This document shows positions 1 through 64,000 of a DNA stretch of 64,000 bases, piece by piece (within the stretch, counting starts at the first letter, position 1; each line of letters begins with the position of its first letter). The stretch is from contig JAAFJY010000006.1 in assembly GCA_013299105.1 (NCBI GenBank), positions 124,001-188,000 of the forward strand, in the 5' to 3' direction. The position numbers and the translations under genes are program-made. This DNA is from Chitinophagales bacterium (lineage in GTDB: Bacteria > Bacteroidota > Bacteroidia > Chitinophagales > Saprospiraceae). Below the pieces are notes generated by a model. It had not been told where the DNA came from, ran no database searches, and saw nothing but the letters and a program-made list of their open reading frames with translations.

Positions 1-334
1 GGGCCAAGGTGATGCCGCTGTACTCGTTGCGCTCGGCATACTTAGCGGTGAGGGTAGCTACCACTCTCCCACCCCGGTAAAAATCAACCCAGATACCCTT
101 GATGAATTCTTGCTTGGGATTGTCCAATGCAGTGTGCCGCAACATCACTGGCCCCCGCACGCGCACGCGCACAACCGCCGAGTCGCTGTAAAACATGTCG
201 ACCTTTTTGATTGTTTCGACTTGGATTTCTTCCTTGGTAAAGGTTTCAATGGCTTTTTCTTCCTGCTTGCAGGCCACCACAAAGAGGGCCAGCAGGCTGA
301 AAAACCAAAGCCAATGTTGGTTATTTTTTGACAC
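1..334 (-). CDS. lptC: LptC-like lipoprotein, N-terminal part (runs off left edge)
   Basis: Partial gene. Read from a GTG at 334-332, the product begins with a short charged stretch, a hydrophobic segment and a lipobox ending in V-V-A-C (Cys about residue 23), so it is predicted to be a lipoprotein. The remainder (KVDMFYSDSAVVRVRV, DFYRGGRVVATLTAKYA) resembles the repeated beta-jellyroll of LptC, which hands lipopolysaccharide from the LptB2FG transporter to LptA in the periplasm. I chose the GTG because no ATG fits the signal peptide in this frame. A TACCTTTG box at 351-358 lies just upstream and is a plausible -7 promoter element. The C-terminus is outside the window. Another periplasmic lipoprotein of similar fold is possible. 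Confidence 0.62.
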   Translation of the reverse strand, partial: MSKNNQHWLWFFSLLALFVVACKQEEKAIETFTKEEIQVETIKKVDMFYSDSAVVRVRVRGPVMLRHTALDNPKQEFIKGIWVDFYRGGRVVATLTAKYAERNEYSGITLA

Positions 335-424
335 AAAAGGGATTTTGGCGCAAAGGTAAAGGAAAACGATATTCAATCCATCATTCATCCAACGAATCGT
401 TCAAAGCCCCAATCGAAGCCCCTC

Positions 425-449
425 TTTTCAACACTTCAACTTTTCAACT
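425..449 (-). repeat. GTTGAA-type 3'-end repeat, copy 1
   Basis: Tandem GTTGAA units on the minus strand followed by AGAGGGGC, beginning 8 nt after the stop codon of the adhesin gene. It belongs to a family of nine copies in this window, most of them at stop codons. Confidence 0.75.
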
Positions 450-456
450 ACCAACG

Positions 457-3400
457 CTAATTCACCACATTCACATCCCCTTTGAAAATCAAAATCTCGT
501 TGTCGATGAATTCGATCTCGGCTACATATACATAAGTACCCGCACCGACCCGAGCGCCATTGAATTTACCGTCCCAGCCTTGGGCTTCATCGCCGAGGGG
601 CAGGTCTTTTTTCTCAAATAGCAAATTGCCCCAACGGTCGTACACCCGCAAACTGCGGATGATCTTTGATGAAGTACCACCGTAAACCGTGAAGAAGTTG
701 TTCACCCCATCGTTGTAAGGCGAAAAAGCATTGGGGAAGTACAAGGAACGGTCTTTGACCACGGTAATCAAGATGGCATCCTCCGCCTCACAATCCTGGG
801 GGTCTTTGATTTTCAGCGTGTACTGCTGCGTGTTCAAAGGCGTTAGGAAAGGGTTGGGGCAATTGGTACAGCTGAGGTTGGTGGCTGGCGTCCAGGCGTA
901 GGATTTGATGTCGTTCCGGCTGCTTACCGCGTTAAGTTGCACACTGGCCCCCAGGTTAATGGTGATGTCCAGGCCCAAATCCAGCGTCAGTTGTGGAGGT
1001 TCGGTCAAAGTCACGTCTTGCGTGGCTTTACACCCTCCCGCATCTTCCACCAAAACACTGTAATTACCCGCTCTCAATTGGTCAAAAATATTTCCTCTTT
1101 GCAAGGTACCGCCGTTGATGCTATAGCTATAAGGTGGGGTGCCACCTGCGCCCAATAGAGTGATTTTGCCCTTGGGTTCCCCAAAGCACAGGACATTCAC
1201 GGGTTGTATTTGACCGATTGAAAGCAAAGGTGGTTCAATCAAAGTGAGTGAGGTGTCCTTGCTGCACCCATTTTTGTCTTGCAAGCTGAGGCGATAAGTA
1301 CCTGGCGGCAGGTCTTTTAGGTCTGCGGTTCGGCCCCCATTGCTCCAATTGAATACATAATCCCCTGCCCCACCTCGCGGTACTGCATTGACGCTGCCAT
1401 TGCGGTCACCAAAACAAGTTGGATTCATGCCCGTAGCCAACACGCCGATGGGTGGGAAATCTTTCACCGCGACATCGAAGTTCCCACGACAGTTGTTGAA
1501 GTCTCGCACGGTCACTTTGTAAGTACCCGCCCTGATTTGCCGCAAGGAATTGTCGTTTTGGAAGCCTCGGCCATCGCCCCAATCAAATTGATAAGGCCCT
1601 CGGCCATTGTTTAGTTGCAAATTGATGGACCCATCGTTGAATCCAAAACAGCGCGGCGGCGTTACCGCATCCACATTGGGATTGAGCAAAAGTTCGAGCT
1701 CTCGCACTTGCAAAATGGTATCTTTTTGGCAGCCTAGGCGATCGCGGATGCGGAAACTGTACGAACCAGAGGCTACATTTCGCAAACTGGAGTCGCGGCC
1801 AAAAGCCCCATTTTGCCAACTGTACTGATATGGCCCCGAACCTCCACTGACCCTTACTGCCAGGCCACCGTCGCGACCACCATTGCAAGTGGCACGCATG
1901 TCGTCGATCTGATAACGGAAGGGCTGAGGACCTCGAACCGTGAGCCGAATGGTAGTGTCACAAGTGGCTACATCGGTGATTTTGACCGAATACGTACCCG
2001 TTGAGACCGCACTAAGGTCCTCGGTTTTGATTCCATTAGACCATTCGAAGGTATAGGGCCCAAAATTGTTGCGCACGCTGATGTCCACCGAGCCACTGTT
2101 GTTGTTGGGGCAGATTTCATCCTTGATTTGAGCTCCTAAAGTATAGTGATCAGGGCAACAGCGAGCGGCTACTTCTTTGATTTTAGTAACTGTACAACCT
2201 GATTCAGTAGTCACACGCAAGGAAACATTGATGGTACCTGGGCGATTGAACTGTGCTTTTTGTGGGCCTTTGCCGGTCGCAGAAGGGCGAACAGCAGTGG
2301 GACCAAAATCCCATTCCCATTTGGCAATTGGTCCAGCGAAAGTTGAGCCATCAGTGAAGGTCATGTCTTTGCCGATGCAAACGGGCGAAATATCGTTGGT
2401 AAAATCAGACTTGGGGCCCAAAAAAGTACCCGTGCCACCAAAAGTAATGGTGTACCCCGACCCCGATTGGCTGTAGTTGTTGACTACTAAGGCATAACTG
2501 CGGCCCGCCACCATCTGCAAGGGCGAAATAAAGTTGTTGCTGCCTGCTTCACAGCCACAGTATTCTACATCACCCTGCTCTCGGTCGCGCAGGCCAGTAG
2601 CTCCGGTACAGCGCACCCAGTTGGCGATGGGCTCACCCACGTTTTCGCCTGCCGACATACACTTGGCCGAGCGTTTGCTGCCACAAGTGTTGATACCACC
2701 AGGTAGTTCAAATACCACAAAGTCAATGTCGTCGTCGGGGTTGAGCGGAGTAATGGTAAAGCTCAAAGCCCCGGCCCGCTCACAAGTCCATTTTAGCCAG
2801 TTGGACTGCGCTTCGGCAGGATTACAGCCCAAGCGACCACAAAAGCCCCGAAGTTCGTTGGGGTCGCGGCCTTCGCCTTGCACAAAGGGGATGGTCAATG
2901 GTTTTTTGTCGCAAAGGATGTTCCCCGTTGCACAATCGCTGGAGGGCGTTTGGGTAATATCAAAATTGTTGATACAAAGCTGAAAAGTACCGTTGGTATT
3001 GTTGCGCGAACTGACATTGATGAAATAGCGCTGGCCTACTACCAAGTTAGAGACAAATGCCTGGATGGTGTTTCGACCCCTGGCATCGGAAATACAAACT
3101 AGCTCCTGCAAAGCCCCACAATTGCCCGTGAATACTGCAAACTGAGGTGAGCGCAGGGTTCCCTCAGGTTGAATGCGGGTAGCACCCGAAACACTGATGT
3201 TCGCATCCTTGGCGATGGCGATGAAGGTAAACCACACCTCATTGGGGCGAGAAGTGGTCGTAGCCCGCGGAAAACAACCCGGTACGGTATAGTTTTGCGA
3301 AGCAGTTGAACCTTCGGTCGTGTAAGCACCCGGACCAGAGCACCAGCCTGCTACGGTATCCAATGGAAAGGCATCCGTACACTCGTCGTTGAGTGGCCGT

Positions 3401-3459
3401 TGGGCAAGGGCAAGTTGACAAACAAAAAAAGCAAAGCAGTATAGAATAACTTTTCTCAT
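457..3459 (-). CDS. SprB-repeat / PKD adhesin with gliding-type C-terminal sorting domain
   Basis: A 1000-residue exported protein. Residues 1-20 are a Sec signal peptide ending in A-L-A-Q. The N-terminal third is Cys-rich, with beta-sandwich-like segments seen in Bacteroidota surface proteins. A PKD-like domain lies near 360-440 (motif WEWDFG). Five SprB-type repeats of about 75 residues follow (about 445-840), each opening with a Cys-rich N/GG/DGS motif and containing GPY-x-F/Y-x-W and G-T-Y. The last 80 residues (YFPNAFSPYNDGVNNFF, then YDRWGNLLFE) are a gliding motility-associated C-terminal (CHU_C / type B T9SS) domain. The protein is probably displayed on or released from the cell surface as an adhesin by type IX secretion. 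The domain calls are firm. The ligand is unknown. Confidence 0.9.
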   Translation of the reverse strand: MRKVILYCFAFFVCQLALAQRPLNDECTDAFPLDTVAGWCSGPGAYTTEGSTASQNYTVPGCFPRATTTSRPNEVWFTFIAIAKDANISVSGATRIQPEGTLRSPQFAVFTGNCGALQELVCISDARGRNTIQAFVSNLVVGQRYFINVSSRNNTNGTFQLCINNFDITQTPSSDCATGNILCDKKPLTIPFVQGEGRDPNELRGFCGRLGCNPAEAQSNWLKWTCERAGALSFTITPLNPDDDIDFVVFELPGGINTCGSKRSAKCMSAGENVGEPIANWVRCTGATGLRDREQGDVEYCGCEAGSNNFISPLQMVAGRSYALVVNNYSQSGSGYTITFGGTGTFLGPKSDFTNDISPVCIGKDMTFTDGSTFAGPIAKWEWDFGPTAVRPSATGKGPQKAQFNRPGTINVSLRVTTESGCTVTKIKEVAARCCPDHYTLGAQIKDEICPNNNSGSVDISVRNNFGPYTFEWSNGIKTEDLSAVSTGTYSVKITDVATCDTTIRLTVRGPQPFRYQIDDMRATCNGGRDGGLAVRVSGGSGPYQYSWQNGAFGRDSSLRNVASGSYSFRIRDRLGCQKDTILQVRELELLLNPNVDAVTPPRCFGFNDGSINLQLNNGRGPYQFDWGDGRGFQNDNSLRQIRAGTYKVTVRDFNNCRGNFDVAVKDFPPIGVLATGMNPTCFGDRNGSVNAVPRGGAGDYVFNWSNGGRTADLKDLPPGTYRLSLQDKNGCSKDTSLTLIEPPLLSIGQIQPVNVLCFGEPKGKITLLGAGGTPPYSYSINGGTLQRGNIFDQLRAGNYSVLVEDAGGCKATQDVTLTEPPQLTLDLGLDITINLGASVQLNAVSSRNDIKSYAWTPATNLSCTNCPNPFLTPLNTQQYTLKIKDPQDCEAEDAILITVVKDRSLYFPNAFSPYNDGVNNFFTVYGGTSSKIIRSLRVYDRWGNLLFEKKDLPLGDEAQGWDGKFNGARVGAGTYVYVAEIEFIDNEILIFKGDVNVVN

Positions 3460-3729
3460 AGCTAGAGCAGAATGAATATTTTTTGAACACCAAACAGCCC
3501 AGGCTGTTCAATATTTCATGGCAATACTTGGGTGCAGATTTGTTTTAGCGTACAAGAATAACGGTTAAAATCCTTATTTATGTGCTTTCAACACTTTAAG
3601 GTACCGTTAAAGCCGGGCTTTTAATCGTAGTTTTGGTTAAGCGCATGACAATTTAGGTTAAAAAACCGGGTTTGACAGCTCGAATGCTTGTTATTCTTTG
3701 CTAAAGCTTCCAAAAAACCATTCAACTTC

Positions 3730-4446
3730 ATGATTCAACAGCTACCCAACTTGATCACTTTAATCAACCTGGTGTGCGGTGCTACCGCTTGCCTGTGTTT
3801 GATCTATGGACGCCTGGAACTGGTTTTTGGGTTGGTCGTCCTGGCGGGAATTGCCGATGTATTGGATGGACTGGTGGCCCGTGCGCTGAAAGTGCAATCG
3901 GAATTGGGCAAGCAATTGGACTCCTTAGCCGATATGGTTTCTTTTGGCCTGGTTCCTGGGATCATTTTCTACGGGCTGATAAGTGCCGCCCAAAATGGGG
4001 GCAATTGGCCCACTGGGTTGGATTTCAAAGCATTGCCGGGTTTGCTGCTGACGGCCTGCGCTGCCTTGCGCCTGGGAAAATTCAACATCGACACCCGGCA
4101 AAGTGAGGAATTCATCGGTTTGCCCACACCGGCTTGTACCTTGTTTGTGTTGGGATTATTGGCTATTTACCTCGATCCAGGGCATGCTTTCCATTTTTTG
4201 CTGCGGCAAACGCTGGTCATCAGTACTTTGTTGGCTGTATTTTCCTATCTGATGTTGGCGGAGATTCCGATGTTTAGTTTCAAATTCAAGGCATTGACTT
4301 GGAAAGGCAACGAGATTCGCTTTATCTTTGCGGCGATTTTTGCCCTCATGATTGGCATTTGGCGTTGGGGAGGCTTGTCTCCGGCCATTCTGCTCTATGT
4401 TGCGCTTTCTATACTCCTTTTTTTCAAGCGAAAAACCGCACCATGA
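3730..4446 (+). CDS. pssA: CDP-alcohol phosphatidyltransferase, probable phosphatidylserine synthase
   Basis: A 238-residue membrane enzyme that joins CDP-diacylglycerol to an alcohol, most likely serine, the first step to phosphatidylethanolamine. The family signature DG-x2-AR-x8-G-x3-D-x3-D is complete (DGLVAR about residues 48-53, then G, D and D ending at LDSLAD). Several hydrophobic helices follow. The opening MIQQLPNLITLINLVCG is typical of the type II PssA subfamily, which decides the ATG at 3730 over an upstream in-frame codon. Its stop overlaps the purS start by 4 nt (ATGA), so the two are probably translationally coupled. A phosphatidylglycerophosphate synthase cannot be excluded but is less likely, given the sequence around the signature. 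Confidence 0.87.
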   Translation: MIQQLPNLITLINLVCGATACLCLIYGRLELVFGLVVLAGIADVLDGLVARALKVQSELGKQLDSLADMVSFGLVPGIIFYGLISAAQNGGNWPTGLDFKALPGLLLTACAALRLGKFNIDTRQSEEFIGLPTPACTLFVLGLLAIYLDPGHAFHFLLRQTLVISTLLAVFSYLMLAEIPMFSFKFKALTWKGNEIRFIFAAIFALMIGIWRWGGLSPAILLYVALSILLFFKRKTAP

Positions 4447-4700
4447 AATTTGTTGCTGACATCAACATCATGCCCCACAAAGAATTGCTCGACCCTCAAG
4501 GAAAAGCTGTGGCCAACAACCTCAAAAACGTAGGTATCTCCGGCGTGCAAGATGTGCGCATTGGCAAACACATTTCACTGAATATTGAAGCCGATTCCGA
4601 AGCTGCTGCCCGCGAACTGGTAGACACCGCTTGCCGCAAACTGCTGGCCAACGTGATCATGGAAAGCTTTCAGTTTGAACTACACGAAGCAGAAGCCTGA
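4443..4700 (+). CDS. purS: Phosphoribosylformylglycinamidine synthase small subunit PurS
   Basis: An 85-residue protein matching PurS along its whole length. It opens with a beta strand (KFVADINIMP), continues through the conserved DPQGKAVANNLKN segment, and has the VQDVRIGKHISLNIEAD core and a C-terminal helix with LLANVIMESF. PurS dimers bridge PurQ (glutaminase) and small PurL in step four of purine synthesis. The start is the ATG that overlaps the pssA stop. No other purine genes are nearby, so the gene sits in a general housekeeping run (pssA-purS-rsmI). Its presence implies that the organism uses the three-part PurLQS enzyme rather than a single long PurL, unless this copy is a relic. 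Confidence 0.9.
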   Translation: MKFVADINIMPHKELLDPQGKAVANNLKNVGISGVQDVRIGKHISLNIEADSEAAARELVDTACRKLLANVIMESFQFELHEAEA

Positions 4701-4707
4701 TCCACAC

Positions 4708-5409
4708 ATGCTGTACCTGATTCCCACTCCCATCGGCAACCTGGAGGACATTACCCTGCGGGCCATCCGCATCCTGCGGGAGGTGGATCTCATTTTGGCC
4801 GAAGACACCCGCACCTCGCGCAAACTCCTCGATCACCACGGCATCGACACCCCCTTGCGGGCCCACCATGCCCACAATGAGCACACTGCCATCAACGGGG
4901 TATTGCGCGACTTAGAAATTGGGCGCAAACTGGCCTTGGTGTCTGATGCAGGAACACCAGGCATTTCTGACCCAGGTTTTTTGTTGGTGCGAGAATGCCT
5001 CAAGGCGGGCATCGAAGTACAGTGTTTGCCTGGGCCTACGGCCATTGTGCCCGCCCTGGTGCAATCGGGTCTGCCTTGCGACCGCTTCCATTTTGAAGGC
5101 TTTTTACCCCACAAAAAAGGCCGTCAAACCCGTCTGAAATACCTGGCCAGCTTGCCCAACACTTTTGCTTTGTACGAATCGCCACACCGCTTGGTGAAAT
5201 GCATGGAGCAATTGCAGGAATTTTGCGGCTCCGATCGCGCCGTTTGTGTGCAGCGGGAATTGAGCAAGCTGCACGAAGAAGCCCACCGTGGTAGCATTGC
5301 CGAGGTTCTGGCATTTTTTAAAGGCCGAGCCGATAAAGTTCGGGGCGAAATCGTGATCGTAGTAGCAGGTCTTGGCAAGGAAAATAGCCGGGAGGAAGAG
5401 GAGGATTGA
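4708..5409 (+). CDS. rsmI: 16S rRNA (cytidine(1402)-2'-O)-methyltransferase
   Basis: A 233-residue tetrapyrrole-methylase-fold enzyme that 2'-O-methylates C1402 of 16S rRNA in the decoding centre. Diagnostic RsmI motifs are visible: LYLIPTPIGNLEDIT at the N-terminus, LAEDTRTSRKLL, SDAGTPGISDPG (the S-adenosylmethionine-binding loop), PGPTAIVPALVQSG and the FEGFLPHKKG segment. It starts 7 nt after purS. The ATG at 4708 is preferred over an earlier in-frame ATG that overlaps purS, because family members begin two or three residues before the LYLIPTPIGN motif. The family often ends near here, without a long C-terminal domain. Confidence 0.93.
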   Translation: MLYLIPTPIGNLEDITLRAIRILREVDLILAEDTRTSRKLLDHHGIDTPLRAHHAHNEHTAINGVLRDLEIGRKLALVSDAGTPGISDPGFLLVRECLKAGIEVQCLPGPTAIVPALVQSGLPCDRFHFEGFLPHKKGRQTRLKYLASLPNTFALYESPHRLVKCMEQLQEFCGSDRAVCVQRELSKLHEEAHRGSIAEVLAFFKGRADKVRGEIVIVVAGLGKENSREEEED

Positions 5410-5413
5410 GGTT

Positions 5414-5520
5414 TGGACATACGATAGACGAGATACGAGATACGACATATGATTTGGTGGGGCTCGCTGGAAGGATTTGTCGGATGAGGAGCATTCGTTT
5501 TTCCGGTTTGATTTTTTTGA
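5414..5520. repeat. Dispersed ~100-bp repeat, copy A
   Basis: This stretch shares an ordered set of blocks with 27592-27690: ACATACGATA, GACGACATATGA-type, TTGG, CTCGCTGG, GCATTCGTTT, CGGTTTT and TTTTTGAA. It contains several TACGA units. It is non-coding and lies between rsmI and the kinase/RapZ fusion gene. Nothing suggests a gene inside it. Confidence 0.55.
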
Positions 5521-5606
5521 AGTACGACTTACGAGTGACTACTTACGACTTACGAAGTAGAGGCTCTGCTTAAGCATTACCCGAAAGGTAGATTTGAGCG
5601 CCACTC

Positions 5607-5665
5607 TTCTCAACCCCTCAGCTTATCAACTCTTTTCAACCCTTCAACATTTCAACCTTTCAACT
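5607..5665 (-). repeat. GTTGAA-type repeat, copy 2 (longest)
   Basis: About seven TTCAAC/ATCAAC units on the + strand (GTTGAA on minus) ending 8 bp before the ATG of the kinase/RapZ fusion. Unlike most copies it has no adjacent minus-strand stop codon, so it may be a relic or act in the 5' leader of the + gene. Confidence 0.65.
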
Positions 5666-5673
5666 ACGCCCGC

Positions 5674-7125
5674 ATGGCTCCACAAAAAATAGAAACCGTA
5701 CTTTCTGATCTTTTTGAACAATGGTGTGGGCAAGCGCCTACCCTGATTTTGCCTTTGGCACCATCGGGTTCGGAGCGCATCTATTACCGTTTGCAAAACT
5801 CGGAGTGGGCCTCCATTGGTACTTACAGCCCAAATGAAAGTGAGAGCCGGGCTTTTTTGGCCTATACCCGCCATTTTCACAGCAAAGGCTTGCCCGTACC
5901 TGAGGTGTATGCGCAGGATGAAACGGGTAAAATTTACCTCCAGGAAGATTTGGGCTCGACTACTTTGTACAGTTTTATACTGCAAACGGGCGATTATTTT
6001 CCCGATTACCTGGTGCAATTGTACAAGCGCGTGGCCGAGCAATTGGCCCGCCTGCAAATCATCGGCGGCGAGGGTTTGGACTACTCGAATAGCTACCCCA
6101 AGCCGTCGTTCGACAAGGAGTCGATGTTTTGGGACCTGAATTATTTCAAGTACCACTTCCTGATGCTCGCCAAGGTCCGATTTGACGAACAAGCTTTGGA
6201 GAACGATTTTCACGCCTTGACCGATTACTTGCTCACGGCCGATACTCAATATTTCTTGTTCCGAGATTTCCAGTCGCGCAACATCATGATCCGCAGCGGA
6301 GAGCCTTATTTCATTGATTACCAAGGCGGTCGGCAAGGAGCCTTGCAATACGACCTGGCCTCACTTTTGTACCAGGCCAAAGCCAATATCCCACCCGACA
6401 TCCGCGACGAGGTGATCGAGCACTACCTGGATGTAGCCGAAAAACTGACCGAGATCGACCGCAAATCCTTCATGGAGTACTTTCATGGGTATGTGTTGAT
6501 CCGCAACATCCAGGTTTTGGGGGCTTATGGGTTCCGGGGCTTGTTTGAGCGCAAAGAGCACTTTATCAAGAGCATTCCTTTTGCCCTGCGCAACCTCAAA
6601 GTGCAATTGGAAAACTGGCAATTACCCATTGAGCTGCCCCACCTGCGTGAAGCCCTGCAACGCATCATCGACAGCAAGCGCTTCGAGCCTTTCAACAAAA
6701 TCAAAAGCAGCAGCAGCTTGCTGACCGTCAATGTAAATTCCTTCTCTTACCACCAGGGTGGAGTGCCAGAAGACAACAGTGGCAACGGCGGTGGATTTGT
6801 GTTCGACTGCCGTTTTGTACACAACCCTGGGCGCTACGAGCCCTACAAAAAACTCACGGGCCGCGACGAGGCGGTGATCAATTTCCTGAAGCAGCACAGC
6901 ATCATGGACGATTACCTGCAAAACGTGTTTCGGATCGTCGATGCGGCCGTTGAGGACTACATCGACCGCAGTTTCACCAGCCTGACTGTCAATTTTGGCT
7001 GCACGGGCGGCCAGCACCGTTCGGTATATGGGGCCGATGAACTGAGCAAACACATCAAAGAAAAATACGGGGTTCGCGTCAACCTGCACCATGTGGAGCA
7101 GGAGCGCAAAAATTGGGAAAATTGA
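5674..7125 (+). CDS. APH/ChoK-fold sugar-kinase-like domain fused to RapZ C-terminal domain
   Basis: A 483-residue two-domain protein. Residues 1-340 have the aminoglycoside-phosphotransferase/AmgK-like kinase fold with a complete catalytic set: FRDFQSRN (Asp198, Asn203) and the metal-binding Asp of FIDYQGG (Asp215). Residues 350-476 match the C-terminal domain of RapZ: VFDCRFVHNPGR, then GCTGGQHRSV at 442-451. In enterobacteria the RapZ C-terminal half binds glucosamine-6-phosphate, and AmgK relatives phosphorylate amino sugars such as MurNAc. The fusion therefore suggests a cell-wall sugar kinase with a built-in amino-sugar-phosphate sensor (inference). RapZ's own N-terminal P-loop domain is absent. 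The gene overlaps the next gene by 13 nt, so the pair is probably cotranslated. Confidence 0.85.
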   Translation: MAPQKIETVLSDLFEQWCGQAPTLILPLAPSGSERIYYRLQNSEWASIGTYSPNESESRAFLAYTRHFHSKGLPVPEVYAQDETGKIYLQEDLGSTTLYSFILQTGDYFPDYLVQLYKRVAEQLARLQIIGGEGLDYSNSYPKPSFDKESMFWDLNYFKYHFLMLAKVRFDEQALENDFHALTDYLLTADTQYFLFRDFQSRNIMIRSGEPYFIDYQGGRQGALQYDLASLLYQAKANIPPDIRDEVIEHYLDVAEKLTEIDRKSFMEYFHGYVLIRNIQVLGAYGFRGLFERKEHFIKSIPFALRNLKVQLENWQLPIELPHLREALQRIIDSKRFEPFNKIKSSSSLLTVNVNSFSYHQGGVPEDNSGNGGGFVFDCRFVHNPGRYEPYKKLTGRDEAVINFLKQHSIMDDYLQNVFRIVDAAVEDYIDRSFTSLTVNFGCTGGQHRSVYGADELSKHIKEKYGVRVNLHHVEQERKNWEN

Positions 7126-8018
7126 CCAGCAAAATCCTCTTGTTTGGCGAATACACCGTTTTGCGGGGCTCGGCTGCACTGGCTTTGCCCTTCCCAATGT
7201 TTGGTGGCCACTGGGCTTTTCTCGAAAAACGGGGGCCGCACGAAGGGCAACAGCAACTCTGGGCTTGGCTGACTTACCTGCAAGATTTACAAAAGCAAGG
7301 CCAATTGCTGCACGATTTGGACTTGATCCTACTGGAAGAAGACCTGGAGCGGGGCATGTTTTTTGAGTCGAACATTCCCACCGGCTATGGCTTGGGCAGC
7401 TCAGGGGCCTTGTGTGCGGCCTTGTTCACGAGGTATGTGCTGAAGCCGATTTCGGCGGATGACGCAGGGCAGTACGCTTTTTTAAAAAAAATCTTTGCCC
7501 AGTTGGAGTCCTTTTTTCACGGCTCCAGCTCCGGGGCCGATCCTTTGATTTGTTACCTCAATCGCCCAGTTTTACTGAAAGGCAATGGCGACATTGAGGC
7601 TGTAGAAGTGCCGAATTGGCCCCAAAACCCCTATCATTTTTTCCTGCTCGACACCCAACAGGCCCGCAGCACGGGGCCACTGGTGCAAAATTTCCTCCAG
7701 CGCTGCGAGGACCCGATTTTTGCCCAAGAAGTCGAAGATGAACTCTGCCCGCTCAGTGAAGTCGGGATCAAGTTTTTTTGCCAAGGCCACTGGGAGAGTT
7801 TGTACTCTGTTTGGCAAAACCTCAGCCGGGCGCAAGCCGATTTACTACCCGAAATGATCCCCGCCCATTGCCTACCCGCCTGGGAAAATGGCCTGATTCG
7901 CGGCGATTACGCCCTCAAGCTTTGTGGTGCTGGGGGTGGCGGTTTTTTGCTGGGCATGTGCAAAATGGGAGTGGATTTGGATACAGCGCTTGGAAACGTT
8001 TGCATAGAAATTGAATAA
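7113..8018 (+). CDS. GHMP kinase, mevalonate-kinase-like
   Basis: A 301-residue GHMP-superfamily kinase. The N-terminus (SKILLFGEYTVLRG) is typical of mevalonate-type kinases. The ATP-binding motif is PTGYGLGSSGA at 89-99, the region SSSGADP supplies the catalytic Asp loop, and the C-terminal glycine-rich motif is KLCGAGGGGFLLG. It probably phosphorylates mevalonate or a related small alcohol for isoprenoid synthesis. Related Bacteroidota proteins are annotated as GHMP kinases of uncertain substrate. The start is TTG at 7113 or TTG at 7122. No in-frame ATG precedes the conserved SKILLFGE segment. It overlaps the upstream fusion gene, which suggests translational coupling. Confidence 0.82.
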   Translation: MGKLTSKILLFGEYTVLRGSAALALPFPMFGGHWAFLEKRGPHEGQQQLWAWLTYLQDLQKQGQLLHDLDLILLEEDLERGMFFESNIPTGYGLGSSGALCAALFTRYVLKPISADDAGQYAFLKKIFAQLESFFHGSSSGADPLICYLNRPVLLKGNGDIEAVEVPNWPQNPYHFFLLDTQQARSTGPLVQNFLQRCEDPIFAQEVEDELCPLSEVGIKFFCQGHWESLYSVWQNLSRAQADLLPEMIPAHCLPAWENGLIRGDYALKLCGAGGGGFLLGMCKMGVDLDTALGNVCIEIE

Positions 8019-8060
8019 ATTTAAATCATCCGCTATGTAGTCCTCAGTAAACCAGCAGCC

Positions 8061-8083
8061 CCTCTTCTCAACTCCTCAACCAA
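8061..8083 (-). repeat. GTTGAGG-variant 3'-end repeat, copy 3
   Basis: Degenerate copy (GGTTGAGGAGTTGAGAAG on minus) followed by AGGGGC, 2 nt after the stop codon of the T9SS gene at 8086. Confidence 0.6.
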
Positions 8084-8085
8084 CC

Positions 8086-9051
8086 TCACTGCACCATCAC
8101 CTTTTCCATTGCCAATACCTGCCCGCCTTCATCCCTCAAGCGCAAGTAATACAAGCCTTTTGGTAAAGTTTCAGTGGGCACTTGCACCCGGTGCATGGAG
8201 CCTTGCTTGAGCCCTGCTACTTGTTTCAGTACCCTGCCCAAGGGGTCCAAAAGCTCCAAGTGCGAGGCTCCTATGTCATTTTTTGTCCACTCTACTTGCC
8301 AGTTGCCACCTTGAGGGATGGGATTGGGGAAGATGTTTAGGTTTATTTTGGGGTTTTGCAAGTCTGAACTGGATGTGATCAGCGCATTGCTGCAAAATGG
8401 AGATCGGGAGTCTTGGTAAATGATTTTATTTTTCGATTGAAAACAGCGCAGGTATAGATTTGACTCCGTGCACACTCCTTTATTGACGCAGAAAAAAGGA
8501 TAAAAAGGGAAAATAACTGATCCAAATCCTTCAATCCAAGTGTCTTTGCGATCTTCTTTAAACTCACCTGCACGATGTACAAACTTATAAGTTATCGAAA
8601 GTTTCTTACGTGCGATACCACCTATTGATATCACTGATACAGAATCAATCTTTGCAACTGTCTTGTTCCCGTTAAGCTCCCCCCTGTTTTCAAACAAATT
8701 ATTAGGGGTTGTTAAAGTGTCCCCTTTCTTCATGTTGAAATCATAGATTAGAAACTCAAGCTGGGTACAATTAGCGGTTGGTTTAAAATAAACCTTTTGA
8801 CCATCGGTACGATAATAGAAAGATTGCACTCGTTTTCCATTGATCAAATCTAAATTTGCCTTAGACCATAATTTTTGACACAACAAGGTATCTTTTTCTA
8901 CCCTGACAGTGTAATCCAATACATTGTCAAAAAAAGCCCATAACCCAATATTCCAAACCGGATTGTCTTTGGATTCGGGAAAAATTGCTTGTGCTTTAGC
9001 AAATGAGAGCCAGCACAATTGTATAAATATAGCAATGAATAGCTTTTTCAT
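8086..9051 (-). CDS. T9SS type A sorting-domain protein, duplicate 1
   Basis: A 321-residue exported protein. It has a signal peptide (1-20, ending AKAQ) and an N-terminal region of unknown function (about 21-215) with many aromatic residues and a few Cys. From about residue 240 there is a Por-secretion-type C-terminal domain (INLNIFPNPIPQGG, LLDPLGRVLKQV, LPKGLYYLRL, ending EKVMVQ). Such domains direct proteins through the type IX secretion system to the surface. It is a tandem duplicate of the gene at 9305-10267. The last 90 residues are nearly identical in the two copies, while the N-terminal two-thirds differ strongly. No catalytic motif is recognised. Confidence 0.85.
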   Translation of the reverse strand: MKKLFIAIFIQLCWLSFAKAQAIFPESKDNPVWNIGLWAFFDNVLDYTVRVEKDTLLCQKLWSKANLDLINGKRVQSFYYRTDGQKVYFKPTANCTQLEFLIYDFNMKKGDTLTTPNNLFENRGELNGNKTVAKIDSVSVISIGGIARKKLSITYKFVHRAGEFKEDRKDTWIEGFGSVIFPFYPFFCVNKGVCTESNLYLRCFQSKNKIIYQDSRSPFCSNALITSSSDLQNPKINLNIFPNPIPQGGNWQVEWTKNDIGASHLELLDPLGRVLKQVAGLKQGSMHRVQVPTETLPKGLYYLRLRDEGGQVLAMEKVMVQ

Positions 9052-9066
9052 GGGATATTACTTGAA

Positions 9067-9098
9067 AAGCTTGAGAAGTGCAATGACTTCTCAAGCTT
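9067..9098 (-). terminator. Perfect 12-bp hairpin
   Basis: AAGCTTGAGAAG and CTTCTCAAGCTT flank an 8-nt loop. It lies just after the protease-derived fragment and before the T9SS gene, matching the hairpin at 10284-10313 after the intact protease gene. It probably ends transcription of the protease or stabilises its 3' end. Confidence 0.6.
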
Positions 9099-9111
9099 AT
9101 GAATAAAAAAA

Positions 9112-9260
9112 TTATTTGTGTTTAACCACCTGACCAGATAAAGTGCTACCATTGTGGTTGATCATGTAGGACAATACACCTGGGAACAGCCCATTTGTTT
9201 GCTCAAAAACCAGGGTGTTTTTGCCTTTCTGCACTTTGAATGCTTGTTGGAGGCGATTGC
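9112..9260 (-). pseudogene. Orphan 3' fragment of the metalloprotease gene
   Basis: Encodes the last 48 or so residues of a T9SS C-terminal domain (NRLQQAF to SGQVVKHK) with stop, almost identical to the end of the protease gene at 10327. It has no start or upstream coding part. It was carried here by the tandem duplication and is not expected to make a protein. Confidence 0.85.
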
Positions 9261-9280
9261 TGCAAGTCTGCCAGCAGCCC

Positions 9281-9302
9281 CTCTTCCCAACTCCTCAACC
9301 AA
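9281..9302 (-). repeat. GTTGAGG-variant 3'-end repeat, copy 4
   Basis: Same degenerate form as copy 3, 2 nt after the stop codon of the T9SS gene at 9305. It was copied with the duplication. Confidence 0.55.
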
Positions 9303-9304
9303 CC

Positions 9305-10267
9305 TCACTGCACCATCACCTTTTCCATCGCCAATACCTGCCCGCCTTCTTCCCTCAAGCGCAGGTAGTACAGGCCCTTAGGCAAATTTTCGGTAGACAC
9401 TTGCACCCGTTGCATGGAGCTTTGCTTGAGCCCAGTCACCTGTTTCAGTATCCTGCCCAAGGGGTCCAAAAGCTCCAAGTGCGTGGCTCCTATCTCATTT
9501 TTTGCCCATTCTACTTGCCAGTTGCCACCCTGGGAGATGGGATTGGGGAAAATGGTTAGGTCAATTCTGGGATTTTGCAAGTCCGAGTTGAATGTGATCA
9601 AAGCGTTGCTGCAAAATGGAGATCGGGAATCTTGGTAAATGATTTGACTATTCACTTGGAAACAGCGGATGTAATAATCTGCCATAGGGCATACTTGCCT
9701 AGTGACACAGCCAATCGGGTAAAGGGGGAAAATTGAGGACCCCATGCCTTCAATCCAAATATCTCGATTATCAATACGATTAGTATAAATTGAACGGTTG
9801 GCATAGTTGACTACCATTCTTTTCCTAGGGGTGCCGCCTAAAACTACTGTTGAGACACTGTCAACCCGAACGCGCACTTTAATATCCCCTTCAAAGCCCT
9901 GCGTTTCTCCTAATAATACAGGTAGGACTAAAGTATCACCTATTTTAAGATCAAAATCATACATCAAATATTCCTTTTGATCACAACGCGTATTCATTTT
10001 GAAAAAGGCCTTCTTACCTTCAAGGCGATAGAATGCATTACTAAAAGACAAACCATCAATAGTAGCCCAACTTGCCTTGATCCAATTTCTATTACAAAAA
10101 ATTGTGTCTTTCTCTAACTTCACAATGTCACCAATGTTATAATTTTCTCCAAAGCGCCAAAACCCAATGTTCCATAGTGGTTTGTCGCTAACTTTAGGTA
10201 ATGCGGTTTGTGCTATTGACATTTTTTGAACCGCGATGAAAATGAACAGTATAAATAACACTCTCAT
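9305..10267 (-). CDS. T9SS type A sorting-domain protein, duplicate 2
   Basis: A 320-residue paralogue of the gene at 8086. It has a signal peptide (1-19, ending SIAQ), a variable exported region (about 20-210) with matching landmarks (WNIGFW, YDFDLKIGDTL, DIWIEGMGSSIFP) and a T9SS type A C-terminal domain (LTIFPNPISQGG, LPKGLYYLRL, EKVMVQ). From the YQDSRSPFCSNALIT block onwards the two paralogues are almost identical. Before it they are much less similar, although flanking non-coding DNA is well conserved. This suggests selected diversification or gene conversion. Function is unknown. It lies directly downstream of the metalloprotease, so the two may act together at the surface. Confidence 0.85.
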   Translation of the reverse strand: MRVLFILFIFIAVQKMSIAQTALPKVSDKPLWNIGFWRFGENYNIGDIVKLEKDTIFCNRNWIKASWATIDGLSFSNAFYRLEGKKAFFKMNTRCDQKEYLMYDFDLKIGDTLVLPVLLGETQGFEGDIKVRVRVDSVSTVVLGGTPRKRMVVNYANRSIYTNRIDNRDIWIEGMGSSIFPLYPIGCVTRQVCPMADYYIRCFQVNSQIIYQDSRSPFCSNALITFNSDLQNPRIDLTIFPNPISQGGNWQVEWAKNEIGATHLELLDPLGRILKQVTGLKQSSMQRVQVSTENLPKGLYYLRLREEGGQVLAMEKVMVQ

Positions 10268-10283
10268 GGGATATTAATTGAAA

Positions 10284-10313
10284 AGCTTGAGAAGCGCAAT
10301 GACTTCTCAAGCT
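10284..10313 (-). terminator. 11-bp hairpin after the metalloprotease gene
   Basis: AGCTTGAGAAG and CTTCTCAAGCT around an 8-nt loop, 13 bp after the protease stop codon and before the next minus-strand gene. Probably a terminator or processing hairpin. Confidence 0.6.
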
Positions 10314-10326
10314 CATGAACAAAAAT

Positions 10327-12795
10327 TTATTTGTGCTTAACCACTTGACCTGACAAAGTGCTGCCATTGTGGTTGATCATGTAGGATAAAACACCGGGGA
10401 GCAGCCCATTTGTTTGCTCAAAAACCAGGGTGTTTCTGCCTTTTTGCACTTTGAATGCTTGTTGGAGGCGATTGCCATATTGGTCGTTGAGCATGATCGT
10501 GGCATCACCAGCGGCTGTAAAGTCGATTTCAAAGCTTAGGGCCGCCTGGGTTGGGTTCGGATAAACCTTGATGCTTGAAAAGGTGTTTTGTCCGTTTTTG
10601 ACCTTGAAGCCAATCTCAGGAGCCAACAGCTCTTCCTGATCCGACACAAATTCGGGTTGGAGCGCTTCAGGGCTTAGGCCGATGGCTTGAGCCAAATCAC
10701 TGATGTCAGTTTTGGCGTTGAGTGTAACCTCAAATAGCACTTTTTCGCCGCTCAACTTGATCGGTTCATTGTCGTACCACAAGGTCTTGATCACGCCTTT
10801 TTCCTGACGTTCCAGCGCAAAGGCGTCCATTTCAAATTTGCGTACTTCGCCTGGTGATACGCCACTCAATTCTGCTAGTTCTGGGTTGATTTTCAAACCC
10901 ATTTGATAGCCCAGGATGTTCATGGCCTTGCCTTTTGGCTTGGCAGTTACCAAAACCGTAAAGGATTCGCCTTTTTTGATCAACAATTTTGCTTCTCCAC
11001 CACGCAGAGCTGGGCCGCTGTTGTAGCTGGTACTGATGTCGGGATTACGGAATTGAGTGGGAGAAATGGAAGTAGAGTAGTTGACGTCACCCGTTTTTAC
11101 TCCAACATAAGACCATGCTTTTGTGTTCGAAACTGGTTTGTATGGTGCGGTAAAGTTAATTTGTGCAAAATAATTGGTACACCCCGGACCCGAACAGAGA
11201 TAAGGTCGGAATTCGTTATTGAAAGCTACCCAGTCATTTTGTAACGCTGAAGTGCGGCCATTAGTAGAAGTAGTGGGAATATTAATATTAAGACTGCTTA
11301 ACCAAAGTGAACTATTGTCGCCAAAGATCAAGGACTCTGGAACAAACCGCCAACTGGGAACTGCTCCAAAATTGGGGCTTCTATTCAAAATGACATCTCT
11401 GATCGTATTGATGTCAGCAGATTGAATGATGCCATTCCCGTCTGCATCTGCTGCAATCAGATTATAGTTGTTGAAGCCACGAAGGATATTTAAATATCGT
11501 TGAACTTGAATGAGGTCAGCGGTAGAGACTCCTGTTAAAGATTCGTTCCATGTGGCAGTTTCTCCTACCAAATCAGGTCCAAATGTATAGGTTTGCCCAT
11601 TCACCATAGACTGATTCACGCTGTAAATACCCTGATTATTGGTGGTATTGGTACTCGGACTGCTTCCTGCAGTGATTTTCACTTTGAGCCCAGGGAAAGG
11701 CAACAGCGCCTCAACATTCCCTCCTGCACCATCAGCATCGAAGAAATAAGAGATTTTCCCTTGGGACGCAAATGCGCTGCTTGACTGGCAAGTTGGCAGA
11801 ATCTGATCTCTTAAAAAGGCATAATCAGCACCATTGTTCAACATTCGTTTCATTAACTCTAGCTGAAGTGGAGAAAAACTGTTGATACAAGCCTCTGAGT
11901 GATAAGACATGATATTATTCCGTGGAGGGGTGTAAACGAGCGTCTCTTGAAAACAAGGATTGTTTGGATCTCCCGCAATTATTGTCTGAGAGCAATTATC
12001 GCTACACTCAGATCCTGTCGCACATAAATTAACACTCTGATCTGGAGCGTAAGGGTCAACTGGTGTATCTGAAATATAATCTCCAGAATTTTCTGCGTTA
12101 CAAACTCCAGATAAACACGCACAAGTAGAATTTGGAATCAAACATGAGCTATTTGGTCTTAGCCTTGGAACGCGAAAAGCACCGTTTTGGCAGAAGATTG
12201 TACCCCCTGTTCTATCAAATGTATGATCCAGCCCTAAGAAATGCCCAACTTCATGTGCCAAAGCGTGCAAAAAGCCTTGGACGGACTTAATAACAACCGC
12301 ATTTTGGACAGTACCATTGGGTCTGGCAGTGTAGAACCCAGTAGCCCCATTGATGTCGTTCACCAAAAATACATTTAGAGCTTGTGGGTCTCCATAGAGA
12401 TTGTTCAATTCTGTCAACTTGATAGGGTCACCGACAGAGAGGTTGTAATAATTGGGGTTTTCTTTGGTATCAATTGAGCACAAATAGAACGATACGTTTT
12501 GAGTAACAAATCGTTGGTTCATCCACCTGATTGCTTCATGCATCCAATACTCTGGTTCAATAAAGCTATAATTCCCATTACTGGTAATCACATAAGCCTT
12601 GATAGGAATATTGAATGTTGTTTGAATGGAAGAAGCCGTAGATATAGCCCCCGGTCCAAATCCCACCGCATTATAGCTTTGGAGCCTCACTTGGTCTGTA
12701 GGAGCAACGGTTCCGCAAGAAAAATTCTGCCCAAACAAAGCAGAAAGATTGAACATGAAAAGTCCAATCAAAAGGAGAGCATTACCCCCCCCCAA
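10327..12795 (-). CDS. Secreted M43-type zinc metalloprotease with dockerin-like and T9SS C-terminal domains
   Basis: An 822-residue exported protease as read. The zinc motif is HEVGHFLGLDH (His181, Glu182, His185, His191). A Met-turn follows (NNIMSYHSEAC), with FSPLQ after it, as in pappalysin-type M43 peptidases. A dockerin-like calcium loop (DADGNGIIQSADI) sits near 450, a cohesin-like beta domain near 610-720, and a T9SS type A domain forms the end (KVYPNPTQAALSF to VVKHK). It probably digests proteins outside the cell. As read, translation needs a TTG at 12795. The natural ATG at 12817-12815 is one base out of frame because of a run of nine G (12785-12793). With eight it would give the charged signal-peptide start MIIRVKRIGGG. 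Confidence 0.85.
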   Translation of the reverse strand: MGGGNALLLIGLFMFNLSALFGQNFSCGTVAPTDQVRLQSYNAVGFGPGAISTASSIQTTFNIPIKAYVITSNGNYSFIEPEYWMHEAIRWMNQRFVTQNVSFYLCSIDTKENPNYYNLSVGDPIKLTELNNLYGDPQALNVFLVNDINGATGFYTARPNGTVQNAVVIKSVQGFLHALAHEVGHFLGLDHTFDRTGGTIFCQNGAFRVPRLRPNSSCLIPNSTCACLSGVCNAENSGDYISDTPVDPYAPDQSVNLCATGSECSDNCSQTIIAGDPNNPCFQETLVYTPPRNNIMSYHSEACINSFSPLQLELMKRMLNNGADYAFLRDQILPTCQSSSAFASQGKISYFFDADGAGGNVEALLPFPGLKVKITAGSSPSTNTTNNQGIYSVNQSMVNGQTYTFGPDLVGETATWNESLTGVSTADLIQVQRYLNILRGFNNYNLIAADADGNGIIQSADINTIRDVILNRSPNFGAVPSWRFVPESLIFGDNSSLWLSSLNINIPTTSTNGRTSALQNDWVAFNNEFRPYLCSGPGCTNYFAQINFTAPYKPVSNTKAWSYVGVKTGDVNYSTSISPTQFRNPDISTSYNSGPALRGGEAKLLIKKGESFTVLVTAKPKGKAMNILGYQMGLKINPELAELSGVSPGEVRKFEMDAFALERQEKGVIKTLWYDNEPIKLSGEKVLFEVTLNAKTDISDLAQAIGLSPEALQPEFVSDQEELLAPEIGFKVKNGQNTFSSIKVYPNPTQAALSFEIDFTAAGDATIMLNDQYGNRLQQAFKVQKGRNTLVFEQTNGLLPGVLSYMINHNGSTLSGQVVKHK
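12785..12793 (-). other. Poly-G(9) tract in signal peptide, possible phase-variation site
   Basis: Nine consecutive G on the coding strand lie between the ATG at 12817 and the hydrophobic core of the protease signal peptide. With nine G, the ATG frame stops at TAA directly after the tract. With eight, it runs straight into the protease. Either a slipped-strand switch or a sequencing-length error. Confidence 0.6.
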
Positions 12796-12817
12796 TACGT
12801 TTTACTCTGATAATCAT

Positions 12818-13237
12818 CGGTTTTTAAATTAAGTTAAAAAATATAATTGAATTTAATCGAAATGTGGAGTCTTTTATGGACGCCACAAAGCAATCAACCC
12901 TTTGAAATTCAATTGAATTTGGTGCCCTGAGTTCAAGCTCAAGGACAATAACAAAAGCCCTTAGTTTTCCATCAATTTTGCCGCCACAAAGTTATCGGCA
13001 TAAAAAAGTCAGGTGCAAATATTTCCATTTCAATTATGTGAAGAAGTATTTCCATTTTTGGAAATCGCGTCAGCAATTGGCATTTCTCAAAAATAAAAAG
13101 TGTTAAAGTTCCGGCCAGGCTTGCATCAAGTCAAATTTAGGACTAAGTTTGTATTTTGTTTTTACTACTTCAGGTTGAGTTTACTACAAAGATTTTGTGC
13201 TGATTTTATTTGTTTCACCCGTTCAATATTCCTCCCA
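12818..13237. other. 420-bp AT-rich intergenic region with two palindromes
   Basis: No gene is seen. It separates the divergent protease and XRE-regulator genes. Two inverted repeats stand out: AAATTCAATTGAATTT at 12905-12920, and ATTTCCA-4-TGGAAAT at 13048-13065, with a further ATTTCCATTT at 13021. They could be binding sites for a dimeric regulator, possibly the neighbouring XRE protein. Confidence 0.5.
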
Positions 13238-13495
13238 ATGGATCATACATTACACAATTTACAAACTTTACGCCAAATTAAAGGACTGAGCACCAAAGAC
13301 ATGGCTGATGCCCTGTGCATCTGTGAGCGTCAATACCGCAACATTGAAACTGGCAGGTCTCCCCTTAATATGGATCGCCTACAAATGATCGCCCAAGCAC
13401 TAGGCGTACCCATAGAAACCTTTTTTCTGGAAAACCTACGGGCGCGGATTTTTGAATTGCTACAACACACTGCGCCGATGGCTCAAGTGGGTTAA
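13238..13495 (+). CDS. XRE-family helix-turn-helix regulator
   Basis: An 85-residue protein that is essentially a single Cro/CI-type helix-turn-helix: LRQIKGLSTKDMADALCICERQYRNIETGRSP at about 8-40, then LQMIAQALGVPIETFF. It should bind DNA as a dimer. The ATG at 13238 is chosen because the HTH begins right after it, whereas the in-frame upstream extension is hydrophobic and unlike the family. There is no toxin gene beside it, so a toxin-antitoxin role is not supported. Palindromes upstream (12905-12920 and 13048-13065) are candidate operators. Confidence 0.8.
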   Translation: MDHTLHNLQTLRQIKGLSTKDMADALCICERQYRNIETGRSPLNMDRLQMIAQALGVPIETFFLENLRARIFELLQHTAPMAQVG

Positions 13496-13511
13496 ACACC
13501 CGTTTGCATTT

Positions 13512-14390
13512 TCACACAAACGGATGCTCTTGCTTCAACAAGTTCAGCAAATACTCGCCGTAGCCGCTTTTGAGGTAGCGATGCCCTAGTTTTTCGAGTT
13601 GAGCGGCGTCGATGAAGCCCATTTCGTAGGCGGCTTCTTCGATGCAACCAATTTTGAGGCCCTGGCGGTCTTCGATGACTTGGATGAACTGGCCTGCTTG
13701 CATCAAGGATTCGTGGGTGCCCGTATCGAGCCAGGCGGTGCCGCGGTCGAGCACTTGTACTTTTAACTTGCCCGCTTGTAAGTAATGCCTGTTTACATCG
13801 GTGATTTCGTATTCGCCGCGGGGGCTGGGGGCCAGGTTTTTGGCGATGTCCACCACTTGGTTGTCGTAAAAATAGAGGCCTGGCACCGCAAAGTCCGACT
13901 TGGGTTGCTTGGGTTTTTCTTCAATCGAAATGGCTTGGAGGTTTTCGTCAAATTCTACTACGCCGTAACGTTCAGGATCGGCCACGCGGTAGGCAAAAAC
14001 CACCCCACCATCGGGGTTCATCGACTCGCGCAGGCGCTTTTTCAAACCCGTTCCGTAGAAAATATTGTCGCCCAGGATCAGGGCCGCGCCTTCACCGCCG
14101 ATGAAAGATTCACCCAGTACAAAGGCCTGGGCCAAACCATTGGGTTCGTATTGCGGCACGTAGGAAAAATTGCAGCCCAAATCGCTGCCATCGCCCAGGA
14201 GTTTGGAAAAATTGGGCAGGTCCTGGGGCGTAGAAATGATCAAAATATCGCGGATACCCGCCTGGATGAGGGTGCTCAGGGGGTAATAGATCATTGGCTT
14301 GTCGTAAACGGGCATGAGTTGCTTGCTCACGGCCATGGTCAAGGGGTAGAGGCGGGTACCCAATCCGCCCGCCAGGATTATGCCTTTCAT
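13512..14390 (-). CDS. rfbA: Glucose-1-phosphate thymidylyltransferase
   Basis: A 292-residue nucleotidyltransferase that makes dTDP-glucose from glucose-1-phosphate and dTTP, the first step to dTDP-L-rhamnose for surface polysaccharide. Hallmarks are the N-terminal [38 protein letters not shown] and [13 protein letters not shown]. Length equals that of typical RfbA/RmlA. The other rml genes are not next to it in this window. A response-regulator gene lies upstream on the same strand at 39 bp. A TACCTTCG box at about 14408-14415 may be part of its own promoter. Confidence 0.95.
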
Positions 14391-14429
14391 AGGATTAATT
14401 TGGGCGCGAAGGTAAGGTTTTTCGTAGAT

Positions 14430-14789
14430 TTATTGCAACTCCGCAATACGCCGAATACGCACCAAAAGCTCTGACGGCTTGAATGGTTTGGAAATAAAGT
14501 CATTGACCCCCAGGCCGAAGGCTTCCATGATCTGCTCTTCTTCATCGGGCTCGACGAGCAGCAAAATGCCCGTTTCGGGTTTGATCTCCTTGACGGTTTT
14601 GATCATGTCCAAACCAACTTTTTTGCCCAAATCGAAGTCGATGATGGCCATATCTGGGTTTTCCTTGTGCATTTGATCGGCCAATTGGTTGGCTTTTTTG
14701 CAATAGGCTACCTCATATCCTTTTTTGCGCAAGCGAAACTCAATCGCTGCCAGTAACACTTCCTCACTTTCGCAAATCAATACTTTCAT
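14430..14789 (-). CDS. Receiver-only response regulator
   Basis: A 119-residue CheY-like receiver domain with no output domain. Acidic residues near the N-terminus (CESEE), the phosphoacceptor Asp in MAIIDFDLG (about residue 50), and the conserved Lys of FISKPFKP are present. It would relay phosphate to a partner by protein contact. No kinase gene adjoins it, so the partner is elsewhere. The ATG at 14789 matches the usual receiver start (MKVLICE). Its position upstream of rfbA may mean co-transcription, but nothing shows that it controls polysaccharide synthesis. Confidence 0.85.
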   Translation of the reverse strand: MKVLICESEEVLLAAIEFRLRKKGYEVAYCKKANQLADQMHKENPDMAIIDFDLGKKVGLDMIKTVKEIKPETGILLLVEPDEEEQIMEAFGLGVNDFISKPFKPSELLVRIRRIAELQ

Positions 14790-14868
14790 GGTAAATGGTG
14801 GATGGTCCGTAAAAAGCTTGAGAAATGCTTTTGGCACTGCTTTTGTTCAAAAAGGGGCAATTGGAGGC

Positions 14869-16419
14869 TCAAATGGAGGGCATTTCTTCCAGTTTCCAGT
14901 CGGAGATGTTCTTGGATTCACTCGAAAAATTGATGCCGAGCCCCAAGATAGGTTTATCCTTGAGCCAATAAGCCTGGTAGTATTCTTTTTTGTGAATTTG
15001 AGCCAGTGCAGCTTCAACGCTTTCATCCAGTTTAAACTCAATCATGTAAATCCAAGAAGGCGTTTCTACCACTGCGTCTATTCTGCCGTCACTGGTACAA
15101 ACTTCACTTTTGACGGTGAGGCCCATGTAGCTGAAAAGCAAATGTACTACGGCATGGAAGAATTTTTCAGGATATTGCTCGTGCAATTGAAAAGGCACAG
15201 TTTTGAACAAACCTTGCAACTGTTTGATCACTTGATCTACTTGTCGTTTTTCGAGTAAGGTTTCTAATTTGTACACTACAGGCACCGCTTGGCCATCTCG
15301 CATGTTCAAGAATGCCTCAAATAAATTCTCTTTCATCGAGGATTCGACCTCATAGTTTGGGTAATCCAATTCGTACAACCCAAAAGGGGTGTGTGAGTGA
15401 ATGGTTAAGTACCCTGTTTGGAATAACAGCCCATAAGGATTAATCGATTCCAGGTTAAATGTGTCAAAACTGCGTTGAGGCTGCAAAGAAGGAGTGAAAT
15501 CGTAGAGCCCTTCTTTTCTAAGTAGATTGATTAAAAAGAGAGGCGTTCCGGTCTGAAACCAGAAGTTTTTGAATTCTTTGGTATCGAAAAACAAGTTGAT
15601 CGAAACTGGGTTATACACCGTTTCTGCCTTTTCATGAAAACGATAACCATTGTACCATTTGCGTACCTCATCTAAAAATACAGGTACTGATAGGTCCATG
15701 AAAGCTGCTGTTGCTTCAATTTCCGCTGAAAAATGTTCCAATAGCTCGACTTGTGTGTAACCTAACATCGGTGCGTAATCGAGTCTCATGCTCAAATCGG
15801 TCAGGTTATTCAGGCCTGAAAAAACACCAACCTTTGAAAATCGGCTGATTCCGGTTAAGAAAACCAATTCTAAGAGCGCATCGTTATTTTTCAAAACCGC
15901 AAAAAAATCACGTAAAAGATCGCGATTGGCAAGAGCGGTCTTGATGTCCACTCCAAGGTAGTGGGTAATGGGGGCATCGTATTCATCTATTAATACAACT
16001 ACCTTGCCATCTTTTGCATAATGATTAATGAGATGTTCAAATTTGGCACTTATGCCAGTTTTGGGTGTAGATAGGCCGAGCGCCTTAAAGCGAGCATTTA
16101 ACTGAAGTTCCAGTGCGGATTTCAATCCAAGTTCAGGAAAATCAATCCCTGTAAAATTAAACCGCAACACCGGATTTCTTTTATCCCAATCCCATTGGTC
16201 TTCGATCCAAAGGCCTTTAAACAAGTCCCGACTACCACTGTACAATTCATGCAAGGTTGAAACGGTCATGGACTTACCAAAACGCCGGGGCCGGGACAAG
16301 AAATAATACTTGCCGCTGCTACACATCTGGTGTATGTAGCGGGTTTTATCAATGTACTTGTATCCTCCACTGATGATTTCCCGAAAATCCTGTAAGCCTA
16401 GCGGTAGTTTTTGGGCCAT
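14869..16419 (-). CDS. AAA-ATPase-like / PD-(D/E)XK nuclease-like protein, paralogue 1
   Basis: A 516-residue protein of the widespread AAA-ATPase_like plus DUF1703 family. Residues 1-60 hold the family signature (LGLQDFREIISGGYKYIDKT) and a Walker A-like RPRRFGKSMT. Walker B is VVVLIDEYDAPI near 145. The C-terminus carries a PD-(D/E)XK-type core (DGRIDAVVE, then YMIEFKL). The biochemical role of the family is not established. Copies are numerous in Bacteroidota genomes, and nuclease or mobile-element-like roles have been suggested. It is tandem with a paralogue at 16517. Both ends of the two genes are almost identical and the middles more diverged, suggesting gene conversion. Confidence 0.8.
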   Translation of the reverse strand: MAQKLPLGLQDFREIISGGYKYIDKTRYIHQMCSSGKYYFLSRPRRFGKSMTVSTLHELYSGSRDLFKGLWIEDQWDWDKRNPVLRFNFTGIDFPELGLKSALELQLNARFKALGLSTPKTGISAKFEHLINHYAKDGKVVVLIDEYDAPITHYLGVDIKTALANRDLLRDFFAVLKNNDALLELVFLTGISRFSKVGVFSGLNNLTDLSMRLDYAPMLGYTQVELLEHFSAEIEATAAFMDLSVPVFLDEVRKWYNGYRFHEKAETVYNPVSINLFFDTKEFKNFWFQTGTPLFLINLLRKEGLYDFTPSLQPQRSFDTFNLESINPYGLLFQTGYLTIHSHTPFGLYELDYPNYEVESSMKENLFEAFLNMRDGQAVPVVYKLETLLEKRQVDQVIKQLQGLFKTVPFQLHEQYPEKFFHAVVHLLFSYMGLTVKSEVCTSDGRIDAVVETPSWIYMIEFKLDESVEAALAQIHKKEYYQAYWLKDKPILGLGINFSSESKNISDWKLEEMPSI

Positions 16420-16516
16420 ATAATAGCTTCTTATGCAATAAAGATACAAAAATCTCTGGGGAGACGGAAAAATCCGATTTTAAGAACCTGTTCTAAATCA
16501 CCAAAGAGATTAGGTT

Positions 16517-18061
16517 TTAAGGCATTTCTTCCAGTTTCCAGTCGGAGATGTTCTTGGATTCACTCGAAAAATTGATGCCCAGCCCCAAGATAGGTTTATC
16601 CTTGAGCCAATAAGCCTGGTAGTATTCTTTTTTGTGAATTTGAGCAAGTGCAGTTTCAACGCTTTCATCCAGTTTAAACTCAATCATGTAGATCCAGGAA
16701 GGCGTTTCTACCATCGCATCTATTCTGCCGTCGCTGGTACAAACTTCACTTTTGACGGTGAGGCCCATGTAGTTGAAAAGCAAATGCACTACAGCATAGA
16801 AGAATTTTTCAGGATATTGCTCGTGCAATTGATACGGGACGTTTTTGAATAAACCCTGCAATTGCTTGATCACCTGGTCTACTTGGCGTTTTTCCAGTAA
16901 AGTCTCCAGTTTATACACTAAAGGAACCGCTTCTCCATTTTGTTTGCCTACTATTGTTTCAAATAGGTTTCTGGTCATTGAATGCTCTACCTCGTAGTTA
17001 GGATAATCCAATTCATACAAACCAAAAGCTTTACGAGCATGAATGGTCAAATATCCAGTTTGGAACAACAAGCCATAAGGATTAATGGCATCTGGGCTAA
17101 AGGTATCAAAACTCTCTTCCGATTGAAGCGTAGGGCGAACATCATACAAACCTTCCTGTTGGAGTAAATTGATCAAGAAAAGTGGAGTTCCGGTTTGGAA
17201 CCAAAAGCTCCTAAACTCCTTATGTTTGAAAAACAAGTTTATGGAGTATGGATTGTAAACCGTTTCAGCATCGGCATGGAAACGATAACCATTGTACCAA
17301 CGCCTTATTTCCTGCAACAAATCAGGTATTGGGAGCTGCATTTTTTGAGCAGTAAGCTCAATTTCTTCCACAAAATGGCTTTCTAATTCTTCTTGAGTAT
17401 ATCCTAACATGGCAGCGAATTCAATATCCATGCTTAAATCGGTCAGATTATTTAAACCTGAAAACACTCCTACTCTTGAAAACCGACTGATCCCCGTTAG
17501 GAAAACCAATTCTAAAAGTCCATCATTGTTTTTCAAAACGACGAAAAAGTCACGTAAAATATCTCTATTTGCCTTAGCGGTGTCAAGGTCATTCGCTAGA
17601 TAGTGAGTAATCGGTGCATCATACTCGTCAATCAGTACAACCACTTTGCCCGCTTTGGCACAATTTTTTATGAGGTATTCAAATTTAAGACTTGGAATGG
17701 CTTGAGAAGCTGGCAGGTCAAAATCCTTGATTAATTCATCTAGTTTTTGATCCAATGCAGCATCCAAGCCTATTTTAGCAAACCCAATCCCCGTAAAATT
17801 AAACCGCAACACCGGGTTTCTCTTATCCCAATCCCATCGGTCTTCAATCCAGAGTCCTTTAAACAAGTCTCGACTACCACTGTACAATTCATGCAAGGTT
17901 GAAACCGTCATGGACTTACCAAAACGCCGGGGCCGCGACATGAAATAATACTTGCCAGTGCTACACATCTCATATATGTAGCGGGTTTTATCAATGTACT
18001 TGTATCCTCCACTGATGATTTCCCGAAAATCCTGTAAGCCCAACAGTAGTTTTTTGACCAT
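16517..18061 (-). CDS. AAA-ATPase-like / PD-(D/E)XK nuclease-like protein, paralogue 2
   Basis: A 514-residue tandem paralogue of the gene at 14869, with the same architecture: GYKYIDKTRYI and RPRRFGKSMT at the N-terminus, VVVLIDEYDAPI as Walker B, FLTGISRFSRVGVFSGLNN (a sensor-like segment), and the C-terminal nuclease core DGRIDAMVE followed by MIEFKLDESVE. A TATCTTTG box (18080-18087, read on minus) lies about 20 bp before the start and fits a -7 element. The other copy has TATCTTTA at the same place. The two genes are read one after the other with a 97-bp gap. Function is unknown beyond the family. Confidence 0.8.
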   Translation of the reverse strand: MVKKLLLGLQDFREIISGGYKYIDKTRYIYEMCSTGKYYFMSRPRRFGKSMTVSTLHELYSGSRDLFKGLWIEDRWDWDKRNPVLRFNFTGIGFAKIGLDAALDQKLDELIKDFDLPASQAIPSLKFEYLIKNCAKAGKVVVLIDEYDAPITHYLANDLDTAKANRDILRDFFVVLKNNDGLLELVFLTGISRFSRVGVFSGLNNLTDLSMDIEFAAMLGYTQEELESHFVEEIELTAQKMQLPIPDLLQEIRRWYNGYRFHADAETVYNPYSINLFFKHKEFRSFWFQTGTPLFLINLLQQEGLYDVRPTLQSEESFDTFSPDAINPYGLLFQTGYLTIHARKAFGLYELDYPNYEVEHSMTRNLFETIVGKQNGEAVPLVYKLETLLEKRQVDQVIKQLQGLFKNVPYQLHEQYPEKFFYAVVHLLFNYMGLTVKSEVCTSDGRIDAMVETPSWIYMIEFKLDESVETALAQIHKKEYYQAYWLKDKPILGLGINFSSESKNISDWKLEEMP

Positions 18062-18079
18062 TTAGTTATTTGTATAATG

Positions 18080-18087
18080 CAAAGATA
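18080..18087 (-). promoter_or_regulatory. -7 promoter box TATCTTTG
   Basis: Exact match to the Bacteroidota -7 consensus TAnnTTTG, 19 bp before the ATG of the 16517-18061 gene. No good -33 TTG was found at the usual spacing. Confidence 0.4.
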
Positions 18088-18123
18088 CAGGAAGTAATTG
18101 AATAAATGCGTCGTTTCAAGGCA

Positions 18124-18471
18124 TCACAAGCGGGGCATAAAAATAAACTGCGCCCCCTGGTCACTCAGCGTGAACAGGCACAAAAAATCCGCTGGGTCTC
18201 GATAAACACGGCGAAAATCGTCCACTTTTTCGCTTTGGATCAGTTTTTTGCCCACCATTTCTTCCAAAGTGCTGGCCTGGATCGACCACTTTGGCCCATC
18301 CTCGGTTTTGATGACCAGCGGAATACCCAACTCTAATTCCAATTGGTGTACCGCAAATACCGGGTACCTTGATACATTTTCATCAATGATGGTATCGGCG
18401 GCCTGGCCCATCATGGGTAGGTATTTTTGCAAGTCTTTTTCCAGTCTTTCGTAAAACGTGGTTTCTGCCAT
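18124..18471 (-). CDS. Conserved hypothetical protein, 115 aa
   Basis: A small soluble protein with no signal peptide or membrane segment. It begins with an acidic/aromatic helix (TTFYERLEKDLQKYLP) and has mixed alpha/beta character (VFAVHQLELELGIPLVIKT, then FRRVYRDPADFLCLFTL). It looks like a conserved Bacteroidota protein, but I do not recognise a named domain. It lies between the AAA-ATPase pair and rlmD on the same strand, with its own gaps on both sides (57-62 bp). Frame and start are well supported by its clean, protein-like composition. Confidence 0.65.
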   Translation of the reverse strand: MAETTFYERLEKDLQKYLPMMGQAADTIIDENVSRYPVFAVHQLELELGIPLVIKTEDGPKWSIQASTLEEMVGKKLIQSEKVDDFRRVYRDPADFLCLFTLSDQGAQFIFMPRL

Positions 18472-18508
18472 ATTTTTAATTTTTACTTAGGGTTCATCCA
18501 AAGCCCAT

Positions 18509-18542
18509 CTTTTCAACCCTTCAACTTTTCAACCTTTCAACT
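18509..18542 (-). repeat. GTTGAA-type 3'-end repeat, copy 5, overlapping the rlmD stop
   Basis: Four GTTGAA-type units on minus followed by AAGATGGGC. The first unit supplies the last codons and the TGA of rlmD (LELKG-stop), so the repeat and the coding end overlap. Confidence 0.75.
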
Positions 18543-19938
18543 CCAACAAAGCTACACTCTCAATATGGTGCGTATGCGGGAACATGTCCACCGGACGCAC
18601 TTTTTTGACATCGTAGCGGGCTGAGAGGCGTTGCAAGTCGCGGGCTTGGGTGGCGGGGTTGCAACTCACGTACACCACGCGAGGGGTGGCGAGTTCGAGG
18701 AGCATATTGGCTACATCTTCGTGCATGCCTGCGCGTGGGGGGTCGGTGATCAGCACATCGGGTTTGCCGTGGACTTGGGCAAATTCGCTGGTGAGGATGT
18801 TTTTCACGTCCCCCACATAAAATTTGACCTGCTCAATACCGTTCAGTTGGGCATTAATTTTGGCATCATCAATAGCCGGGGCCACTTCTTCGATGCCCAC
18901 CACTTGCTTGCATTTGTTGGCCAGGTATAGGCCAATGCTGCCGATTCCCGTGTACAGGTCGTAAACATTTTCATGGCCTTGCAGGTTGGCGAACTCGGCC
19001 ACCACATCGTACAAAGCCTTGGCTTGGCGGGTATTGGTTTGGAAAAACGACTTGGGACCGATGCGGAAGCGCACCTCACCCAACATTTCTTCGATATAAG
19101 GCTCACCATGCCAGGTTTCGACGGGCAAATCCCAGATGGTGTCGTTGAATTTGGTGTTGATACAATACAACAAGGATGTGATCTGCGGACAACGACGCTG
19201 CAACTCACTCAGGTAAGCAGCACGTTTTTCGGCATCGTCTTCGCCAAAACTGACCAAAACCATCGTTTCGCCCAAGCTGCTGGTGCGCAGCAACAAGGTG
19301 CGCAAAAAACCCTGGTGGCTTTTGATGTTGTAAAAATCCAACTCTTGCTCCTTGCCAATGGCGCGGGCAGCATTGCGGATTTCATTAGAAGGATCGGCCT
19401 GCAAATGGCATTCGAGGATATCGATCACCTTGTCAAAGCCCCCAGCAGGGTGAAAACCCAATACATCGGCCTGGTTGCTGATGCCTTGATTCATTTCGTC
19501 GGGGGCCAACCAGCGGCGGCTGGAAAAAGCAAACTCCATTTTGTTGCGGTAAAAACGGGTATCAGCCGAGCCCAGAATGGGCTGCCACTCCCCTACTTCC
19601 ACTTTGGCGATGCGTTGGAGGGCATCGCGCACCACGGTTTCTTTTTGGCGTAATTGGGCCGAGTAGTCCAGGTGTTGCCACTTGCAGCCGCCACAAGCCC
19701 CGAAATGCTGGCAAAAAGGTGCCAGGCGGTCGGGCGAATAACTGTATATCTGCTGCACCCGGCCAAACATGTGCCCTTTGCGTTTTTTGGTCACCAGCAC
19801 ATCGGCTACATCGCCGGGTACGGCACCACTGGCAAAAACGACTTGGCCTTCAGCTGTTTTGCCTACACAACGCCCCTCGTCGGCGATGCCGATCATGTTT
19901 ACTCCCATCAGGACGATGTCCTTTTTCTTTCTCCCCAT
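18529..19938 (-). CDS. rlmD: 23S rRNA (uracil(1939)-C5)-methyltransferase
   Basis: A 469-residue RumA/RlmD-family enzyme that makes m5U in 23S rRNA. An N-terminal TRAM domain covers about 5-65. The [4Fe-4S] cysteines Cys76, Cys82 and Cys85 lie in CQHFGACGGCKWQHL. The SAM-binding motif is DLYTGIGSIGLYLA, the DPPRAGMHEDV motif is typical of the family, and the catalytic Cys is in YVSCNPATQARDL. The final codons fall within the GTTGAA-type repeat. Other members of the family modify U747, so the exact position is by similarity of overall length and motifs. Confidence 0.9.
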   Translation of the reverse strand: MGRKKKDIVLMGVNMIGIADEGRCVGKTAEGQVVFASGAVPGDVADVLVTKKRKGHMFGRVQQIYSYSPDRLAPFCQHFGACGGCKWQHLDYSAQLRQKETVVRDALQRIAKVEVGEWQPILGSADTRFYRNKMEFAFSSRRWLAPDEMNQGISNQADVLGFHPAGGFDKVIDILECHLQADPSNEIRNAARAIGKEQELDFYNIKSHQGFLRTLLLRTSSLGETMVLVSFGEDDAEKRAAYLSELQRRCPQITSLLYCINTKFNDTIWDLPVETWHGEPYIEEMLGEVRFRIGPKSFFQTNTRQAKALYDVVAEFANLQGHENVYDLYTGIGSIGLYLANKCKQVVGIEEVAPAIDDAKINAQLNGIEQVKFYVGDVKNILTSEFAQVHGKPDVLITDPPRAGMHEDVANMLLELATPRVVYVSCNPATQARDLQRLSARYDVKKVRPVDMFPHTHHIESVALLELKG

Positions 19939-20034
19939 TTTTTAACAAAACTTATGCAACAGCTAAGTTGCCATGTCAGAAGCAGGATTCCCAGATTTGC
20001 TTAATTGAAGTTGATCACCATTAACAACTAACCA

Positions 20035-20769
20035 TTATCTCGTCAATACGATGTAATCGCGCAGCAAGGTCCTCAGGAATTCAATGTCGCTAGCTGGTGT
20101 TTCCTTGATTTGCAACAAATCGCGCAAATGTAAGGACAAATCCACAATCAAGTCCTCATGGGCTGAATTCCTTAGGCGCATGTAACGGTTAATGGCTTGT
20201 TTGATCACGAGCATGTCCTGTTCACTCAGGTTTCTGACCTGGGGGTAAACGGGTTCGTAGTCGTTGAGGGTGTTGATATTGAGGATACCATCGAGGTAAA
20301 TGGGCTTGCTGCTGCGCTTCCGGATCACAGTGGTACCCGCAGTAAGGTCACCCATACGCTGCTGGCTCGCGGTGGAGCTGATCAACATGGCCCCCAGGAT
20401 ACCGATACTGAAAAGGGTATCCATGAAGTGAAAAACGCCCCGCAAGAGGTAATCGTTGATGCTGGGAATTTCGCCGTCGAGGCGAACCACGCGGGTTTGG
20501 GTCACCCGTTTACCCAGGGTTTGGCCATTGTTGAGGCTTTCCATCAGAAAAAAATAACCAAAAAAGAAGCTCAAGAAACAAAAGGCATACAAAAGGCTGG
20601 AGTTGACCAAACGATCAACCCGGATCAAACTAAGCAGCAAAGGCACCAAAAAAGTACCCGCGCCAATGATCATCAGGTCGATAAAAGTAGCCAGGCCGCG
20701 CTCCCAGAGCGAAGCCAATTCGTATTCAATGGATACGTTTTGGGTGGTTTTGATTTCGATATTGGCCAT
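20035..20769 (-). CDS. RDD-family membrane protein
   Basis: A 244-residue integral membrane protein of the RDD family. Residues 15-45 (ELASLWERGLATFIDLMIIGAGTF) carry the defining Arg and Asp of the first helix. More hydrophobic segments follow at about 60-80 and 110-130, with the NGQTLGKRVTQTRVV loop typical of RDD proteins between them. The C-terminal 80 residues are soluble. Family members have been linked to sodium/proton exchange or lipid-linked functions, but no role is certain here. The gene is divergent from the FAD oxidoreductase at 20878. Confidence 0.83.
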   Translation of the reverse strand: MANIEIKTTQNVSIEYELASLWERGLATFIDLMIIGAGTFLVPLLLSLIRVDRLVNSSLLYAFCFLSFFFGYFFLMESLNNGQTLGKRVTQTRVVRLDGEIPSINDYLLRGVFHFMDTLFSIGILGAMLISSTASQQRMGDLTAGTTVIRKRSSKPIYLDGILNINTLNDYEPVYPQVRNLSEQDMLVIKQAINRYMRLRNSAHEDLIVDLSLHLRDLLQIKETPASDIEFLRTLLRDYIVLTR

Positions 20770-20877
20770 AGGTGGGGCGGGATTTTGAGCGTAAGGTATT
20801 TAGAAAACTTGAGTTTGGGGCTGGTTTTGGGCTGGTTTAAAACTCTTTCCTATCTTGCGCGGCAAGATCATCTTTTC

Positions 20878-22128
20878 ATGGCTTCAAAAGCAATCATTGT
20901 AGGCGGCGGCATCATGGGCCTTTGCGCTGCCTATTACCTCGGCAAAAAAGGCTGGCAAGTGCAGGTTTTTGACCAAAATCCAGCCCTCGACAACTGCTCC
21001 ACTGGCAATGCGGGCTACATCTGCCCCAGCCACTTTATTCCACTGGCGGCCCCAGGTATTGTGAACCAGGGTTTGCGTTGGATGCTTGATTCCAGCAGTC
21101 CGTTTTATGTACAACCCCGGCTCAATTGGGGCTTGATCGACTGGGGGTTGAAATTCATGAAAAGTGCCACCAAACGCAATGTAGAAAACGCCGCCCAACC
21201 CCTGCGCGACTTGCACCTCTTGAGCTTGGCCGCTTATGACGCGATGCGACAGGACGAGGGTTTTGACTTTTTCTATGCCAAAAAAGGCATGATTGAAACG
21301 GTTCAAAGCCCCGAAAATGCCCACCATGCCCGCGAAACGGCCCAAAAAGCCCGAGACCTGGGTCTGGATGCCGAGTGGCTAGACTATGACGCCGTCGCGG
21401 CTCTGGAACCCGACTTGAAAATGAACATCCGGGGGGGCATTTTTTTTCGTTGCGACGCCCATTGCGATCCTGCCGAACTGATGCAAAACCTCAGCGCTAA
21501 AATCCAAAAACAAGGTGGCCAAATCCACAAAGGGGTGGAAGTACTGGATTTTTCCAAAGCCAATCAGCAAATAAAGGTGGTCAAAACCAGCGCAGGCGAT
21601 TTTGAGACCGACTTACTGGTGGTGGCTACGGGCTCCTGGAGCCGCGAAATAGCCGCCAAACTGGGCCTGAGTCTGCCCTTGGTTGCTGGCCGGGGTTATT
21701 CTTTTTTGGTCGACCAGGCGCGATTTCCCGTGCGGCATCCGATTATTTTGACCGAAGGCCGGGTGGCGCTCAGCCCTTTTCAAAACCAGGTGCGTTTTGG
21801 TGGCACCATGGAGATTGTGAAAATTGGTACGCCACTCCGACCCAAACGGGTAGCGGGCATTGTGGCCGCAGTGCGCGACTTTTTCCCCGGTTTTGACTTA
21901 AAAATGCCGCCGATGGAGCAGGTTTGGGACGGTTATCGCCCTTGTTCGGCGGATGGCTTGCCCTACATTGGGCGGGTCAAGAATTATGACAACGTGTTGA
22001 TCTCAACCGGTCATGCCATGATGGGTCTGAGCCTAGGCGCTGGAAGTGGGCAATTGCTAGCTGAAATGGCGAGTGGGGAGCGGGTGAGCATGGACTCCCA
22101 TGCCTTCGATCCACAGCGATTTTCATGA
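20878..22128 (+). CDS. FAD-dependent amino-acid oxidoreductase, DadA-like
   Basis: A 416-residue flavoprotein of the DAO/DadA family. A Rossmann dinucleotide-binding motif opens the protein (AIIVGGGIMGLCAAYYLGKKG). The mid region is RGGIFFRCDAHCDP, the flavin-associated segment is LLVVATGSWSREIA, and the C-terminal YRPCSADGLPYIGR plus HAMMGLSLGAGSGQLLAE motif is typical of D-amino-acid or hydroxyproline-type dehydrogenases. It likely oxidises a D-amino acid or an imino acid and passes electrons to the quinone pool. The substrate cannot be told from sequence. The ATG at 20878 is chosen because the Rossmann motif follows at once; longer upstream readings are antisense to the RDD gene. Confidence 0.85.
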   Translation: MASKAIIVGGGIMGLCAAYYLGKKGWQVQVFDQNPALDNCSTGNAGYICPSHFIPLAAPGIVNQGLRWMLDSSSPFYVQPRLNWGLIDWGLKFMKSATKRNVENAAQPLRDLHLLSLAAYDAMRQDEGFDFFYAKKGMIETVQSPENAHHARETAQKARDLGLDAEWLDYDAVAALEPDLKMNIRGGIFFRCDAHCDPAELMQNLSAKIQKQGGQIHKGVEVLDFSKANQQIKVVKTSAGDFETDLLVVATGSWSREIAAKLGLSLPLVAGRGYSFLVDQARFPVRHPIILTEGRVALSPFQNQVRFGGTMEIVKIGTPLRPKRVAGIVAAVRDFFPGFDLKMPPMEQVWDGYRPCSADGLPYIGRVKNYDNVLISTGHAMMGLSLGAGSGQLLAEMASGERVSMDSHAFDPQRFS

Positions 22129-22657
22129 AATTTAGGCAAGTTTCCGATCCGTCTTTCAAGACAATACTGAAAAGTTCCAGCATCGGCAATTTTTGTGCTG
22201 AAAATGATTGCTAGTACATGGAGCACGAAATAATAAACCATTATCGCTAGTCCCACGTATCCTGACGGGGACTGCCCTGATGCGCGTCTCCTGACGCTTT
22301 GGCGAGCTGGAATCATATATTAACGCACTTTAAATAGGTGCTTATTTCGTTCCTGGGCCAATAGTGTGACGTTGACTGACCAATGTTGGGGACTTACAGC
22401 CCCACCAAACATGATGTTGACCTTTATGCTACCGACGTTAGGGGCCTACAGCCCCGCTAATATGATGTTACTCAACTCACAGTTCGCTTATATTCTGAAA
22501 AGTTCTCCGAAGTTTCCTGGACAATAAGAAAAACCAGCTTTGGAAGACTTTGAGGAAGGGATTGATTTTTGAAATAGAGGCGCGCAAGAAAAGAAAAAGC
22601 TTCCCCGAAACTTAATGGAATTTAGCATTCGGCCCACTTGCTAGATCCGAGGTCCCT
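22129..22657. other. Intergenic region, 529 bp, with paired GGGG-CCCC repeats
   Basis: No gene is supported. It holds a two-copy repeat (22379-22472). The rest is unremarkable AT-rich sequence with short open frames that do not look coding. Confidence 0.55.
22379..22472. repeat. Two tandem copies of a ~42-bp GGGG(x)TACAGCCCC repeat
   Basis: Copies at 22379-22421 and 22432-22472. Each has GTT(G/A)GGG, then a short palindrome (GGGGACTTACAGCCCC or GGGGCCTACAGCCCC), a CCAA/CTAA block and ATGATGTT. The spacer differs in sequence. It does not code. The function is unknown. Confidence 0.7.
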
Positions 22658-22692
22658 CTCTTCAACCCTTCAACATTTCACCTTTTCAACTC
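22658..22692 (-). repeat. GTTGAA-type 3'-end repeat, copy 6
   Basis: Four or five GTTGAA-like units on minus followed by GAGAGGGACC, 3 nt after the stop codon of the gene at 22696. Confidence 0.7.
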
Positions 22693-22695
22693 TCC

Positions 22696-23343
22696 TCACT
22701 CTTTCTTCTTAAAGTCCCCGTTTTTCCAAGATTTGAAAAACTTGCCCCAGGCGATGGGGTTGAAAATATTCATTGGTGGCATTTGACCGTAGTGGTAATA
22801 GTTGCTGGCTTGCTTGCGCAGGTAGTAATCGGCGTTTTCATCGCCATCGTAGCGTACCCCGGCTTCGGCTTTTTTGAGGGTTTCCTGGGCCAGGTTTTCG
22901 GCGGCGCGTTTTTGCAACTCAGGTGTTACATCCATCGCCAGAAATTCCAGGCGGAAGTGGTCGCGGCTGGGCCAGGGAAAAATTACGGTTTCTGGCAGGT
23001 TCACCACATCTTGGGTCATGAGTTGCACCAGCGAGTAGCGATCTTCTTTTAGGTCAAGAGGAATGGTGTACTCCACGGTTTTGTAGCCAATGGTCGAGAA
23101 GCGAATCACGTCGCCTTTGTGCGCTACGATCGAGAAGAACCCCTTGAGGTCGGAATAAGTACCTCTCCCCTTGCCTTTGATGTATACGTTGGTGTAAGGC
23201 ACTGGAATTAGGCGGTCGTCGCTGCCATCAATCACCAGACCTGAGAACTGCACCAGGTTAGAATCCAGCTTTTGCCCCCAAGCTGGAAGCGCCAATGCCA
23301 TCATCCCGCACAATAAGCAGAAGTAAGTTATTTTCTTAGCCAT
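22696..23343 (-). CDS. Carboxypeptidase-regulatory-like domain protein
   Basis: A 215-residue exported protein. It has a signal peptide (1-22, ending PAWG) and then a CarboxypepD_reg-like beta-sandwich at about 30-110 (VQFSGLVIDGSDDRLIPVPYTNVYIKGKGRGTYSDLKGFFS, with VIRFSTIGYKTVE). This is the same domain found at the N-terminus of TonB-dependent receptors. The C-terminal half is charged and lacks a barrel, so it is not a receptor. It is probably periplasmic or outer-membrane associated. The ATG at 23343 is preferred because it places Lys residues just before the hydrophobic core. Confidence 0.75.
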   Translation of the reverse strand: MAKKITYFCLLCGMMALALPAWGQKLDSNLVQFSGLVIDGSDDRLIPVPYTNVYIKGKGRGTYSDLKGFFSIVAHKGDVIRFSTIGYKTVEYTIPLDLKEDRYSLVQLMTQDVVNLPETVIFPWPSRDHFRLEFLAMDVTPELQKRAAENLAQETLKKAEAGVRYDGDENADYYLRKQASNYYHYGQMPPMNIFNPIAWGKFFKSWKNGDFKKKE

Positions 23344-23369
23344 CACACACAAGCTTTTTGTAAAAATTT

Positions 23370-23511
23370 AGGTCAGCGATTTCGAGTCAAAAAAGCAAGC
23401 AAATTTTTGCTAGTCGAGCCTACTTTTTGAAGGCGATGCCCAAGCATCGGCTGAAAAAAGAGGCGAAGAATAGCGGAAATTTGGCTTTTTTGGCCGAAAT
23501 GTGAGCGACCT
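23370..23511. repeat. Hairpin-rich intergenic element, form 3
   Basis: A 142-bp element with imperfect inverted ends (AGGTCAGCGATTTCG against CGAAATGTGAGCGACCT) and a central stem CGATGC-CCAA-GCATCG. It aligns loosely with the elements at 24935 and 59991 through TAGTCGAG, GCGAAGAATAG and TTGGCTTTTTTGGC blocks, but its centre and ends differ. It occupies most of the gap at 23344-23682. Confidence 0.45.
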
Positions 23512-23619
23512 CAATTTTTACCTTTCATTTAAGACCACATAGCCCCCCTAAAGGTTTGTTGATCACCACAAAAATAAGAAAATAATGGGGTAAGAGGGCT
23601 TAATATTTGGTTAATATCA

Positions 23620-23647
23620 TTGCAAGCCGGGCAAAAGCCTATCTTTG
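23620..23647 (+). promoter_or_regulatory. Promoter for the MFS gene
   Basis: TTG at 23620-23622 and TATCTTTG at 23640-23647, 17 bp apart, match the Bacteroidota -33/-7 pattern. The ATG at 23683 is 35 bp downstream. Confidence 0.5.
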
Positions 23648-23682
23648 AGGGCCATTTCCTTGCTTCAAAACTTTTCGCCCTC

Positions 23683-24933
23683 ATGGCCCAAACTCGCCAA
23701 GACTCCGCCTACGACGCCTTGAAAATTCCGGCTTTTCGCAATTACCTCATCGCCCGTACTTTGATCACTTTTGGCATCAACATCGTTGCCACCACCGTAG
23801 GTTGGCAGATTTACGAACTCACTGGCGAGCCATTCTCTTTGGGTATGATTGGCCTGGCCGAGTTTTTACCCTTTTTGGTGGTCACGCTGATCGGCGGGTA
23901 TGTGGCCGATTTGGTGGATCGCCGCAGCATCATCTTGACTTGTGTGGCCACCTACATTTGTTGTGCCATTGCCCTGTACTTGTTCAGCAGTACCTGGTCA
24001 GAACTATTGCAATCAAATATGTGGGGCACCTTTCCCATTTTTGTGATCATCGGCCTCACGGGCTTGATACGGGGCTTTTTGAGTCCTGCCAATTATGCCT
24101 TTTCGGCCCAACTGGTGCCTACCGAACTCTTGGGCAATGCCTCCACTTGGACTACCATGAGCTGGCACATCTCGGCGGTCGGTGGTCCGGCGATTGGTGG
24201 CGCGCTTTGTGCCATCAGCAAAGGAGCTAGTTTGAGTTACACCGTTACCATATTGATATGTAGCCTCGGCTTGGGTTTGATCCTGGGCGTACCGAGCCAA
24301 CACAAGGTTGCGGATAAAAAAACCAGGGAAAACCTCTTCACCAGCGTAGGCGAGGGGCTGAAGTTTGTGTTCAAAAACCAAATCCTGCTCGGTGCCTTGG
24401 CCCTCGACATGTTCGCGGTTTTGTTTGGGGGCGCGGTGGCGCTTTTGCCCGCTTTTGCCAAAGACGTTTTAAACGTAGATGCCACGGGTTTTGGAGCCTT
24501 GCGGGCAGCGCCTGCGGTGGGTGCATTGATCATGGCCTGGATTTTGGCCTACCGCCCAGCCAATGTAGGTGCAGGCAAAAAAATGTTGTTGGCGGTGGCT
24601 GGCTTTGGGGTTTGTACGGTTTTGTTTGCCTTGTCAACCAATTTCTGGTTTTCCTTGCTCATGTTGGCAGGCACAGGCTTCTTCGACAATGTAAGCATGG
24701 TGATCCGCGGCACGATCGTGCAATTGTTTACGCCCAATGAAATGCGGGGTCGGGTTTCGGCGGTGAATTCAATTTTTGTAGGCTCTTCCAATGAGCTGGG
24801 GGCCTTTGAGTCGGGCCTTGCTGCACGTTTGATGGGCTTGGTACCCTCAGTGGTCTTTGGCGGCTGCATGACAATTGTTGTGGTGGGAATGACCTGGTGG
24901 AGAGGGCCGAAGCTGCGCAACTTGGATTTGTAA
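23683..24933 (+). CDS. MFS exporter of the EntS type
   Basis: A 416-residue major facilitator with about 12 transmembrane segments. The N-terminus (AFRNYLIARTLITFGINIVATTVGWQIYELTG) and the loop GGYVADLVDRRSII, the family's motif A region, resemble enterobactin exporter EntS and related MFS_3 efflux proteins. It probably exports a small molecule, siderophore or drug with proton antiport. No siderophore synthesis genes lie nearby, so the substrate stays open. The stop codon lies directly against the inverted-repeat element at 24935. Confidence 0.85.
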   Translation: MAQTRQDSAYDALKIPAFRNYLIARTLITFGINIVATTVGWQIYELTGEPFSLGMIGLAEFLPFLVVTLIGGYVADLVDRRSIILTCVATYICCAIALYLFSSTWSELLQSNMWGTFPIFVIIGLTGLIRGFLSPANYAFSAQLVPTELLGNASTWTTMSWHISAVGGPAIGGALCAISKGASLSYTVTILICSLGLGLILGVPSQHKVADKKTRENLFTSVGEGLKFVFKNQILLGALALDMFAVLFGGAVALLPAFAKDVLNVDATGFGALRAAPAVGALIMAWILAYRPANVGAGKKMLLAVAGFGVCTVLFALSTNFWFSLLMLAGTGFFDNVSMVIRGTIVQLFTPNEMRGRVSAVNSIFVGSSNELGAFESGLAARLMGLVPSVVFGGCMTIVVVGMTWWRGPKLRNLDL

Positions 24934-24934
24934 G

Positions 24935-25105
24935 CTTAAGAGTGTGTTTAAATATTGGAGGTTTAGTCAGAAAACGAGTCAAATTTTGACTAATCGAGGC
25001 AGGAAAAGCGGAGTTATGCAGCGCATAATGAGCATTTGCCTAACGAAGAGTAGGCGAAATTGGGCCGTTTTATGGCAAACAAATAATTTTAAACACACTC
25101 TCAAG
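24935..25105. repeat. Palindromic MITE-like element, 171 bp
   Basis: CTTAAGAGTGTGTTTAAA at 24935-24952 and its inverted partner at 25088-25105 match at 17 of 18 positions. Inside are TTATGC-AGC-GCATAA and other short inverted blocks. It shares the core GCGGAGTTATGCAGCGCATA with the element at 59991 in opposite orientation. It has no open frame and fills most of the gap before the T9SS gene at 25235. It may be a miniature inverted-repeat element. Confidence 0.65.
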
Positions 25106-25234
25106 GACTAATTTCATCATCCAGCCGACAAAAACGCCTCAGCCCAATCAATCAGCCTCAATTTCTGCCTCCCCTCTGGCATCTTTCCCAAAGATTCCTT
25201 ACCTTGCCAGTGTATACCCGCAAACCAGCGTTTT

Positions 25235-26053
25235 ATGAAGAAAATTGTAAGCACAATCATTTTCGTGTTCCTGCTCAAAGCCCTTGTATTTGCACAAACC
25301 ACTGTTAGTTGCAAGGCTGACCCAAAATTGCCGGACACCGCAGCGGGCGTATTCCCTCTCCCTTTTTCGGCTACCAACCCCAAAGGGGGCATCAGCGATA
25401 CGGCGTGTTTAAATGCCTATTTCAATTACACCTTCACCATCGCTGTACCCAAAACCTTTAATGCGGGGATCATCGGTACCATTCCCATCACCAATATCCA
25501 GCTCAGTACCACTACAGCAGTTAAAAACATGCCTACTGGCCTGACTTATACCTGCAATCCGCCCAATTGTACATTTCCAGCGGGCACCAAGGGTTGTGTA
25601 ATCATCTATGGCACTCCCACCAACCCTGCAAACGTAGGGCGTACCGACTTGCAAATCACAGGCTTGGTCAATAGCATCCTGCCCATTGAAGTGACCTTCC
25701 CCAATGCCGAGTTGTTTGCGGCGGGCAATTATTACCTACACATCAAACCAGCTGGCTCTCCGGCTTGCAAAACCTCCTCTACCCGCGAGTTGGCGGCTAC
25801 CAAGCTTAAAATGATCAACTGGCCCAATCCATTTTCGGGCAGCACCGAGGTGCAAGTGGAGGCAGAGCTTCGAGGCCGTTTCGAATTCCGGGTCTATGAT
25901 TTCCTAGGCAAAATGATCCATCGCCGTGAGGTTCAACTGGCGCGGGGCATCAATCGCATCTCCTACGACGCAAATAACCTGGCTCCGGGGGTCTATGTGT
26001 ACACCATCACCGATGGGGTCAATAGCGCGTCCAGGAAGATGATTGTGGAATAG
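25235..26053 (+). CDS. T9SS type A sorting-domain protein, 272 aa
   Basis: An exported protein with a signal peptide (1-20, ending VFAQ), a central beta-rich region with paired Cys (TYTCNPPNCTFPAG) typical of small surface lipid- or ligand-binding folds, and a type A T9SS domain from about 195 (KLKMINWPNPFSGSTEVQVE to SASRKMIVE). It should cross the outer membrane by T9SS. A specific activity cannot be assigned. The repeat element at 24935-25105 lies 130 bp upstream of the ATG. Confidence 0.83.
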   Translation: MKKIVSTIIFVFLLKALVFAQTTVSCKADPKLPDTAAGVFPLPFSATNPKGGISDTACLNAYFNYTFTIAVPKTFNAGIIGTIPITNIQLSTTTAVKNMPTGLTYTCNPPNCTFPAGTKGCVIIYGTPTNPANVGRTDLQITGLVNSILPIEVTFPNAELFAAGNYYLHIKPAGSPACKTSSTRELAATKLKMINWPNPFSGSTEVQVEAELRGRFEFRVYDFLGKMIHRREVQLARGINRISYDANNLAPGVYVYTITDGVNSASRKMIVE

Positions 26054-26079
26054 CCTAAGTTTTCAGTATTCACAATAGA

Positions 26080-26502
26080 TCATCCCTGATCCAATTCAAG
26101 AATGTCTTTTTCTTCTGCTACCGCATGAATTTTTTGGATGAGGTCGCTCGTGATGTCTTCAACGAGTGCTTCCAAATGTTTAACATACAACAAATATTCC
26201 GGCCAAAATACCTCATCCATGAATTGTTGGTTGACTCTAACCATTACAGTGGTGTACTTTTGGCGATGGTAGCGATAAGGTTCGAGTTGATATTTACCAC
26301 AAAGCGCCAAGAGTAATTTTTTGTGCCAATGCCCCGAAGTTGTTAAGGTGTATTCGATAGCAGCTATTTGTTGTGGGGGTAGTTCCGCAATTCTCTGTTC
26401 AAGGCGTTTTTTAGACTCAATTGCGGCTTGCTGCTCTCCAGCAATATTGGTGCCATTGATTAAAGCTTCTAACTTTTTGATTTTATCGAGGATAGATTGC
26501 AT
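26080..26502 (-). CDS. Conserved hypothetical protein, 140 aa
   Basis: A soluble, mostly helical protein. The N-terminal helix MQSILDKIKKLEALI and KKRLEQRIAEL suggest a short coiled coil. The central block LALCGKYQLEPYRYHRQKYTTVMVRV with FWPEYLLYVKHLEAL is conserved in many bacteria, including Bacteroidota and planctomycetes, as a protein of unknown function. No signal or membrane segment. It sits between an exported T9SS protein and SMUG2, with no sign of an operon. I give no function. Confidence 0.6.
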   Translation of the reverse strand: MQSILDKIKKLEALINGTNIAGEQQAAIESKKRLEQRIAELPPQQIAAIEYTLTTSGHWHKKLLLALCGKYQLEPYRYHRQKYTTVMVRVNQQFMDEVFWPEYLLYVKHLEALVEDITSDLIQKIHAVAEEKDILELDQG

Positions 26503-26569
26503 GCTGATGGGTATTGAGCGATATAAAAAATACTAATTTTGGACAAAGAACCACAACAAGGGCAAATAT

Positions 26570-27241
26570 TTAGGACAAAACTGCTAAATATTTTTCTACA
26601 TACTCCGCCATCGTTTTCTTGCGGTATTGCATCACAAAGCGCGGGTGTGCCAGTGGCACAATTTCTCCAAAATAGCCTTCCGCTTGATTCAGCTTGTACA
26701 AAAAAGCATAATTTTTCCCTTCTCCCAAGCAAAAACAGCGTTCCCGTTCGATCATTCCTGTTTCCAGCAATTTTTCGAAATGCCATTTGATGACGGGCAA
26801 AACGGCTTTTTGTAAGGCTGGATCATCGTAGTAATTGTAATTGATGCCGCCTTTTACAAAGCCAAAAGGGCACACCGAATTGATGAAAAAACGCTGGTAA
26901 AAAGCATCCGCACCACCGAAGGCATCGATTACTGCATAGATAAAATGCGCCGATAATTCTGTTTTCTGGGCAAACGAATTTGCAATGCCCAGCTTGTGTT
27001 GCAAATGCCAAGGGTCCGTAAAAGCCACATTGGTGATGCCGCCGCCAAAACGACCTGGATTGATGCCCACGATTAAGCTGCGCCGGATTTCATCAGCATA
27101 ATATTTTCCCAAAAAAGCATGGAAGACTTTTTCACTTTCGGGCAGTTCAGCCAATGGCAACAACCACTCAATTCCGTCTGGAATGGCAGGAATTTGCTGA
27201 GGCAATTGGGCAAAATGAGCAGCAATTTGAGTCGAAAACAT
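26570..27241 (-). CDS. SMUG2-type uracil-DNA glycosylase family protein
   Basis: A 223-residue protein of the DUF4918/SMUG2 family. The glycosylase-fold signature SLIVGINPGRFGGGITNVAF carries the water-activating loop region, and the second conserved segment is PLAHPRFVMQYR with the catalytic-side His. In this family the enzyme removes deaminated bases such as uracil or xanthine from DNA in base-excision repair. The length matches the family. No partner repair genes are adjacent. Confidence 0.85.
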   Translation of the reverse strand: MFSTQIAAHFAQLPQQIPAIPDGIEWLLPLAELPESEKVFHAFLGKYYADEIRRSLIVGINPGRFGGGITNVAFTDPWHLQHKLGIANSFAQKTELSAHFIYAVIDAFGGADAFYQRFFINSVCPFGFVKGGINYNYYDDPALQKAVLPVIKWHFEKLLETGMIERERCFCLGEGKNYAFLYKLNQAEGYFGEIVPLAHPRFVMQYRKKTMAEYVEKYLAVLS

Positions 27242-27513
27242 GCTAAAGACTTGATTCGGAAGGGTAAAATGGCAAGATTTGGCAGTTTTTTTTCAAAAAA
27301 ACCGCAAAAAAACACCTTGTCCAGTAAACAAAAAAAACGCTTATACGTTTATGCTGAGTGACTGACGGAGCTGGCGTTCGTCTAAAAAATGTAAAATTTG
27401 CACTGAAAAGGTCCTTTATCAGGCCTTTCTAAAATATTTGGGCAGCTCACTTTGAGCCTTTCCCCAAATTTCAGTAACTTGCTAATGTTTTTTGTTTGTT
27501 TATAGTTTATGTG

Positions 27514-27542
27514 GGTGCTCCCTCCAAGGAGTACCTTTTTTT
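27514..27542 (+). terminator. Rho-independent terminator on + strand without a known gene
   Basis: GGTGCTCC-CTCCAA-GGAGTACC (8-bp stem with one G-U) followed by seven T. Nothing on the + strand upstream for about 270 bp is coding, so it may end a small RNA. Confidence 0.6.
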
Positions 27543-27591
27543 GTTTCTCTGTTTTCCTAACGCGGGTTCTTGGTTTGTGAAGTTTTTTCAA

Positions 27592-27690
27592 CATACGATA
27601 CACAATAGACGACATATGACTTGGAAGACTCGCTGGCAAGTTATGAGGTGGCTTAGGCATTCGTTTACACGGTTTTGGTATTTTGAATTT
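27592..27690. repeat. Dispersed ~100-bp repeat, copy B
   Basis: Aligns block by block with 5414-5520 (ACATACGATA, ACGACATATGA, TTGG, CTCGCTGG, GGCATTCGTTT, CGGTTTTGG, TTTTGAA). Non-coding. Confidence 0.55.
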
Positions 27691-27771
27691 ACAGCCCTTG
27701 GTATTTGAGCTAAAATAAGGAGGACATATTTGCTTTTGGGATTGCAGACACCAATCCCTCCAGCTTATTTT

Positions 27772-29445
27772 TTACGCTCCCTTATCTTCGCTTCCTAGCA
27801 ATTGACTCATCGCAACTTTGAACCAACTCGTTTTTGCCAAATCACTTTTAGCAATATTTTGGCGTTGAGGCAGTTGGGTGCAGTACGATTTCATGGGCAA
27901 CACTTTGTAATAAGTTTCAAAGTCATTGCTGTTTAGATATCCCGCTAAGATTGCGGCTTGTTCTTCATTTTTACTGCTGTTCTTGAATCTATTTTGCAAC
28001 GGTTTTTCATTGTATGCTGGTTCTCCAAAATAAGGATATTCGGTTCTTTTGAGGGCCAAAATAGGAATGATCTTATCCTTGGCTTGGTTCTTTGCTTCAG
28101 TCAGTTGAGTGACGTATTCATCTTTGTCAAATGGCTTGCCTTTTGAAGTGTTGTATTCCATCAAATTTTCAGGGTGGTACAAATAGTTTTCAATGCTGTA
28201 ATAATTCAAAACAGTCAAGTTGGGGTAATGCTTTTTTATCTCTGCAATGTCGGCATCACTGAGGAAGTCCCGGTCGACAATCCCTTTGTATTTGGTTGTT
28301 CTTACTTTGTGATAAACGTTATTACGGTTATTGTCAGATACAAAAACGGTGTTGGGAACCCCAACTGTTGCATAGTAGTCCCGGTCCTTGTTTTCAACGA
28401 AATAAATGCTCATTTGCTGAAACAAGGCAGGTAAAAATTCTTTTCCAACCGCTATTTCATAGATTTCGGGGTTGTCTTTGGGTTCTGGAGTCAGAGTTCT
28501 TGGCGAGTCAAAATCCAAATCATCAAAGTCGATGATGGAAGCATGATCGGCTTGTTTTGCATATTCAATGAACCCCAATGAGTGCGAAGCAGTCCACAAT
28601 TGGCAGTTCTCAGGGATCCAATTTTCAGTGATTTCCTTGATCAAGCTAAATTGGAGCTTGGTATTGAGGTGCAAATCAATTTCATCAAAAAAGTAAATGG
28701 TGTCCTGGTAAAGTGAGCTGCGACTTAGTAAGTTGAGCAAGAGGTTGAATACTTCCTTTTCCCCGGCGCTAAAATAATTGTAGTGGATTTCCGAATCACC
28801 TTTGCGAAAACTGATTTGGGCCACTTTTCCTTCTAATGGCGGAATAATCTCAATCAATTGAAGTTTGGTTCCGTTTCCACCGCCAAAAATATTATTCAGT
28901 GCATCATTGATGGGATCAATGTACTTCTTGCGAATCTGCTCGTTCGATTGTTGGGAGCGGAAAAAGTCCTTGAGAATCTCCTCAGTAATTTTTTCTACAT
29001 CGTTTTCAAAACGATTGTCCCTTTCAATGAAAAATTTGGGTCTATCGGAGTCTTTTTGAAAATCAACATTTGCGCCTTCTCCTAATGAGGTTCTGGTCAG
29101 GCGAGGAATTTGCCGAAAGCTGGTTCGTCCATAAAATGTGGTATCATTGAGTGCTGGTTTTTTAAAGAATGGAACTGTAACAGTAAATTCAGTATCACCA
29201 TCAAATTGAACACTCACTGCCAAATCTCCTGGTTTTTTGAGGTAATAGCTACGCCAAGATGAATCGTGACTTCTTACATCCATCTTAACTGCACCATCAA
29301 GAAACCCAAAAGCATCAAAAACCGAAGACTTACCAGAGCCATTTGAGCCAATCAACAGCACCAGTTTTTAACTTGACGGAATATTATCGATCAAAAGATT
29401 AGTGAATCTTTTGAAGTTAGTCAGTTGTATTTTTGATATTTTCAT
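27772..29445 (-). pseudogene. AAA-ATPase fused to DUF4435 (TOPRIM-like), PARIS/OLD-like, with in-frame stop
   Basis: Reading from the ATG at 29445 gives MKISKIQLTNFKRFTNLL, the usual start of AAA15/21-type ATPases. A TAA at 29368-29370 interrupts the frame three codons before a GTG. After it the frame continues into Walker A (LLIGSNGSGKSS), a signature-like YFSAGEKEVF, Walker B (TIYFFDEIDL) and a switch His (TASHSLGF). The C-terminal part resembles the DUF4435 TOPRIM-like nuclease: YFVENKDRDYY, GIVDRDFL and SIENYLYHPENL. Fused ATPase/DUF4435 proteins include single-chain forms of the PARIS anti-phage system. A shorter 529-residue protein could start at the GTG at 29361. The gene is either inactivated, recoded, or started internally. 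Confidence 0.7.
29368..29370 (-). other. In-frame TAA between start and Walker A of the AAA-DUF4435 gene
   Basis: The codon context on minus is CCG TCA AGT TAA AAA CTG GTG, with the frame open on both sides from the ATG at 29445 to 27772. Removing this codon would leave a normal family N-terminus. Confidence 0.8.
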
Positions 29446-29486
29446 TTTTCAATCCATCAAGTTGAAAATGCTTCAAGTTTCTTAGA

Positions 29487-29517
29487 TAAAGATACTCCCA
29501 ATGTGGCATATCTCCAA
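29487..29517 (-). promoter_or_regulatory. Promoter for the AAA-DUF4435 gene
   Basis: TTG (29515-29517 read on minus), 20 bp, then TATCTTTA (29487-29494) fits the -33/-7 pattern and lies 42 bp before the ATG at 29445, supporting that start. Confidence 0.4.
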
Positions 29518-29627
29518 ACACCCACTATACTTCTCCTTGGTAAGTTAACAGCAAAAGCCCCTTGAGCAAAGGTCATTATTGGGTTAGGGAGCTTGCACAT
29601 TAGAGATTGACACTCCCTCCCCATACA

Positions 29628-29663
29628 AAAATAGGCCACATCAACCCTGATGCAGCCTATTTT
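29628..29663 (-). terminator. Hairpin terminator of the cytochrome oxidase operon
   Basis: AAAATAGGC and GCCTATTTT form a perfect 9-bp outer stem, with CATCA/TGATG paired inside. It lies 21 bp after the last gene of the minus-strand respiratory locus and can work in both directions. Confidence 0.75.
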
Positions 29664-29684
29664 GTTGAGCCTTTACAAGAAGAC

Positions 29685-29963
29685 TTATTCCTCCATCAAT
29701 TCCTGGATGGCTTGCTCTTGCTCCTCCTCTTCGGGTTTGCGGCGATTGCGCCACCACACGTAGGCGAGCCCACCAATCAGCACATAAGGCGTGGCGAGCA
29801 TGTACAGGATGCCCGTATTGAGGCCCTTGCCCGCTGAACCACCACCTTTGAGGTTGCTCTCAACGGCCATGCGGCACATGGGGCATTGCGCTTGGGTATT
29901 TTCAGCGGCTAAGATGAAACCCAAGGCCAGTATCGTGATGAAAAACCATTTGCGTAGCTTCAT
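29685..29963 (-). CDS. Small CPMC membrane protein at the end of the cox operon
   Basis: A 92-residue protein with an N-terminal signal peptide or anchor (residues 1-26, ending TQAQ), the motif CPMCRM right after it, one clear transmembrane helix (ILYMLATPYVLIGGLAYVWW) and a strongly acidic tail. It is the last gene of the Sco/DUF420/cox set. The adjacent cysteines suggest metal or redox handling during cytochrome oxidase assembly (inference from position). The ATG at 29963 is used because it starts the signal peptide. Confidence 0.72.
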   Translation of the reverse strand: MKLRKWFFITILALGFILAAENTQAQCPMCRMAVESNLKGGGSAGKGLNTGILYMLATPYVLIGGLAYVWWRNRRKPEEEEQEQAIQELMEE

Positions 29964-30076
29964 GGTAGTAGTTTTTTTTACAAAAATACGTGAAAAAAGG
30001 GTAAGAATCAAGGGCAATTGTAGGATTGAGATGCTTAAAGTTTACAAAAGGACTGTTCTGCTGACGCCAAGCCCTC

Positions 30077-30109
30077 TCTTCAACATTTCGACCCTAAACC
30101 CTTCAACCA
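30077..30109 (-). repeat. GTTGAA-type 3'-end repeat, copy 7, overlapping a stop
   Basis: On minus the first unit supplies the TGA stop of the DUF420 gene (Tyr-Gly-stop from GGTTGA). GAAATGTTGAAGAGAGGGC ends the copy. Confidence 0.65.
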
Positions 30110-30675
30110 TAGTAGGGGGCCAGCATAAAATAACAAATTGGCCCAGTTATCGCCACATACAACCAAAACGGAAAAACCCAACGCGCCATATTGCGGTGGC
30201 GTTCGATTTGATTGGTGTAGGCTCGGATAAAAGTGAACAAAATGAACGGCAAAATCGCTGCCGCCAGGAAAATATGACTCAGCAGCAAAACCAAATAAAA
30301 AGGACGAATACCAGCCACCGCAGCACTTTCCATTTCATCGAGGATGCGGTCGTGGTTGCTGTCGCCAAACAAAGTTTCGGGAGTGGTAAAATGGTAGGCC
30401 ACATACGATAATAAAAACAAAATCGACAAGCCCATTGCTACGTAAATGGCACGGCGGTGTAGTTCTACCTTTTTTTGCTTGATAAAGTACAGCGCAAAAA
30501 CCAGGACCACCGCAGTCAGGGCATTCAAAGTAGCGTGAAAACCGGGTAAAAAGCCCAGGTCTATGCCGATGTCGATTTTGATCCTGCGCATCATGCCCAC
30601 CAACAAGAGTACAACCACCGTGATGATCCAGGCGGCCACATTGAGTTTCTTTTCTAGTTGGATGTTTGGTGTCAT
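30103..30675 (-). CDS. DUF420-family membrane protein (CtaM-like)
   Basis: A 190-residue protein with four or five transmembrane helices. The DUF420 signature is present: FLPGFHATLNALTAVVLVFALYFIKQKKVELHRRAIYVAM, with conserved His and Asn residues. In Firmicutes, CtaM is needed for activity of heme-A-type oxidases. In Bacteroidota the gene lies in the cox locus between sco and a small CPMC protein, as here. The ATG at 30675 is preferred to an upstream in-frame one inside the sco end. Its stop codon is made by the GTTGAA-type repeat. Confidence 0.85.
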   Translation of the reverse strand: MTPNIQLEKKLNVAAWIITVVVLLLVGMMRRIKIDIGIDLGFLPGFHATLNALTAVVLVFALYFIKQKKVELHRRAIYVAMGLSILFLLSYVAYHFTTPETLFGDSNHDRILDEMESAAVAGIRPFYLVLLLSHIFLAAAILPFILFTFIRAYTNQIERHRNMARWVFPFWLYVAITGPICYFMLAPYYG

Positions 30676-30685
30676 TCCTTTTTTA

Positions 30686-30708
30686 GTTGAGGAGTTGAGG
30701 AGTTGAAT
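30686..30708 (+). repeat. GTTGAGG-variant repeat, copy 8, opposite orientation
   Basis: Three GTTGAGG/GTTGAA units on the + strand in the 37-bp gap between the sco-like and DUF420 genes. It follows the stop of the sco-like gene but in reverse orientation compared with most copies. Confidence 0.5.
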
Positions 30709-30712
30709 ACCA

Positions 30713-31321
30713 TTACTTTTCGCGTTCGCGAACAATTTTTGGATCAGGGTCTTTTGCAAAGTGCATCAATACCAGTACGTGCTCGGTGAGGCGGCGGCGC
30801 TGGTTGCCATCGCGGTAGTCGTAGTACTTGCGAATAAGCCCGCTGGTATCTGCCAGGGCTACCGTGTGTTGGAGATCAGCGGGGAAACGATAGGCTGGAG
30901 CCAGGGATTCCGTCCCAGCGGTGACCAACACTTGCTCAGGGTCCTGTACCCCTATTTTGCGCAAGAAACGGCCTACTTTGGCAGTGTCAGATTCCAGGCT
31001 GTGCAGTACGAATTTCACATCGTATCGCTCATCGAACTGTTCATGCCATTCTTTTAGGTATTTGCCAAATTCATGGCCATTTTCCAATTCTTTGCTGTTC
31101 AAAAACTTGATGATGGCCACTTGATTGACCAGTATTTCGCTGGAAAGTGTATCTGGCTTCATCAGTGCGGGCAAAGTCCATTGGGGCAGTTTGCCGTAGT
31201 CCCCCAGCTCTTTTCGCATGTCAACCTGGTAGGCTTCACCCTTTTTGAGGTAAATCCAACTGCCCGCTGGCAAAGCGATGGTGAGAAGGAAAAGGACAGA
31301 TATTTGCAGGAATTTTCTCAT
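30713..31321 (-). CDS. Sco1/SenC-like thioredoxin-fold protein lacking cysteines
   Basis: A 202-residue membrane-anchored protein (one N-terminal helix at 5-25). The spacing and strands follow Sco proteins, which deliver copper to the CuA site of cytochrome oxidase: a KLPQWTLP opening, a thioredoxin-like VNQVAIIKFLNS strand, and VALADTSGLIRKYYDYRD at the C-terminal end. Canonical Sco has a CxxxC motif and a distal His. Here no cysteine occurs in the whole chain. It therefore cannot bind copper in the usual way. It may be a scaffold or a diverged paralogue. Another Sco with cysteines may exist elsewhere. Confidence 0.68.
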   Translation of the reverse strand: MRKFLQISVLFLLTIALPAGSWIYLKKGEAYQVDMRKELGDYGKLPQWTLPALMKPDTLSSEILVNQVAIIKFLNSKELENGHEFGKYLKEWHEQFDERYDVKFVLHSLESDTAKVGRFLRKIGVQDPEQVLVTAGTESLAPAYRFPADLQHTVALADTSGLIRKYYDYRDGNQRRRLTEHVLVLMHFAKDPDPKIVREREK

Positions 31322-31388
31322 GCTAATATGTAGTTGTTACAGACCAGGTCGCAGCTATTTGTTCACTGCACATTGTCATTCCTGGATC

Positions 31389-31441
31389 AAAAAAACATGT
31401 TTTTTTAAACGCAGAAAGGCGGACCAAACAGCCCGCCTTTC
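31389..31441 (-). terminator. Hairpins between subunit IV and the Sco-like gene
   Basis: GAAAGGCGG (31414-31422) pairs with CCGCCTTTC (31433-31441) in a 9-bp G+C-rich stem. It is followed on minus by an A7-CATG-T7 palindrome at 31389-31406. It could lower transcription of the three assembly genes relative to the oxidase subunits. Confidence 0.55.
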
Positions 31442-31455
31442 GATTTGTCATAAGC

Positions 31456-31869
31456 TTATCCCCAAGGTCTAAGCGTATCTTCTTTTTGAAGGATGCTGCT
31501 CGTCTTCAGCGGCGCTTCATTCTTTTCTTTGATTTGCTCGCGGCGATTTTTCCAGGCAGTCCCCTCGTGGAAGAAGGCAATGATGGCCCAGATCAACAGC
31601 AAAGTTGGGAGCAATACACTCATCGCAAGGGTGCGCACTTCGTATTTCATGTGCATGAAATCGAAGATGATGAAGTAGGCCTTGTACAAAGACAACGCAG
31701 TGATAAGCAATCCACAGATGGCCAATATCCAGAAATTACCATGCGCTCCTTTCCAAATGTGGCCTTTACCAAACAGTGATATCACGACCTCGACCAAGGT
31801 AACTAAAGCCAACAAAACCAAGCCATAGCGTACCCGTTGTTTGCTTTCTTCGTAAGTTAAATGACTCAT
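31456..31869 (-). CDS. Cytochrome c oxidase subunit IV-type protein
   Basis: A 137-residue membrane protein with three hydrophobic helices at about 15-33, 45-67 and 80-100. The helix-loop with YFMHMK-type residues (AYFIIFDFMHMKYE) and the C-terminal helix match the CtaF/CoxD subunit IV family of prokaryotic heme-copper oxidases, which pack against subunits I and III. It follows subunit III by 39 bp. The soluble tail of about 35 residues is charged. The exact role is structural or in assembly. Confidence 0.82.
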   Translation of the reverse strand: MSHLTYEESKQRVRYGLVLLALVTLVEVVISLFGKGHIWKGAHGNFWILAICGLLITALSLYKAYFIIFDFMHMKYEVRTLAMSVLLPTLLLIWAIIAFFHEGTAWKNRREQIKEKNEAPLKTSSILQKEDTLRPWG

Positions 31870-31908
31870 TGTATTGAGAATTTGAACAGTCAGAGAATGA
31901 CCACCAGC

Positions 31909-32865
31909 TTAGAGCAGGTAGAATACCAAGAATACGAATACCCACACCAAGTCCACGAAGTGCCAATAGAGGCCAATTTTCTCTACCATTTCGTAGCCAT
32001 TTTTGCGAGATACATATACCCCACTCAGTACGTTGAGTGCAATGATGCACAAGAATACTACCCCGGAGAAAACGTGGAAACCGTGGAAACCCGTGATGAA
32101 GAAGAACAAAGCCCCGAATGCTTTGGGTCCGAACTCTTGCACGCGAGTTTGGCCTTTGTAAGGGCCGTCGGTGTATACATACTTGTGGTGGATGAAGCCT
32201 TGGTCGTCGAGTACATACCCTGGCTGGTCTCCCTTTTTGTAATCGTGGTGCTCGCCATGACCTTCGCTGTGCCCAGCTGCATGCCCTGGGCTGTGCATGT
32301 GGATCAGGTAGCTCTCGCCTTCACGAAAAGACTCACCTTTTTCGCCTTCGTGATTCAACACGTACCCATCAGCGGTGTAAGTGCCGAATACGTTGCGGGT
32401 GAGCGACATGTGCTCGGTTTTGATCAGGTTGGTCCACTCCCAAGCCTGGCAGCCCAAGAAGCCCAAGCCGCCAATGATGGTCAAAAGCATCCAAATGAAT
32501 ACGCCACGCTTGTTTTCGCGGTGGCCTTCCTGTACCGCTCGCACCATCGTTACCGAGCTGATGATCAACAAAAAGGACATGAAGGTAACGAAGATCAACG
32601 GTGCCTTGCCAAAGGTAGCGGAGAGGCCAAAAGGGTCGGTGGCAAAAACGAAATCAGGGACTGGCCAAGTAGGGCTGCTGAAACGCAAAGCGCCATAAGT
32701 GATCAAGAAACCCGCAAATGTAAAAGCATCTGAGAGCAGGAAGTACCACATCATCAATTTGCCATAACTGGCCTTGAATGGTTCGGCTCCTCCTTCCCAA
32801 AGGTGTTGCTCATCATGGTCGTGTTCATGCACATCGTGCTTCATTGCAGTATCGCTGGTAGCCAT
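31909..32865 (-). CDS. ctaE: Cytochrome c oxidase subunit III, second copy, with His-rich insertion
   Basis: A 318-residue heme-copper oxidase subunit III. N-terminal residues include HDVHEHDHDEQH. Helices then follow the CtaE pattern (SYGKLMMWYFLLSDAFTFAGF early, and HGFHVFSGVVFL plus KIGLYWHFVDLVWVFVFLVFYLL at the end). Between helices, at about 165-240, sits a long soluble insertion with many histidines (HMHSPGHAAGHSEGHGEHHD). Typical subunit III proteins of Bacteroidota lack so long a loop. Subunit III supports proton uptake and lifetime of the active site. The insertion may face the periplasm and bind metal (inference). Confidence 0.85.
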   Translation of the reverse strand: MATSDTAMKHDVHEHDHDEQHLWEGGAEPFKASYGKLMMWYFLLSDAFTFAGFLITYGALRFSSPTWPVPDFVFATDPFGLSATFGKAPLIFVTFMSFLLIISSVTMVRAVQEGHRENKRGVFIWMLLTIIGGLGFLGCQAWEWTNLIKTEHMSLTRNVFGTYTADGYVLNHEGEKGESFREGESYLIHMHSPGHAAGHSEGHGEHHDYKKGDQPGYVLDDQGFIHHKYVYTDGPYKGQTRVQEFGPKAFGALFFFITGFHGFHVFSGVVFLCIIALNVLSGVYVSRKNGYEMVEKIGLYWHFVDLVWVFVFLVFYLL

Positions 32866-32980
32866 TTGAATAGCTTAATTTGGTGTTTAAGAATGCTACA
32901 GGTGGGTTCTTGACCTCACTACGCTGTTGAGTATTCGAGCTGAAATTAGATGAACCAACTTGCTTTGAGGTCTCGCAAAA

Positions 32981-33032
32981 AAGAGCGCCACTTCCTTTCA
33001 GTCAGTTGCTTATCTTTTTTTACTAAACCTAA
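32981..33032 (-). repeat. Partial copy of the cox-locus hairpin element
   Basis: Shares CACTTC-TTTCAG-CAG-TGCTTATCTTTTTT-ACTAAACC with 34741-34787, but the left arm is degraded (GGTCTCGCAAAAAAGAG). It lies between the two subunit III genes. Confidence 0.6.
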
Positions 33033-33058
33033 ATTCGTTCAACTTACTTTTTTCGCTC

Positions 33059-33676
33059 CTAAGCCTGTTGGCTCAATAAGAACAAAAACAAGTAAACCCA
33101 CAGCAAATCTACGAAATGCCAGTAGATAAAAGTCAACTCAAACCGAAGTTTTCGCTTGGGGGTTGGATTTAACTTTTGTGCAAAAGCGTGCAAGCAAGCT
33201 ACTGCCAAAACAGCCAAACCGCCCACGATATGGGCCGCGTGTACATACGAAAGTACATACACGAAAGAGCCCGAAGGATTGGTGCCGATCTCGATCCCCA
33301 TTTGGCTCAAGGCGGTCCAACCCCGGTATTGACAAAACAAAAATACAAAACCCAAAGCCAAAGTGCCCAGAAGTAAATAACGGTACTGCTTTTCCTGGCT
33401 TTTCAGAAAAGCGCGGTAGGAAGCATGTAGCGTCAGGCTACTGAGTAGTATGACCACCGTACTGAGCACAAACGCAGGTGGCAATTGAAATTCCAGCCAG
33501 TTGCCCGCAGCTTTGCGCACCAAATAGGCACTGGTCCAAGCCGCAAACATCATCATGATACTGCCGCAAGCGACCAGTAAAGCGAATTTTTGCGGATGAA
33601 TCTTATTCCGATTCAGGTTATTGGCAAATCGATCTTCCTTGCCATTCTGGTATTTACCTGGTATTGTACGCTCCAT
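33059..33676 (-). CDS. ctaE: Cytochrome c oxidase subunit III, first copy
   Basis: A 205-residue five-helix subunit III of the shorter type. Conserved features include KFALLVACGSIMMMFAAWTSAYLVR in the first helix, a Tyr-Val-His segment (VLSYVHAAHIVGG), and the C-terminal helix TFIYWHFVDLLWVYLFLFLL with the family WHFVDLLW motif. It follows ctaB with only 5 bp between stop and ATG. A second, longer subunit III lies just downstream. Paired subunit III genes are known in Bacteroidota cox loci, so this is probably one complex with both, not a duplicate artefact. Confidence 0.87.
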   Translation of the reverse strand: MERTIPGKYQNGKEDRFANNLNRNKIHPQKFALLVACGSIMMMFAAWTSAYLVRKAAGNWLEFQLPPAFVLSTVVILLSSLTLHASYRAFLKSQEKQYRYLLLGTLALGFVFLFCQYRGWTALSQMGIEIGTNPSGSFVYVLSYVHAAHIVGGLAVLAVACLHAFAQKLNPTPKRKLRFELTFIYWHFVDLLWVYLFLFLLSQQA

Positions 33677-33681
33677 GTTGT

Positions 33682-34578
33682 TCAAAGTTGGTCAATTAAT
33701 AAAGTTCCCAAAACAAATGGAATGTAAACGAAAGAGAAAAACATCAGGTGCAGTGCTGATTTGCGGTCATTGTTGTGGTACAAACGCCAACCCAAAAACG
33801 CAAAGCAAATACTGAGCGACAAGATCACCAGAAAAGCAGTAGTGCCCGCAAAGCCCTGGGTTTTGAGTAATACACTCATCGGTAATAAAAACAAGGCGTA
33901 TACAAAGGCCTGTAATCCAGTTTGTTTTTCTTTCTTTCCTTCTGGCCCTGGCAGCATTTTATACCCCGCTTTTTCATAATCCTCACGCCCTAGCCAGGCA
34001 ATGGACCAAAAATGCGGAAACTGCCAGAAAAACTGGATGCCAAACAGCATAAATCCCAAGGCTGAAATATAGCCTTCGGCTGCTGCTGCACCAATCAACG
34101 TTGGCAAAGCACCTGGAAAAGCACCTACCACCACCGCAATCGGTGAAACCCTTTTGAGTGGGGTATATAAAAAGGCGTAAGACACCAAGGCCAACATACC
34201 AAAGAATGCAGTCCAAGGGTTGAAAAACGCCAATGCGGTGATCCCCAGCAAAGTCAGCACACCTGCCAGCAGTACGGCATCGGATACTTTCATCCGCCCA
34301 GCAGCCAGGGGCCGATCAGCGGTGCGCTTCATCAGGCGGTCATAGTCTTTTTCCAATACCTCGTTCAGAATATTGGCCGCCGCAGTAACCATGAAGCCCC
34401 CCAGAGCCAAGATCACAATGGCCAGGACCGATGAAGTCCCCGGAGCGGCAATCAAATAAGCCATTACCGAGGAGAACACCACCGTCAATGATAAGCGCAA
34501 CTTGACAAGTTGCTTGAAATCTTCTAGCTTTTGGCCCAAGGCCGAAAGCCTCTTGTGTTCAACAGTTCTTACTGCCAC
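33682..34578 (-). CDS. ctaB: Protoheme IX farnesyltransferase
   Basis: A 298-residue UbiA-type membrane prenyltransferase that adds a farnesyl chain to heme B, making heme O for the A-type oxidase. The family signature NILNEVLEKDYDRLMKRTADRPLAAGRM (Asp-rich metal-binding motif) lies near 93-120, and the second motif region is VLEK/DYEKAGYKMLPG. Nine hydrophobic helices follow the UbiA layout. It lies directly between the catalytic subunit gene ctaD and the subunit III genes, so heme supply and subunits are coexpressed. Length and motifs are normal for the enzyme. Confidence 0.93.
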   Translation of the reverse strand: MAVRTVEHKRLSALGQKLEDFKQLVKLRLSLTVVFSSVMAYLIAAPGTSSVLAIVILALGGFMVTAAANILNEVLEKDYDRLMKRTADRPLAAGRMKVSDAVLLAGVLTLLGITALAFFNPWTAFFGMLALVSYAFLYTPLKRVSPIAVVVGAFPGALPTLIGAAAAEGYISALGFMLFGIQFFWQFPHFWSIAWLGREDYEKAGYKMLPGPEGKKEKQTGLQAFVYALFLLPMSVLLKTQGFAGTTAFLVILSLSICFAFLGWRLYHNNDRKSALHLMFFSFVYIPFVLGTLLIDQL

Positions 34579-34725
34579 CGCTTGTTGATTCGCGACCTTT
34601 TGGTCTTTTGTTCTCCTTCCCAGCGTCAGGGAATGAAAAATGTTTGGCTATATAGAGATTTCATGAACGATTAGTTTAATTGGCCATGAAATCTAAAAGA
34701 GCATAAAATGAAGTGAATGGATTTG

Positions 34726-34787
34726 GGTTTAGTGAAAAAAGAACACAACTTCATTTCAGCCAGCTGCTTATCTTTTTTCACTAAACC
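34726..34787 (-). repeat. Hairpin element with perfect 17-bp arms
   Basis: GGTTTAGTGAAAAAAGA at 34726-34742 pairs with its exact complement at 34771-34787 around a 28-nt loop. It lies 52 bp after the ctaD stop and before ctaB. A related, decayed copy is at 32981-33032. It may serve as an RNA stabiliser or partial terminator within the cox operon. Confidence 0.75.
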
Positions 34788-34838
34788 TCAAAAGCAAATT
34801 TGATTACCTTATTTTAGCTCAAATACTCAGAAAGTCAA

Positions 34839-36701
34839 TTAGTGATCGTCGCCGGACACTTCACCCTCCGCCATCGGAGTGACCTGCGTCACGAACTCTT
34901 TGCCATCCTTGCCATAGTCGTAAGCCCAGCGCTGTACGGTTGGCAGTTTGCCTTCCCAGTTGCCGTGACCAGGGCGGATGGGGGTAGTCCATTCCAGCGT
35001 GGTTGCACCCCAAGGATTCTGGGTAGTTACCTTCTTCCCTTTCCAAATGCTGTAAAAGAAATTCACTACAAACAATACCTGGAAAGAAAAAGTAATAATC
35101 GCCGCAATAGTGATGAATTTATTCATGTCATCGAACTGCGAGAAAGACGTGAAGGTATCGAACTTGTAGTAGCGCCTTGGAACCCCCGCCATACCAATAT
35201 AGTGCATAGGCCAGAAAATAGCGTAAGCGCCAATGATGGTACCCCAGAAGTGAATTTTACCCAAAGTTTCGTTCATAAAACGGCCATACATCTTGGGGAA
35301 CCAGTTGTAGATCCCCGCAAACATGCCGAAAAAGGCCGCAATCCCCATCACAATGTGAAAGTGTGCTACTACGAAGTAAGTGTCGTGCTGCTGGATATCA
35401 ATGGCAGAGTTACCGAGGAAAATCCCGGTCAAACCACCAGAAATGAACATTGATACAAACCCAATGGCAAACATGGAAGCAGCATTGAAACGGATGTTAC
35501 CACCATACAAGGTTGTGATCCAGTTGAACACCTTCACAGCCGATGGTACAGCAATGATCAGCGTAAACACCACAAAAAAGTTAGAAATGAAGGGGTTTAC
35601 ACCCGACATGAACATGTGGTGTGCCCATACGATGAAGGACAAAAACGCGATCGCCAAGATTGAAAACACCATCGCCTTGTAGCCGAAGATCGGCTTGCGC
35701 GACTGTACCGACAACACCTCGGATACCAAGCCCATCGCAGGCAAGATAATGATGTAGACTTCAGGGTGTCCCAAGAACCAGAACAAGTGCTGGTACAAAA
35801 TCGGGCTGCCACCAACGTGATCCAAAGCTTGTCCACCCACAAAAATTTCACTCAGGTAGAAGCTCGTACCCATGCCTCGGTCGAACATCAACAGCAAGAA
35901 ACCAGATACCAACACGGGGAATGACAACAAGCCGATGATCGCAGTGACGAAGAAAGCCCAAATGGTCAGGGGCATACGCCACAGAGACATCCCCTTGGTA
36001 CGCAGGTTTAACACCGTTGTGATGTAGTTGATCCCTCCCAAAAGCACTGATACCACAAAAAGGGTAAGGCTCAAAATCCACAAGGTCATCCCTGTGCCAG
36101 ATCCCGACGAAGCTTGTGGCAAAGCACTCAATGGTGGATATGCCGTCCAACCCCCAGAAAATGGTCCGGTGCTGAGAAACAATGAGTACATCATGACCAA
36201 ACTGGACATGAAGAAGAACCAGTAGGAAAGCATGTTCAAAAATGGGGAAGCCATGTCACGTGCGCCCAACTGCAATGGAATCAAAAGATTGGAAAACGTT
36301 CCACTCAAGCCAGCCGTGAGCACAAAAAACACCAGGATGGTACCGTGCATGGTCACCAAGGCGTAATAAAAGTCTTGAGAAAGGGTTCCCATTCCCGTTT
36401 CTGGGTTGATGATGATCCACTTGCCCAACACTGGCTTTAACCAAGCCATGCTTTCTTCAGGAAAACCCAATTGGAGGCGGAACACCAAGGACATCATGGC
36501 CCCGATCAATGCCCAAATCATCCCCGTGATGAGGAATTGTTTGGCAATGATCTTGTGATCCATGCTGAACACATAAGTATTGATGAAATTCGAGCGATAC
36601 TTGTCGCCTTCGTGATGATCATGGAAATGGTCATCGAAACCGAGGGTTTCAATCAACTGCTCTTCTTGCGTCTTTGGAGATTTAATATCTACGGTAGCCA
36701 T
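34839..36701 (-). CDS. ctaD: Cytochrome c oxidase subunit I
   Basis: A 620-residue catalytic subunit of an A-type heme-copper oxidase, with 12 or more helices. Ligand signatures are all visible: MHGTILVFF (low-spin heme His), WFLGHPEVYIIILPAMG (CuB His, and the Tyr cross-linked to it), VWAHHMFMSG (CuB His pair) and YFVVAHFHIVMG (heme His pair). Glu in GHPEVY supports a D-channel of the A1 subtype. The N-terminus contains DDHFHDHHEGD. It reduces O2 to water and pumps protons. It follows subunit II by 36 bp. Confidence 0.96.
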   Translation of the reverse strand: MATVDIKSPKTQEEQLIETLGFDDHFHDHHEGDKYRSNFINTYVFSMDHKIIAKQFLITGMIWALIGAMMSLVFRLQLGFPEESMAWLKPVLGKWIIINPETGMGTLSQDFYYALVTMHGTILVFFVLTAGLSGTFSNLLIPLQLGARDMASPFLNMLSYWFFFMSSLVMMYSLFLSTGPFSGGWTAYPPLSALPQASSGSGTGMTLWILSLTLFVVSVLLGGINYITTVLNLRTKGMSLWRMPLTIWAFFVTAIIGLLSFPVLVSGFLLLMFDRGMGTSFYLSEIFVGGQALDHVGGSPILYQHLFWFLGHPEVYIIILPAMGLVSEVLSVQSRKPIFGYKAMVFSILAIAFLSFIVWAHHMFMSGVNPFISNFFVVFTLIIAVPSAVKVFNWITTLYGGNIRFNAASMFAIGFVSMFISGGLTGIFLGNSAIDIQQHDTYFVVAHFHIVMGIAAFFGMFAGIYNWFPKMYGRFMNETLGKIHFWGTIIGAYAIFWPMHYIGMAGVPRRYYKFDTFTSFSQFDDMNKFITIAAIITFSFQVLFVVNFFYSIWKGKKVTTQNPWGATTLEWTTPIRPGHGNWEGKLPTVQRWAYDYGKDGKEFVTQVTPMAEGEVSGDDH

Positions 36702-36737
36702 GAGCTATGTGTTTTTGAACAGTTTCTAATGCAAGTT

Positions 36738-38225
36738 TTACTGCGCTACAACGCGGAATTCGGTTCTACGGTTCTTCGCACGGTTTTCATCCGAATCGTT
36801 AGGGACTACTGGTTGTGTTTGTCCGTAGCCTTGCGAACTCAGGCGCTCAGTTGCGACACCTTTGCTTTTCAGGTAATTGTACACTGCTGTAGCACGTTTC
36901 TGCGACAGAGTCAGGTTTCCAGCAGGATCACCAACGTCATCAGTGTGACCATTCAAAGCTATCCGAAGGGCTTTGTTCTCCTTCATCGCATTTACCAGGT
37001 TATCCAGTTCATACCGCGAAACGCCCGTTAGTTTGTCTGATCCAGTGGCGAAAGTCACGTAGTTGAACTGAACCGTCTTTTTGCCAGTGGTCAACGCAGT
37101 ATCCAATGCTTCTTGGAATTGCTCCTTGCGTTCTTCGATTTCAGAACCGAACAGTTTGTCCTTGTTGGGGTCATCTTCTGTCCAACGTACATTCGACAAA
37201 TAGTATGACTTTTGCTTGGCTTGCCATTGCATGTACTCCACTTCATCCACAATGCGCACGGTTTTGCGCATGGCAAAGTGGCTGTTTCCACACAATTCTG
37301 CGCAAGCCAACTCATAATCAAACACTTCCCATTTCAATTTGCTCTCAGGATCATTGGGATCCGCAGGCACATTGTACTCAGGATATTGTTTCAAGCGCAT
37401 GCGCATGCTATCGGTAGTGACCGTTGGAGTGAACACGAAATAAGTGGGAATACCAGGAATCGCATCCATTTTGACCCGGAAGTGGGGCAGATAGAAGTTA
37501 TGCAACACGTCTTTAGAAGTGATGCGTACCCTTACTTTTTTGCCCACTGGCAACACCAACTCATCGGCATGGAAATCGTCAACGTTCTTCTCGTCGAGCC
37601 AGTTTTGGCCCAGCGGGTTAGATCCGTTGATCATTTTGTAGTTCTTCTCTCCCAGCTGGCCATCGGCACCAGGATAGCGCAAAGCCCAGGCGAACTGGAA
37701 GCCAGTGGCTTCGACCTCAAGGTAATCTTCCTTGGGGTCCACATCAGCCATGATCTCGTTCCAAGCGTCCAAGCCTTTGATCACTAAGAACGCCATGACC
37801 ACTGCGGGAATAGCTGTCCAAACGATCTCCAAATTGGTGTTGTGTGGAAAAAAGAGTGCTTTGCCACTGCGCCGGCCAGAATAGCGCCAAGCGTAATAGA
37901 ACAGTAGAATCTGAGTGATCACAAAAACGATGCCAGTGATCACCAAGGTCAGGTCGAACATGGTATCGATCTGCTGTCCATGCGCCGAGGACGCCTTCCA
38001 GGGGCCATAGCCCAGGTAGTGGAACTTGTACTTATACGCAGACCAGGCCGACAAGAGCAAAAAAGCAATCATAAACACCATCATGTAAACCCCTTGGCGC
38101 TTATTGACGGATTCCTGCATCTCTTCCTCACCACGGATCTTGGCCGCTAATTCAGTTACCTTACCGATCTGGATGGTAATGATAACGATGAGGATCAAAC
38201 TTAACAATACGAGCAAAAAAGTCAT
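36738..38225 (-). CDS. ctaC: Cytochrome c oxidase subunit II fused to a C-terminal OmpA-like domain
   Basis: A 495-residue protein. The N-terminal helices (1-20, 48-66, 92-112, 135-152) and the cupredoxin domain (about 170-330) form subunit II, which receives electrons from cytochrome c or ACIII. The CuA site is complete: His242 in DVLHNFYLP, and Cys308, Glu310, Cys312, His316 and Met319 in the CAELCGNSHFAM motif. After a charged linker, residues 386-490 form an OmpA/MotB-type peptidoglycan-binding domain (TFATGSDKLT, ALNGHTDDVGD, LSSQGYGQTQPV, NRRTEF). The fusion would hold the oxidase to the cell wall from the periplasmic side. This is unusual for subunit II. The reading frame is continuous with no sign of assembly error. 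Confidence 0.9.
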   Translation of the reverse strand: MTFLLVLLSLILIVIITIQIGKVTELAAKIRGEEEMQESVNKRQGVYMMVFMIAFLLLSAWSAYKYKFHYLGYGPWKASSAHGQQIDTMFDLTLVITGIVFVITQILLFYYAWRYSGRRSGKALFFPHNTNLEIVWTAIPAVVMAFLVIKGLDAWNEIMADVDPKEDYLEVEATGFQFAWALRYPGADGQLGEKNYKMINGSNPLGQNWLDEKNVDDFHADELVLPVGKKVRVRITSKDVLHNFYLPHFRVKMDAIPGIPTYFVFTPTVTTDSMRMRLKQYPEYNVPADPNDPESKLKWEVFDYELACAELCGNSHFAMRKTVRIVDEVEYMQWQAKQKSYYLSNVRWTEDDPNKDKLFGSEIEERKEQFQEALDTALTTGKKTVQFNYVTFATGSDKLTGVSRYELDNLVNAMKENKALRIALNGHTDDVGDPAGNLTLSQKRATAVYNYLKSKGVATERLSSQGYGQTQPVVPNDSDENRAKNRRTEFRVVAQ

Positions 38226-38377
38226 TTTATGCTTGTTTTGATCATTGTTCCAGTGCCTTAGACCTATTCTTCGGCGCTGAAACAATCATGTGTATTTTCA
38301 CTTTCAAAATTACAACCTGCAACCAAGTTTTGTGTTTGATTTCGGGCTCGAAATCGCTTGTTTAGATTTTGTCTAAA

Positions 38378-39718
38378 CTAGTGGTGATGGTTGCCCCCAT
38401 CTTCCGATGCGGGATAAGGCCACACTTCGTGGTGCAATGCCTCGTCGATATACGGATCGTTCTGTGGAACCAACGATGCTTTGGTCAATTGGTTCAAAAC
38501 GAAGTAGAGAAATCCAGCCAAAAAACCGATCATAATGCCAATTTCTAACAAACCTGGGATATTAAAGCCCATGGCGAAGTCAAAAACTGGACGCACGACT
38601 TCCGCTGCATGCTCGGCATGGTCGTGACCACCGTGACCATGTGCATGGTGAGCAGCAGCTTCGATGGCAGTCAAACGGGCACCTGGCTTAATCATCAGGA
38701 AGTAATCAACCCAATGGCCGATGAATACCAAGACTGATGCGAAAACCAAGGGGCCGTATTTGCGCTTGTTGTCGTTGCGGAGCAAGATGAAGAAGGGCAA
38801 GACAAAGTTCATGATCAGGTTGGCAAAGAACAAAGCGCGATAGTTGTCAAAGCGATGGCGGAAGTAGATCGTCTCTTCCCCCACGTTGGCATACCAAATC
38901 AGCATGTACTGCGAAAACCACATGTAAGTCCAAAAAATGCTGATTGCAAACACAAACTTACCCATGTCATGGAAGTGGTTGGAAGTGATGTGTGCAAAAT
39001 GGCCTTGGTTTTTCAGGTAAACCAAAAGTAGAATGGTCAAAGCCATCGCAGCAATGAACAAGCTAGCCGAACTGTACCAAGCAAACAAAGTCGAGTACCA
39101 GTGGGCATCTATCGACATCACCCACTGCCAGATCATAGCAGCGCTGCTGAATCCTGCAATCGGCAAGAAGATGGCTGCATACACGCGCAAACGGCGATGG
39201 TGAGCATAGTTGTCGGCTACCCCCTCACCTTCTTCATCTTCAGCGATGGAGATTTGGCGGTTTTTCCAGGCAAAGTAGATCCAAGTACCAACAATAATCA
39301 AAGTACCGAAGGTATACCAGCCCTTGTTCAAAAAGCTAGCTTTACCTTTTAAAATTGGATCAGCAGCTACAGCTTCCGCATCAGCCCAGTGGTACAAGTG
39401 ATGCCAGTGGCCCCACATGCCAATGATGATGGGAATGAAGAGGATCAAACCAGGGATCAGGAACAGCGACATGGCCTCCCAAACCCTTTTCATGCCTACG
39501 AACCAGCCTGCCCAAGCAGTGGTAAAGGCCGCAATGATGAACATGGAAATGAACCCAATGCCCGTGAAGAACACAGTATTGTGCAGGTAATTACTCCAAA
39601 AACGCACATGCATGGGCTCGGAGTCCATAAAGTATGACAAAACCAAACAAACCAGCCCTAGGATCATGGCCCCGATCAGGAAGGTTTTGTGCTTGGATTC
39701 GAAGGTGAAAGCATTCAT
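38378..39718 (-). CDS. actF: Alternative complex III subunit ActF (membrane quinol-handling subunit)
   Basis: A 446-residue protein with about ten helices, a member of the NrfD/PsrC-related ActF family. Sequence marks are WSNYLHNTVFFTGIGFISMF early, and several conserved His and Trp residues in helices (SIDAHWYSTLFAWYSS, FVFAISIFWTYMWFSQYMLIWY). ActF pairs with ActC in ACIII to anchor the complex and probably to form a proton path. A His-rich stretch (HHAHGHGGHDHAEH) lies in the soluble loop near 350-370, and the C-terminus ends in HHH. It is the last act gene, 152 bp before ctaC. Confidence 0.88.
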   Translation of the reverse strand: MNAFTFESKHKTFLIGAMILGLVCLVLSYFMDSEPMHVRFWSNYLHNTVFFTGIGFISMFIIAAFTTAWAGWFVGMKRVWEAMSLFLIPGLILFIPIIIGMWGHWHHLYHWADAEAVAADPILKGKASFLNKGWYTFGTLIIVGTWIYFAWKNRQISIAEDEEGEGVADNYAHHRRLRVYAAIFLPIAGFSSAAMIWQWVMSIDAHWYSTLFAWYSSASLFIAAMALTILLLVYLKNQGHFAHITSNHFHDMGKFVFAISIFWTYMWFSQYMLIWYANVGEETIYFRHRFDNYRALFFANLIMNFVLPFFILLRNDNKRKYGPLVFASVLVFIGHWVDYFLMIKPGARLTAIEAAAHHAHGHGGHDHAEHAAEVVRPVFDFAMGFNIPGLLEIGIMIGFLAGFLYFVLNQLTKASLVPQNDPYIDEALHHEVWPYPASEDGGNHHH

Positions 39719-39754
39719 TGCTCGTCGCTTGTAATTTTTTGCAATTGGGTTCGC

Positions 39755-40633
39755 TTACTTATTCGTCGGCTTGCTGCCACCGCCACCGCCGCTTTGTACC
39801 GCTGGCGCTACCGCAGGTGCAGGTGCAACTGGTACGAGAGCGATTTTCTTGCCAGCCTGCGCGGCTGGGGCGCCAAAACTTGGGTTATAAGTATTGGCCG
39901 TTTCGCTGTATGCCAGGTTTTTCATCTTGGCCTGCAAAGAACGGATGTAGTGGATCACACTCCAGCGCTCTTCAAAGTTAAGTTTTTCACTGTATCCGCC
40001 CATCACGTTCTTTCCATACATAATAGCGTGGTAAAAACGCCCATTGGTAGAAACGGTGAAGGTATCCAGCATGAAATTAGCCGGGGCAGCAGGATACTTC
40101 CCACCATCGTCGCGCACGAGGTAGCCAGCGCCGTCGCCTTTTTCACCGTGGCAAATGCCGCAGTAGATGTCGTACAACTCTTTGCCCTTGGCCAAGCGAG
40201 ACTCGGTGATCGGGAAGGGGTTGGCTACGATGTCGGCACTTGCGCGGGTACGTTCTTCCTCCGTATTGGCATAATAATAAGGTACCTTAGCATTGACAGG
40301 CACTGCAATTGCATTAAGGGCATTGCCGCCGCGCAGTACTTTCATGATCGAATCGTAGTTTTCGACCCCCGCGTAGTACAAACCCGCATACCCCCGTGGA
40401 ATGGTTCCATCGACTGGCAAGTGCGGATTGGACAAAAAGCGGCGAGACACCACGCTCTCCTTGTCCCAAGTGTTGTACTTGGACGGACCAAAAGACTGGT
40501 ACTCATAGGCCAGCGAGTGCGCCATATCAGGCATGTACTCACTGCCGCCAAAATTGCCGCCAGCAGGCTTGCAGGAGTAGAGACCCACTGTTGCCAAGAC
40601 TGCGAAGAAGCTGTATTTTAAAGTTTTCATCAT
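39755..40633 (-). CDS. actE: Alternative complex III subunit ActE (monoheme cytochrome c)
   Basis: A 292-residue lipoprotein. The lipobox (LYSCKPAGG, Cys about residue 20) anchors it in the membrane. One heme-binding motif CGICH is in the middle (LYDIYCGICHGEKGDG), followed by Met residues that may be the sixth ligand. The C-terminal 60 residues are rich in Ala, Pro and Gly (APAVAPAVQSGGGG) and may be disordered. It carries electrons out of the ActA hemes towards CuA in the terminal oxidase. The ATG pair at 40633/40630 is chosen because it begins the lipoprotein signal. It lies 41 bp after actD. Confidence 0.86.
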   Translation of the reverse strand: MMKTLKYSFFAVLATVGLYSCKPAGGNFGGSEYMPDMAHSLAYEYQSFGPSKYNTWDKESVVSRRFLSNPHLPVDGTIPRGYAGLYYAGVENYDSIMKVLRGGNALNAIAVPVNAKVPYYYANTEEERTRASADIVANPFPITESRLAKGKELYDIYCGICHGEKGDGAGYLVRDDGGKYPAAPANFMLDTFTVSTNGRFYHAIMYGKNVMGGYSEKLNFEERWSVIHYIRSLQAKMKNLAYSETANTYNPSFGAPAAQAGKKIALVPVAPAPAVAPAVQSGGGGGSKPTNK

Positions 40634-40674
40634 CACTAGAATTCCTGAGTGAGAAAAATCGCCCTTGCCAGGGA

Positions 40675-41208
40675 TCAAATTTGTTTTTGGGTGATTTCTT
40701 CCGCACCCGTTTTTTCCAAAAATGACTGGAACTTGCTTTTGTCGGCATCTGAAGCATTGGTCACATCAAAAGCCAAACAAAATTTATCATCGGTGATGCG
40801 ATCATGCAATGTTGGGTTGATCACGCCAGGGCCCATGCCGCAGATGGTATAAAAGGTCACTACCATCCCAATGGCTGCAAAAAGTACCGTCAATTCGAAA
40901 GTGATCGGAATAAAGGCCGGAACCGACCAATATGGCTTACCACCAAAAATGATGGGCCAGTCGCTGGTGAAAATCCAGGTCATGCCCAAGAAGGCAGTCA
41001 GCAAACCAATTAAACCGTACACGAAGCCAGCCATGTGCAGGCGGCTTTCGCTGAGCTCCATCGCATCTTCCATACCATGCACGGGGAATGGAGTGAATAC
41101 GTCGTAGATGTCCAAGTGATCAGCCTTGGCCTTGTGAACAGCGGAGAGGATTTCAGTCTCATCGTTGTAGAGACCAAAAAGCACGTCTTTGTTTGGAGAT
41201 CTTTTCAT
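40675..41208 (-). CDS. actD: Alternative complex III subunit ActD (DUF3341)
   Basis: A 177-residue DUF3341 protein. It has an N-terminal soluble part (FGLYNDETEILSAVHKAK), two transmembrane helices at about 63-85 and 99-125, and a soluble C-terminus. The conserved FPVHGMEDAMEL segment precedes the first helix. ActD lies at the membrane surface in ACIII structures and has no cofactor. It is read between actC and actE, 25 bp after actC. Length and order match other Bacteroidota. Confidence 0.88.
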   Translation of the reverse strand: MKRSPNKDVLFGLYNDETEILSAVHKAKADHLDIYDVFTPFPVHGMEDAMELSESRLHMAGFVYGLIGLLTAFLGMTWIFTSDWPIIFGGKPYWSVPAFIPITFELTVLFAAIGMVVTFYTICGMGPGVINPTLHDRITDDKFCLAFDVTNASDADKSKFQSFLEKTGAEEITQKQI

Positions 41209-41233
41209 TATTTCTTCTTTAACCGCTGAGCAA

Positions 41234-42664
41234 TTAATGGTGATCGTGACCGCTTTTAGCTTCTACCTCAGCATGAGCATGCTCTTTGTGTGCATTTTTC
41301 ATACCTACATATTGGTCGCCAGCGTTTTTAAGAATTGACTTGATTTCCGCTACTGCAACTACCGGAGCCACACGCGTAAAAATCAGGTAACAAGTAGAGA
41401 ACAAGCCCAGAGTACCAATAAACAAGCCTATCTCGACCCAGGTAGCAGAGTAATAACTCCAGGCAGATGGCAGGTAGTCACGCGCCAAAGTGGAGGCGAT
41501 GATCACAAAACGCTCGAACCACATCCCGATGTTCACGAAGATCGACATGGCGAAAGTGACGACGATGTTTTGGCGCAATTTCTTGCTCCAGAAAATTTGT
41601 GGTGACAATACGTTGCAGGACATCATGCCTACGTATGACCACCAGTATGGACCCATCAAGCGGTTGTAGAATGCAAACTGCTCGTAGATATAACCAGAGT
41701 ACCAAGAGATGAACAACTCAGTCAGGTAAGCCACGCCCACGATCGTGCCCGTAGCCAGGATTACCTTGTTCATCGAGTCGATGTGCTCCAGGGTGATGTA
41801 GTCTTCGAGGTGCAGTACTTTGCGGGTAATGATCATCAGGGTTTGCACCATCGCGAAGCCTGAGAAAATCGCACCAGCTACAAAGTAAGGTGGGAAGATA
41901 GTGGTATGCCAGCCCGGGATAACCGAAGTAGCAAAGTCAAAGGATACGATGGTGTGCACTGAAAGTACCAGCGGAGTGGACAAACCCGCAAGGATCAATG
42001 ACAAGCTTTCCCAACGCTGCCAGTGCTTGGCCGAGCCCGTCCAACCAAATGCCAGGAAGTCGTACACCTTGCGGCGAATGCCTGAGGCACGGTCGCGTAC
42101 AGTGGCAAAGTCAGGCACCAAACCCGTGTACCAGAACAGCAAGGATACCGTAAAGTACGTGGAGATGGCGAATACGTCCCAAAGCAATGGTGAGTTGAAG
42201 TTTACCCAGAGCGGACCACGCGTATTGGGGTAAGGGAAAATGAAAAAGCCCAACCAAAGGCGACCCATGTGGATCAACGGGAACTGGCCCGCGCAGATTA
42301 CTGCAAAGATCGTCATGGCTTCTGCTGCACGGTTTACACCAGTACGCCATTTCTGACGGAACAACAACAAGATGGCCGAGATCAGCGTACCCGCGTGACC
42401 GATACCTACCCACCACACGAAGTTGGTAATGTCCCAACCCCAGCCGATGGTACGGTTCAGGTTCCAAGAACCGATACCAACCCAGATGGTCCAGGTTACA
42501 CAGAAAATATAAAAGGCAAGTCCCAGTACCGCCAAAACGAAAGTAATCATCCAGGCGCGGGAAGGCATGCGCTCAGTTGGCCCGCAGATGTCCTCCGTGA
42601 TTTGGTGGTACGTCTTCGCGCCAGTGATTAAAGGTTCCCGAATCGGTGAAATATGTCCACTCAT
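41234..42664 (-). CDS. actC: Alternative complex III subunit ActC (NrfD-type, quinone-binding)
   Basis: A 476-residue polytopic membrane protein with about ten helices, of the PsrC/NrfD family. Marks include WGWDITNFVWWVGIGHAGTLISA (quinol-binding side, with conserved His) and GWHTTIFPPYFVAGAIFSGFAM. In ACIII, ActC takes electrons from menaquinol and hands them to ActB's Fe-S clusters and ActA hemes. The C-terminal tail is rich in His (HKEHAHAEVEAKSGHDHH). It lies 46 bp after actB and is followed by actD. Confidence 0.92.
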   Translation of the reverse strand: MSGHISPIREPLITGAKTYHQITEDICGPTERMPSRAWMITFVLAVLGLAFYIFCVTWTIWVGIGSWNLNRTIGWGWDITNFVWWVGIGHAGTLISAILLLFRQKWRTGVNRAAEAMTIFAVICAGQFPLIHMGRLWLGFFIFPYPNTRGPLWVNFNSPLLWDVFAISTYFTVSLLFWYTGLVPDFATVRDRASGIRRKVYDFLAFGWTGSAKHWQRWESLSLILAGLSTPLVLSVHTIVSFDFATSVIPGWHTTIFPPYFVAGAIFSGFAMVQTLMIITRKVLHLEDYITLEHIDSMNKVILATGTIVGVAYLTELFISWYSGYIYEQFAFYNRLMGPYWWSYVGMMSCNVLSPQIFWSKKLRQNIVVTFAMSIFVNIGMWFERFVIIASTLARDYLPSAWSYYSATWVEIGLFIGTLGLFSTCYLIFTRVAPVVAVAEIKSILKNAGDQYVGMKNAHKEHAHAEVEAKSGHDHH

Positions 42665-42710
42665 GATGGTAAATTGTCAAAATTTTGGATTGAAAGACCC
42701 ATTTCGTTGA

Positions 42711-45700
42711 TTAAGCATCGAGTGATTCGTTGCGGTTAACCACTTTGGCCGAATACATGACGGAAGACTGCACGTTGATCTCCTCCAGTGCGAGGTAGTT
42801 CAGTGGGCTTTCCCAACGCTGGCCAAGGGCAGAGCTCTTGTCGTTGCGGTCGCCAAATACGATGGCACCCGTTGGACAAGCCGTTTGGCAAGCGGTTTTC
42901 ACGTCGTTGTCTTTCAGTTTGCGACCTTCGCGCTTGGCGGTCAGTTTTCCTTCCTGGATGCGTTGTACGCAGAAGGAGCACTTTTCGATTACCCCACGAG
43001 AACGAACCGTTACGTCGGGGTTCAATACCATGCGCATCAGGTTGTCGGCAGTAAATGGCAGTTCTTCATTCGCCAGGCGGTTCTCGTTGATCGGGAACAT
43101 GTCGGCGGTGGTGTAGTCCAGCCAGTTGAAGCGACGTACCTTATAAGGGCAGTTGTTGGCGCAATAACGCGTACCGATACAGCGGTTGTAGGTCATTTGG
43201 TTCAGACCTTCGGAACTGTGGTTGGTGGCGGCTACGGGGCAAACGTTTTCGCAAGGCGCGTTGTCGCAGTGCTGGCACATCATCGGCTGGTACACCACAT
43301 TTGGCGTTTCATAGTCGCCAAAGAAGTAGCGGTCGATGCGCAGCCAGGTCATTTCGTGGTGACGCGACACCTCGTATTTGCCTACTACTGGTACGTTGTT
43401 TTCAGCCGTACAAGCAATTTGGCAAGCGCCGCAACCGATGCAGGCATTGAGGTCCACGTGCATGGCCCACCAGTGCGCCTGAGAGTAGTTGTTTGCTGTA
43501 AATTCCTTGAAAGGATAAAGCGTCTGATCGTTCAGCTTTTGGGCTTCCGCACGCTTTTCAGCGATGTGCTCGGTCATTTCACCCAGTTCGCTGATGTTTC
43601 CTTTGTAAATGATCGAACGGTTGACGATGCCACCCTGATAACCTGCGCCCAAAGTCATCGAAGTTTTTTCGTCGATGTTCAGCGGTTCGCCAGATGAAGG
43701 ATCGGTGATCGTTTTGCCATTTTCTTTGGCACTCAAGCCCATCGCGTGGTGGTACTGTACGCAGGCGAAGTCTTTCTCTTTGCCTACTGATTCAGATACC
43801 TTGGCGTCGGTGGCATAGTATTGTACGTTGCCATCGCTGTCCACGCTCATCATGGGATAAACGTTGACGCCGATTTTGTCGCCAATGGCGCGGCCTTGGT
43901 TGCCCGTATAGTTGCGGCCATAACCGATGGCCAGGGAAACAGTATCCCACATCTGGCCAAATTGGCGTACTGCCGTTATTTTTTCCGTTTTGCCTTTTGC
44001 AGAAACCTCTACAAAGTCGGCAGTACCGTAAATCTCGCGCTCGTTGAGGTCGTTCAGGGCCTTGAAGCGGATGCCGCCTTCGTACTTGACCGGAATGGCG
44101 AGGTAGTTGCCCCAAGAGGTACGAGACACTGGGTCGGGCAATTCTTGTAGCCAAGGGTTGTTGGCAAAACGGCCATCACCCATGTTGACGGTCTCGAAGA
44201 AAGAGATTTCCATGCCGCTGCTGGCTGGTTTGCGCACTTTTTTGGCTTCAGCCGCAGCATCAGCGCCCCAACCAAATTCAGTAAAGGAGGCCACAGGGTT
44301 TTCAAACACCCCGTCGTGCAAAGTGTTGTCCCAGAAAGATTGGAAAGAATTGAAGCGGCTTTGCTGTGGGAAAACCTGGTTTTGCCACACCGATTGCAGG
44401 TAATCGTACATCGGATGCTCCGATGCCTTGTTCAACTTGTCGCTATCGGCCCAAATCAGCAGGGTTTCTTCCGTTTGGCGGGTGGCAAACAATGGCGCGA
44501 TCGTAGGCTGGATGATGCTGTAATGGCCTTTTTTAGGCTCCACATCGCCCCAACTTTCGAGGAAGTGGTTGGTAGGTACCACATAATCGCAAAGCAACAT
44601 CGTTTCGTTGGGCAAGGCGCTCAAGGAGATTTTGGTCTTCACTTTGCCCAAGGCACTGGCGAAAGCATCAGCATTGGGGAGGTCCCAAGCAGGGTTTACG
44701 CCATTGAAGAAGATCACTGTGTCCACCTGTCCAGCGTTCATTTTGCCAGTCAGGGTGCGGATCACGTCGCGCTCCATGCCCTGGCGTTGGTTGGAGTGGT
44801 TGGCAAAAGTGATGGTATTGCCGTAAGAGTCCAACATGGCGTTGATGCCATTGATCAAAACCTGCTCGGACGTATTGTTGGAAGCCGAAACCACCAGGGC
44901 TTTGCCTTTCGCCGCAGCGAGGTCTTTGGCTGCACCTTTGATTTTGGCGACTTTTTCGGCGTCCAGAGCTGGACCGCTTACTTTGCTGCCGCCAGTCAGG
45001 GCAGCTACCTCGTTGTACAAGGCGACAATGGCCGCACCTTGCTCCGATGGTTTCACCAGGATGCGGTTGTCGGCGTTGGAACCAGTCAAGCTCATGTGGC
45101 TTTCCACTTGGATGTGGCGCGACATTTTGGCTTTTTTAGCATCCTTGATCACGCGGTTTTTCACGTACTGGCCTGCAAATTCAACGGGTGAAATCCAGGT
45201 GCCGAGGAAGTCTGCTTCAAAAGAAACGATTACTTCCGCCTTGTCGAACATATAAGATGGGATCACCGCCTGGCCGAAGGCCTTTTGGTTGGCGTCCAAA
45301 ATGGCCGCGCTGGAGATCGCATCGTAGGTGTAAACCGTAGTTTGAGCAAATTTGGCCGTGAAATCAGCAATCGCCTGCTTGGTCATCGGGCTCATGATGG
45401 TGGGTGTCACCAGCGCGATACGGCTGCTGGGCTTCAGCTTGCCGCCGATTTCTTTGTCGATTTCCGTCAGGCTAGGTCCTTTGCCAAATTTTCCTTGTGG
45501 ACGATCCAATTTACCACCGCTGATCCGGTAAGGACCGTCGATGCGGTTGGTGTCGTACAAGCTCAACACGCTGGCTTGGGCGCGGGCGTTGGTACCGCCC
45601 TTGGTGATGCTGCTCAAGCTGTTGCCTTCCACTTTGATCGGGCGACCTTCGCGGGTTTTCACCAAAATCGCGCAATAATCGCCGCCGTCAACGAAAGAAG

Positions 45701-45992
45701 AAGCGTAATAAGTAGCCACGCCTGGTACGATTTCGTCGGGCTTGGTTACGTAAGGGATGGCTTTTTTGAGTGGAATGTCGCAGCTCGACGCGATGGTGGC
45801 TGCACCCAACCCAAAGCCCAGGTACTTGAGGAAGTCGCGGCGGTTGGCCGACAAGTCTTCCATTTTATTTTGGTCTGCCAATTGCTCTGCAATCGGCAGT
45901 TCGAAAAATTCCTGTTTGGACAGTTCTTCAAAGGCAGTGCCATTTTCCAGTTGTGCGGAACCTACCCAGAGATCGTTGTTGTGGTCTTTCAT
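42711..45992 (-). CDS. actB: Alternative complex III subunit ActB (molybdopterin-oxidoreductase-like with Fe-S domain)
   Basis: A 1093-residue protein. A twin-arginine-type motif NRRDFLKYLGFG at about 50-61 marks export. The first two-thirds resemble the MopB domain of molybdoenzymes, but in ACIII no molybdenum cofactor is bound. From about 790 come four ferredoxin-type cysteine groups: CIGCGACQIACTAENN, CQHCDNAPCENVCP, CIGTRYCANNCP and CSFCVQRI with CQTACP. Together they hold three [4Fe-4S] and one [3Fe-4S] clusters in known ActB. It carries electrons from ActC to ActA. The ATG at 45992 is chosen to keep the usual short pre-Tat segment. Confidence 0.93.
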   Translation of the reverse strand: MKDHNNDLWVGSAQLENGTAFEELSKQEFFELPIAEQLADQNKMEDLSANRRDFLKYLGFGLGAATIASSCDIPLKKAIPYVTKPDEIVPGVATYYASSFVDGGDYCAILVKTREGRPIKVEGNSLSSITKGGTNARAQASVLSLYDTNRIDGPYRISGGKLDRPQGKFGKGPSLTEIDKEIGGKLKPSSRIALVTPTIMSPMTKQAIADFTAKFAQTTVYTYDAISSAAILDANQKAFGQAVIPSYMFDKAEVIVSFEADFLGTWISPVEFAGQYVKNRVIKDAKKAKMSRHIQVESHMSLTGSNADNRILVKPSEQGAAIVALYNEVAALTGGSKVSGPALDAEKVAKIKGAAKDLAAAKGKALVVSASNNTSEQVLINGINAMLDSYGNTITFANHSNQRQGMERDVIRTLTGKMNAGQVDTVIFFNGVNPAWDLPNADAFASALGKVKTKISLSALPNETMLLCDYVVPTNHFLESWGDVEPKKGHYSIIQPTIAPLFATRQTEETLLIWADSDKLNKASEHPMYDYLQSVWQNQVFPQQSRFNSFQSFWDNTLHDGVFENPVASFTEFGWGADAAAEAKKVRKPASSGMEISFFETVNMGDGRFANNPWLQELPDPVSRTSWGNYLAIPVKYEGGIRFKALNDLNEREIYGTADFVEVSAKGKTEKITAVRQFGQMWDTVSLAIGYGRNYTGNQGRAIGDKIGVNVYPMMSVDSDGNVQYYATDAKVSESVGKEKDFACVQYHHAMGLSAKENGKTITDPSSGEPLNIDEKTSMTLGAGYQGGIVNRSIIYKGNISELGEMTEHIAEKRAEAQKLNDQTLYPFKEFTANNYSQAHWWAMHVDLNACIGCGACQIACTAENNVPVVGKYEVSRHHEMTWLRIDRYFFGDYETPNVVYQPMMCQHCDNAPCENVCPVAATNHSSEGLNQMTYNRCIGTRYCANNCPYKVRRFNWLDYTTADMFPINENRLANEELPFTADNLMRMVLNPDVTVRSRGVIEKCSFCVQRIQEGKLTAKREGRKLKDNDVKTACQTACPTGAIVFGDRNDKSSALGQRWESPLNYLALEEINVQSSVMYSAKVVNRNESLDA

Positions 45993-46066
45993 CTTGTAAA
46001 AATGATGATTATCCAAATTGGTTGTGGTGAACGGTGTGGCTGTGGAATTTCAGCGATGCTACCTTA

Positions 46067-47494
46067 TTAATAGTGGCATTTTTGGCATTCCAGACCGCCA
46101 ATGTCTTCTACCGTCACCTTTTTACGGGTACCTTCCTGGAGTTCCTTGTGGTACTTGGCGTAGTAGTTTTTGTAGTATTCGTTGTCAAACTTCACCTCGG
46201 TTTGGCGGTGGCAGTTGATGCACCAGCCCATCGAGAGTGGTGAGTGTTGCTGCACTACCTCCATTTCCTGGATTTTGCCGTGGCAGGTTTGGCACTCTAC
46301 TTTACCTACACTCACGTGTTGAGCGTGGTTGAAGTATGCGTGGTCGGGCAGGTTGTGGATGCGCACCCACTCGATCGGACCCTGGATTTTGTAATCTCCA
46401 GTTTTTGGATCGGTCAGGGCTTCCTTGATGCCTTCCCATTGGTCGTTGAATTCTGCTTCAGCCGCAGCATATGACTTGCCACGGTTTTTCATCTGGTCAT
46501 CTACTACCCAAGCGGAGAACACTTCTTTGAGTTGGTCTTCCGACATGCGATCGTAGTTTTCGATGTATTTGCCCGATTTTGGATCAAAGCCGATGGATGC
46601 GTAGATCTTAGTCAATTCTGCAGTACCGTGCTTGCTGCCCACCTTGATGGCAGCGTGGCAGTTCATACAGGTATTGGAAGCGGGGATCGAAGAGTGTTTG
46701 CTCTTACGGGCCGAATCGTGACAGTACTGGCAGTCAATCTTGTGTAAGCCTGCGTGCGTGGCGTGCGAGAATTTGATTGGTTGTTCTGGTTCGTAACCTT
46801 GCTGGCGACCAAGCGAAACTGCTTGATTCACCGAAGTATAACCGCCCAATACCACCAAAGCAAAAACACCAAAGGTCAAAACCCCACGGCTCAACAGCAA
46901 ACTTTTGAGCGACTGGCGAGCAACACCTGCTACCCCATCCTTGGTCGCGATCATGTAATTGAGGTTGGAGAGGATGCGCGACAACACCAAAGCGAACATC
47001 GCCAATACGAAGGCGATAATCACGAAGAGCAAGGTGTTGTTCTTCTTGGGTTCTTCTGCGGCACCTACTGGACCTGAATTTACGACAACTTTTGGGCCAA
47101 ATGTCCCATTGGCAACCCCATCAATATAGGCCAGGATGTGGTCGATCTCCGCATCATTAAGGGTAAAGTTGGTCATTACACCTGGCTTCCACTTATTCCA
47201 CAGTTCATTGGCGCGTGGATGGCCAGACTTGATCAAGGCCTGGGAATTGCGAATCCAGCTGTACAGGTCGGTTTTGGGATAAGCCGCCCAACGTTCCTGC
47301 ACACCAGCCAAAGCAGGGCCAGTCATATCGGTCTTCATGTCTTTGTTGTGACAAGAAGCGCAATAGTTCGTAAAAAGCGTCTTTCCCGCATTCGGGTCGG
47401 CAGCCGCTGCTCCATCTTGTGCTTGCAGGGTTAGGTTGCAAACTGAAAGGGCTAGAAGGAGTAACAAACGGCTAGTCAAGGACTTAAATATCAT
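46067..47494 (-). CDS. actA: Alternative complex III subunit ActA (hexaheme: cyt c domain plus pentaheme domain)
   Basis: A 475-residue membrane-anchored cytochrome. It has a signal peptide (about 1-22, ending LQAQ), then a monoheme cytochrome c domain (CASCH near residue 42), a transmembrane helix around 165-185 (LLFVIIAFVLAMFALVL) and another near 220, then five CxxCH motifs (CQYCH, CMNCH, CQTCH, CINCH, CQKCH), the last just before the stop. That gives six hemes. Most ActA proteins are pentaheme; the extra N-terminal cytochrome c domain is known in Bacteroidota forms. It is the first gene of the act operon, with a good promoter upstream. Confidence 0.92.
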   Translation of the reverse strand: MIFKSLTSRLLLLLALSVCNLTLQAQDGAAAADPNAGKTLFTNYCASCHNKDMKTDMTGPALAGVQERWAAYPKTDLYSWIRNSQALIKSGHPRANELWNKWKPGVMTNFTLNDAEIDHILAYIDGVANGTFGPKVVVNSGPVGAAEEPKKNNTLLFVIIAFVLAMFALVLSRILSNLNYMIATKDGVAGVARQSLKSLLLSRGVLTFGVFALVVLGGYTSVNQAVSLGRQQGYEPEQPIKFSHATHAGLHKIDCQYCHDSARKSKHSSIPASNTCMNCHAAIKVGSKHGTAELTKIYASIGFDPKSGKYIENYDRMSEDQLKEVFSAWVVDDQMKNRGKSYAAAEAEFNDQWEGIKEALTDPKTGDYKIQGPIEWVRIHNLPDHAYFNHAQHVSVGKVECQTCHGKIQEMEVVQQHSPLSMGWCINCHRQTEVKFDNEYYKNYYAKYHKELQEGTRKKVTVEDIGGLECQKCHY

Positions 47495-47556
47495 CGTACT
47501 TGCGTTTATACATGAGCGTGACGACAAATCACTCAAAGTCATTTTTGCGTCAGCGC

Positions 47557-47587
47557 AAAGATAATCTTCACAACACTTTTTTAACAA
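47557..47587 (-). promoter_or_regulatory. Promoter of the ACIII-oxidase operon
   Basis: TTG (47585-47587 on minus), a 20-bp spacer and TATCTTTG (47557-47564) match the Bacteroidota -33/-7 consensus, about 60 bp before the actA ATG at 47494. Confidence 0.55.
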
Positions 47588-47682
47588 TCTTTTCCGCAAA
47601 GCGATCTTTATTTAGATAAACTCTAAATTATTTAGAAAACTTTGTGAACTTCGATTTGAGTTTTTTCTAAAAACTACGAGGC

Positions 47683-47748
47683 TGAAAGAGTCATAGTCAT
47701 GAGCCTCACTCATAACCCATAACTCATAACCCAAAACTAAGAAACTTT
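47683..47748. repeat. Short CATAACYC tandem units beside a small hairpin
   Basis: CATAACCC and CATAACTC units occur at 47710-47737, next to a GAGGCT/AGCCTC pair (47683 to 47706 region). Non-coding gap between actA and thyA. It may be a simple repeat with no function. Confidence 0.4.
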
Positions 47749-47769
47749 CATTCAAACCGAAATCTGCTC

Positions 47770-48675
47770 CTAAACCGACACTTCCCCACGTATCGCAGGA
47801 TATGGATCGTAGTTCAGCAAACTAAAATCGGCATATCGGAAAGCAAAAAGATTGTCAATACTGGGATTTAATTGCAACTGGGGCAGGGGTCGGGGTTCGC
47901 GACTGAGCTGGAGTGCTACCTGCTCCAGGTGGTTGAGGTAAATGTGGGCATCGCCGAAGGTGTGAATAAACTCACCTGGTTGCAGTCCACACACCTGCGC
48001 CACCATCAGGGTCAGCAAGGCATAGGAGGCAATATTGAAAGGTACGCCGAGGAACACGTCCGCCGAGCGTTGGTACAATTGACACGATAGCTTGCCTTCT
48101 GCAACGTAAAATTGGAACAGTGCATGGCAGGGAGGGAGGCCTGATTTGACCATCACCGGGAGGTCCTGTGGATTCCAGGCGGAGACGATCAAGCGGCGCG
48201 AATCGGGGCTTTTCTGTAAGCTATCCAGCAAGTCCCGGATTTGGTCCACGCCACCAAAATTGCGCCATTGTTTGCCATAAACGGGGCCTAAGTCACCCCA
48301 TTCTCTAGCAAAAGTAGTGTTTTCTTTAACTCCTGAAACGAATTCGCCCAATTTTGTTTTCCAGGCTTCGCTGTACTTGGGCAAATCGGCCGCTTGCCCC
48401 GTTTCGTTCAGCCAATTTTGGAAAGGCCATTCGTTCCAAATGTTCACTCCGTTTTCGACCAAATAACGGATATTGGTGTCGCCCTGCAGGAACCAAAGTA
48501 GTTCGTGGATGATCGACTTGAGGTGGACTTTTTTGGTGGTCACCAAGGGAAAACCTGCGGCCAGGTCGAAGCGCATTTGGTACCCAAACACGGAAATCGT
48601 GCCCGTACCCGTGCGGTCGGTTTTCTGAGTTCCGTGGTCGAGGATGTGTCGAAGCAGTTGATGGTACTGCTGCAT
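47770..48675 (-). CDS. thyA: Thymidylate synthase
   Basis: A 301-residue ThyA that methylates dUMP to dTMP with methylene-tetrahydrofolate. Visible motifs: [20 protein letters not shown] and the dUMP-binding Arg nearby, [22 protein letters not shown], the catalytic Cys in [13 protein letters not shown], and the [17 protein letters not shown] plus GDAHIYLNH segments. It is about 35 residues longer than the E. coli enzyme, through the insertion before GDLGPVYG that long-form ThyA proteins carry. The ATG at 48675 starts the family opening [17 protein letters not shown] box (48696-48703) lies before it. No folA gene adjoins. Confidence 0.95.
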
Positions 48676-48859
48676 GTGCTTATTTGTTTGGCCTGCGAAG
48701 GTAAATTCCAAGGACGAATGTACAAAACCGGACAGGGAAAAAGTAGTTTGAAGGGTAAAACTTGGTTTTTTGGCTAATTTTTGCCAGAAGTCCTGGCTGT
48801 TTTGACAACCTTTGCCCTCCCTTGCGCATTCTCTGCAAAAAAACGTAAAAACTCAAACC

Positions 48860-50689
48860 ATGAGTTATACCAGCCTACGTGCCGCTTTGTTGGATTTGGA
48901 AAAACACGGACAACTGCTGCGGGTCAAAACCGAAGTGGACCCCAATTTGGAAATGGCCGAAATCCACCGCCGGGTTTTTGACCACGCCGGGCCAGCGATT
49001 CTTTTTGAAAAAGTCAAAGGCAGCCCTTTTCAGGCCGCCTCCAATTTATACGGCACTTACGAGCGCACCGATTTCCTGTTTCGCCACAGCATCGAAAAGG
49101 TCAAAAAAGTCATCGAACTCAAAGCCGACCCCACTCGCTTGCTCAAAACGCCCCTGCGTTACTTGAGAGCCCCATTCACCGCGCTCACTGCCTTGCCCAT
49201 GCGCAGCCTGGGCAGTCCGGCAGTAGCTTGGGGCGAAACCCGCATCGACCAACTGCCCCTTGTCAAAAGCTGGCCGATGGACGGCGGGGCTTTTGTGACC
49301 ATGCCGCAGGTGTTCACCTTACCGCCTGGCTCGAATAGCATGATGCAATCCAACCTGGGCATGTACCGCATCCAACTCAGCGGCAATGAATACGAATTGA
49401 ACCGGGAAATCGGCTTACACTACCAATTGCACCGGGGCATTGGCGTACACCACACCTTATACAATGGTAGCGAGGAGCCATTTCGTTGCTCGATTTTCGT
49501 AGGCGGGCCGCCTTCGCATGCTTTTTCGGCCATCATGCCTTTGCCAGAGGGGCTTTCTGAGCTCACTTTTGCTGGTTTGTTGGGGGGCAGGCGTTTTCGC
49601 TACGCCCGCCGGAATGGGCAGGTTTTGTCGAGCGACGCCGATTTTGTGATCACGGGTATCATCCGCAAGGGGCAAAAGAAACCGGAGGGGCCTTTTGGTG
49701 ACCACCTGGGCTATTACAGTCTCACCCACGATTTTCCGGTGATGGAGGTCGAAAAAGTCTATCACCGCAAAGACGCCATTTGGCATTTCTCGGTGGTAGG
49801 CCGCCCACCGCAGGAGGATTCCAGTTTTGGCTACCTGATCCACCAATTGGTCAAAGAATTGACCGCAGGTGAGTTTCCCGGCATCCGTCAAATCCATGCA
49901 GTTGACGCGGCCGGAGTTCACCCTCTCCTACTCGCCGTCGGCAGCGAGCGCTACATGCCCTTTCGCGAGCGCGTACCTGAGGAAATCCTGACCCAAGCTA
50001 CCCGCATCCTGGGTTCGGGGCAAACTTCGCTGGCCAAATTCCTGTTCATCGCCGCCGATGAGGACGATCCCAAGCTGGACACCCACGACATGCCCCACTT
50101 TTTCCAACACGTTTTGGAGCGCGTGGATTGGACCCGCGACCTGCATTTTCACACCAAAACGACCATCGACACCCTCGATTATTCGGGCAGCGGTTGGAAT
50201 GCGGGTTCTAAGGTCATCGTCGCCTGCCGGGGGGATAAAAAACGCGATTTGGGCCGCGAAGTGCCTGGACAATTGAGCTTACCCCCTGGTTTTGGCCAGC
50301 CTGCGATGGCCTTGCCGGGTATTTTGGCGATCCAGGGCCCGCGTTTCAGCGGCCCGGAATCTTATGCCCAAGCCGAGCAATTGTGCAATCACTTGAAAGG
50401 CCAAAACCTGGATGCTTACCCTTTGATCGTTTTGTGCGACGATGCCCCCTTCCTGGGCGCAACCCTGAACAATTTCCTTTGGGCCACTTTTACCCGCGCC
50501 AACCCTTCGCATGACCTGCACGGGGTCGATGCTTTCATTGAGCACAAACACTGGGGAGCACGCGGCAGTTTGGTGATTGATGCGCGGATCAAACCGCACC
50601 ATGCGCCAGAGTTGGTGACGGATACAGTGGTGAGCAAAAAGGTGGATGGATTGTTTGCCAAGGGTGGGGAATTGTATGGGTTTGGGTGA
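48860..50689 (+). CDS. UbiD-family decarboxylase (menaquinone-type)
   Basis: A 609-residue UbiD-family enzyme that uses prenylated FMN to remove CO2 from an aromatic acid. Seen in the sequence: SYTSLRAALLDLEKHGQLLRV, HRRVFDHAGPAILFE at the N-terminus, then the central NREIGLHYQLHRGIGVHH and the PEGPFGDHLGYYS block with conserved acidic and Arg residues. The long form of about 600 residues is common in Bacteroidota. It is annotated as menaquinone-pathway decarboxylase in some genomes, but other aromatic acids are possible. The needed UbiX gene is not in the window. The stop is followed by a GTTGAA-type repeat. Confidence 0.85.
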   Translation: MSYTSLRAALLDLEKHGQLLRVKTEVDPNLEMAEIHRRVFDHAGPAILFEKVKGSPFQAASNLYGTYERTDFLFRHSIEKVKKVIELKADPTRLLKTPLRYLRAPFTALTALPMRSLGSPAVAWGETRIDQLPLVKSWPMDGGAFVTMPQVFTLPPGSNSMMQSNLGMYRIQLSGNEYELNREIGLHYQLHRGIGVHHTLYNGSEEPFRCSIFVGGPPSHAFSAIMPLPEGLSELTFAGLLGGRRFRYARRNGQVLSSDADFVITGIIRKGQKKPEGPFGDHLGYYSLTHDFPVMEVEKVYHRKDAIWHFSVVGRPPQEDSSFGYLIHQLVKELTAGEFPGIRQIHAVDAAGVHPLLLAVGSERYMPFRERVPEEILTQATRILGSGQTSLAKFLFIAADEDDPKLDTHDMPHFFQHVLERVDWTRDLHFHTKTTIDTLDYSGSGWNAGSKVIVACRGDKKRDLGREVPGQLSLPPGFGQPAMALPGILAIQGPRFSGPESYAQAEQLCNHLKGQNLDAYPLIVLCDDAPFLGATLNNFLWATFTRANPSHDLHGVDAFIEHKHWGARGSLVIDARIKPHHAPELVTDTVVSKKVDGLFAKGGELYGFG

Positions 50690-50691
50690 AA

Positions 50692-50727
50692 GAAGTTGAA
50701 AGGTTGAAAGGTTGAAATGTTGAAGAT
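50692..50727 (+). repeat. GTTGAA-type 3'-end repeat, copy 9
   Basis: GTTGAAAG, GTTGAAAG, GTTGAAAT, GTTGAAG units run from 2 nt after the stop of the UbiD gene, then TAGGGGTGCC. Sense orientation, as for most copies. The only + strand gene with a copy at its end in this window. Confidence 0.8.
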
Positions 50728-50823
50728 AGGGGTGCCGGGGTTTAACTGAAATTGTCGATCAACTTTGGCGGTTTTTTGTAATTTTGAAGGACCACACCTA
50801 AAAATTACCAAACACCAAAGCCC

Positions 50824-51588
50824 ATGTCACACCAATTAACTTGCGCCAGCTGTGGCCGGATGATCCAGGCCGAAGACGTCAACCTGAGCACCTCAATGGC
50901 CAAATGCCGCAATTGCAACGCCGTTTTTTCATTCATGCCCGGACAAGACCTTAGCAAGCTGGAAGCGCTGAGGCAAAACCTTGATCGGATGCTTGAAGAT
51001 GCCAATAAATCCGATTCCAGGGAATTTCAAAGGCCAAGTGATGGCCGGAGCATCGCCATACCCTCCGGTGTTTTCGTGGAACGCCACTTGGGCGAACTGC
51101 GTTTTATCATCCCTTGGCGCAATACCCGCCGCTGGGGTTTCTTCTTGGTTTTTGCCATTTTTTGGAATGCTATCGTCTTTCCTTTCGTCGCCATAGGTAT
51201 CGCTACAGGTGAATGGATGATTTTGTTGTTCACCAGCCTGCATTTGATGGTGGGCTTGTCCATCTTGTATTACACGATGGGGCTGATGCTCAACAAAACC
51301 GAAATCCTGGTCAGCAACATGGGCGTGGACATCAAAAACGGCCCAATCCCGATTCCCTACAACCCCAATCGTTTTATGTCTCGACGAGACATTGAGCAGC
51401 TGTTTGTAGAGGAATACGTACCCAGCAAGACCAATGACCGCCCAGATTACACCTACGCCGTGACTGCCCTCACCACCAGCGCCGAACGCCTGCGTTTGGT
51501 CGGCGGTTTCACCCAACCAGGCCATGCCATGTATTTGGAGCAAGAAATCGAGAATTTTTTAAACATTGAGGATCGGCCAATGGGGTGA
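50824..51588 (+). CDS. Zinc-ribbon membrane protein of unknown function
   Basis: A 254-residue protein. The N-terminus has a zinc-ribbon pattern (LTCASCGRMI, then AKCRNCNAVFSF). A charged linker follows, with two hydrophobic helices at about 105-130 and 135-160 (a likely hairpin in the membrane), and a C-terminal soluble domain of about 90 residues (VSNMGVDIKNGPIPIPYN) that may be PH-like. No specific activity is recognised. Its combination of ribbon, two helices and soluble C-domain recurs in small Bacteroidota proteins. Its neighbours do not suggest a role. Confidence 0.68.
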   Translation: MSHQLTCASCGRMIQAEDVNLSTSMAKCRNCNAVFSFMPGQDLSKLEALRQNLDRMLEDANKSDSREFQRPSDGRSIAIPSGVFVERHLGELRFIIPWRNTRRWGFFLVFAIFWNAIVFPFVAIGIATGEWMILLFTSLHLMVGLSILYYTMGLMLNKTEILVSNMGVDIKNGPIPIPYNPNRFMSRRDIEQLFVEEYVPSKTNDRPDYTYAVTALTTSAERLRLVGGFTQPGHAMYLEQEIENFLNIEDRPMG

Positions 51589-51608
51589 GGGGTGAGTATT
51601 ATTACTCT

Positions 51609-52376
51609 CTACCTCTCAATCCAAATACGAAAAGATGCTGTATGCTGCTGGCTGGTCACGAGGAACTTTTGATAGCCTTTCAACTTTACAGCCAAGTTGT
51701 TTTTGGTGTAAGGTTCTACTTTTTCGACCTGTTGCTTGTTGACCAACTCACTCCGATTAAGCCTGAAAAAGCCAGCGGGATCGAGCTGCGCTTCTATTTC
51801 TTTCAAGGTAGATTCTTTCAGCAAATGCTTTTTGCCAGTCAGGTCATGGGCAAAAACCACTCCCTCACTGGCTTCAAAAAAACTGATCTTGTCGGTTTCC
51901 AGGAAATACGTGGCTTGATGATGGTGAATGGCAAAGCGTTTTTTGTAGGTTTTTGGAATGAATTTTTGCTCAATGAGTTGGGTCAGATTGCCCAATAGCT
52001 GATCAGTATCCTTGGGTGAGTTGCTGAACAACATAAACTTGTTCCAAGCTCTTTGAAAGCGGTCTTTGGAAAAGGGTTTCAACAAATAAGCGATGCCATT
52101 GCTGTCAAAAGCGTTCATCCAAAACTGGTCGTAAGCCGTGGTGAAAATAATCGGACAAGAGAGCTGAACTTGCTTGTATATCTCAAAAGCATTGCCGTCT
52201 AGCAATTCGATGTCCGAGAAGATCAGGTCCACTTTATTGTTTTGCAAAAAAGCAATGCCGCTTGCCACCGTGTCGATTTCGGCTACAATTTCGATTCGGG
52301 CATCTAAACCCTCAATGAATCTTCGCAGCTTTTTTCTAGCTGGAATTTCGTCTTCTATGATCGCTATTTTAGTCAT
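51609..52376 (-). CDS. LytTR-family response regulator
   Basis: A 255-residue regulator. The N-terminal receiver has the acidic pocket (IIEDE), the phosphoacceptor Asp of LIFSDIELLDG at about residue 57 and the conserved Lys in LLKPFSKD. The C-terminal LytTR DNA-binding domain covers about 150-250 (EASEGVVFAHDLTGKKHLL, FFRLNRSELVNKQQVEKV, and a conserved KGYQKFLVT). It overlaps the kinase gene by 4 nt, so the two form one system. Targets are not visible, but LytTR proteins in this phylum often control surface or polysaccharide genes. Confidence 0.93.
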   Translation of the reverse strand: MTKIAIIEDEIPARKKLRRFIEGLDARIEIVAEIDTVASGIAFLQNNKVDLIFSDIELLDGNAFEIYKQVQLSCPIIFTTAYDQFWMNAFDSNGIAYLLKPFSKDRFQRAWNKFMLFSNSPKDTDQLLGNLTQLIEQKFIPKTYKKRFAIHHHQATYFLETDKISFFEASEGVVFAHDLTGKKHLLKESTLKEIEAQLDPAGFFRLNRSELVNKQQVEKVEPYTKNNLAVKLKGYQKFLVTSQQHTASFRIWIER

Positions 52377-53401
52377 GTCTCTGCGGTGATGGATGGAATA
52401 ATGACCAAAAAGGCATCCTTCGATTGCTTAATTTCAACGAGCTGATCGCTCGATAGTTTATATTGTTCCACCAGGTTGTTCAAAGCTCGGCCTTGGGTAA
52501 GTTTCAGGTTGCGTTTCAGGTTGACATTGTTTGAAACCTGGATATTTTCGCCCACCACAATGGTGATAGAAATGGGGTTTTGTTCGGTCCCCAAATTGTG
52601 CTGTACCGCATTTTCAATGAGCAGTTGCAAGGTCAAGGGTACGATATAAACTTGTTCACTTTTTCCCTCTACATGCAACTGATAAGCATTGCCGTATTTG
52701 TAGCGGATCAGTCCAAAATACTGTTCGGCAAAAGCCAATTCTTCGTTCAAAGGGACTAGTTTTTGCTCGGAAGCCTGCAAAACATACCTATAAATATCGG
52801 CAAACTCATTCAAAAAATCAGACGCCTTGTTTTTGTCTTCTTCGATCAATTGGTCCAATACATTCAAGTTGTTGAACAGAAAATGAGGGTTCAGCTGCGA
52901 TTTCAGGTGGTAAATCCTGCTTTCGGCCAGGGCTTGGTGGTAACTGGCCAATTGTTGTTGATGGGCCTTGTTTTTGTTGTAATAAAAATAAGCCAGGAAA
53001 AAACTGCCGTAGATGAATCCATCCAGGAATTCCGAAAACAAATTCAGGGTAAAAGTTTTTTCGTTAAAATTCCGTTCAACAGTATTAAAAATAAAAGCCA
53101 GCAAAAGTTTGATCATCGTCATGGCGACAAGGAACGCCACCAGGGAGCAGCCGAATATTTTCAGCATCACTTTGGTGTCGAAAACACCTGGTCGCTCCCA
53201 TTTTTGGATGAATAAAAAAATGATGCTGTACAAGACCCCCGTTTTGACCAAAGAAAACAAGGCCCCATCGGGTGTAAACGTGAGGATATTGATTTCCTGC
53301 CAACCCAGCACCCGCAAGTGGATGGTATATACGTAGGCAAACAGGAAAATAAACAGCAGGAAATACTTGTGTCGATTTATTCTTTTGAGGAAAATTTCCA
53401 T
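52373..53401 (-). CDS. LytS-type membrane histidine kinase
   Basis: A 342-residue sensor kinase of the His_kinase (PF06580) family. It has about four N-terminal helices (residues 10-135) with no extended extracellular domain, so it likely senses a membrane or lipid signal. The phosphorylated His lies in SQLNPHFLFNNLNVLDQLI, and the ATP-binding part has IENAVQHNLG. The ATPase domain is the short type that this family uses. Its gene comes first and overlaps the regulator gene by 4 nt. A hairpin at 53422-53452 separates it from the next upstream gene. Confidence 0.92.
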   Translation of the reverse strand: MEIFLKRINRHKYFLLFIFLFAYVYTIHLRVLGWQEINILTFTPDGALFSLVKTGVLYSIIFLFIQKWERPGVFDTKVMLKIFGCSLVAFLVAMTMIKLLLAFIFNTVERNFNEKTFTLNLFSEFLDGFIYGSFFLAYFYYNKNKAHQQQLASYHQALAESRIYHLKSQLNPHFLFNNLNVLDQLIEEDKNKASDFLNEFADIYRYVLQASEQKLVPLNEELAFAEQYFGLIRYKYGNAYQLHVEGKSEQVYIVPLTLQLLIENAVQHNLGTEQNPISITIVVGENIQVSNNVNLKRNLKLTQGRALNNLVEQYKLSSDQLVEIKQSKDAFLVIIPSITAET

Positions 53402-53421
53402 CGTTGGTGGTCTGTTTTGGA

Positions 53422-53452
53422 AGAATAGGCTTGCAAATTACAAGCCTATTCT
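53422..53452 (-). terminator. Perfect 12-bp hairpin before the LytS gene
   Basis: AGAATAGGCTTG and CAAGCCTATTCT around a 7-nt loop, 6 bp after the stop of the gene at 53459 and 20 bp before the kinase start. Confidence 0.75.
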
Positions 53453-53458
53453 GCTTAA

Positions 53459-54205
53459 TCACTTGTCTTTTTGCGGAAACGAGGCAATGGTGTTCCCTGT
53501 TTCGTCAAAAAAATCAAGCTTGGCGTTGTTTGCCTTGTCCACATAAAACATGGCCCTTGGCATGCCCTTGTTATCAAAAAGGAACAAGCCGTTGTTTTCG
53601 TTCCTTGATTTTCCGAGCATCACCCTAGGGGTACCGCCGATCAAGCCCTGTGCAACGTAGGATTGGTATTTTTCATCCGCCGCTTTGGGGTCTTTTTTGC
53701 CCAGCTCGTCGAGTTCTTTCATGATTGCTCCGATGCGAAGTTGGGATTCCTTTGCCGGGCGGTCGTTGAATACCAGGCTACTGCTCACAAATCGATCATT
53801 TCCCTCTCGGTAATCTTGATTAAGCAACTGCATGACTTGGTCGCCATCGTATTGGTCATAAGTCAGCGAGAGCCCTGAGCTGTGCCCATCCTTGTTTTTT
53901 TGGCCATCGTAAATGAAGCCCCCGCATTCGATGCCGTCTTCGTTAAAGAACAGCATTCCGGCTCTTTTTTTCCGCTCTTCATTGGTTGGCCTGCCATTGA
54001 TTTTATCAGTTCCATTGGGGAAACGCCCGATGTTGGTGATCACCATTTTTACGGTACCGTCTTTCTCTACGATATTGATGCGTTCGACATCAATCTCACT
54101 GAAGCGTTGGTTATCGCCTTTTTTGAAAGCAGAGCTGGTAATCAAAATCATGCCCAAGGCAGTGACAGTGGCAAATGCCCTTAAAAAAACGAGTTCTTTG
54201 TTCAT
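53459..54205 (-). CDS. Conserved exported hypothetical protein, 248 aa
   Basis: Residues 1-27 form a signal or membrane anchor (KELVFLRAFATVTALGMILITSSAF). The body repeats a module seen in Bacteroidota proteins: VERINIVEKDGTVKMVITN, AGMLFFNEDGIECGGFIYDG, and a later copy-like stretch (RVMLGKSRNENNGLFLFDNKG). It looks beta-rich, with Gly- and Asp-rich turns. No catalytic residues or known domain. It lies upstream of the LytS/LytTR pair on the same strand, separated by a hairpin. Could be a target or partner, but nothing proves it. Confidence 0.65.
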   Translation of the reverse strand: MNKELVFLRAFATVTALGMILITSSAFKKGDNQRFSEIDVERINIVEKDGTVKMVITNIGRFPNGTDKINGRPTNEERKKRAGMLFFNEDGIECGGFIYDGQKNKDGHSSGLSLTYDQYDGDQVMQLLNQDYREGNDRFVSSSLVFNDRPAKESQLRIGAIMKELDELGKKDPKAADEKYQSYVAQGLIGGTPRVMLGKSRNENNGLFLFDNKGMPRAMFYVDKANNAKLDFFDETGNTIASFPQKDK

Positions 54206-54417
54206 TGTTGCGTTAAAATTTAGTGATGCCACAAAACTATGGCCATCACATTCTATGCTCAAGCACAAAACAATGAATGCAGGAGAAAACCCGATGAGCC
54301 AAGGAAACAAGAGGTTGAAGGGAAAATGCTTATCCTGCGCCCATTTTGAACGCTAAACATTTTCTTTTGCACAAAGCTCGAAAAACCCGTAACTTTATGC
54401 TTTGAAATTTATCAAGC

Positions 54418-55095
54418 ATGATTAAGCCTTTTGAGCGTTGGAAATATGAGGAAATTGAGCTATGTTTTGGCATTGAACGTGCTGAACAATTACCCTCGTT
54501 AGATACCTGGTTGCAAGCCAATGAGCCAGCCGATGATTTTGAAAAAGAGACGCTTAGTCGAGCTCATCAACAGCTTGTAAGAAAAGTAGAAGCATGGAAC
54601 GAAGATGAGTTAAAGTTCTTTTTTTTGGCACATGTCATCACACTAGTCAATTTTTCTAAGCCAAAAGTTTACTCCTCCTTTTCACAAAGAACAATTGCTG
54701 TCACCCTCAAAGACATCCATCAAAACGACATCCCACTGCGGGGGCGAATTGAGTTTTTTGTGGCACTCGGAGAGCAAATCCCTCGCCAGCCCTTCTTTTT
54801 TTTGAATGAATACAAACCCTTGACCAAAACTACGCCTAGTGATCCCCTTGGGCAATTGTTGATTGCCATGCTTTCTACCCAAAGCATTAACACGGAACCA
54901 GCACCGCTGTACGGCGCATACATCATTGGGAAATTATGGCAATTTGTGGTTTTGGATGGTCAAAAATATGCCGTTTCCAAGTCCTTCGACGCTACGGATA
55001 AAACTGACCTTTTTCAGATTTTTTCGATCTTAAAACGTTGCAAAGTTTACATCGAAGAGCGCATCGCCACTATCCCAGGACTAAAACAAGTTTAA
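54418..55095 (+). CDS. Conserved hypothetical protein, 225 aa
   Basis: A soluble protein without signal or membrane segments. It starts with MIKPFERWKYEEIELCFGIERA, followed by helices rich in Glu and Lys, and ends with a mixed alpha/beta part (LYGAYIIGKLWQFVVLDGQKYAVSKSFDATDK). The DGQKYAVSKSF region could be a nuclease-like strand set, but I cannot name a family. It converges with the beta-lactamase gene, and the stop codons are 3 bp apart. There is no other link between the two. Confidence 0.62.
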   Translation: MIKPFERWKYEEIELCFGIERAEQLPSLDTWLQANEPADDFEKETLSRAHQQLVRKVEAWNEDELKFFFLAHVITLVNFSKPKVYSSFSQRTIAVTLKDIHQNDIPLRGRIEFFVALGEQIPRQPFFFLNEYKPLTKTTPSDPLGQLLIAMLSTQSINTEPAPLYGAYIIGKLWQFVVLDGQKYAVSKSFDATDKTDLFQIFSILKRCKVYIEERIATIPGLKQV

Positions 55096-55098
55096 TCC

Positions 55099-55998
55099 TC
55101 ACTTCCCTACAAAATAATCCCAGGCAGCCTTGGCAATGTCGGCGATGATTTTCTCATTCGCCGTGGCATCTTCTTTGGAGTCGCTGACAAAAACGCTGAT
55201 GAAAAAATGTTTTCCATTTGGTAAAAACACGATTCCGATGTCGTTTACCGCTGCGGTGACGCCCGCTTTGTTGGTACCCGATGTACCTGTTTTGTGGGCA
55301 AGAGTAGTGCCTTGGGGCAATTGCCCCCTGAGTCTGTTTTGGCCTGTTTGCGTTTCGCGCATCACTTTCCAAATGAAGTCGTGGCTGGTCTTGGAGAGCA
55401 GGTTTTTCTTGTTGTAATAAAATTTGGCCAGGGTTGTATTGGCCGCTTTGGGGGTAGTCCAGTTTTGGAATTGCAGGTCCCAATTGGCCTGTTGGGTTTC
55501 TTCGTTGAGTTTAATCGAAAGGTCTTTGATGCGGTTTTTCCTGAAGAAATCTTCCACCGTTTTGGGCCCGCCGATGAGTTTCAACAAAACATCACAGCCG
55601 ACATTGTCACTTACCGAAACAGTGTATTCGATCAATGTAGAGATGGGGAAATGACCTCCATCGGGGTTTGCTTCGCGCAGCGGGCTATACAAAGCGGGCA
55701 ACAAGTCCTTTTTCTGCACTTCAATTTTTTGGTCCAAAGCAAACTTCCCTTGGTCAATTTGCGCTAAAACCGCCAAGGCAATGTGAAATTTGAATACACT
55801 TTGCAAAGGATAATGCCCTGCTGCATTCAGCGAAACGGTGTCTTTACCGTCATTTCCGCTGATGGCCACCCCAACAGTTGCGTTCTTGGTCGAAACGATG
55901 GACTGGATTTTTCTCCGCAGGGCATCGGTGTTTTGGGAAAATGCCACTTGGGCAAGAACTAGCAACAGCAGGATGCTGAGTAAGTGCGTTTTTGTCAT
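55099..55998 (-). CDS. Class A beta-lactamase, subclass A2-like
   Basis: A 299-residue serine beta-lactamase with a signal peptide (1-21, ending AFSQ). All four catalytic motifs are in place: SVFK (Ser67, Lys70), SDN at 130-132, the omega-loop Glu with Asn nearby (NEETQQAN at 165-172) and KTG at 236-238. The long omega-loop region (QFQNWTTPKAANTTL) resembles subclass A2 enzymes such as PER and CfxA/CepA, which are native to Bacteroidota. It hydrolyses beta-lactams in the periplasm. No mobile element flanks it, so it looks chromosomal and intrinsic. Spectrum is not predictable here. Confidence 0.92.
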   Translation of the reverse strand: MTKTHLLSILLLLVLAQVAFSQNTDALRRKIQSIVSTKNATVGVAISGNDGKDTVSLNAAGHYPLQSVFKFHIALAVLAQIDQGKFALDQKIEVQKKDLLPALYSPLREANPDGGHFPISTLIEYTVSVSDNVGCDVLLKLIGGPKTVEDFFRKNRIKDLSIKLNEETQQANWDLQFQNWTTPKAANTTLAKFYYNKKNLLSKTSHDFIWKVMRETQTGQNRLRGQLPQGTTLAHKTGTSGTNKAGVTAAVNDIGIVFLPNGKHFFISVFVSDSKEDATANEKIIADIAKAAWDYFVGK

Positions 55999-56026
55999 TG
56001 GTTAGATTTACCTGCCTTGTAAAAAA

Positions 56027-56614
56027 TCACTTACGCTTGATCCGCTTAATCGCCTTCACGTTCCCACCGATTGGAGCAATGGTCACTACATCTTCTCCTG
56101 CTTCTACATAGAAAATGTAAACACTCGTGGTAGCGACAACAGACACCTCTTTCTGGGTATTGTCCGCGAAAGTAAGGACAGTATTGAGCCGATAGGACTT
56201 GTTTTTCACCCTCGAGCTTACGCTTTCGGCCATGTTGGAACTCAAAACCAAAAAAACATAGCTGAACAAAATGGTGAAGGTAATTATTGGATGGTAGGCA
56301 ATTTTCCTGGCGGGTCTGTTGGCTTTTTGGGCTGTGGTTTCGAGCATTTTGTTGACGCCTAGAAACGCAAATTTCAATAGGTAGGAGGCCAAGAAGATGA
56401 CCAAAACGACGATCAACGTGTACCGATAATCGAGAAATAACATATTGATAGGTGCCAACAAAATATCGGTAATCGCGATATAGTCAAAGATGTTGACCCC
56501 AAGGCTGGAATAGTAAAGGACAATGTTGATCACGCCGATCAGTACCAGGTACAAGTAGCCAAGGGCAATGTATTCCTGAACGCTTAGGTTTTTGAAGAAG
56601 CTAGTGGTGGTCAT
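56027..56614 (-). CDS. Hypothetical membrane protein, 195 aa
   Basis: A protein with several hydrophobic segments (about 15-40, 60-85, 105-125). It opens TTTSFFKNLSVQEYIALGYLYLVLIGVINIVLYYSSLG and ends in a soluble domain (SVVATTSVYIFYVEAGEDVVTIAPIGGNVKAIKRIKRK). No family recognised. It sits between the beta-lactamase and an unknown protein, both on the same strand. The ATG at 56614 gives a start consistent with a membrane protein. Confidence 0.6.
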   Translation of the reverse strand: MTTTSFFKNLSVQEYIALGYLYLVLIGVINIVLYYSSLGVNIFDYIAITDILLAPINMLFLDYRYTLIVVLVIFLASYLLKFAFLGVNKMLETTAQKANRPARKIAYHPIITFTILFSYVFLVLSSNMAESVSSRVKNKSYRLNTVLTFADNTQKEVSVVATTSVYIFYVEAGEDVVTIAPIGGNVKAIKRIKRK

Positions 56615-56679
56615 TTTTGGCAAATAAAGGTCGAAGGTAGTTTTAATCAAAGATACCAGAAATGGCAAGTTAGAACCTT

Positions 56680-57312
56680 TTATTTTCCAAAAATCCCTTC
56701 AACCACTTTAACCAACTCCGCATTTTCCTGCCAATTTAGCGGCAGGTGCAAATCGTATTCTTGACCTTTGTTCCAAATAATCCTTTGTCCTTCGCCCTCC
56801 ATACCAATCAATCCAGACTCAGCCTCAGCGGTTCTGCAAAGGGCCTTGAAGTATTTGTCGATTGATTTAGAGTTTGCAAAAAGCCTGCTCATTGAACTTG
56901 TCAGTGTCCAAAAATGCAATACAATGCAATCCTCAAGATTCCTTGGATCTTTCTCTATACTGATCATGATGACTCCAGGACACCATTTGTTGTCCTTGCC
57001 TTTGAATTGGTTCAGCGCCTCATTTTGATCCGCATACTTGGGAACAGTGTGTTCAACCCTGTGTAGTAGGTCCTCCATGATCACTTCATCTTCTTCAACC
57101 AAAATGCATGTTTCCAAGGTTCTCTGGAGTCCAAAATGATCAAGTAGCACTTTAGTTGGCCTAAAATAGCTATCCCTTTCGATTTTGTAAAGCCGTTCAT
57201 TTTCAATTTTGAACCCAACGCTTTGTTCGTCAGAATGGTTATAGACAAATTCCAGTGCCTTTTTCAGGTTCTGTTTTTTCAGATAAATCCAGTATGAATA
57301 ACTTAGCCCCAT
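56680..57312 (-). CDS. Hypothetical protein, 210 aa
   Basis: A soluble protein with no signal or transmembrane segment. It begins MGLSYSYWIYLKKQNLKKALEFVYNHSD, has several Cys (ETCILVEEDEV, NKWCPGVIMISI, EDCIVLHFW) and ends in an amphipathic tail. I recognise no domain. It is read on minus towards the membrane protein at 56027 with a 65-bp gap, so the pair may be transcribed together. Composition and length make a real gene likely. Confidence 0.58.
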   Translation of the reverse strand: MGLSYSYWIYLKKQNLKKALEFVYNHSDEQSVGFKIENERLYKIERDSYFRPTKVLLDHFGLQRTLETCILVEEDEVIMEDLLHRVEHTVPKYADQNEALNQFKGKDNKWCPGVIMISIEKDPRNLEDCIVLHFWTLTSSMSRLFANSKSIDKYFKALCRTAEAESGLIGMEGEGQRIIWNKGQEYDLHLPLNWQENAELVKVVEGIFGK

Positions 57313-57410
57313 TCTGAAGGGTTTTGATTGAGAAATGGTTTTTACCTAGCCACTTTTGTTTTTGACCAAAAAGAAACATGGTGCCATATACGACCTTGCT
57401 GCTTTTGGTG

Positions 57411-58016
57411 CTACCTCAAGTCCAAATCCGACCGCTCGTACACATGCCTGCCCAAAGGCAAACTCCTTTTGAGTTGCCAAAAATGCCTTGCCTCCTTGAT
57501 GCTCAGTTCAGGATTGTCGGCAAAAAAGTCGCGGATGTACTGGTTGTATTGATTGCCTGCGGGGATTTCGCGCTTGAAGTTTTTATCTTTGTTTTGCTGA
57601 TCCAGTCTTTTCCATTCATGGATGGCATCTTGTAAGGTCTTTCCACAATTGGCTTTCATGAACTGCATAAACGGAATGCTGAAATGAAATTGCTCACCAC
57701 AATGCTGGATAAAAAAGCGCCTTGCGTTTTGGCTGTTTTTGTAACTGTCGGTAATGATAGTTTCAGGGCTCAAAACGGCGGAGTGCCAATCAAATTTTGA
57801 ATTAGGCTTTGAATTGGACTTTGCAGGGCTTACAGGGCTTTTCGTTTTTGAAATCCCCTCGTCCAATGCGAGTGCAATCCTTTCTAAAATATCAAACTTT
57901 GCTCCAAGGTAGCTGATTCCAGCTTGTTTGCAGTAAGTTACCAATTCGGCTTTGAGCCAGTACCAGCGTTTTAGTTCTTCACCAGAAGTGACGCTGTTGA
58001 TGTTGGGTCTGGTCAT
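57411..58016 (-). CDS. SAP-domain protein with DUF6434
   Basis: A 201-residue protein. The N-terminus (1-60) has a SAP-like helix-extended-loop-helix (SGEELKRWYWLKAELVTYCKQAGISYLGAKFDILERIA), a fold that often binds DNA. A Lys/Ser-rich linker follows. The C-terminal part (about 75-195) has the conserved FDWHSAVLSPETIITDSYKN, RRFFIQHCGEQFHFSIPF and AGNQYNQYIRDFFADNP segments of DUF6434. The family has been described only by domain. No phage or mobile genes surround it. Confidence 0.8.
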   Translation of the reverse strand: MTRPNINSVTSGEELKRWYWLKAELVTYCKQAGISYLGAKFDILERIALALDEGISKTKSPVSPAKSNSKPNSKFDWHSAVLSPETIITDSYKNSQNARRFFIQHCGEQFHFSIPFMQFMKANCGKTLQDAIHEWKRLDQQNKDKNFKREIPAGNQYNQYIRDFFADNPELSIKEARHFWQLKRSLPLGRHVYERSDLDLR

Positions 58017-58177
58017 GTTTTTTGTAAAAAATTAGAACATCAATACATTGCATTCAAATCGAAAATTACTGCTGATGTGTCTAGGCATTCAGACTATATC
58101 TTGGCCATTTTTCAGGTTCACCTTGAAAAATGGAGGGTTCAATTGCTTAAAAAAAGCCTTCAGGAAGAAAAGTGTTT

Positions 58178-59944
58178 CTACTCAAAATCTCCCTGTAAAG
58201 CCTCGACCGCTGCGGCCAAGTACAACATTGCAGCATTCCAATTGATGCAAATTTCGTTGGTAGAATAAGAGCAAGCCGCATCTAAAAAACATTCATCGGC
58301 AAAGTCCGAATCGTAACCAGTACACTTGTCTTTGCGATCTTGCCGAGCCTGATTTGTGCCTCCCGACAACAGGCCTGGAATGGGTTTTTCAATGCCATCT
58401 GATTCCGAGGGGCGATGATGAATATGCATAACTTGCTTTGATCCAAATCCCGATAAAAAACTGTATCCAACGGCATTTTTGCCAAAAAGATAGTCTAAAT
58501 TGGACAAAGCACCGTTTAGGTATTTCTTGTTTTTACTGAGTTTATAAGCCTGCAAAAGCGCCATGCCCTGGTTGGCTGCATGCCCCGAACTGCCCCACAT
58601 AAAGTCTTTGGCCGATTTGCCCATTACTGTATTGTAAGCTTGCATTTCAACCCCATTCAGTAAGTTGTCGGCAAAATCCAACACTGCTTTTTTCAGTTTA
58701 ACCCTGTCTTTTTTACCAAGTGCCGTCAAATTCTGCCGGTGTTGAACCAAGGAATAATAGCTCATGCGGTGCACATCTCGCCAGGTTTGCAAATTAGGCG
58801 AAGTACTTGGATAGAGTGCATCCGGCCTGTAATACTTATCATTTTTTGTAGTGATGTACAATTCTGTAGCCGCCCAAACCCATTCATCTGCAGCATTTTT
58901 ATCATCGTAGGCACCCGTAGTGATTTTGGGGGTATATTTTTGATTCAGCTCATTTTGGTCGTACAGTTTATCGGGATTTTTTTCTGCCCAAACCCAGGCT
59001 TTTTCAGCTGCCACCAAACAAGAGTCAGCTAGTTTAGGGAATTGCTTTTCCATTGTTTTGAATACCCGGTGGGCCTGTGCCATCACTGCCACAAAGTCAA
59101 GGCTTGCAGTGATTGTTTTTTGAACGACATACCGGTCCTTCACCGCTTGGTGGGGCATCAGGTTCATGCCATCAAATTGAGGATTGGTCAGTTTGTGATA
59201 AACGCCCCCATCGTTGGGATCTTGCATACTAAGCATCCAGCGTAAATTCCAAAGGGCTTCGTCTAAAAGATCGGGCACTTTGTTTCCGCTCTCTGGAATA
59301 TTGGCTTCAAAGCTTTTGAAGTATTGAGGATGGTTTTCGTAAAGCAACAGCAGCGTGCCCGTCGAAATCCCAGAATTGACGATGTATTTGTTGTAATCGC
59401 CTGCATCGTACCAACCGCCCTTGGCCGAAATCACATGAGTTTCGGGTCGCACAGCAGTCGCAGCAGAAGCGTGAATCATCACCTTGTTATCTGGATGGCC
59501 CGCAGGGCGTTTATGAACTCCCGCATGTTTTTCCAACAACTCAGCAGAAGCCCGCTGGTAATAATAACCCTTTAAAGAAGCTATTGCAGCCTCTCGATGT
59601 ATTTGCTTTTTAATGTCAAAAGGATAAGAACAACCTATTTTTGGTACATAAACAACATACCTTCCTTCTTTTTTTAAGTGCGAAAAATCTGCTATTTGTG
59701 TCCTTTTCTGCGAAATAGCGTTGATCCGAGCCGATGATAAGGCCCCTCGGAATAGGGTATCTTGCTTGTCTTCGGTCAAAATAAAGAAGTGCTCATTTTC
59801 AGCACCCAACACGACCGCTTCTTTTGCGGCTTTGGGGTAAAATCCAATTTGATTCAATCGAATTTGATGTACCGAAGGATTTTGTGCCATCATTTGCAAT
59901 TGAATGAAAATTCCCAAGATGGTAAAGGTGCACTTGTTTTTCAT
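58178..59944 (-). CDS. Glycoside hydrolase family 9 endoglucanase-like protein
   Basis: A 588-residue exported protein with a signal peptide (1-20, ending MMAQ). An N-terminal cellulase Ig-like domain (about 25-110, IRLNQIGFYPKAAKEAVVLG) precedes the GH9 (alpha/alpha)6 barrel. Catalytic residues are visible: GGWYDAGDYNKY (Asp180, Asp183), HHRPSESD (substrate-binding His/Arg), and the general acid Glu near 564 in STNEICINWNAAM. It cuts beta-1,4-glucans such as cellulose. No T9SS domain or carbohydrate-binding module is seen, so it is probably periplasmic or secreted another way. A tandem repeat of 12 bp lies just upstream. Confidence 0.92.
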   Translation of the reverse strand: MKNKCTFTILGIFIQLQMMAQNPSVHQIRLNQIGFYPKAAKEAVVLGAENEHFFILTEDKQDTLFRGALSSARINAISQKRTQIADFSHLKKEGRYVVYVPKIGCSYPFDIKKQIHREAAIASLKGYYYQRASAELLEKHAGVHKRPAGHPDNKVMIHASAATAVRPETHVISAKGGWYDAGDYNKYIVNSGISTGTLLLLYENHPQYFKSFEANIPESGNKVPDLLDEALWNLRWMLSMQDPNDGGVYHKLTNPQFDGMNLMPHQAVKDRYVVQKTITASLDFVAVMAQAHRVFKTMEKQFPKLADSCLVAAEKAWVWAEKNPDKLYDQNELNQKYTPKITTGAYDDKNAADEWVWAATELYITTKNDKYYRPDALYPSTSPNLQTWRDVHRMSYYSLVQHRQNLTALGKKDRVKLKKAVLDFADNLLNGVEMQAYNTVMGKSAKDFMWGSSGHAANQGMALLQAYKLSKNKKYLNGALSNLDYLFGKNAVGYSFLSGFGSKQVMHIHHRPSESDGIEKPIPGLLSGGTNQARQDRKDKCTGYDSDFADECFLDAACSYSTNEICINWNAAMLYLAAAVEALQGDFE

Positions 59945-59955
59945 GTAGAATAATT

Positions 59956-59990
59956 GATTACAAAAGGGATTACAAAAGGGATTACAAAAG
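59956..59990. repeat. Three tandem copies of GGATTACAAAAG
   Basis: GATTACAAAAG at 59956-59966, then GGATTACAAAAG at 59967-59978 and 59979-59990. It begins 11 bp upstream of the GH9 start codon, so it lies in the leader or promoter of that gene, and it abuts the palindromic element at 59991. Confidence 0.85.
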
Positions 59991-60163
59991 TATGTTTAAA
60001 AAATTTTGCTTGGCTCAAAATGGCCACGCCCATGCCTTGTTTTTCTAGGGCCGTCGCAAAAATGCTCATTATGCGCTGCATAACTCCGCTTTTTGCGTCA
60101 TCCTTTTAAAAGGTTTGGACGAAAACATGAACATTTTTGACTTCAATCCTAAATTTAAACATC
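59991..60163. repeat. Palindromic MITE-like element, second copy (inverted)
   Basis: ATGTTTAAA (59992-60000) and TTTAAACAT (60154-60162) form the ends. The inner block AAAATGCTCATTATGCGCTG and GCATAACTCCGC are the reverse complement of the core of the element at 24935. About 173 bp long. It is less symmetrical than the first copy. Confidence 0.6.
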
Positions 60164-60652
60164 CTCTAAGGGAGCGTAAAATAATAAGGTGGATGGATTT
60201 GGGTGGGTGCGGCTTGTCCTTGCCTGAAATAGGTTGACATCAAAGTCAATCAGAATGGCATCAAAAAAAACAAAATTTTTAATTTGAGATGAAGTATATA
60301 CGAAGACATAGAGCCCTTGAAAATTGGGGCGCAATTAAAATTTGGACCACTAGGCATTGGTATTCCAACACCGTAATACTTGTTCTTCACCCTTTTGTAA
60401 AGGTCTCCCCAAGCAAGGAGCATTTTTTTGAGACTAGATTAACAAATTTAAAGATCCATTGGTCTAAGCCCTGCGTTGCAGTGGAGAGTAACCCCAAAAA
60501 ACCTCTCTTCAAAAATTACACTGCATACAGGGCTTTGTTTTTCCTTTCTCCACCACATTGCCACCAAAAAGAAAAGCCGCAACCCAAAGGCCGCAGCTTC
60601 CATAACCTACATCAGATCGCAAGTTCTTTACAGAGACTCCAAGTGTTTATTG
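60164..60652. other. Non-coding remainder of the 708-bp GH9 upstream gap
   Basis: No credible gene. It holds an AT-rich stretch with poly-A runs and a probable terminator for the downstream minus gene at 60573-60599. The open frame at 60289-60696 on + does not look like a protein. Confidence 0.55.
60573..60599 (-). terminator. Probable terminator of the gene at 60653
   Basis: AAGCCGC-AACC-CAAA-GG-CCGCAGCTT imperfect hairpin, followed on minus by TTTTCTTTTTGG. It lies 54 bp after the stop of the 60653 gene. Confidence 0.55.
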
Positions 60653-61264
60653 TTACTGCTTGCGAATCTCCTTCATGTATGTCTTATTTGGCGTAGACAC
60701 GATAAACGTGTACTGTCCTTTGGCCAATTTGCTCAAGTTGAAGCGCTTTTCGACCTTGACTACGTTATTCAGCTCTTCATTGAAGACTTTGTTGCCATTT
60801 TCATCCTGGATTTCGATCTGAAGCTTGGTCAGTTCATTGCTGAACATTGCCAGGTCTACATGATCATCCTTCTGCAGAATGGTAGGTACATAGAATTCTT
60901 TGCGTTCAACAGGGTTCAGAATCAGCTCATCCCCTTTGATTACAAAATTTTGTTCTACTTCACGTACACCAGTCAATACGCTAAAGGTATAAGCCCCATC
61001 TTCTAAGGCTTGCAGGTTGAAAATTCTTGCAAACTCAGCATCGTCAATCGTTTCTTCCAGCAGTGTACCTTGGGTGTAGTTGCCCAAGCGGTAAGTAGTT
61101 GGCGATTTGAGGTCGCGCATGACCAAACTGATCTTCTTTTCAGCGCCAATCTTGTTGATGACGATGAAAGGAAAGCTGCCATCATAAGCAGCAAGGGACA
61201 TCGGAAGTGCCAAGGCGCAGAGCAATGCAGCTGCACTGACCAGTTTTTTCAAAAATTCCTTCAT
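60653..61264 (-). CDS. Exported hypothetical protein with beta-sandwich domains, 203 aa
   Basis: A 203-residue exported protein. Signal peptide at 1-26 (KEFLKKLVSAAALLCALALPMSLA). Two similar beta-rich parts follow: residues 30-110 (INKIGAEKKISLVMRDL, with YTFSVLTGVREVEQNFVI) and 115-203 (LTKLQIEIQDENGNKVF, LAKGQYTFIVSTPNKTYMKEI). These look like DUF3244- or Ig-like modules. No C-terminal T9SS domain is clear, although the last strand (GQYTFIV then K-x-Y-M-K) resembles one loosely. It is probably periplasmic. A TACCTTTG box at 61350-61357 lies upstream. Confidence 0.65.
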   Translation of the reverse strand: MKEFLKKLVSAAALLCALALPMSLAAYDGSFPFIVINKIGAEKKISLVMRDLKSPTTYRLGNYTQGTLLEETIDDAEFARIFNLQALEDGAYTFSVLTGVREVEQNFVIKGDELILNPVERKEFYVPTILQKDDHVDLAMFSNELTKLQIEIQDENGNKVFNEELNNVVKVEKRFNLSKLAKGQYTFIVSTPNKTYMKEIRKQ

Positions 61265-61651
61265 AACAACAGTTTTTGTGTTTCAAATATGTTTGGGTAC
61301 AGAAAAATAGGGTCAAGTTTGGGTCTTTAGTTCTCTGCATTTGACAAGACAAAGGTAGGGGGGTATTGGGTTGCATACTACGTCCATTTTGACTAATAAT
61401 GATACTAAATTAACCCTTCTTGTTAAATGAAGGGAATAAATGGATAATATTGAATTAATTTTGGAATTTTATTTCCCATTTCGAGTAATATTAAAAACTA
61501 AACTAAGCCCATTTGCCTGGTTCCCCAAATATCCTTTGAAAATCCGCTTGAACGCTGGATTTAGTAATTTCATAAATGTAATTGCTCCTTTTTTGTCATA
61601 AAGCTCCCTTTTTGTGCGTTTGAATGAGCTACACCCATAAATTTGACACTC
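61265..61651. other. 387-bp intergenic region
   Basis: Divergent promoter region between the exported hypothetical and the phospholipase D-like gene. TACCTTTG (read on minus) at 61350-61357 is a -7 box for the former. A CCCTTC/GAAGGG pair near 61417-61435 could be a small stem. No gene seen. Confidence 0.5.
61350..61357 (-). promoter_or_regulatory. -7 promoter box TACCTTTG
   Basis: Exact match to TAnnTTTG, 86 bp before the ATG at 61264. No clear -33 element was found. Confidence 0.35.
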
Positions 61652-63328
61652 ATGCCAGCATTGACTCAAGCTTACCAACCCATTGTTCAAGTCGGAAAAT
61701 CGACTGATGCCTATCAAGCCGCTGCCTTGGTCGGGATCAATTCTGTATGCATGGGTTGGTCCGTTCGCGAAGACCTGGAGCGCAAGGACCTACTGGGTTT
61801 TAGCATCCGCCGCAGCGAAATGGATCCTCTGACTGGAGAAGAATTGAGCAAGGTCTGGTTATCGGGCAACAAACGCTTCCCTTTTCAGTTGGAATTGGAC
61901 AAAGGACCAAACATTTCTTCCTTTGAGGCCCCCTTTCAGCGTTTCAACTGGAATGATTACGCCCTCAATCCGGCCCGGCATTACCGTTACGAGATCATCC
62001 CCTTTCGGGGTAACCCTAAGCAGCCCATGCGCCTAGAGCCCATGGTGTTGGACATTGTGCCTTCAGCGACCCATGTCAATGGACTGGGTATAATGACCAA
62101 TCGGGGCGTTAGCTCAGCCAACGCTTACCTGGATCGCTTCAATGGCATCAAACCCCAAGACAGTGGTCCTGCGCAGGTATGGCTCAGCCGGGGTTTGAAA
62201 GAATCCTTGGTGCGCTTCATCAATCGGGCAGTAGCAAAAGACGCCCTGCACATTGCCATTTACGAATTTGAAGACCACGACATCGCTGCTGCCCTGAAAG
62301 GAGCTAAAGACCGGGGAGCGGAGATCAAAATCGTGCACCACGGCAAACCCAAACAAGTAGAAGAAAACAACAAGGTGCTTCAGGCATATGGTCTTTTAGT
62401 GAATGCCGTACCCCGCAGCAATGTGCCGGGCATCAGTCACAACAAGTACACGATTTTATTGAAAAATGGTGCCCCAAAAGCGGTATGGACGGGTACTTGC
62501 AATTATACCTTCAATGGTTTTTACCTGCAAACCAACATGGCTTTGGAGCTGGATCACGCTGCCACAGCCGCAGCTTTTGAAGCCTATTTTCAGATTTTAC
62601 AGCGCGATCCCAAGATGGGAGGCAAAGCCAATCCAGCCCGCAGAGAAATCGAAGCCCTGATTAAATCAACAGATCAAAAACTCGCTGATGCTTCCTGGAA
62701 GCTGCGTTTTTCGCCGATCAGTAAAGTCGAAATGCTAGAGCAAGCAGCAGCCTTTATCCGCAATGCCCAAAGTGCAGTTTTTGTAAGCGCTCCTTTTGCC
62801 TTGGACCAGCACTTGCGAGATGCACTGATGCAAAATGATCCGAAAGTGATAGAATATGGTTTGAGCAATACCACTGTGAAAAAACAATTGGATGACCTGA
62901 ATTTTCGCAATACCCGTTTCTTTGTGCCTTCACGCCTGGAAACTCATCTGGGCCAAAAATGGGATGCACCCGCTTTTGGCAACCATAAAATTCATTCCAA
63001 AAGCTTGGTGATTGATCCTTGGAGCGATAATCCCAAAGTGATCATTGGCACTGGGAATTTTAGTGATGAGGCTTGCCTGCGAAATGATGAAAACTTCCTG
63101 ATTGCCGAGGGAGATTCCCGCTTGGCGGCCATCGTCGGCACTGAATTCATCCGCATGTGGGAGCACTATAAAAATCGCGCTTTCATCAATGACATGATTG
63201 CCCAGCGGGGCATGAGCGAGAAACAAAACCTGCTTTTAGAAAATGGATCCTGGGCCAATACAGCATTCAACCCCAATTCACCGAGTTACAAATTTCGGGA
63301 AAGGCAGGTGTTTGTTGGGCAAGTGTAA
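61652..63328 (+). CDS. Phospholipase D-family protein (two HKD-like motifs)
   Basis: A 558-residue protein with no signal peptide. The N-terminal 180 residues (AYQPIVQVGKSTDAYQAAALVGINSVCMGWSVREDL) are of unknown fold. A PLD-type half follows with SHNKYTILL (His-Asn-Lys) and TGTCNYTFNGFY. The second half has NHKIHSKSLVID, GTGNFSDEAC and DENFL. PLD enzymes work through two such His-Lys sites on a phosphodiester: nuclease, phospholipase or phospholipid synthase. The ATG at 61652 is preferred to a TTG at 61643. There is no partner gene, so the substrate is open. A toxin or DNA-processing role is possible but unsupported. Confidence 0.82.
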   Translation: MPALTQAYQPIVQVGKSTDAYQAAALVGINSVCMGWSVREDLERKDLLGFSIRRSEMDPLTGEELSKVWLSGNKRFPFQLELDKGPNISSFEAPFQRFNWNDYALNPARHYRYEIIPFRGNPKQPMRLEPMVLDIVPSATHVNGLGIMTNRGVSSANAYLDRFNGIKPQDSGPAQVWLSRGLKESLVRFINRAVAKDALHIAIYEFEDHDIAAALKGAKDRGAEIKIVHHGKPKQVEENNKVLQAYGLLVNAVPRSNVPGISHNKYTILLKNGAPKAVWTGTCNYTFNGFYLQTNMALELDHAATAAAFEAYFQILQRDPKMGGKANPARREIEALIKSTDQKLADASWKLRFSPISKVEMLEQAAAFIRNAQSAVFVSAPFALDQHLRDALMQNDPKVIEYGLSNTTVKKQLDDLNFRNTRFFVPSRLETHLGQKWDAPAFGNHKIHSKSLVIDPWSDNPKVIIGTGNFSDEACLRNDENFLIAEGDSRLAAIVGTEFIRMWEHYKNRAFINDMIAQRGMSEKQNLLLENGSWANTAFNPNSPSYKFRERQVFVGQV

Positions 63329-63330
63329 GC

Positions 63331-63819
63331 TCAAGCTTTCACATATACCAGCATTGGCGCTCCCTCCACCTCTATGTTTTTTTCAAAAACGAAGCCTAGG
63401 CGATCCAGTAGTTTGATGGAAGGCATATTGTGCGGCAACAAACAAGCCTGGATGGGGACAGGAAATTGGGCTTGAATTTCGTCTAGCACAGCTTTACTGG
63501 CTTCGTAGGCATAGCCTTGGCCCATGTAAGCAGGTAAAAAGGCGAACCCCAGGTCGTAATGCTCCAAATAAGTCCGTTTCAGATAGGACACCACACCAAT
63601 TGCCTGATTCTGTGCTTGGGTACGCACCACCCAATAATCAAGGTTCTCAGTCTTTTTGATTTTTTGGATGTAGGCTTTGGCCTCATCTTCAGTATGCACT
63701 TTGCGGTCGCCAATGAATTCAAGCCAGCCTTTGGTATTTAGCAATTCTAAAATAAAAGGGTGGTCGCTGTCCAGCAAGCCATTGGTGATCAATCTTTGAG
63801 TTTGCAGGTGCATTTTCAT
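63331..63819 (-). CDS. GNAT-family acetyltransferase (RimJ/RimL type)
   Basis: A 162-residue acetyltransferase of the Acetyltransf_3 family. It starts MKMHLQTQRLITNGLLDSDHPFILEL (typical of ribosomal-protein N-acetylating enzymes and relatives), has WVVRTQAQNQAIGVVSYLKR, the acetyl-CoA loop region LGFAFLPAYMGQGYAYEASKAVL and the C-terminal NMPSIKLLDRLGFVFEK. It transfers acetyl groups from acetyl-CoA to an amine. The substrate could be a ribosomal protein or a small molecule. It converges with the PLD gene, whose stop ends 3 bp away. Confidence 0.85.
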   Translation of the reverse strand: MKMHLQTQRLITNGLLDSDHPFILELLNTKGWLEFIGDRKVHTEDEAKAYIQKIKKTENLDYWVVRTQAQNQAIGVVSYLKRTYLEHYDLGFAFLPAYMGQGYAYEASKAVLDEIQAQFPVPIQACLLPHNMPSIKLLDRLGFVFEKNIEVEGAPMLVYVKA

Positions 63820-63842
63820 TGGTAGAACAAACTGTTATTTGG

Positions 63843-64000
63843 TCAAAATTTTTTCTTGAAGTCTTGAACAGGCGTCGGCACGAACAATTGCTGCTCGTGT
63901 CGCTGTGCTTGCCAAGTTTCAACCAACAAGGGATACAGGCGATGGAAGTCAATTTTGAGGCTATTGGCCGAGATGTGTAAAGGTGAGCCATACAGGCGAT
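63843..64000 (-). CDS. Partial gene at the right edge, C-terminus only
   Basis: Open frame to the window edge, ending at TGA (63843-63845). The last residues read LYGSPLHISANSLKIDFHRL, then a Gln- and His-rich tail ending DFKKKF. The composition looks coding, and it is on the same strand as the GNAT gene 23 bp downstream. The family cannot be named from 50 residues. Confidence 0.5.
   Translation of the reverse strand, partial: RLYGSPLHISANSLKIDFHRLYPLLVETWQAQRHEQQLFVPTPVQDFKKKF

Follow-up and report, generated by a model that had tools for sequence, protein, structure and literature searches.

The minus strand of the window, by which we mean the whole 64,000 nt stretch of DNA analysed here, contains a reading frame (29445–27772) that is opened by ATG 29443–29445 and broken by an in-frame TAA at 29368–29370. 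This raises the question whether the stop codon marks a gene that has been inactivated, a gene that is translated by an unusual route, or an error in the sequence. We favour the first explanation, namely a lone PARIS/OLD-like defence gene that was recently inactivated by a nonsense substitution, and give it a probability of roughly 0.84.

The reading frame and its stop

The TAA is preceded by 25 residues (MKISKIQLTNFKRFTNLLIDNIPSS) and followed by 531 sense codons up to the terminating TAA 27772–27774. The frame beyond the stop holds the Walker A sequence GSNGSGKSS and the stretches KDRDYY, VDRDF, and IENYLYHPENL. The first-pass annotation had described a frame from ATG 29445 that is broken by this TAA, and its coordinates and motifs proved correct on re-reading. 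An unbroken frame from the conserved start, as expected of a working gene, is not present owing to the TAA at 29368–29370. The ORF finder places the gene start at GTG 29361 (29361–29359), two codons past the TAA, which gives an open frame of 529 aa. Judged by the frame, the relatives, and the profile described below, the region as a whole is an interrupted gene for a putative fusion of a RecF/SMC-type ATPase and an AriB/TOPRIM-like protein, with ATG 29443–29445 as its would-be start. Both flanks of the TAA share one frame, so that no insertion or deletion but a base substitution alone is required.

For comparison we used 18 different relatives whose matches are long; a scan of genome contigs supplied 16 of them, and the remaining two (L002 and L003) came from whole-genome sequences within the same family. 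The whole genome of a congener (L047) contains the gene of L015, itself from the genus, letter for letter and this gene was counted once. Weaker or partial matches from the family draw (L004–L013) were excluded, and the copies from the phylum draw are outside the 18; the start of one of these, L060, is by eye that of L028. The gene is intact in 17 of the 18 relatives, and these 17 together with the window's gene form the 18 rows of the alignments. The exception, L029 (5917–7583, a Chitinophagales MAG), was left out of the alignments. Its family copy is broken mid-gene by a change of frame, which may reflect either a genuine pseudogene or an error in the MAG.

The codon aligned to the TAA, which the first-pass annotation had proposed to compare, is a sense codon in all 18 relatives and a stop in none. 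The 25 codons ahead of the stop (29445–29371) correspond in the alignment of the relatives to the conserved first ATPase strands with the NFKRF motif. They are 60–84% identical to the five relatives compared there, and I3, N10, F11, K12, R13, F14, and L17 are the same in every one of the 18 rows, the window's own pre-stop codons included (the first M of each row is set by the tool; L003 begins with TTG). Furthermore, a profile of 17 relatives covers the gene over model positions 1–544 of 546 with "1 TAA" within. The identity to the relatives and the nearly full-length profile alignment across the stop argue that the frame before the TAA is not a product of chance.

The remainder of the gene was inspected for decay. 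Of the 90 columns on which the other 17 rows agree, the start codon column (written M by the tool) among them, the window copy departs in one; the corresponding values for the other rows are 0–9 of 89–98. A long-standing pseudogene was ruled out on this basis. The tip branch of the window's gene in the tree (0.19) is of ordinary length when set beside those of L014 (0.16), L016 (0.17), and L015 (0.25). The grouping of the window with L015 has a support of 85/87, which falls under the tool's star, and pairwise dS is saturated and not estimable for most pairs. Given the sense codons in the relatives, the single change in 90 columns, and the ordinary tip branch, the mutation is either young relative to the divergence of the gene or a base error.

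The single departure of the window copy at these columns is found at 28771–28773, immediately before the SAGEKE sequence, where the window has Phe and the other 17 rows have Leu. This Phe may be an early additional hint that constraint on the gene has relaxed.

In the favoured explanation the intact gene would encode a single-gene PARIS/OLD-like protein, whose ABC/RecF-type ATPase would sense infection and whose fused TOPRIM-type nuclease would be the toxic effector. The analogy is to PARIS, where, according to the excerpts of PMC9122126 and PMC12409363 used here, the ATPase senses a phage protein and frees or activates a tRNA-cutting TOPRIM nuclease; the protein encoded in the window may act in the same manner. 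Among the triggers of PARIS is the phage protein Ocr. The nonsense substitution after codon 25 would stop translation ahead of the P-loop, only a chain of 25 residues would be made, and the system would be off in this strain. Since the rest of the gene looks nearly intact, the nonsense event would be very recent compared with the divergence of the gene from its relatives. An inactivating mutation was one of the options of the first-pass annotation, and it is the best reading in view of the absence of the stop from the 18 relatives, the conserved N-terminus, and the little other decay. Loss of function would be the consequence; an anti-phage role is presumed from remote sequence similarity, and the cause may have been that a costly gene was selected against, or simply drift.

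Other explanations for the stop

The near absence of decay would likewise agree with an error of sequencing or with some unusual way of using the gene, which is a point against the favoured explanation. If the TAA were a base-call or assembly error, the gene would be intact in the organism; we consider this unlikely. It is true that the gene is otherwise well conserved and that one base error would suffice. However, the adjacent A-run is not the cause, since an indel would have shifted the frame and no shift is seen across the TAA; a homopolymer indel error was ruled out for this reason. In addition, the contig that carries the gene in its interior is 275 kb long and belongs to a genome for which 99.99% completeness and 0.1% contamination are given; assemblies of such quality seldom contain substitution errors.

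Read-through, reinitiation, and any other unusual use, even when taken together, account for a very small part of the probability. One such idea is that the TAA is tolerated on purpose, in that rare read-through or a restart at the GTG would keep a self-toxic sensor-nuclease at a very low level while both flanks are still under selection; this we regard as very improbable. Still harder to accept is that a start or restart at GTG 29361 yields a working shorter ATPase-nuclease. The GTG is near enough to the TAA for termination-reinitiation, but the codon at this position is GTG in 6 of the 18 relatives, the residues lost include the seven positions that are invariant in all 18 rows, and the codons ahead of the stop are still conserved. 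Moreover, the P-loop region of the short ORF is poorly modelled. A structure prediction with and without the N-terminus had been proposed in the first-pass annotation. The model of the GTG-start ORF (mean pLDDT 71.7) shows block means of only 33–49 over its first 50 residues, Walker A included, whereas in the model of the intact L015 protein (mean pLDDT 82.4, pTM 0.58) the corresponding blocks (about residues 31–80) reach 68–91 and residues 1–30 reach 94–95. The alignments supplied for the two models were near-identical (18 and 17 rows) but had different first sequences. The poor modelling of the P-loop without the N-terminus is suggestive, not proof. Normal translation from the internal GTG, a second option of the first-pass annotation, is not borne out by the codon in the relatives, the invariant positions that would be lost, and the low-confidence P-loop model.

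The least probable explanation is the third of these earlier options, a programmed read-through of the TAA that sets how much of a toxic defence protein is made: conservation on both flanks of the stop would agree with it, yet a recent origin of the stop accounts for this conservation equally well, none of the 18 relatives has a stop at this position, and we know of no programmed UAA read-through in Bacteroidota.

Genomic context and distribution

The inactivated defence gene that we favour stands alone in the window, as had been noted before: no recognised defence gene was found among the ten window neighbours scanned. Pfam names were obtained for seven of these (MFS, Por_Secre_tail, UDG, DUF420, COX4_pro, and two COX3), and three of the ten had no match. 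The G+C content of the gene is 0.393, that of the window 0.471, and that of two nearby genes 0.444 and 0.457. Leaving the gene itself aside, each neighbour family is found at three of 19 loci at most. Ten neighbours of relatives, picked from nine loci, have mostly functions in transport, metabolism, and translation; one of them is an AAA-ATPase_like/PDDEXK_9 protein. That these neighbours are mostly not defence genes is a further point against the favoured explanation.

Of the respiratory locus beside the gene, three members (the 202-aa gene, DUF420, and the 91-aa gene) are in place in four of four congeners. The ATPase gene is absent from the stretches of about 2.8 to 6.9 kb downstream beside the respiratory locus in all four; two of these congeners have the gene elsewhere and in the other two it is missing altogether. 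Within the genus the gene is present in three of five genomes, the window's own included, and this genome contains no second copy at E up to 0.001. A family-wide draw gave any match at E up to 0.001 in 13 of 199 genomes (own included; ten partial or weak), and a phylum-wide draw gave matches at E up to 1e-40 in 5 of 395 (own included; two partial). The phage records contained no match to the family, and the plasmid records one distant match from Zymomonas with 28% identity. Among viral contigs 13 pattern matches but no confirmed relative were found. The context is the picture of a lone gene that is gained and lost singly.

Two loci from Mucilaginibacter MAGs, L021 (3276–9442) and L028 (3726–9233), have four neighbour families in common around the member, one of which is a MauE-type gene immediately upstream (Pfam assignment from L021 only). 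At the other loci few neighbours recur; L017 and L019 have two in common. Members were also met in a Planctomycetaceae record (L020, 5917–7635) and in a Pyrinomonadaceae record (L025, 2445–4112); their identity with the protein of the window is 56% and 42%, respectively. These two records suggest transfer between phyla, or mis-binned MAGs.

Neither the promoter nor the repeats were kept as evidence. The first-pass annotation had pointed to a promoter-like box ahead of the ATG. Upstream of the ATG a sigma-70-type scan gave nothing on the minus strand, and the six sites of this type in the region compare with a mean of 5.6 in shuffled sequences. A match to the -7/-33 motif, which we take to be the Bacteroidota-type promoter, is located 49 bases upstream, but of 1000 stretches of 240 bases drawn at random from the window 30% have such a match, so that the box is no better than chance. 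Likewise, the supposed repeat-rich gap (27241–27772) dissolved on inspection: direct-repeat families are absent from it, and inverted repeats are represented by a single A-rich pair of 11 bases. For the wider region 26900–30000 the raw counts are seven direct-repeat families and nine inverted pairs, mostly short and imperfect.

The gene represents a lone PARIS/OLD-like family that was met mainly in Bacteroidota; a Planctomycetota record and an Acidobacteriota record contribute one member apiece. Its members are mostly situated amid ordinary genes and fall below the Pfam DUF4435 model. A freshly disabled copy is what one would expect to see of a costly defence gene that is frequently acquired and lost again. 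Most likely the early stop is an ordinary kind of event and not a new control device.

The encoded protein and known defence systems

Pfam AAA_21 matches the window's protein at residues 2–265, counted from the GTG, with E 6.7e-15 and 56.4 bits (cut-off 27), and AAA_15 matches with 35.8 bits (cut-off 32.1). Judged by these matches the protein is a RecF/SMC-type ATPase. The ATPase domain (29361–28567) contains what we take to be Walker A, the SAGEKE signature, Walker B (FFDEIDLH), and the ASHS switch. The PADLOC models for AriA (2.9e-18), AriAB (2.7e-13 and 7.1e-7), and AriB (1e-5) match the protein. Further ATPase models, among them mad3, AbiLi, PtuA, and ATPase-Toprim_I-B, match as well; therefore the ATPase half alone does not single out PARIS.

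The fusion of an ATPase with DUF4435, as claimed in the first-pass annotation, was upheld by some searches but not by the Pfam model itself. Pfam DUF4435 (PF14491) gave no match in the window's protein, no match in the window's own genome, and a match at E 0.031 in one of 18 family members. In contrast, the C-terminal 240 residues alone (28494–27775) match PADLOC AriB at E 8e-6, and this model matches 13 of the 18 family members when E values up to 1 are allowed. With hhalign the C-terminal profile (18 rows) aligned to a DUF4435 profile with a probability of 86.5% and E 4.5e-6 over 85 columns spanning the Glu, DRDF, and YSIENYL blocks. The DUF4435 profile comprised 9 of 11 matches found in the same order, L053 (stop) and L057 (partial) being dropped. 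The AriB/DUF4435/TOPRIM-like C-terminal part has the acidic residues of a TOPRIM domain, an invariant Glu and an Asp-x-Asp, which are followed by a conserved ENYLYHPxN-like block. All 18 rows have E323, D363, and D365 (numbered from the GTG), and these residues are paired with the Glu and the Asp-x-Asp of DUF4435 through the profile-profile alignment. The Glu of the E323 type would be equivalent to the catalytic Glu of AriB, given as E26 in the excerpt of PMC12409363, with AriB itself outside the alignment.

When compared with solved structures, the C-terminal profile gave a single, unrelated match (E 1.8) and no solved AriB. Among the best 50 of 1042 PDB matches of the L015 model no solved AriB was seen either; the top neighbours in this set were PtuA of retrons and Septu and Rad50/SMC heads, and the matches are loose (TM by query 0.31–0.43, rmsd 6 Å or more). 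The putative AriB label consequently rests on the PADLOC AriB matches and the profile-profile match.

The likeness to PtuA (Septu, retron I-A) is one of structure, seen for the intact L015 model. The window's gene differs from PtuA systems in that no PtuB-like neighbour was recognised among the window genes scanned and in that its C-terminal part is AriB-like. The ATPase-TOPRIM effector of retron I-B (class 3 OLD) is also similar, the PADLOC model ATPase-Toprim_I-B aligning with residues 103–438 of the window's protein at E 1.2e-11, but no reverse transcriptase is found beside the gene. A retron effector was ruled out, as the sole RVT_1 match in the genome is on another contig (C40; the window is on C56). 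Class 1 OLD systems, as described in the excerpt of PMC10568477, resemble the window's gene in being a lone gene with an ATPase followed by a TOPRIM-type part. The window's gene is likewise a single gene with no helicase or reverse transcriptase partner, an organisation that does not distinguish an OLD-type TOPRIM from AriB. It differs in that its C-terminal part matches AriB models, and among the matches listed (25 of 50 in the PADLOC scan) there is no OLD-type model except a weak GajA match in the ATPase part and ATPase-Toprim_I-B.

The single-gene AriAB form of PARIS (Rousset et al. 2022, PMC9122126), in the excerpt used here, has the same composition, i.e. an AAA_15/AAA_21-type ATPase and an AriB/DUF4435-like TOPRIM end in one chain. 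The window's protein, known here from its sequence, differs in giving no Pfam DUF4435 match, in the stop within this copy, and in its low AriAB scores. The latter are 47.5 and 26.2 bits, PADLOC values that are not equated with those of the published fusion profiles, for which the same excerpt gives thresholds of 80 (AAA_15+DUF4435) and 20 (AAA_21+DUF4435). On the side of likeness, both AAA_15 and AAA_21 are above their curated cut-offs, and the PADLOC models AriA, AriB, and AriAB all match. The window's gene belongs to a known kind of system and is most likely a recently disabled copy of it.
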